A DNA stretch of 9,966 bases. Source: an uncultured Eubacteriales bacterium. GTDB lineage: Bacteria > Bacillota_A > Clostridia > Oscillospirales > Oscillospiraceae. The stretch is taken from NCBI GenBank assembly GCA_949742895.1, contig CATJRT010000420.1:1-9966 (forward strand). The letters run 5' to 3'. The position numbers and the translations under genes are program-made. Shown piece by piece: positions 1 through 9,966 of the stretch. Under the pieces are notes generated by a model. It was not told the origin of the DNA and did no database searches. It saw only the letters and a program-made list of their open reading frames with translations. The number at the start of each line of letters is the position of its first letter. Position 1 is the stretch's first letter.

Positions 1-403
1 AATGCGCAAGCCTACCGTGTCCCTGGTGTTGGGCGGTGGGCACTCCATCGGCGTACCGCTGGCGGTGGCAGCGAAGGAATCGTTCATCGTTCCCTCCGGG
101 GCCATGACCATTCATCCGGTGCGGCTCAACGGGCTGGTTATCGGGGTGAGCCAGACCTTCCACTACTTCGAGCGCATACAGGACCGCATCTGCGACTTTG
201 TGGTGCGCAACAGCCGCATCAGCCGGGAGGATTTTGAGCATCTGATGCTGAACACCGGTGAGATGGCAGCAGACGTGGGCAGCGTCATTTACGGCGAGGA
301 AGCGGTCCGATTGGGGTTGATCGACCACCTGGGCGGTCTGTCCGATGCGTTGGCCTGCCTGCACGCCCGGATGCGGGAAAAAACAGCGTCTGAGCAGTCG
401 TGA
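1..403 (+). CDS. ClpP-fold serine protease, TepA-like (C-terminal part, 5' end outside window)
   Basis: The reading frame is open to the left edge, so the ATG at base 2 is probably internal; 133 residues are visible. The stretch LGGGHSIGVP carries the likely nucleophile Ser15 and MTIHPVR carries the likely catalytic His38, 23 residues apart, close to the 25 residues in ClpP. Asp91 is a candidate third member of the triad and lies upstream of the ClpP-like ending EEAVRLGLID. The GGGHSIGVP and TIHPVR signatures are those I associate with TepA/YmfB, the cytoplasmic ClpP-like protein of Firmicutes linked to spore development or translocation, rather than with ClpP itself. Family assignment is fairly sure; the substrate is unknown. 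The gene ends at TGA 401-403 just before a hairpin terminator, so it is the last gene of its transcript. Confidence 0.75.
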   Translation, partial: MRKPTVSLVLGGGHSIGVPLAVAAKESFIVPSGAMTIHPVRLNGLVIGVSQTFHYFERIQDRICDFVVRNSRISREDFEHLMLNTGEMAADVGSVIYGEEAVRLGLIDHLGGLSDALACLHARMREKTASEQS

Positions 404-406
404 ACG

Positions 407-437
407 GCAAGTCCCTCCGGCAAAGGAGGGACTTTTG
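407..437 (+). terminator. Rho-independent terminator after the TepA-like gene
   Basis: GTCCCTCC (411-418) pairs perfectly with GGAGGGAC (425-432) around the loop GGCAAA and is followed by TTTT; the flanking CAA/TTG extends the stem. It begins 7 bases after the stop codon. I see no gene in the remaining ~140 bases up to 573. Confidence 0.85.
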
Positions 438-572
438 CAATTTTAGGTAGTTGATAGCTGCCAGACCGGCTTCCTCCAAAAGCGGCAAATCTAAAGGCCA
501 AAAAACCTATTTTCTGGAAATCGCAACCATAGCCAGATACAGCATTTTCAGCAAACTGTCGCTCATCTACCT

Positions 573-621
573 GCAATGGGCCGTTATCCACAGTGGATAA
601 CGGCCCATTGCGCTTATTTTT
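573..621 (+). terminator. Long perfect inverted repeat with T-tract between convergent genes; contains a DnaA-box sequence
   Basis: Bases 573-590 and 594-611 are an exact inverted repeat (18-bp arms, 3-base loop). Reading + the stem is followed by GCTTATTTTT, so it can terminate rightward read-through before it becomes antisense to the methyltransferase. The T-tract is made from the last codons and stop of that minus-strand gene. Reading - the hairpin starts 2 bases after the stop but has no T-tract, so there it would act as a 3' end stabiliser at most. Bases 584-592 read TTATCCACA, a perfect DnaA-box consensus; the mirror copy has one mismatch. Confidence 0.6.
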
Positions 622-1372
622 CAGCAATAATCAGATAACGATGAATCGTGCCTTCAATCCTTCCATTCCGATCAATCATATCCTGCATTTTCAACAGCCG
701 ATCAAAACATTTATCCACCGAAAATCCGGGGAATTCCCACTCGATGATATGGGCAAACCATACAAACGCCCCTATATCATAAAATTTGATGGGACGATAC
801 GCTTCGTCTGACTTGATAATCTTAAATCCGGCAGCTTCAAAATTTTTGCGCTGCTTCTCAAGCGTCAAATGCGGAAAAGGCTTGTATGTGCCGGGCAGCA
901 CCATTTCGACTAAATCCCTGTCGTTATTCCCGCCCACCTGTTCTGTAATAAACATACCGTTTTGACGCAGCAGTCTGAATGTTTCTCTTGCATCAAAGCT
1001 GCCGTGCCGGTTCAAAACCAGGTCAAACGCCTCATCTTCAAAAGGAATCTCAGCTGGATTATTACATTCCTTGAAGTTGATCCCCAACGGCAACAGCTTT
1101 TCCGTACACAGCTTAACATTTGGCGGATAGCCCTCCGTTGCGGATGTTTTGTCATATGGATGATGCAAGGACAGCAAAAACTCGCCGCCTCCCGTATCAT
1201 AATCCATAATATCCATGTCGCGTTTCAAATAGCGTCCAACTAACTTTCCATAGTTCCAGGGCAGGTCGTTTTCCTCTTCATATCTTCCTCGAATATGTGA
1301 AAAATCCCAGCCGCGAATATATGCCGCTTGCTCCTCCTGCTTCCAGAGGGTTCTCAAATAGCTGCTGTTCAT
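614..1372 (-). CDS. Class I SAM-dependent methyltransferase
   Basis: A 252-residue protein with a Rossmann-type methyltransferase core. MDYDTGGGEF (56-65) is motif I, the SAM-binding glycine loop. ATEG (78-81) gives the acidic residue at the end of strand 2. IPFEDEAFDLVLNRH (109-123) is the motif II/post-I region, and RLLRQNGMFITEQVGG (133-148) is the typical LRPGG-like strand. The C-terminal ~100 residues, rich in aromatic residues, probably form the substrate cap. The substrate cannot be read from the sequence; small molecule, antibiotic and RNA all remain possible. The start ATG at 1372 has GAAAGGA 10 bases upstream. The gene is visibly poorer in GC than all other genes in the window, which suggests acquisition by transfer. 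It is transcribed alone and has an unusually structured leader (see 1373-1567). Confidence 0.85.
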   Translation of the reverse strand: MNSSYLRTLWKQEEQAAYIRGWDFSHIRGRYEEENDLPWNYGKLVGRYLKRDMDIMDYDTGGGEFLLSLHHPYDKTSATEGYPPNVKLCTEKLLPLGINFKECNNPAEIPFEDEAFDLVLNRHGSFDARETFRLLRQNGMFITEQVGGNNDRDLVEMVLPGTYKPFPHLTLEKQRKNFEAAGFKIIKSDEAYRPIKFYDIGAFVWFAHIIEWEFPGFSVDKCFDRLLKMQDMIDRNGRIEGTIHRYLIIAEK

Positions 1373-1382
1373 AAAACTGCGT

Positions 1383-1389
1383 TCCTTTC
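1383..1389 (-). promoter_or_regulatory. Ribosome binding site of the methyltransferase
   Basis: On the minus strand GAAAGGA lies 10 bases before ATG 1372. It is weaker than the AGGAGG in front of the leader ORF and lies downstream of a T6 tract (1399-1394). Confidence 0.5.
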
Positions 1390-1413
1390 ATTTAAAAAAT
1401 TGCTTTCATAACA

Positions 1414-1485
1414 GGTGCAGTCCCTGACAACATAGAATCATCATTGTCCCCGGTACAATCTGTTGTCAGTTTTTAGAACTGCACC
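1414..1485 (-). promoter_or_regulatory. Nested three-stem leader hairpin (putative attenuator)
   Basis: Three nested perfect inverted repeats share one centre: outer GGTGCAGT/ACTGCACC (1478-1485 with 1414-1421), middle CTGACAACA/TGTTGTCAG (1461-1469 with 1424-1432), inner ATTGT/ACAAT (1455-1459 with 1443-1447). The 5' outer arm consists of the last sense codons of the leader ORF, so a ribosome at the end of that ORF would prevent the outer stem. A competing small hairpin, CAGTT/AACTG, can form across the leader stop codon. A T6 tract (1399-1394 on the minus strand) lies 14 bases after the outer stem. That is farther than in a standard terminator, so whether control acts on transcription, translation or RNA stability is open. 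Confidence 0.6.
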
Positions 1486-1505
1486 GGGCGCTTAATTCGT
1501 TTCAT
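1473..1505 (-). CDS. Leader peptide MKRIKRPVQF upstream of the methyltransferase
   Basis: A 10-codon ORF, ATG 1505 to TAA 1473, with a perfect AGGAGG at 1520-1515, 9 bases before the ATG. This is the best Shine-Dalgarno in the methyltransferase transcript. The peptide is basic (K2, R3, K5, R6) and ends R-P-V-Q-F before the stop. Its codons GTG CAG T form the 5' outer arm of the downstream nested hairpin. An alternative ATG at 1510 gives only Met-Arg-stop, overlapping the ATGA of the longer frame. The size, position and overlap with a hairpin arm match the general layout of ribosome-stalling leader peptides, such as those upstream of erm rRNA methylase genes. I do not recognise this exact peptide, and translation is inferred. 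Confidence 0.55.
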   Translation of the reverse strand: MKRIKRPVQF

Positions 1506-1538
1506 CGCATTTAACCTCCTGACTTTGTAATGCTTACA

Positions 1539-1567
1539 ATTTTACCACAGCGATTTATCCAATTCAA
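1539..1567 (-). promoter_or_regulatory. Sigma-A promoter with extended -10 driving the methyltransferase leader
   Basis: On the minus strand TTGAAT (1567-1562) is separated by exactly 17 bases from TAAAAT (1544-1539), which is preceded by TGG (an extended -10 TGn). Transcription would start near 1532, giving a leader of roughly 160 bases before the methyltransferase ATG. That length has room for the leader ORF and nested hairpin. Confidence 0.7.
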
Positions 1568-1646
1568 TACGGTTTTGTAAACTGTCGCGTCAGCCCGTTT
1601 GGGTCCTATCTGTCTTTTTTACAAAACAAAGCAGGTTTGTTATAAC

Positions 1647-1666
1647 TCAAAGGTTTAAACCTTTGA
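1647..1666. promoter_or_regulatory. 20-bp perfect palindrome, probable operator
   Basis: TCAAAGGTTTAAACCTTTGA is an exact 20-bp palindrome (centre 1656/1657) with no loop, typical of a binding site for a dimeric regulator. It lies 36 bases upstream of the -10 box of the flavodoxin gene and about 80 bases upstream of the methyltransferase -35 box, in the divergent region. No regulator gene is in the window. Confidence 0.55.
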
Positions 1667-1686
1667 ACCAATCGGAACTTCTCTCG

Positions 1687-1707
1687 AACCCTGGTTAGGT
1701 TTATAAT
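1687..1707 (+). promoter_or_regulatory. Flavodoxin gene promoter: TATAAT with adjoining AACC-N7-GGTT element
   Basis: TATAAT at 1702-1707 is a perfect -10 box, 29 bases before ATG 1737. There is no good -35 at 16-18 bases. Instead a half-site pair AACC (1687-1690) N7 GGTT (1698-1701) abuts the -10, where MerR-type activators bind in their stretched-spacer promoters. I infer an activator-dependent promoter; the regulator is not identified. Confidence 0.5.
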
Positions 1708-1736
1708 GGGGGCAGTTTGAAGGGAGTGTGTTTTCT

Positions 1737-2438
1737 ATGAAAAAAATAGCTGCATTTGTGCTGGGCCTCACCATGGCCCTAAGCCTCGCCGCCTGCGGAC
1801 AGCCGGGGACCTCGGCCTCTCAGGCCGTTCCATCCGATCCGCCGGAGGAAACACAAGCTGTATCCACCCCAATCCCTGAAGCGCCAGACACATCTGCACC
1901 TGAGCCGGAAAACACCGCTGATTTGGAAACCGGGGCTGGCGGTAAGACCTTGGTTGTCTGCTTCTCTGCCACCGGCAGCACTCAGAGGGTGGCCGGATAC
2001 ATTGCCAGCGCCGCAGAGGCTGACCAATTTGAGCTGGTTCCTGCCGAACCATACACCTCTGCCGACCTGAGCTGGACTACGGAGGGCAGCCGGGTCAATT
2101 TGGAGCACAATGACGAGTCCCTGCAAGACGTGAAGCTGGTGGCCAATACCGTGGACAACTGGGAGGATTACGACACAGTTTTCGTCGGATATCCTATCTG
2201 GTGGGGCATCGCGGCATGGCCGGTGAACGACTTTGTGAAAAACAACGACTTCACTGGCAAGACAGTGATCCCCTTCTGCACCTCCTCCAGCTCTGGCCTG
2301 GGTGAAAGCGGTGAGCTGCTGGCCCAGATGGCCGAAACTGGGGACTGGCAGACCGGGATGCGGTTCTCCTCCAGTGCTTCTGAGGACGATGTGGCCGGGT
2401 GGGTCAACGCCCTGGGCCGCGGGGCTGCGGGGGAATGA
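1737..2438 (+). CDS. Lipoprotein flavodoxin (Flavodoxin_4-type)
   Basis: A 233-residue protein. Residues 1-20 are a lipoprotein signal peptide (KK, hydrophobic stretch, lipobox LAAC with Cys20). A low-complexity Pro/Glu/Thr/Ser linker (about 21-68) follows, then a flavodoxin domain. CFSATGSTQRVA (75-86) is the FMN phosphate loop, GYPIWWGIAAWP (151-162) is the first flavin-contact loop, and CTSSSSGLGES (181-191) is the second. It should bind FMN and be anchored to the outer face of the membrane as a single-electron or hydride carrier. The partner is unknown. ATG 1737 is chosen over GTG 1728 because AGGGAG (1721-1726) is 10 bases from the ATG but would leave only 1 base before the GTG. The stop is 4 bases before the ATG of the broken gene that follows, so the two were once an operon. 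Confidence 0.88.
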   Translation: MKKIAAFVLGLTMALSLAACGQPGTSASQAVPSDPPEETQAVSTPIPEAPDTSAPEPENTADLETGAGGKTLVVCFSATGSTQRVAGYIASAAEADQFELVPAEPYTSADLSWTTEGSRVNLEHNDESLQDVKLVANTVDNWEDYDTVFVGYPIWWGIAAWPVNDFVKNNDFTGKTVIPFCTSSSSGLGESGELLAQMAETGDWQTGMRFSSSASEDDVAGWVNALGRGAAGE

Positions 2439-2442
2439 TACC

Positions 2443-2590
2443 ATGAACAGACCTTATGTGATCTGCCATATGCTCACTTCCCTGGATGGAAAGATCGACG
2501 GCGCTTTTATGTCTGCCCCGGAGGCCGGGCCTATCGCGGCAGAATATGGGCGGATGCGGAGCATCTTCGAGTGTCAAGCCGCTGTCCGGC
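2443..2590 (+). pseudogene. RibD/DHFR-family reductase, N-terminal fragment only
   Basis: From ATG 2443 the frame gives MNRPYVICHMLTSLDGKIDG and on to EYGRMRSIFE at about residue 43. This is the NADPH-binding start of the RibD C-terminal/dihydrofolate-reductase-like family (pattern PYV-H--TSLDGKI-G). Such proteins are usually around 200 residues or more. Here the frame runs out at TAA 2602-2604 after CQAAVRLHCL, and from about 2571-2590 the DNA codes for a different protein in another frame. A deletion has therefore joined this gene to the next. The ATG is 4 bases after the flavodoxin stop, with a weak GGGGGAA upstream, so the fragment may still be translated by coupling. No catalytic function is expected. 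Confidence 0.75.
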
Positions 2591-3072
2591 TGCATTGCCT
2601 GTAAGACCTGTGTGAGCAAGCACAAGTACGTTTTTGACAATGCAGTCAACGAATTTTTGGATATCGCTGGGGATTATGACGGCTTCGTGTTCGGCACCCC
2701 CGTCCACTGGGGCGGGGCTTCCGGCAGCATGACCTCCTTTGTGGACCGGGCACTTTACGCCGACGTGTGCGGCAGCGGAGAGCGCTTCCTGCTCAAGCCT
2801 GCGGCGGCGGTGATCTCCGCCCGGCGGGCGGGAACCACCGCCACCTGGGATCAGGTCAACAAGTATTTTGCCCTAATGCAGATTCCCGATACTGGAACAT
2901 CGTCCACGGGACCACACCGGAGCAGGTCCGTCAAGACTTAGAGGGGATGCAGACCATGCGCATCCTGGGTAAGAACATGGCCTTTTTCCTGAAATGCAAA
3001 GAGGCCGGGCTGGCGGCGGGCCTCCCTCTTCCCCAGCGAAAGGCCATCACCTTCACCAACTTCATCCGGTAA
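2571..3072 (+). pseudogene. NAD(P)H-dependent FMN reductase / flavodoxin-family remnant, 5'-deleted and frameshifted
   Basis: In the +2486 frame the sequence from 2571 reads SVKPLSGCIACKTC and continues to NKYFALMQIP near 2888. It contains the flavin-site loop VFGTPVHWGGASGSM (from ~2688) and the Cys-rich GCIACKTC typical of the multimeric iron-sulfur/FMN reductase family. The frame then breaks. The natural continuation, RYWNIVHGTTPEQVRQDLEG through to KAITFTNFIR and the stop at 3072, lies in another frame from about 2890. The N-terminal part (Rossmann strand 1 and FMN phosphate loop, which should precede GCIACKTC) is missing, lost in the fusion to the RibD-like fragment. Two separate lesions make this a pseudogene. 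Its former role was probably flavin reduction alongside the lipoprotein flavodoxin. Confidence 0.85.
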
Positions 3073-3150
3073 CCGGGAAGAAAAAGCAAAACTCCATACT
3101 GGACTGCGGGATGGTGGTCCTCCTGTCCCTTGCTTGTGTGAGTACTTCCT

Positions 3151-3172
3151 AATCCGGCGCAGGGGCCGGATT
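3151..3172. repeat. Hairpin, 8-bp perfect stem
   Basis: AATCCGGC (3151-3158) and GCCGGATT (3165-3172) pair around a 6-base loop. There is no T-tract on either side, so it is not called a terminator. Confidence 0.5.
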
Positions 3173-3234
3173 ACCAGATCACTGGCCTGGACCAAGAGAT
3201 AGTCTACTGGTGTGGTGGGTGAGGAGGATGAGGA

Positions 3235-3266
3235 AAGCCCGCCGAGAAGATAGTTCCGGCGGGCTT
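3235..3266. repeat. Hairpin, 10-bp perfect stem
   Basis: AAGCCCGCCG (3235-3244) and CGGCGGGCTT (3257-3266) pair around a 12-base loop, with no T-tract. It could end the upstream pseudogene transcript or be part of a lost element. Confidence 0.5.
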
Positions 3267-3521
3267 AGCAGTACAGAAGATATGAAAAATACTACGTTCT
3301 GCGATAAAGCAACACAGACCTTCTCGGAAATCAGGACCATCATGGCGGATTTTGCTTATTAAGCCCTCGCATATCTGCCAAAAAGTGTTTGAGGATGGCC
3401 AGATGCTGTCCACCGCGTACAAGCGCCCGCAAACCCAGAAAGCATGAGCCGCAAAAAGCTGGCCCGCTGGAAAGCCTTCCGTCCCTCCTTTCCTCTGGCT
3501 GCCATTCTACCTCTCCATTTT

Positions 3522-3555
3522 AGAACCCGGATGCTCCTTCGAGTATCCGGGTTCT
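3522..3555. repeat. Hairpin, 15-bp stem with one G-U pair
   Basis: AGAACCCGGATGCTC (3522-3536) pairs with GAGTATCCGGGTTCT (3541-3555) around the tetraloop CTTC, with a single G-U. It sits 13 bases before a second strong hairpin, a tandem arrangement that may act as a double transcription stop. Confidence 0.6.
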
Positions 3556-3568
3556 TCGATAGGCTAAC

Positions 3569-3600
3569 GTCGGGCAGGCTATGCCTGTCCGACACTTTTT
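3569..3600 (+). terminator. Rho-independent terminator before the beta-CASP gene
   Basis: GTCGGGCAGGC (3569-3579) pairs with GCCTGTCCGAC (3583-3593) around TAT, one G-U, followed by ACTTTTT. It isolates the beta-CASP gene's promoter from upstream transcription. Confidence 0.75.
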
Positions 3601-3617
3601 GTGCGTTTTACACAAAA
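3597..3617. promoter_or_regulatory. Inverted repeat TTTTGTG-N7-CACAAAA, possible operator
   Basis: TTTTGTG (3597-3603) and CACAAAA (3611-3617) form a 21-bp interrupted palindrome just upstream of the likely -35 region of the beta-CASP gene. The spacing suits a dimeric helix-turn-helix regulator. The left arm overlaps the terminator T-tract, so part of the match may be chance. Confidence 0.35.
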
Positions 3618-3622
3618 TATAC

Positions 3623-3656
3623 TTTACTTTTTCTGGTGCTTCATGTAAGATATAGT
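3623..3656 (+). promoter_or_regulatory. Probable promoter of the beta-CASP gene
   Basis: TTTACT (3623-3628) and TAAGAT (3646-3651) are 17 bases apart, each matching 4 of 6 consensus bases. TATAGT (3651-3656) is a better -10 (5 of 6) but lacks a good -35. One of the two should serve the ATG at 3694. Confidence 0.45.
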
Positions 3657-3693
3657 TGTAATCCCTCATATTGAGCCAAAAGGAGGCTTTCAC

Positions 3694-5292
3694 ATGAAAC
3701 TGAGCTTTTTTGGCGCAGCCAAGGCCGTTACCGGAAGCTGCCACTGTGTAGAGGTCAACGGACACAAGGTCCTCATCGACTGCGGTCTACAACAGGGCCG
3801 GGACGAACGAGACAACAGTGAGTTGGACTTTTCCCCGTCCTACATTGACGACATGGTAATCACTCATGCCCACATCGACCACTCCGGCCGAATCCCTCTG
3901 CTGGTAAAGCAGGGTTTCTCGGGCAACATCTACTGCACCCGGCTCACCGCGCAACTGTTGGACATCATGCTGCGGGACTCCGCCCATATCCAGGAAAGTG
4001 ATGCCGCCTGGGAGAACCAGAAGGGCAAGCGCGCAGGTAAAGAACCGGTGGAGCCGCTTTACACCGTGGTGGATGTGGAAAAGGCCCTGCGGCACATCGT
4101 CACCTGCGAATATGGCCAGGAGCTGGACATTACCGACGGTATCAGGATCCGCTTTGTGGATGCAGGCCATCTGCTGGGCTCCGCCTGCGTGGAGATGTGG
4201 CTTACAGAGCATGAGCAGACCCGGAAAATCGTCTTTTCCGGCGACCTGGGCAACCGCAAGCAGCCCATCATCCGCACGCCCCAATACATCACCGACGCGG
4301 ACTATGTGGTCACAGAGAGCACCTACGGCGACCGGCTCCACTCTGTAAAGGAGAAGCCCAACTATGCCTTGGACTTGGCCCAGGTCATCGAAGAGACCTT
4401 AGCTAAGGGGGGCAACCTGGTAATCCCCTCCTTCGCGGTAGGCCGTACCCAGGAGCTTTTGTACTTCATCCGGGAAATCAAAGAGCAGGGTTTGGTGAAG
4501 TGCGATCCCGGCTTCCAGGTCTATGTGGACTCCCCCCTGGCCGGTGCGGCTACCGAGATTTTCTCCGGCGACCTGACGGGCTATCTGGATGAGGAGGAAA
4601 TCCAAACCCTGCGGGGCGGTGCGCTGTTCCGCTTCCCGGGCCTGAACATCACTGAGAGCAGCGAGGAATCCAAGGAGCTTAATCTGGACCCCAAGCCCAA
4701 GGTCATCATCTCAGCCTCCGGTATGTGCGACGCGGGCCGCATCCGGCACCACCTGAAGCATAACCTATGGCGACCGGAGTCCGCCATCCTGTTCGTGGGC
4801 TACCAGGCGGACGGCTCCCTGGGCCGTAGATTGCTGGACGGCGCGTCCCATGTAAAGCTTTTCGGTGAGGAGATCGCTGTGCGAGCGCGGATCGTTCGTT
4901 TCCACGGCCTCAGCTCCCACGCCGACCGGGACGGCCTACTGCGGTGGATCAACGCCTATTCCCCCAAGCCCCAAGAGGGGTTTGTGGTCCACGGCGAGCA
5001 CAAGACCACCGAGAACTACGCGCAGACCCTGCGGGAGCTGGGCTTCTCCGCCCACTCGCCCAACTACGAGGAGGTCTACGACCTGCTGGAGGGCCGCATC
5101 ACCGCCCCAGGCATCATCCTGGAGCCGAAGACCGTTTCCCACATCGACGCCGGATCCCCGGCCTGGCGCCGTCTGGAGGACGTGGGGCAGAAGCTCATGG
5201 AGGTCATCGCCCACAACAAAGGTGGCTCCAACAAGGATCTGGGCAAGTTTGCCGACCAGCTCCGGGCCATCATCGAGAAGTGGGATCGGTAA
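3694..5292 (+). CDS. Metallo-beta-lactamase / beta-CASP RNase-like protein (CPSF73/YSH1 type)
   Basis: A 532-residue protein with the full set of catalytic motifs. HAHIDH (58-63) gives the main zinc ligands, His159 in DAGHLLGS is motif 3 and Asp184 in FSGDLG is motif 4. The beta-CASP domain has motif A (DSPLA, Asp279), motif B (GRIRHHL, His352/353) and motif C (SSHAD, His409). GYQADGSLGRRL (369-380) and VHGEH (432-436) are typical of the bacterial CPSF73-like branch (COG1236). It should be a two-zinc cytoplasmic ribonuclease acting on RNA; in vivo targets are unknown. It lacks the extra C-terminal region of RNase J. The last ~60 residues (KTVSHIDAG onward) form a short tail. ATG 3694 has AGGAGG 7 bases upstream. 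The AlkZ-related gene follows 6 bases after the stop. Confidence 0.92.
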   Translation: MKLSFFGAAKAVTGSCHCVEVNGHKVLIDCGLQQGRDERDNSELDFSPSYIDDMVITHAHIDHSGRIPLLVKQGFSGNIYCTRLTAQLLDIMLRDSAHIQESDAAWENQKGKRAGKEPVEPLYTVVDVEKALRHIVTCEYGQELDITDGIRIRFVDAGHLLGSACVEMWLTEHEQTRKIVFSGDLGNRKQPIIRTPQYITDADYVVTESTYGDRLHSVKEKPNYALDLAQVIEETLAKGGNLVIPSFAVGRTQELLYFIREIKEQGLVKCDPGFQVYVDSPLAGAATEIFSGDLTGYLDEEEIQTLRGGALFRFPGLNITESSEESKELNLDPKPKVIISASGMCDAGRIRHHLKHNLWRPESAILFVGYQADGSLGRRLLDGASHVKLFGEEIAVRARIVRFHGLSSHADRDGLLRWINAYSPKPQEGFVVHGEHKTTENYAQTLRELGFSAHSPNYEEVYDLLEGRITAPGIILEPKTVSHIDAGSPAWRRLEDVGQKLMEVIAHNKGGSNKDLGKFADQLRAIIEKWDR

Positions 5293-5298
5293 GTGTGC

Positions 5299-5838
5299 AT
5301 GAATCCGCTGCAAGGCTATTTGGAAGCCAACGGCATCTTATTATGCAATCGGAATCCCGACCTGCCCGCGTTAGAGGATGTGGGCTGTACCTGGCAGGAT
5401 GTAACGGAGCTGATCGACCAGCATAAGCTCTTTTATTCCAAGGTGTTCCGCAAGCGAACGACCTACCTGTCTCCCGAAGCCTACTATCTTCTGAAGGCAG
5501 TGAAGCCGCGCAAGCCCCTCACTCCGGTAGCGGAGCATATTCTTTCCTTGCTGGACAACGGTTCAACTGCTGAAACCGCTTTCTTAAAGCAGGTCTGCGG
5601 CCTGTCCCCCAAAGAATATCGGGATGGCTTTGATTTCCTGCTCCAAAACCTCTCTGTCACCGCCATGGCAAACGGCGCTGCTCTGACCGAGAACTGGTCT
5701 ACCTTTCAATACGGAACCGCACAGGCTTGGGAGGCGCTGTCTCCGCCGCCGCCTCTGTGCAAAAACCCGAAGGTGCGCCTGTGGGCGCTGCTGCGGCTCA
5801 CGGTGCCGGAGCGCTGTTTCCGTTCTCTCATTCAATAA
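5299..5838 (+). CDS. AlkZ-related / winged-helix type protein of unknown function
   Basis: A 179-residue protein from ATG 5299; an in-frame GTG at 5293 would add two residues. No clear Shine-Dalgarno precedes either, and the start is 6 bases after the beta-CASP stop, so translation is probably coupled. The central region FYSKVFRKRTTYLSPEAYYL (about 46-65) and NWSTFQYGTAQAWE (about 130-143) resemble small Clostridia proteins annotated as AlkZ-related. They share part of the winged-helix fold of AlkZ/YcaQ DNA glycosylases but are much shorter than these. No signal peptide or membrane segment is seen. The family call is from memory and moderate. A DNA repair role would be inference only. The pairing with an RNase-like gene is noted but not explained. 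Confidence 0.7.
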   Translation: MNPLQGYLEANGILLCNRNPDLPALEDVGCTWQDVTELIDQHKLFYSKVFRKRTTYLSPEAYYLLKAVKPRKPLTPVAEHILSLLDNGSTAETAFLKQVCGLSPKEYRDGFDFLLQNLSVTAMANGAALTENWSTFQYGTAQAWEALSPPPPLCKNPKVRLWALLRLTVPERCFRSLIQ

Positions 5839-5842
5839 GCCG

Positions 5843-5883
5843 TAAAAATTCCCCGAAAGAGCAATCTTCCGGGGAATTCTTAT
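5843..5883. terminator. Bidirectional terminator between convergent operons
   Basis: AATTCCCCG (5847-5855) pairs with CGGGGAATT (5870-5878), and inside it AAGA/TCTT closes a GCAA loop with one mismatch. On the minus strand the stem runs into ATTTTTACGG, a good U-tract ending the glmM transcript. On the plus strand it is followed by only a few Ts but lies 8 bases after the AlkZ-related stop. Confidence 0.85.
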
Positions 5884-5886
5884 GGC

Positions 5887-7254
5887 TCATTCCGCTTTAT
5901 GCCCCCGGGCGATGATGACGTCCACCACCCGCTGGGCCAGCTCCCGGCACTGCTCCTTTTCCGGAGCCTCCACCATCACCCGCACCAACGGCTCGGTGCC
6001 CGACTCCCGGACCAGGATCCGGCCCGTGTCCCCCAGCTCGTCCGCCACGGCCTGCACCGCCGCCTGGACCGCAGGGTCGTCCTGAGCGGTCTTTTTGTCC
6101 TTCACCCGCACATTGACCAGCACCTGGGGATAGATGGTCAACGGCTCCACCAAACGGCTCAATGACTCCTTTTTTGCCATCATCACCTCCATGATCTTCA
6201 GCGCAGTGAGAATGCCGTCCCCGGTGCGGGCGTATTTGGAGAAAATGATATGCCCGGACTGCTCGCCGCCCAGCCGTCGGCCGTTTTTCACCATATCCTC
6301 GTAAACGTATTTGTCCCCCACGGCGGTCTTGACGTAGCCGATGCCCGCCGCGTCCAGCGCTTTATACAGACCGAAGTTGGACATCACCGTGGTCACCACC
6401 GTGTTGGTCAGCAGCTTGCCCCGCTCCTTCATATAGCGGCTGTAGAGGTACATGATCTGGTCGCCGTCCACCAGCTCGCCCTTTTCGTCCACCGCCAGGC
6501 AACGGTCCGCGTCCCCGTCAAAGGCAAAGCCCGCGTCCATGCCGTTCTCCTTCACATACCGTTTCAGCCCTTCGATGTGGGTAGACCCGGAGTCCAGGTT
6601 GATGTTCAGCCCGTCGGGACGGTCGTTGATGACGTGTACGTCCGCACCCAGAGAGCGGAACACGCTGGGCGCGATGGACCACGCTGAGCCGTTGGCACAG
6701 TCCAGGGCGATCTTCTTGCCCCGAAAGGAATATACTGCCAAGGAAATGAGGTAGCCCATGTATCGGTTGCGCCCTGCGGTGTGGTCCACGATGCTTCCCA
6801 GCCCGTCCTCAGTGGCCAGGGGAATCTGAGCGAAGGTCTGACCATACAGCTCCAGATTGCCGTCCAGGTAGTCCTCCACCAGCCGGATGGTGGATTCATC
6901 CATCTTTTCCCCCTCCCGGTTGAGTAGCTTGATGCCGTTGTCGTAGTAGGGATTGTGGGAGGCAGAAATCATCACGCCGCAGTCGAAGCCGTCCGTCCGA
7001 GTGACGTAGGATACGGAGGGGGTGGTGGTGACGTGGAGCAGGTACACGTCCGCCCCGGAGGCGGCCATGCCCGCGCTGATGGCGTACTCCAGCATATAGC
7101 TGGAGCGCCTGGTGTCCTTGCCCACCACGATGCGGGCGCGGCGCTCCCGGCCATAGTACCAGCCCAAGAACCGCCCCACCTCATATGCGTGGTCAGCGGT
7201 AAGCTCCACGTTTGCCTTGCCCCGGAAGCCGTCGGTGCCGAAATATTTACCCAT
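5887..7254 (-). CDS. glmM: Phosphoglucosamine mutase
   Basis: A 455-residue, full-length protein of the alpha-D-phosphohexomutase superfamily. It converts glucosamine-6-phosphate to glucosamine-1-phosphate on the way to UDP-GlcNAc for peptidoglycan. GTDGFRG (6-12) is at the N-terminus, ISASHNPYYDNGIK (96-109) carries the phosphorylated Ser99, FDGDADR (245-251) binds the Mg ion, GGEQSGHI (329-336) contacts the sugar and RESGTEPLVR (416-425) holds the phosphate. The GEQSGH loop and YDNGIK after the active serine fit GlmM better than phosphomannomutase. ATG 7254 is 3 bases after the stop of the upstream beta-helix gene, with AGGGAG (7268-7263) in that gene's last codons serving as ribosome binding site. 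This is the last gene of the minus operon, ended by the bidirectional terminator. Confidence 0.95.
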   Translation of the reverse strand: MGKYFGTDGFRGKANVELTADHAYEVGRFLGWYYGRERRARIVVGKDTRRSSYMLEYAISAGMAASGADVYLLHVTTTPSVSYVTRTDGFDCGVMISASHNPYYDNGIKLLNREGEKMDESTIRLVEDYLDGNLELYGQTFAQIPLATEDGLGSIVDHTAGRNRYMGYLISLAVYSFRGKKIALDCANGSAWSIAPSVFRSLGADVHVINDRPDGLNINLDSGSTHIEGLKRYVKENGMDAGFAFDGDADRCLAVDEKGELVDGDQIMYLYSRYMKERGKLLTNTVVTTVMSNFGLYKALDAAGIGYVKTAVGDKYVYEDMVKNGRRLGGEQSGHIIFSKYARTGDGILTALKIMEVMMAKKESLSRLVEPLTIYPQVLVNVRVKDKKTAQDDPAVQAAVQAVADELGDTGRILVRESGTEPLVRVMVEAPEKEQCRELAQRVVDVIIARGHKAE

Positions 7255-7257
7255 AGG

Positions 7258-7926
7258 TTACTCTCCCTTCATTTTGGGAACCACAATGCCCCCAGTCTTA
7301 TAAATGCTGTCCGCCGGGACCGTGCCCCGGACGCAGGACAGGGGATAGATATTGCTGTGGGGTCCGATCACCGGGCCGGGATTGAGCACACTGTTGCAGC
7401 CCACCTCCACGAAGTCGCCCAACATCGCGCCGAACTTCTTCCGGCCCGTCTCGATCCGCTTCTCTCCGTCCTTCACAGCAACCAACGTCTTGTCGGACTT
7501 CACGTTGGAGGTGATGGAGCCCGCACCCATATGACTTTTGTAGCCCAGAATGGAATCGCCCACATAGTTGTAGTGGGGCACCTGCACACTGTCGAACAGG
7601 ATCACGTTCTTCAGCTCCACCGAGTTGCCGACGACGCAGTTGGCCCCAACCAGGGCGGAACCCCGGATGAAGGCGCAGTGACGGACCTCTGTGCCTGGCC
7701 CGATGATGCAGGGCGCACCCAAAAAGGCGGAGTGGGCAATTCTGGCAGTACAGTGGACCCACACGCCGGCCCCCATCTCCTCGTATTCATCCCCCAGGGT
7801 GGGACCCAGGGACAGGATCAGCTCCTTGATGCCGTCCAGGGCCTGCCAAGGGTATTCGAAGCGGGCCAGATACTCCCCCACAAGGGTATGGCTCAGATCA
7901 AACAGCCCGGTTGTGTTCAAATTCAT
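7258..7926 (-). CDS. Left-handed beta-helix acyltransferase, GlmU C-terminal-like
   Basis: A 222-residue protein. Residues 1-52 are a short N-terminal region, and 53-205 contain the hexapeptide repeats of a left-handed beta-helix. VPHYNYVGDS (116-125) matches the acetyltransferase site of GlmU (VPHLTYIGDA-type), so His118 aligns with the catalytic His. GAGSITSN (135-142) matches the GlmU GAGTITCN loop, and GAMLGDFVEVGCNSVL follows the GlmU order. The GlmU N-terminal uridylyltransferase domain is absent. NCBI-style annotation would be UDP-N-acetylglucosamine pyrophosphorylase-like or acyltransferase. With glmM directly downstream, I infer it acetylates GlcN-1-P to GlcNAc-1-P, leaving uridylylation to another enzyme. 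AAGGAGG lies 7 bases before ATG 7926 and overlaps the stop of the previous ORF. Confidence 0.8.
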   Translation of the reverse strand: MNLNTTGLFDLSHTLVGEYLARFEYPWQALDGIKELILSLGPTLGDEYEEMGAGVWVHCTARIAHSAFLGAPCIIGPGTEVRHCAFIRGSALVGANCVVGNSVELKNVILFDSVQVPHYNYVGDSILGYKSHMGAGSITSNVKSDKTLVAVKDGEKRIETGRKKFGAMLGDFVEVGCNSVLNPGPVIGPHSNIYPLSCVRGTVPADSIYKTGGIVVPKMKGE

Positions 7927-7938
7927 GGGTAAACCTCC

Positions 7939-8217
7939 TTATTTCTTGCTTTTTTCATCCTTGAGATACTGATAGAAGTTGAGGGCACATAAGAGAACGC
8001 ACATGGTCGGTGCCAAAAGATAATGCCACCTGCCCGGCCCGCCGGTCACGGAATCATGGATGATCCAAATCACGCAGACCGCATACCCAATCCCCGCAAC
8101 CACGGCGGGCACAATCAAAAGGCACTTCTTTTTCTTGCAGATTACCTCATGCTTCTCCGCACTCTGTTTTGCGATACCAGAAACAATGAACCAGCTGCCA
8201 TACACAGGCGGCGGCAC
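7939..8217 (-). CDS. Small two-helix membrane ORF, start uncertain (possibly 3' half of a frameshifted gene)
   Basis: The open frame gives up to 92 residues from ATG 8217. Two hydrophobic helices, CLLIVPAVVAGIGYAVCVIW and HYLLAPTMCVLLCALNFYQY, are separated by a short polar loop, with a Lys-rich tail KDEKSKK. The ATG at 8217 overlaps the preceding ORF by 71 bases, and the N-terminal part it adds (MPPPVYGSWFIVSG...) looks like an out-of-frame reading of that ORF. A GAGG lies next to the upstream ORF's stop at ~8146-8149, but no ATG, GTG or TTG in this frame follows at a normal distance. In-frame TTG 8118 would start inside the first helix. Function unknown; see the finding on 7939-8338. Confidence 0.5.
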   Translation of the reverse strand: MPPPVYGSWFIVSGIAKQSAEKHEVICKKKKCLLIVPAVVAGIGYAVCVIWIIHDSVTGGPGRWHYLLAPTMCVLLCALNFYQYLKDEKSKK

Positions 8218-8338
8218 AGAGGGGAGAAAAGATCATCCCCGGCAAGTCCACAATGGCCACCGACGGATTGGGAAGCCATGTCAGCGCACCAGCTCCAAAG
8301 AAGATGGCCCACATCAAATTGACCGTACTTTTCTTCAT
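8147..8338 (-). CDS. Small membrane protein of unknown function
   Basis: A 63-residue protein from ATG 8338: MKKSTVNLMWAIFFGAGALT and on, with a first hydrophobic segment at about 6-22 and a second at about 35-55 (MIFSPLCAAACVWQLVHCFW), ending RKTECGEA. GAGGTG (8350-8345) lies 6 bases before the ATG and overlaps the stop of the EetB-like gene, so translation is coupled. An in-frame GTG at 8347 would lie inside that ribosome binding site and is less likely. I do not recognise the family. It may be an independent small protein or the 5' half of a four-helix protein whose frame breaks near 8150. Confidence 0.6.
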   Translation of the reverse strand: MKKSTVNLMWAIFFGAGALTWLPNPSVAIVDLPGMIFSPLCAAACVWQLVHCFWYRKTECGEA

Positions 8339-8348
8339 CGAATTCACC

Positions 8349-8837
8349 TCATTTTTGATTGGGGACCCGTTTTACCAGCACCCCGGCCACGACGCCCACC
8401 AGCACCCCGGCCACCGTCCCGGAGAGCCACAGCACCGGCAGATACCAGGCCAGCCGGGAGGTCTCCAGCAGGGCCATAGCCACTAAAATCTGTCCCGCGT
8501 TGTGGGCCACACCCCCCGCCACGCTGACGCCCACGGCGGAAAACTTCCCCGTTTTCCACAGCAGGCCCATCAGGGACAGGCTCAACACAGCCCCAGCAAT
8601 GCTGTAGACCAGCGCCGCCCCGTTGCCGAACAGCAGCGTGACCAAAACGACGCGCGCCAGGGAGATGACGCACGCGTCCTTCCAGCCCAGACGGTACAGG
8701 GCAAACACGATGGCCAGGTTGGGCAGGCCCAGCTTCACCCCCGGCACGCCTATGGGCGGCAGAAGGGATTCCACATAGGACAGCACCAAGGCCAGTGCGA
8801 TGAGCAGTCCATACTGGGCAACCTTCGACGCTTTCAT
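8349..8837 (-). CDS. Gx transporter family / heptaprenyl diphosphate synthase component I-like membrane protein (EetB-like)
   Basis: A 162-residue, mostly hydrophobic protein of about five membrane helices. Family hallmarks are PGVKLGLPNLA (32-42) and GGVAHNAGQ (108-116). Pfam places such proteins as Hpre_diP_synt_I, and NCBI calls them Gx transporter family. Despite the older name they are not prenyl synthase subunits; they look like substrate-binding S-components of transporters. From memory, the flavin-based extracellular electron transfer locus of Listeria encodes a member of this family (EetB) together with a NusG-domain-II protein (EetA), the same pair and order as here. ATG 8837, after a purine-rich GGGGGGAGAGC, is preferred over an upstream TTG (8873), which would add 12 unconserved-looking residues. 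The gene lies 123 bases after the EetA-like stop. Confidence 0.88.
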   Translation of the reverse strand: MKASKVAQYGLLIALALVLSYVESLLPPIGVPGVKLGLPNLAIVFALYRLGWKDACVISLARVVLVTLLFGNGAALVYSIAGAVLSLSLMGLLWKTGKFSAVGVSVAGGVAHNAGQILVAMALLETSRLAWYLPVLWLSGTVAGVLVGVVAGVLVKRVPNQK

Positions 8838-8960
8838 GCTCTCCCCCCCCTCATCGAAGCAAAGTCCACTCAACTCCGTTTACGCCTGCGGCGAAAACTA
8901 TGTTCGCTCCCTCGCCTCCCCCCGCAACACCCGCCTCGCTGGGCTTTCGTGGGGGTCCCA
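8838..8960. repeat. Candidate dispersed intergenic element between the EetA-like and EetB-like genes
   Basis: This 123-base spacer interrupts an otherwise tight operon. It is very GC-rich at one end (poly-C/G runs) and contains a 9-bp stem with one mismatch and a triloop (GTTTACGCC 8878-8886 with GGCGAAAAC 8890-8898), plus repeated GCGAGG(C/G)-type motifs on the minus strand. No ORF is convincing. Its look is like interspersed intergenic repeats I associate with genomes of this group, but copy number cannot be seen from one window. Confidence 0.35.
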
Positions 8961-9329
8961 TTATTTTGCGGCAGCGTCTACGCCATTTGGCTCGCCGCCT
9001 TCGATGGCTACAATCAGTTTGTTGGGCAGGCAAACGATGGACTCCCCGGCGTACTGGACGGCTCCCTGCCGGACGCAGACCTGGTCGGGGCAGGATGCCT
9101 CGATCACCCGGGCCGTCCCAGCTTGGATGACCAGGATGTTGGTGTGCGCCCCCTCTCCCAGCGTCACTTGGGTATCCTCGCCGAGGGGCAGCTCCATCAC
9201 TGTTTCCCCGTCGATTTGGACGCAGACAGTCCCCCCGTCCTGCCGGGTGACAAACAGGAACAGGGCCAGCACCCCACAAGCAATCAATAGTACCGCAATG
9301 AGGATGATATCATTTCGGTGCGTTTTCAC
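8961..9329 (-). CDS. NusG domain II membrane-anchored protein (EetA-like)
   Basis: A 122-residue protein. Residues 8-27 form one membrane helix near the N-terminus. Residues ~34-115 form a NusG domain II (PF07009-type) fold that should lie outside the membrane. Signature residues are SCPDQVCVRQG (79-89) and SIVCLPNKLIV (97-107), giving three conserved cysteines (80, 85, 100) that could form a disulfide or bind a cofactor. The name reflects only the domain shape; it is not the transcription factor NusG. The start is GTG 9329, with GGAGGG 9 bases upstream. It sits between rnfB and the EetB-like gene, so I infer a role in membrane electron transfer to flavins or quinones. The mechanism in this family is not established to my knowledge. 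Confidence 0.88.
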   Translation of the reverse strand: MKTHRNDIILIAVLLIACGVLALFLFVTRQDGGTVCVQIDGETVMELPLGEDTQVTLGEGAHTNILVIQAGTARVIEASCPDQVCVRQGAVQYAGESIVCLPNKLIVAIEGGEPNGVDAAAK

Positions 9330-9346
9330 CGGCTTTTACCCTCCAA

Positions 9347-9387
9347 ACCAGAGCAAGGGAGGACCTTTCGGCCTCCCTTTGCTTGGT
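9347..9387. terminator. Strong hairpin between rnfB and the EetA-like gene (T-tract on the + side)
   Basis: GGGAGG (9357-9362) pairs with CCTCCC (9372-9377), extended inside by CC/GG around TTTC and outside by AGC-AA/TT-GCT and ACCA/TGGT with single-base bulges. On the minus strand, the direction of both genes, no U-tract follows, so it may be a processing or stability element; ACTTTT follows only on the + strand. Confidence 0.5.
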
Positions 9388-9393
9388 ACTTTT

Positions 9394-9425
9394 GACGCCC
9401 AGCGGACACAGGTCCGCCGGGTGTC
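9394..9425. repeat. Second tandem hairpin, 14-bp stem
   Basis: GACGCCCAGCGGAC (9394-9407) pairs with GTCCGCCGGGTGTC (9412-9425) around ACAG, with one mismatch and one G-U. It begins 10 bases after the rnfB stop on the minus strand and is directly followed by the other hairpin. Confidence 0.55.
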
Positions 9426-9435
9426 TTCATTTGTT

Positions 9436-9966
9436 TCAGCTATTGGTAACAGTAGCGTTGGCAATGTTCAGCGCCACCAGGCACCCGGCTTTACATACCT
9501 CAATGCACTTGCCGCAACCGTCGCACTTGGAATAGTCGATGGAGGCCAGGTTGTCGGTAACGGTGATGGCCCCGGTGTGACAGTTCTTCTCGCACAGCTT
9601 GCAGCCGATGCACCCGGCGGAGCAACTCTTGCGGGTACCCGCGCCCTTCTGGTGGCTGTTGCAGTCCACCACCATGTGGGCGTCGGCGGGACGGATGGCG
9701 ATGACGTTGTTGGGGCAGGTCTTGGCGCACAGCCCGCAGCCGATACAGGCCCGAGTGTCCACCTTGGCCAGCCCGCCGCTGATGTGGATGGCCCCCACGG
9801 GGCACACCCCGGCGCAGTCACCCAGGCCGATGCAGCCGTAGACGCACTTGCCCGTGCCGCCGAACAGCAGCTTGGCGGCGGCACAGCTCTCCAGGCCCTT
9901 GTAGTCCATCTTCACGGAAGTGGCCTCACAGGTGCCGGAACAGCGCACCTCGGCCACCTGCTTGGC
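9436..9966 (-). CDS. rnfB: Electron transport complex subunit RnfB (C-terminal part, 5' end outside window)
   Basis: The frame is open to the right edge; about 176 residues are visible, beginning AKQVAEVRCSG. RnfB is the iron-sulfur subunit of the Rnf complex, which couples electron flow between ferredoxin and NAD+ to ion pumping across the membrane. The fragment is cysteine-rich: a CVYGCIGLGDCAGVCP block, CIGCGLCAKTCP, then CIGCKLCEKNC and CDGCGKCIEVC. The last three are ferredoxin-type CX2CX2CX3C motifs, so at least three [4Fe-4S] clusters are expected. The order VRCSG, YKGLESC, GCIGLGDC, CIGCGLC is that of clostridial RnfB rather than of a free ferredoxin. In Clostridia rnfB usually ends the rnfCDGEAB cluster, so the rest should lie just outside. 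The last two motifs end with Lys or His instead of the usual Pro. Confidence 0.92.
   Translation of the reverse strand, partial: AKQVAEVRCSGTCEATSVKMDYKGLESCAAAKLLFGGTGKCVYGCIGLGDCAGVCPVGAIHISGGLAKVDTRACIGCGLCAKTCPNNVIAIRPADAHMVVDCNSHQKGAGTRKSCSAGCIGCKLCEKNCHTGAITVTDNLASIDYSKCDGCGKCIEVCKAGCLVALNIANATVTNS

Follow-up and report, generated by a model that had tools for sequence, protein, structure and literature searches.

Layout of the locus

The window, by which we mean the whole stretch of 9,966 nucleotides that was analysed, carries a gene for a class I SAM-dependent methyltransferase (MT) of 252 amino acids at 614..1372 on the minus strand, with its ATG at 1372, as assigned from the open reading frame (ORF) and a structure model. 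The whole feature described here lies on the minus strand, which the preliminary description of this DNA had left unstated. Read in that direction it begins with a promoter found by the promoter scan (TTGAAT-17-TAAAAT with a TG before the -10, 1539..1567), followed by the leader Shine-Dalgarno (SD) sequence AGGAGG (1515..1520) and a leader ORF of ten codons and a stop (1473..1505) encoding MKRIKRPVQF, both read directly from the DNA. Paired arms, a T6 tract at 1399-1394, about 14 nt past the outer stem, and the MT complete the layout, which is as the preliminary description had it. The promoter is weak when taken alone, as the scan gives 3 promoter-like sites across 421 bases where shuffles average 0.8. 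Just past the MT stop, at 573-611, there is a perfect inverted repeat with arms of 19 bp and a single central base. Judged by eye it is followed on the plus strand by a T-rich stretch, and it is possibly the terminator of the plus-strand gene or an insertion boundary. Elsewhere in the window, at 2302-3072, an FMN-reductase-like coding stretch runs over different frames with a short other-frame stretch before it, and looks decayed or misassembled.

The arms all lie on the minus strand. Segment 1 (1478..1488) is the arm within the leader, and covariation, inverted repeats and complementarity assign it two possible partners, segment 2 (1449..1459) and segment 3 (1414..1421). Segment 1b (1461..1469) is the partner of segment 3a (1424..1432), an assignment that rests on covariation and a perfect inverted repeat of 9 nt (1461-1469/1424-1432). 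Segment 4 (1373..1385), which comprises the GGA of the MT SD and the spacer, is complementary to segment 3 according to folding and duplex energies. The preliminary description had seen here three concentric, perfect stems. Two of these repeats are indeed perfect, the 9-nt one just mentioned and the 8-nt outer stem (1478-1485/1414-1421). The innermost, ATTGT/ACAAT, read by eye, does exist, but the conserved pairing is a different one, of 9 nt and 89% complementary, between 1480-1488 and 1449-1457, and it competes with the outer stem for the leader arm. The stems are alternatives that share the leader arm and are not nested.

Folded by itself, the window copy gives no significant structure (z -1.18, with 24 of 200 shuffles folding as well or better); the significance of the structure comes from comparison with relatives. 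GC content is 39-47% across the MT and leader (window 450-1650, in 300-base steps) and about 55-62% in most flanking steps. Because its GC lies below that of the flanks, the MT with its leader is probably foreign, a horizontally acquired cassette.

Conservation of the leader frame and of two competing pairings

Three covariance models (R1, R2 and R3) were built in turn from the element, and alignment A8 holds 53 copies, the window and 52 loci. Excluded before any counts were made were two weak R1 matches (L024, which has no core, and L025, a six-error match), loci that are the same places as others (L003, L004, L016, L017, L061), near copies of L032 (L033, L034) and wrong-strand matches in L007, L008, L015 and L027.

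All 53 copies keep the frame of the conserved codons open and have a start codon in it four or more codons upstream, as against 1/53 for each of the other two frames; among 47 representatives the same counts are 47, 1 and 1. The comparison shows a leader ORF kept in a conserved frame and, judged from that pattern, probably translated, as in a translational attenuator. What is kept of the peptide is the core N-[CY]-[SP]-V-Q-[LF], of which the window has the version K-R-P-V-Q-F, and not MKRIKRPVQF as a whole, whose conservation the preliminary description had thought worth looking for. Numbering from the S/P codon, N stands at -2 in 39 of the 53 copies and C or Y at -1 in 45; then come S (34) or P (16), V (49), Q (47) and L (27) or F (14). 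The Asn at -2 is kept through AAC and AAT, varying mainly at the third base, which argues for selection on the peptide, and the S, V and Q codons change partly synonymously in distant copies. All 33 Gly codons at -3 are GGT, and 29 of the 30 Arg codons at -4 are CGA, so that part of the conservation is at the codon or nucleotide level. A CGA stall codon at -4 was rejected as a universal feature, being present in 29 of the 53 copies. The leader stop falls within 24 nt of the S codon in 40/53 and the other 13 leaders extend further; in L067 the Q position is a stop codon.

Both pairings of the leader arm covary. For the 1:2 helix, 95.5% of 582 cells in A8 are paired and double changes occur in 7 of 11 pairs (24 cells), while slid controls reach at most 47% and, in shuffles that ignore phylogeny, 0/500 reach any measure except for 6/500 on further pair types. 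For 1:3 together with 1b:3a, 93.6% of 896 cells are paired and double changes occur in 14 of 17 pairs (58 cells), a count that is favoured by A8 having been fitted to the 1:3 structure, whereas the 1:2 helix was in no model; slides reach at most 54%, and 0/500 shuffles, again ignoring phylogeny, reach any measure. In the MAFFT alignments A1 (9 rows) and A2 (15 rows), which are not structure-fitted, at most 19/500 shuffles do so on all measures but one, the exception being further pair types, which stand out in none of the four counts. On this comparative evidence the leader arm is shown to have two mutually exclusive pairings, 1:2 and 1:3 with 1b:3a. The leader frame and covarying stems are conserved upstream of MT orthologues, as the preliminary description had required of its interpretation.

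The complementarity of segment 3 to segment 4, that is, to the SD and spacer of the gene, is moderately supported. Segment 3 forms a better duplex with its own ribosome binding site (RBS) than with those of other copies (mean -8.84 vs -7.91 kcal/mol; 0/2000 permutations, which ignore phylogeny, so that relatedness confounds the comparison), and its own RBS is better than the row mean in only 27 of 45 copies.

Distribution and downstream genes

The covariance models find the element in Clostridia, in genomes that we infer to be Paenibacillaceae (the family of G894) and on plasmids of Lactobacillaceae. R1 matched in 10/391 genomes, two of the ten being later dropped, R2 in 6/398 and 2/6, and R3 in 21/197, 3/22, 4/32, 8/329, 5/28 and 1/1. 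The genome sets overlap, and these counts are lower bounds because a scan of more than 40 genomes evaluates no more than 9-19 candidates in each. A contig scan gave two MT relatives, one with a leader (L001) and one without (L002), and in the family of L001 the MT is present at E<=1e-100 in 12 of 299 genomes, with a leader of the same layout in 8/12 and none in 4/12. R2 had no match at E<=1 in L002, L005, L006, L010 and L014, nor in L031, L035 and L036, where MT relatives are present. The MT of L022 is identical to that of Tissierella praeacuta. On plasmids, 23 records match the leader region of L032, all from Lactobacillaceae; in the three viewed (L032, L033, L034) the leader and MT lie downstream of a replication initiator gene, and the annotation splits the MT of L032 in two and covers that of L034 only in part. 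In genome G1268 the element occurs twice, once before an MFS gene and once before an MT remnant (L060, L064).

Across the 53 copies the best downstream match is an MT in 46, an MFS protein in 4, an ABC protein in 2 and a radical-SAM protein in 1. The MT count includes the remnants or shortened copies L019, L048 and L064; L020 and L032 also look broken, and the ABC gene behind L067 is fragmented. The MT of the window scores 20.1 bits against Pfam Methyltransf_11, just below the cut-off of 21.2. Among the NCBIfam matches listed, no curated cut-off is reached by the MT, the radical-SAM protein, the MFS protein of L023 or the ABC protein of L030, and no Erm model appears for the MT. Against the RlmA equivalog NF008300 (the G745 enzyme) it scores 13.6 bits, with a cut-off of 303. 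Its structure model (pLDDT 91) has a class I fold, and RlmA(I) is the first of the Foldseek matches listed, among which many methyltransferases of small molecules have similar scores. Nothing recognised as a known resistance gene turned up behind the copies of the element, and plasmid searches with the leader of the window, with a consensus of 56 nt and with one leader of 23 aa likewise gave none.

Other assignments were considered and rejected. A known riboswitch or RNA family was dismissed on finding no Rfam 15 match, either at the gathering score over the window or at E<=1 over 1340-1600. Anti-phage defence was discarded after neither the MT nor the radical-SAM protein matched PADLOC. A viral or phage origin was likewise set aside, the MT being unmatched in a phage collection and two leader patterns occurring in 0 stretches of viral contigs. 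In the openly licensed literature searched, the leader fragments occurred in no paper, and among the titles and abstract openings shown for related attenuators none describes the element.

A predicted switch and competing explanations

Our results suggest, with about an even chance of being right, that the element represents a family of translational attenuators not described before, in which early arrest on the leader by a ribosome-targeting antibiotic exposes the SD of genes that counteract it. In the closed state, composed of 1:2 and 3:4, the SD would be hidden; in the open state, composed of 1:3 and 1b:3a, it would be freer, and the leader's own arm, segment 1, would be the anti-sequestor. 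When the states were forced in 21 copies (1:2 for closed, 1:3 with 1b:3a for open), their predicted energies were about equal (-48.7 vs -48.3 kcal/mol on average); the open state was the more stable in 9/21, with the SD more open in 16/21 and the RBS in 18/21. Covariation and folding together give alternative structures of which one is predicted to hide the SD, as in a translational attenuator, the SD pairing itself being moderately supported.

The direction of the switch is predicted from equilibrium folding, which ignores kinetics, pseudoknots and translation dynamics. A ribosome footprint of -14..+16 was masked codon by codon in 45 of the 53 copies, those in which a gene start was found (it was not in L019, L020, L027, L032, L048, L050, L064 and L067; the same 45 serve for the 3:4 duplex), and P-site positions are given relative to the S/P codon. 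A ribosome on the last codons of the leader would cover segment 1 and leave the SD hidden: the expected 3:4 pairing rises from 4.64 bp without a ribosome to a maximum of 7.4-7.6 bp when the P site holds S, V or Q (7.62 at V). A ribosome arrested early, its P site about five codons before S/P, would break 1:2 at its foot, and the freed segment 1 would capture segment 3 and expose the SD. At P=-5 (41 copies) the model gives 1.52 bp for 3:4, 0.29 for 1:2 and 6.95 for 1:3; 3:4 is lower there than at P=+1 in 40/41 and the RBS more open in 38/41. The contrast with the ribosome-free RNA is smaller, P=-5 reducing 3:4 by more than 1 bp in only 20/41, many copies being already open, and the V codon in the P site raising it by more than 1 bp in 24/45, with the RBS less open in 13/45 and more open in 9/45. 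A smaller footprint shifts the open position to -4 (21 copies). In the window the predicted arrest would be at codon 2, placing R3 (CGA) in the A site, and 3:4 drops there from 8.9 to 1.1; in most copies it would be at codon 3-4, and in L039-L042 the start assigned by script at -4 would disallow a pause at -5, and a start at -7 is also present. With segment 2 shuffled the model is open without a ribosome (3:4 of 1.73), and with segment 1 shuffled it stays closed in all three conditions (6.8-7.6). Shuffling segment 3 gives a chance level of about 3 bp for 3:4, against the native 4.64.

The preliminary description had proposed the logic of erm genes, in which a drug-stalled ribosome near the leader end frees the gene. 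Such a stall on the last codons (S-V-Q-F) could free the MT SD through kinetics or contacts that folding misses, and we regard this as unlikely, if the strongest of the alternatives. Peptide conservation is strongest at N-[CY]-[SP]-V-Q, as would be expected of an arrest site, and known leaders stall near their end; yxjB of Bacillus subtilis, which encodes RlmAII, is inducible by tylosin, which stalls the ribosome at R-Y-R at the leader end (PMC6851288). However, it is precisely there that the modelled ribosome maximises 3:4, the opposite of what that logic needs, and L067 has its stop where Q would stand. A 2:3 anti-sequestor is also absent in folding, with 0.0 expected pairs with the ribosome on S-V-Q and 3:4 up to 7.0 (21 copies, equilibrium folding). 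The preliminary interpretation is thus partly supported. A slightly less probable reading is that the leader senses general ribosome traffic or reinitiation, so that any drop in leader translation would let the RNA re-equilibrate towards the open state. The near-equal energies of the two states and the variable leader length and stop position (40 short, 13 long) are consistent with it, as is the similar layout of the tet(L) leader, for which there is a reinitiation model. It leaves unexplained the conserved residues and codons just before segment 1.

Transcription attenuation, with 1:3 as terminator, 1:2 as antiterminator and a ribosome on segment 1 preventing termination, is improbable even for a subset of copies, and is unlikely in the window. 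It draws on U runs within 3 nt of segment 3 in L063 (T8) and L030 (T6), on T5 in L070, and on the copies that, no more than 12 nt from segment 3, contain an 8-base stretch with at least 6 T (6/53) or at least 5 T (16/53). However, the linker background is 8% and 18%, which means no general enrichment at the stricter level, and such a run behind the hairpin is missing from the window and from most copies. A terminator scan of the window, L030 and L070 gave none, but it accepts loops of 3-8 only and is blind to the 1:3 hairpin because that loop is too large. Some copies, such as L063 and L030, may also act by transcription termination. That the element is hairpin-rich sequence inherited with the gene and has no regulatory role is very improbable: the insignificant single-sequence fold and the decay of several downstream genes would agree with it, but covariation, frame conservation and the association with four gene families speak against it.

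The attenuator of ermC switches between 1:2/3:4 and 2:3. Our element resembles those of ermC and ermB in its leader ORF, alternative pairings and SD sequestration, and differs from ermC in alternating 1:2/3:4 with 1:3, without 2:3; its wiring is thus unlike that of ermC. The tet(L) leader (PMC9387203; L037 1801-1860, L038 120-179) has its 1:2 arm over R-V-Q-L codons where the element has it over S-V-Q-L, and its SD is complementary to a downstream arm as judged by eye, a likeness that may be convergence: R2 has no match at E<=10 in these two loci, and Tet_res_leader (PF08050), the family of the tet(L) and tet(K) leaders, matches 0/6 element leaders of at least 20 aa, against 1.2e-15 for the tet(L) positive control, the 10-aa window leader being too short. 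Likeness to yxjB lies in a short leader peptide, an SD-sequestering structure, a Gram-positive methyltransferase gene and an Arg codon in the A site of the stalled ribosome, the stall here being a predicted one. In contrast to the leader arm that serves here as the putative anti-sequestor, yxjB combines its SD-sequestering hairpin with a NusA-dependent terminator and has its stall at the last residues (R-Y-R), its enzyme is RlmAII, and the available part of its description (PMC6851288) identifies no overlapping antiterminator.

We infer antibiotic induction, the drug, the MT substrate and the resistance function. The signal would be an antibiotic (a macrolide, a lincosamide or similar) that targets the ribosome and halts synthesis once 2-4 residues have been joined, and the controlled genes for a methyltransferase, an MFS pump, an ABC exporter and a radical-SAM enzyme would counter the drug. 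Somewhat short of an even chance, in our estimate, is the broader proposal of a new transferable family of drug-sensing leader RNAs, with their own coding arm as anti-sequestor, that have been placed in front of four or more unrelated gene families, both across Bacillota and on plasmids, and so mark hidden protection genes against one class of ribosome antibiotics. Attenuator leaders have repeatedly led to resistance genes, and this element is widespread, lies outside Rfam and can be searched with one covariance model. The uncharacterised methyltransferases, pumps and radical-SAM enzyme behind it would be candidates for resistance to ribosome-targeting drugs with a shared inducer. As to the drug, the available part of PMC8298421 gives K/R-x-K/R as a macrolide and ketolide arrest motif and MRLR as its short form. 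In likeness to ErmDL, this motif, absent from the other 46 leaders including that of the window, has its x at the predicted stall P site in 7 of the 53, a placement that is suggestive of macrolides, though not generally.
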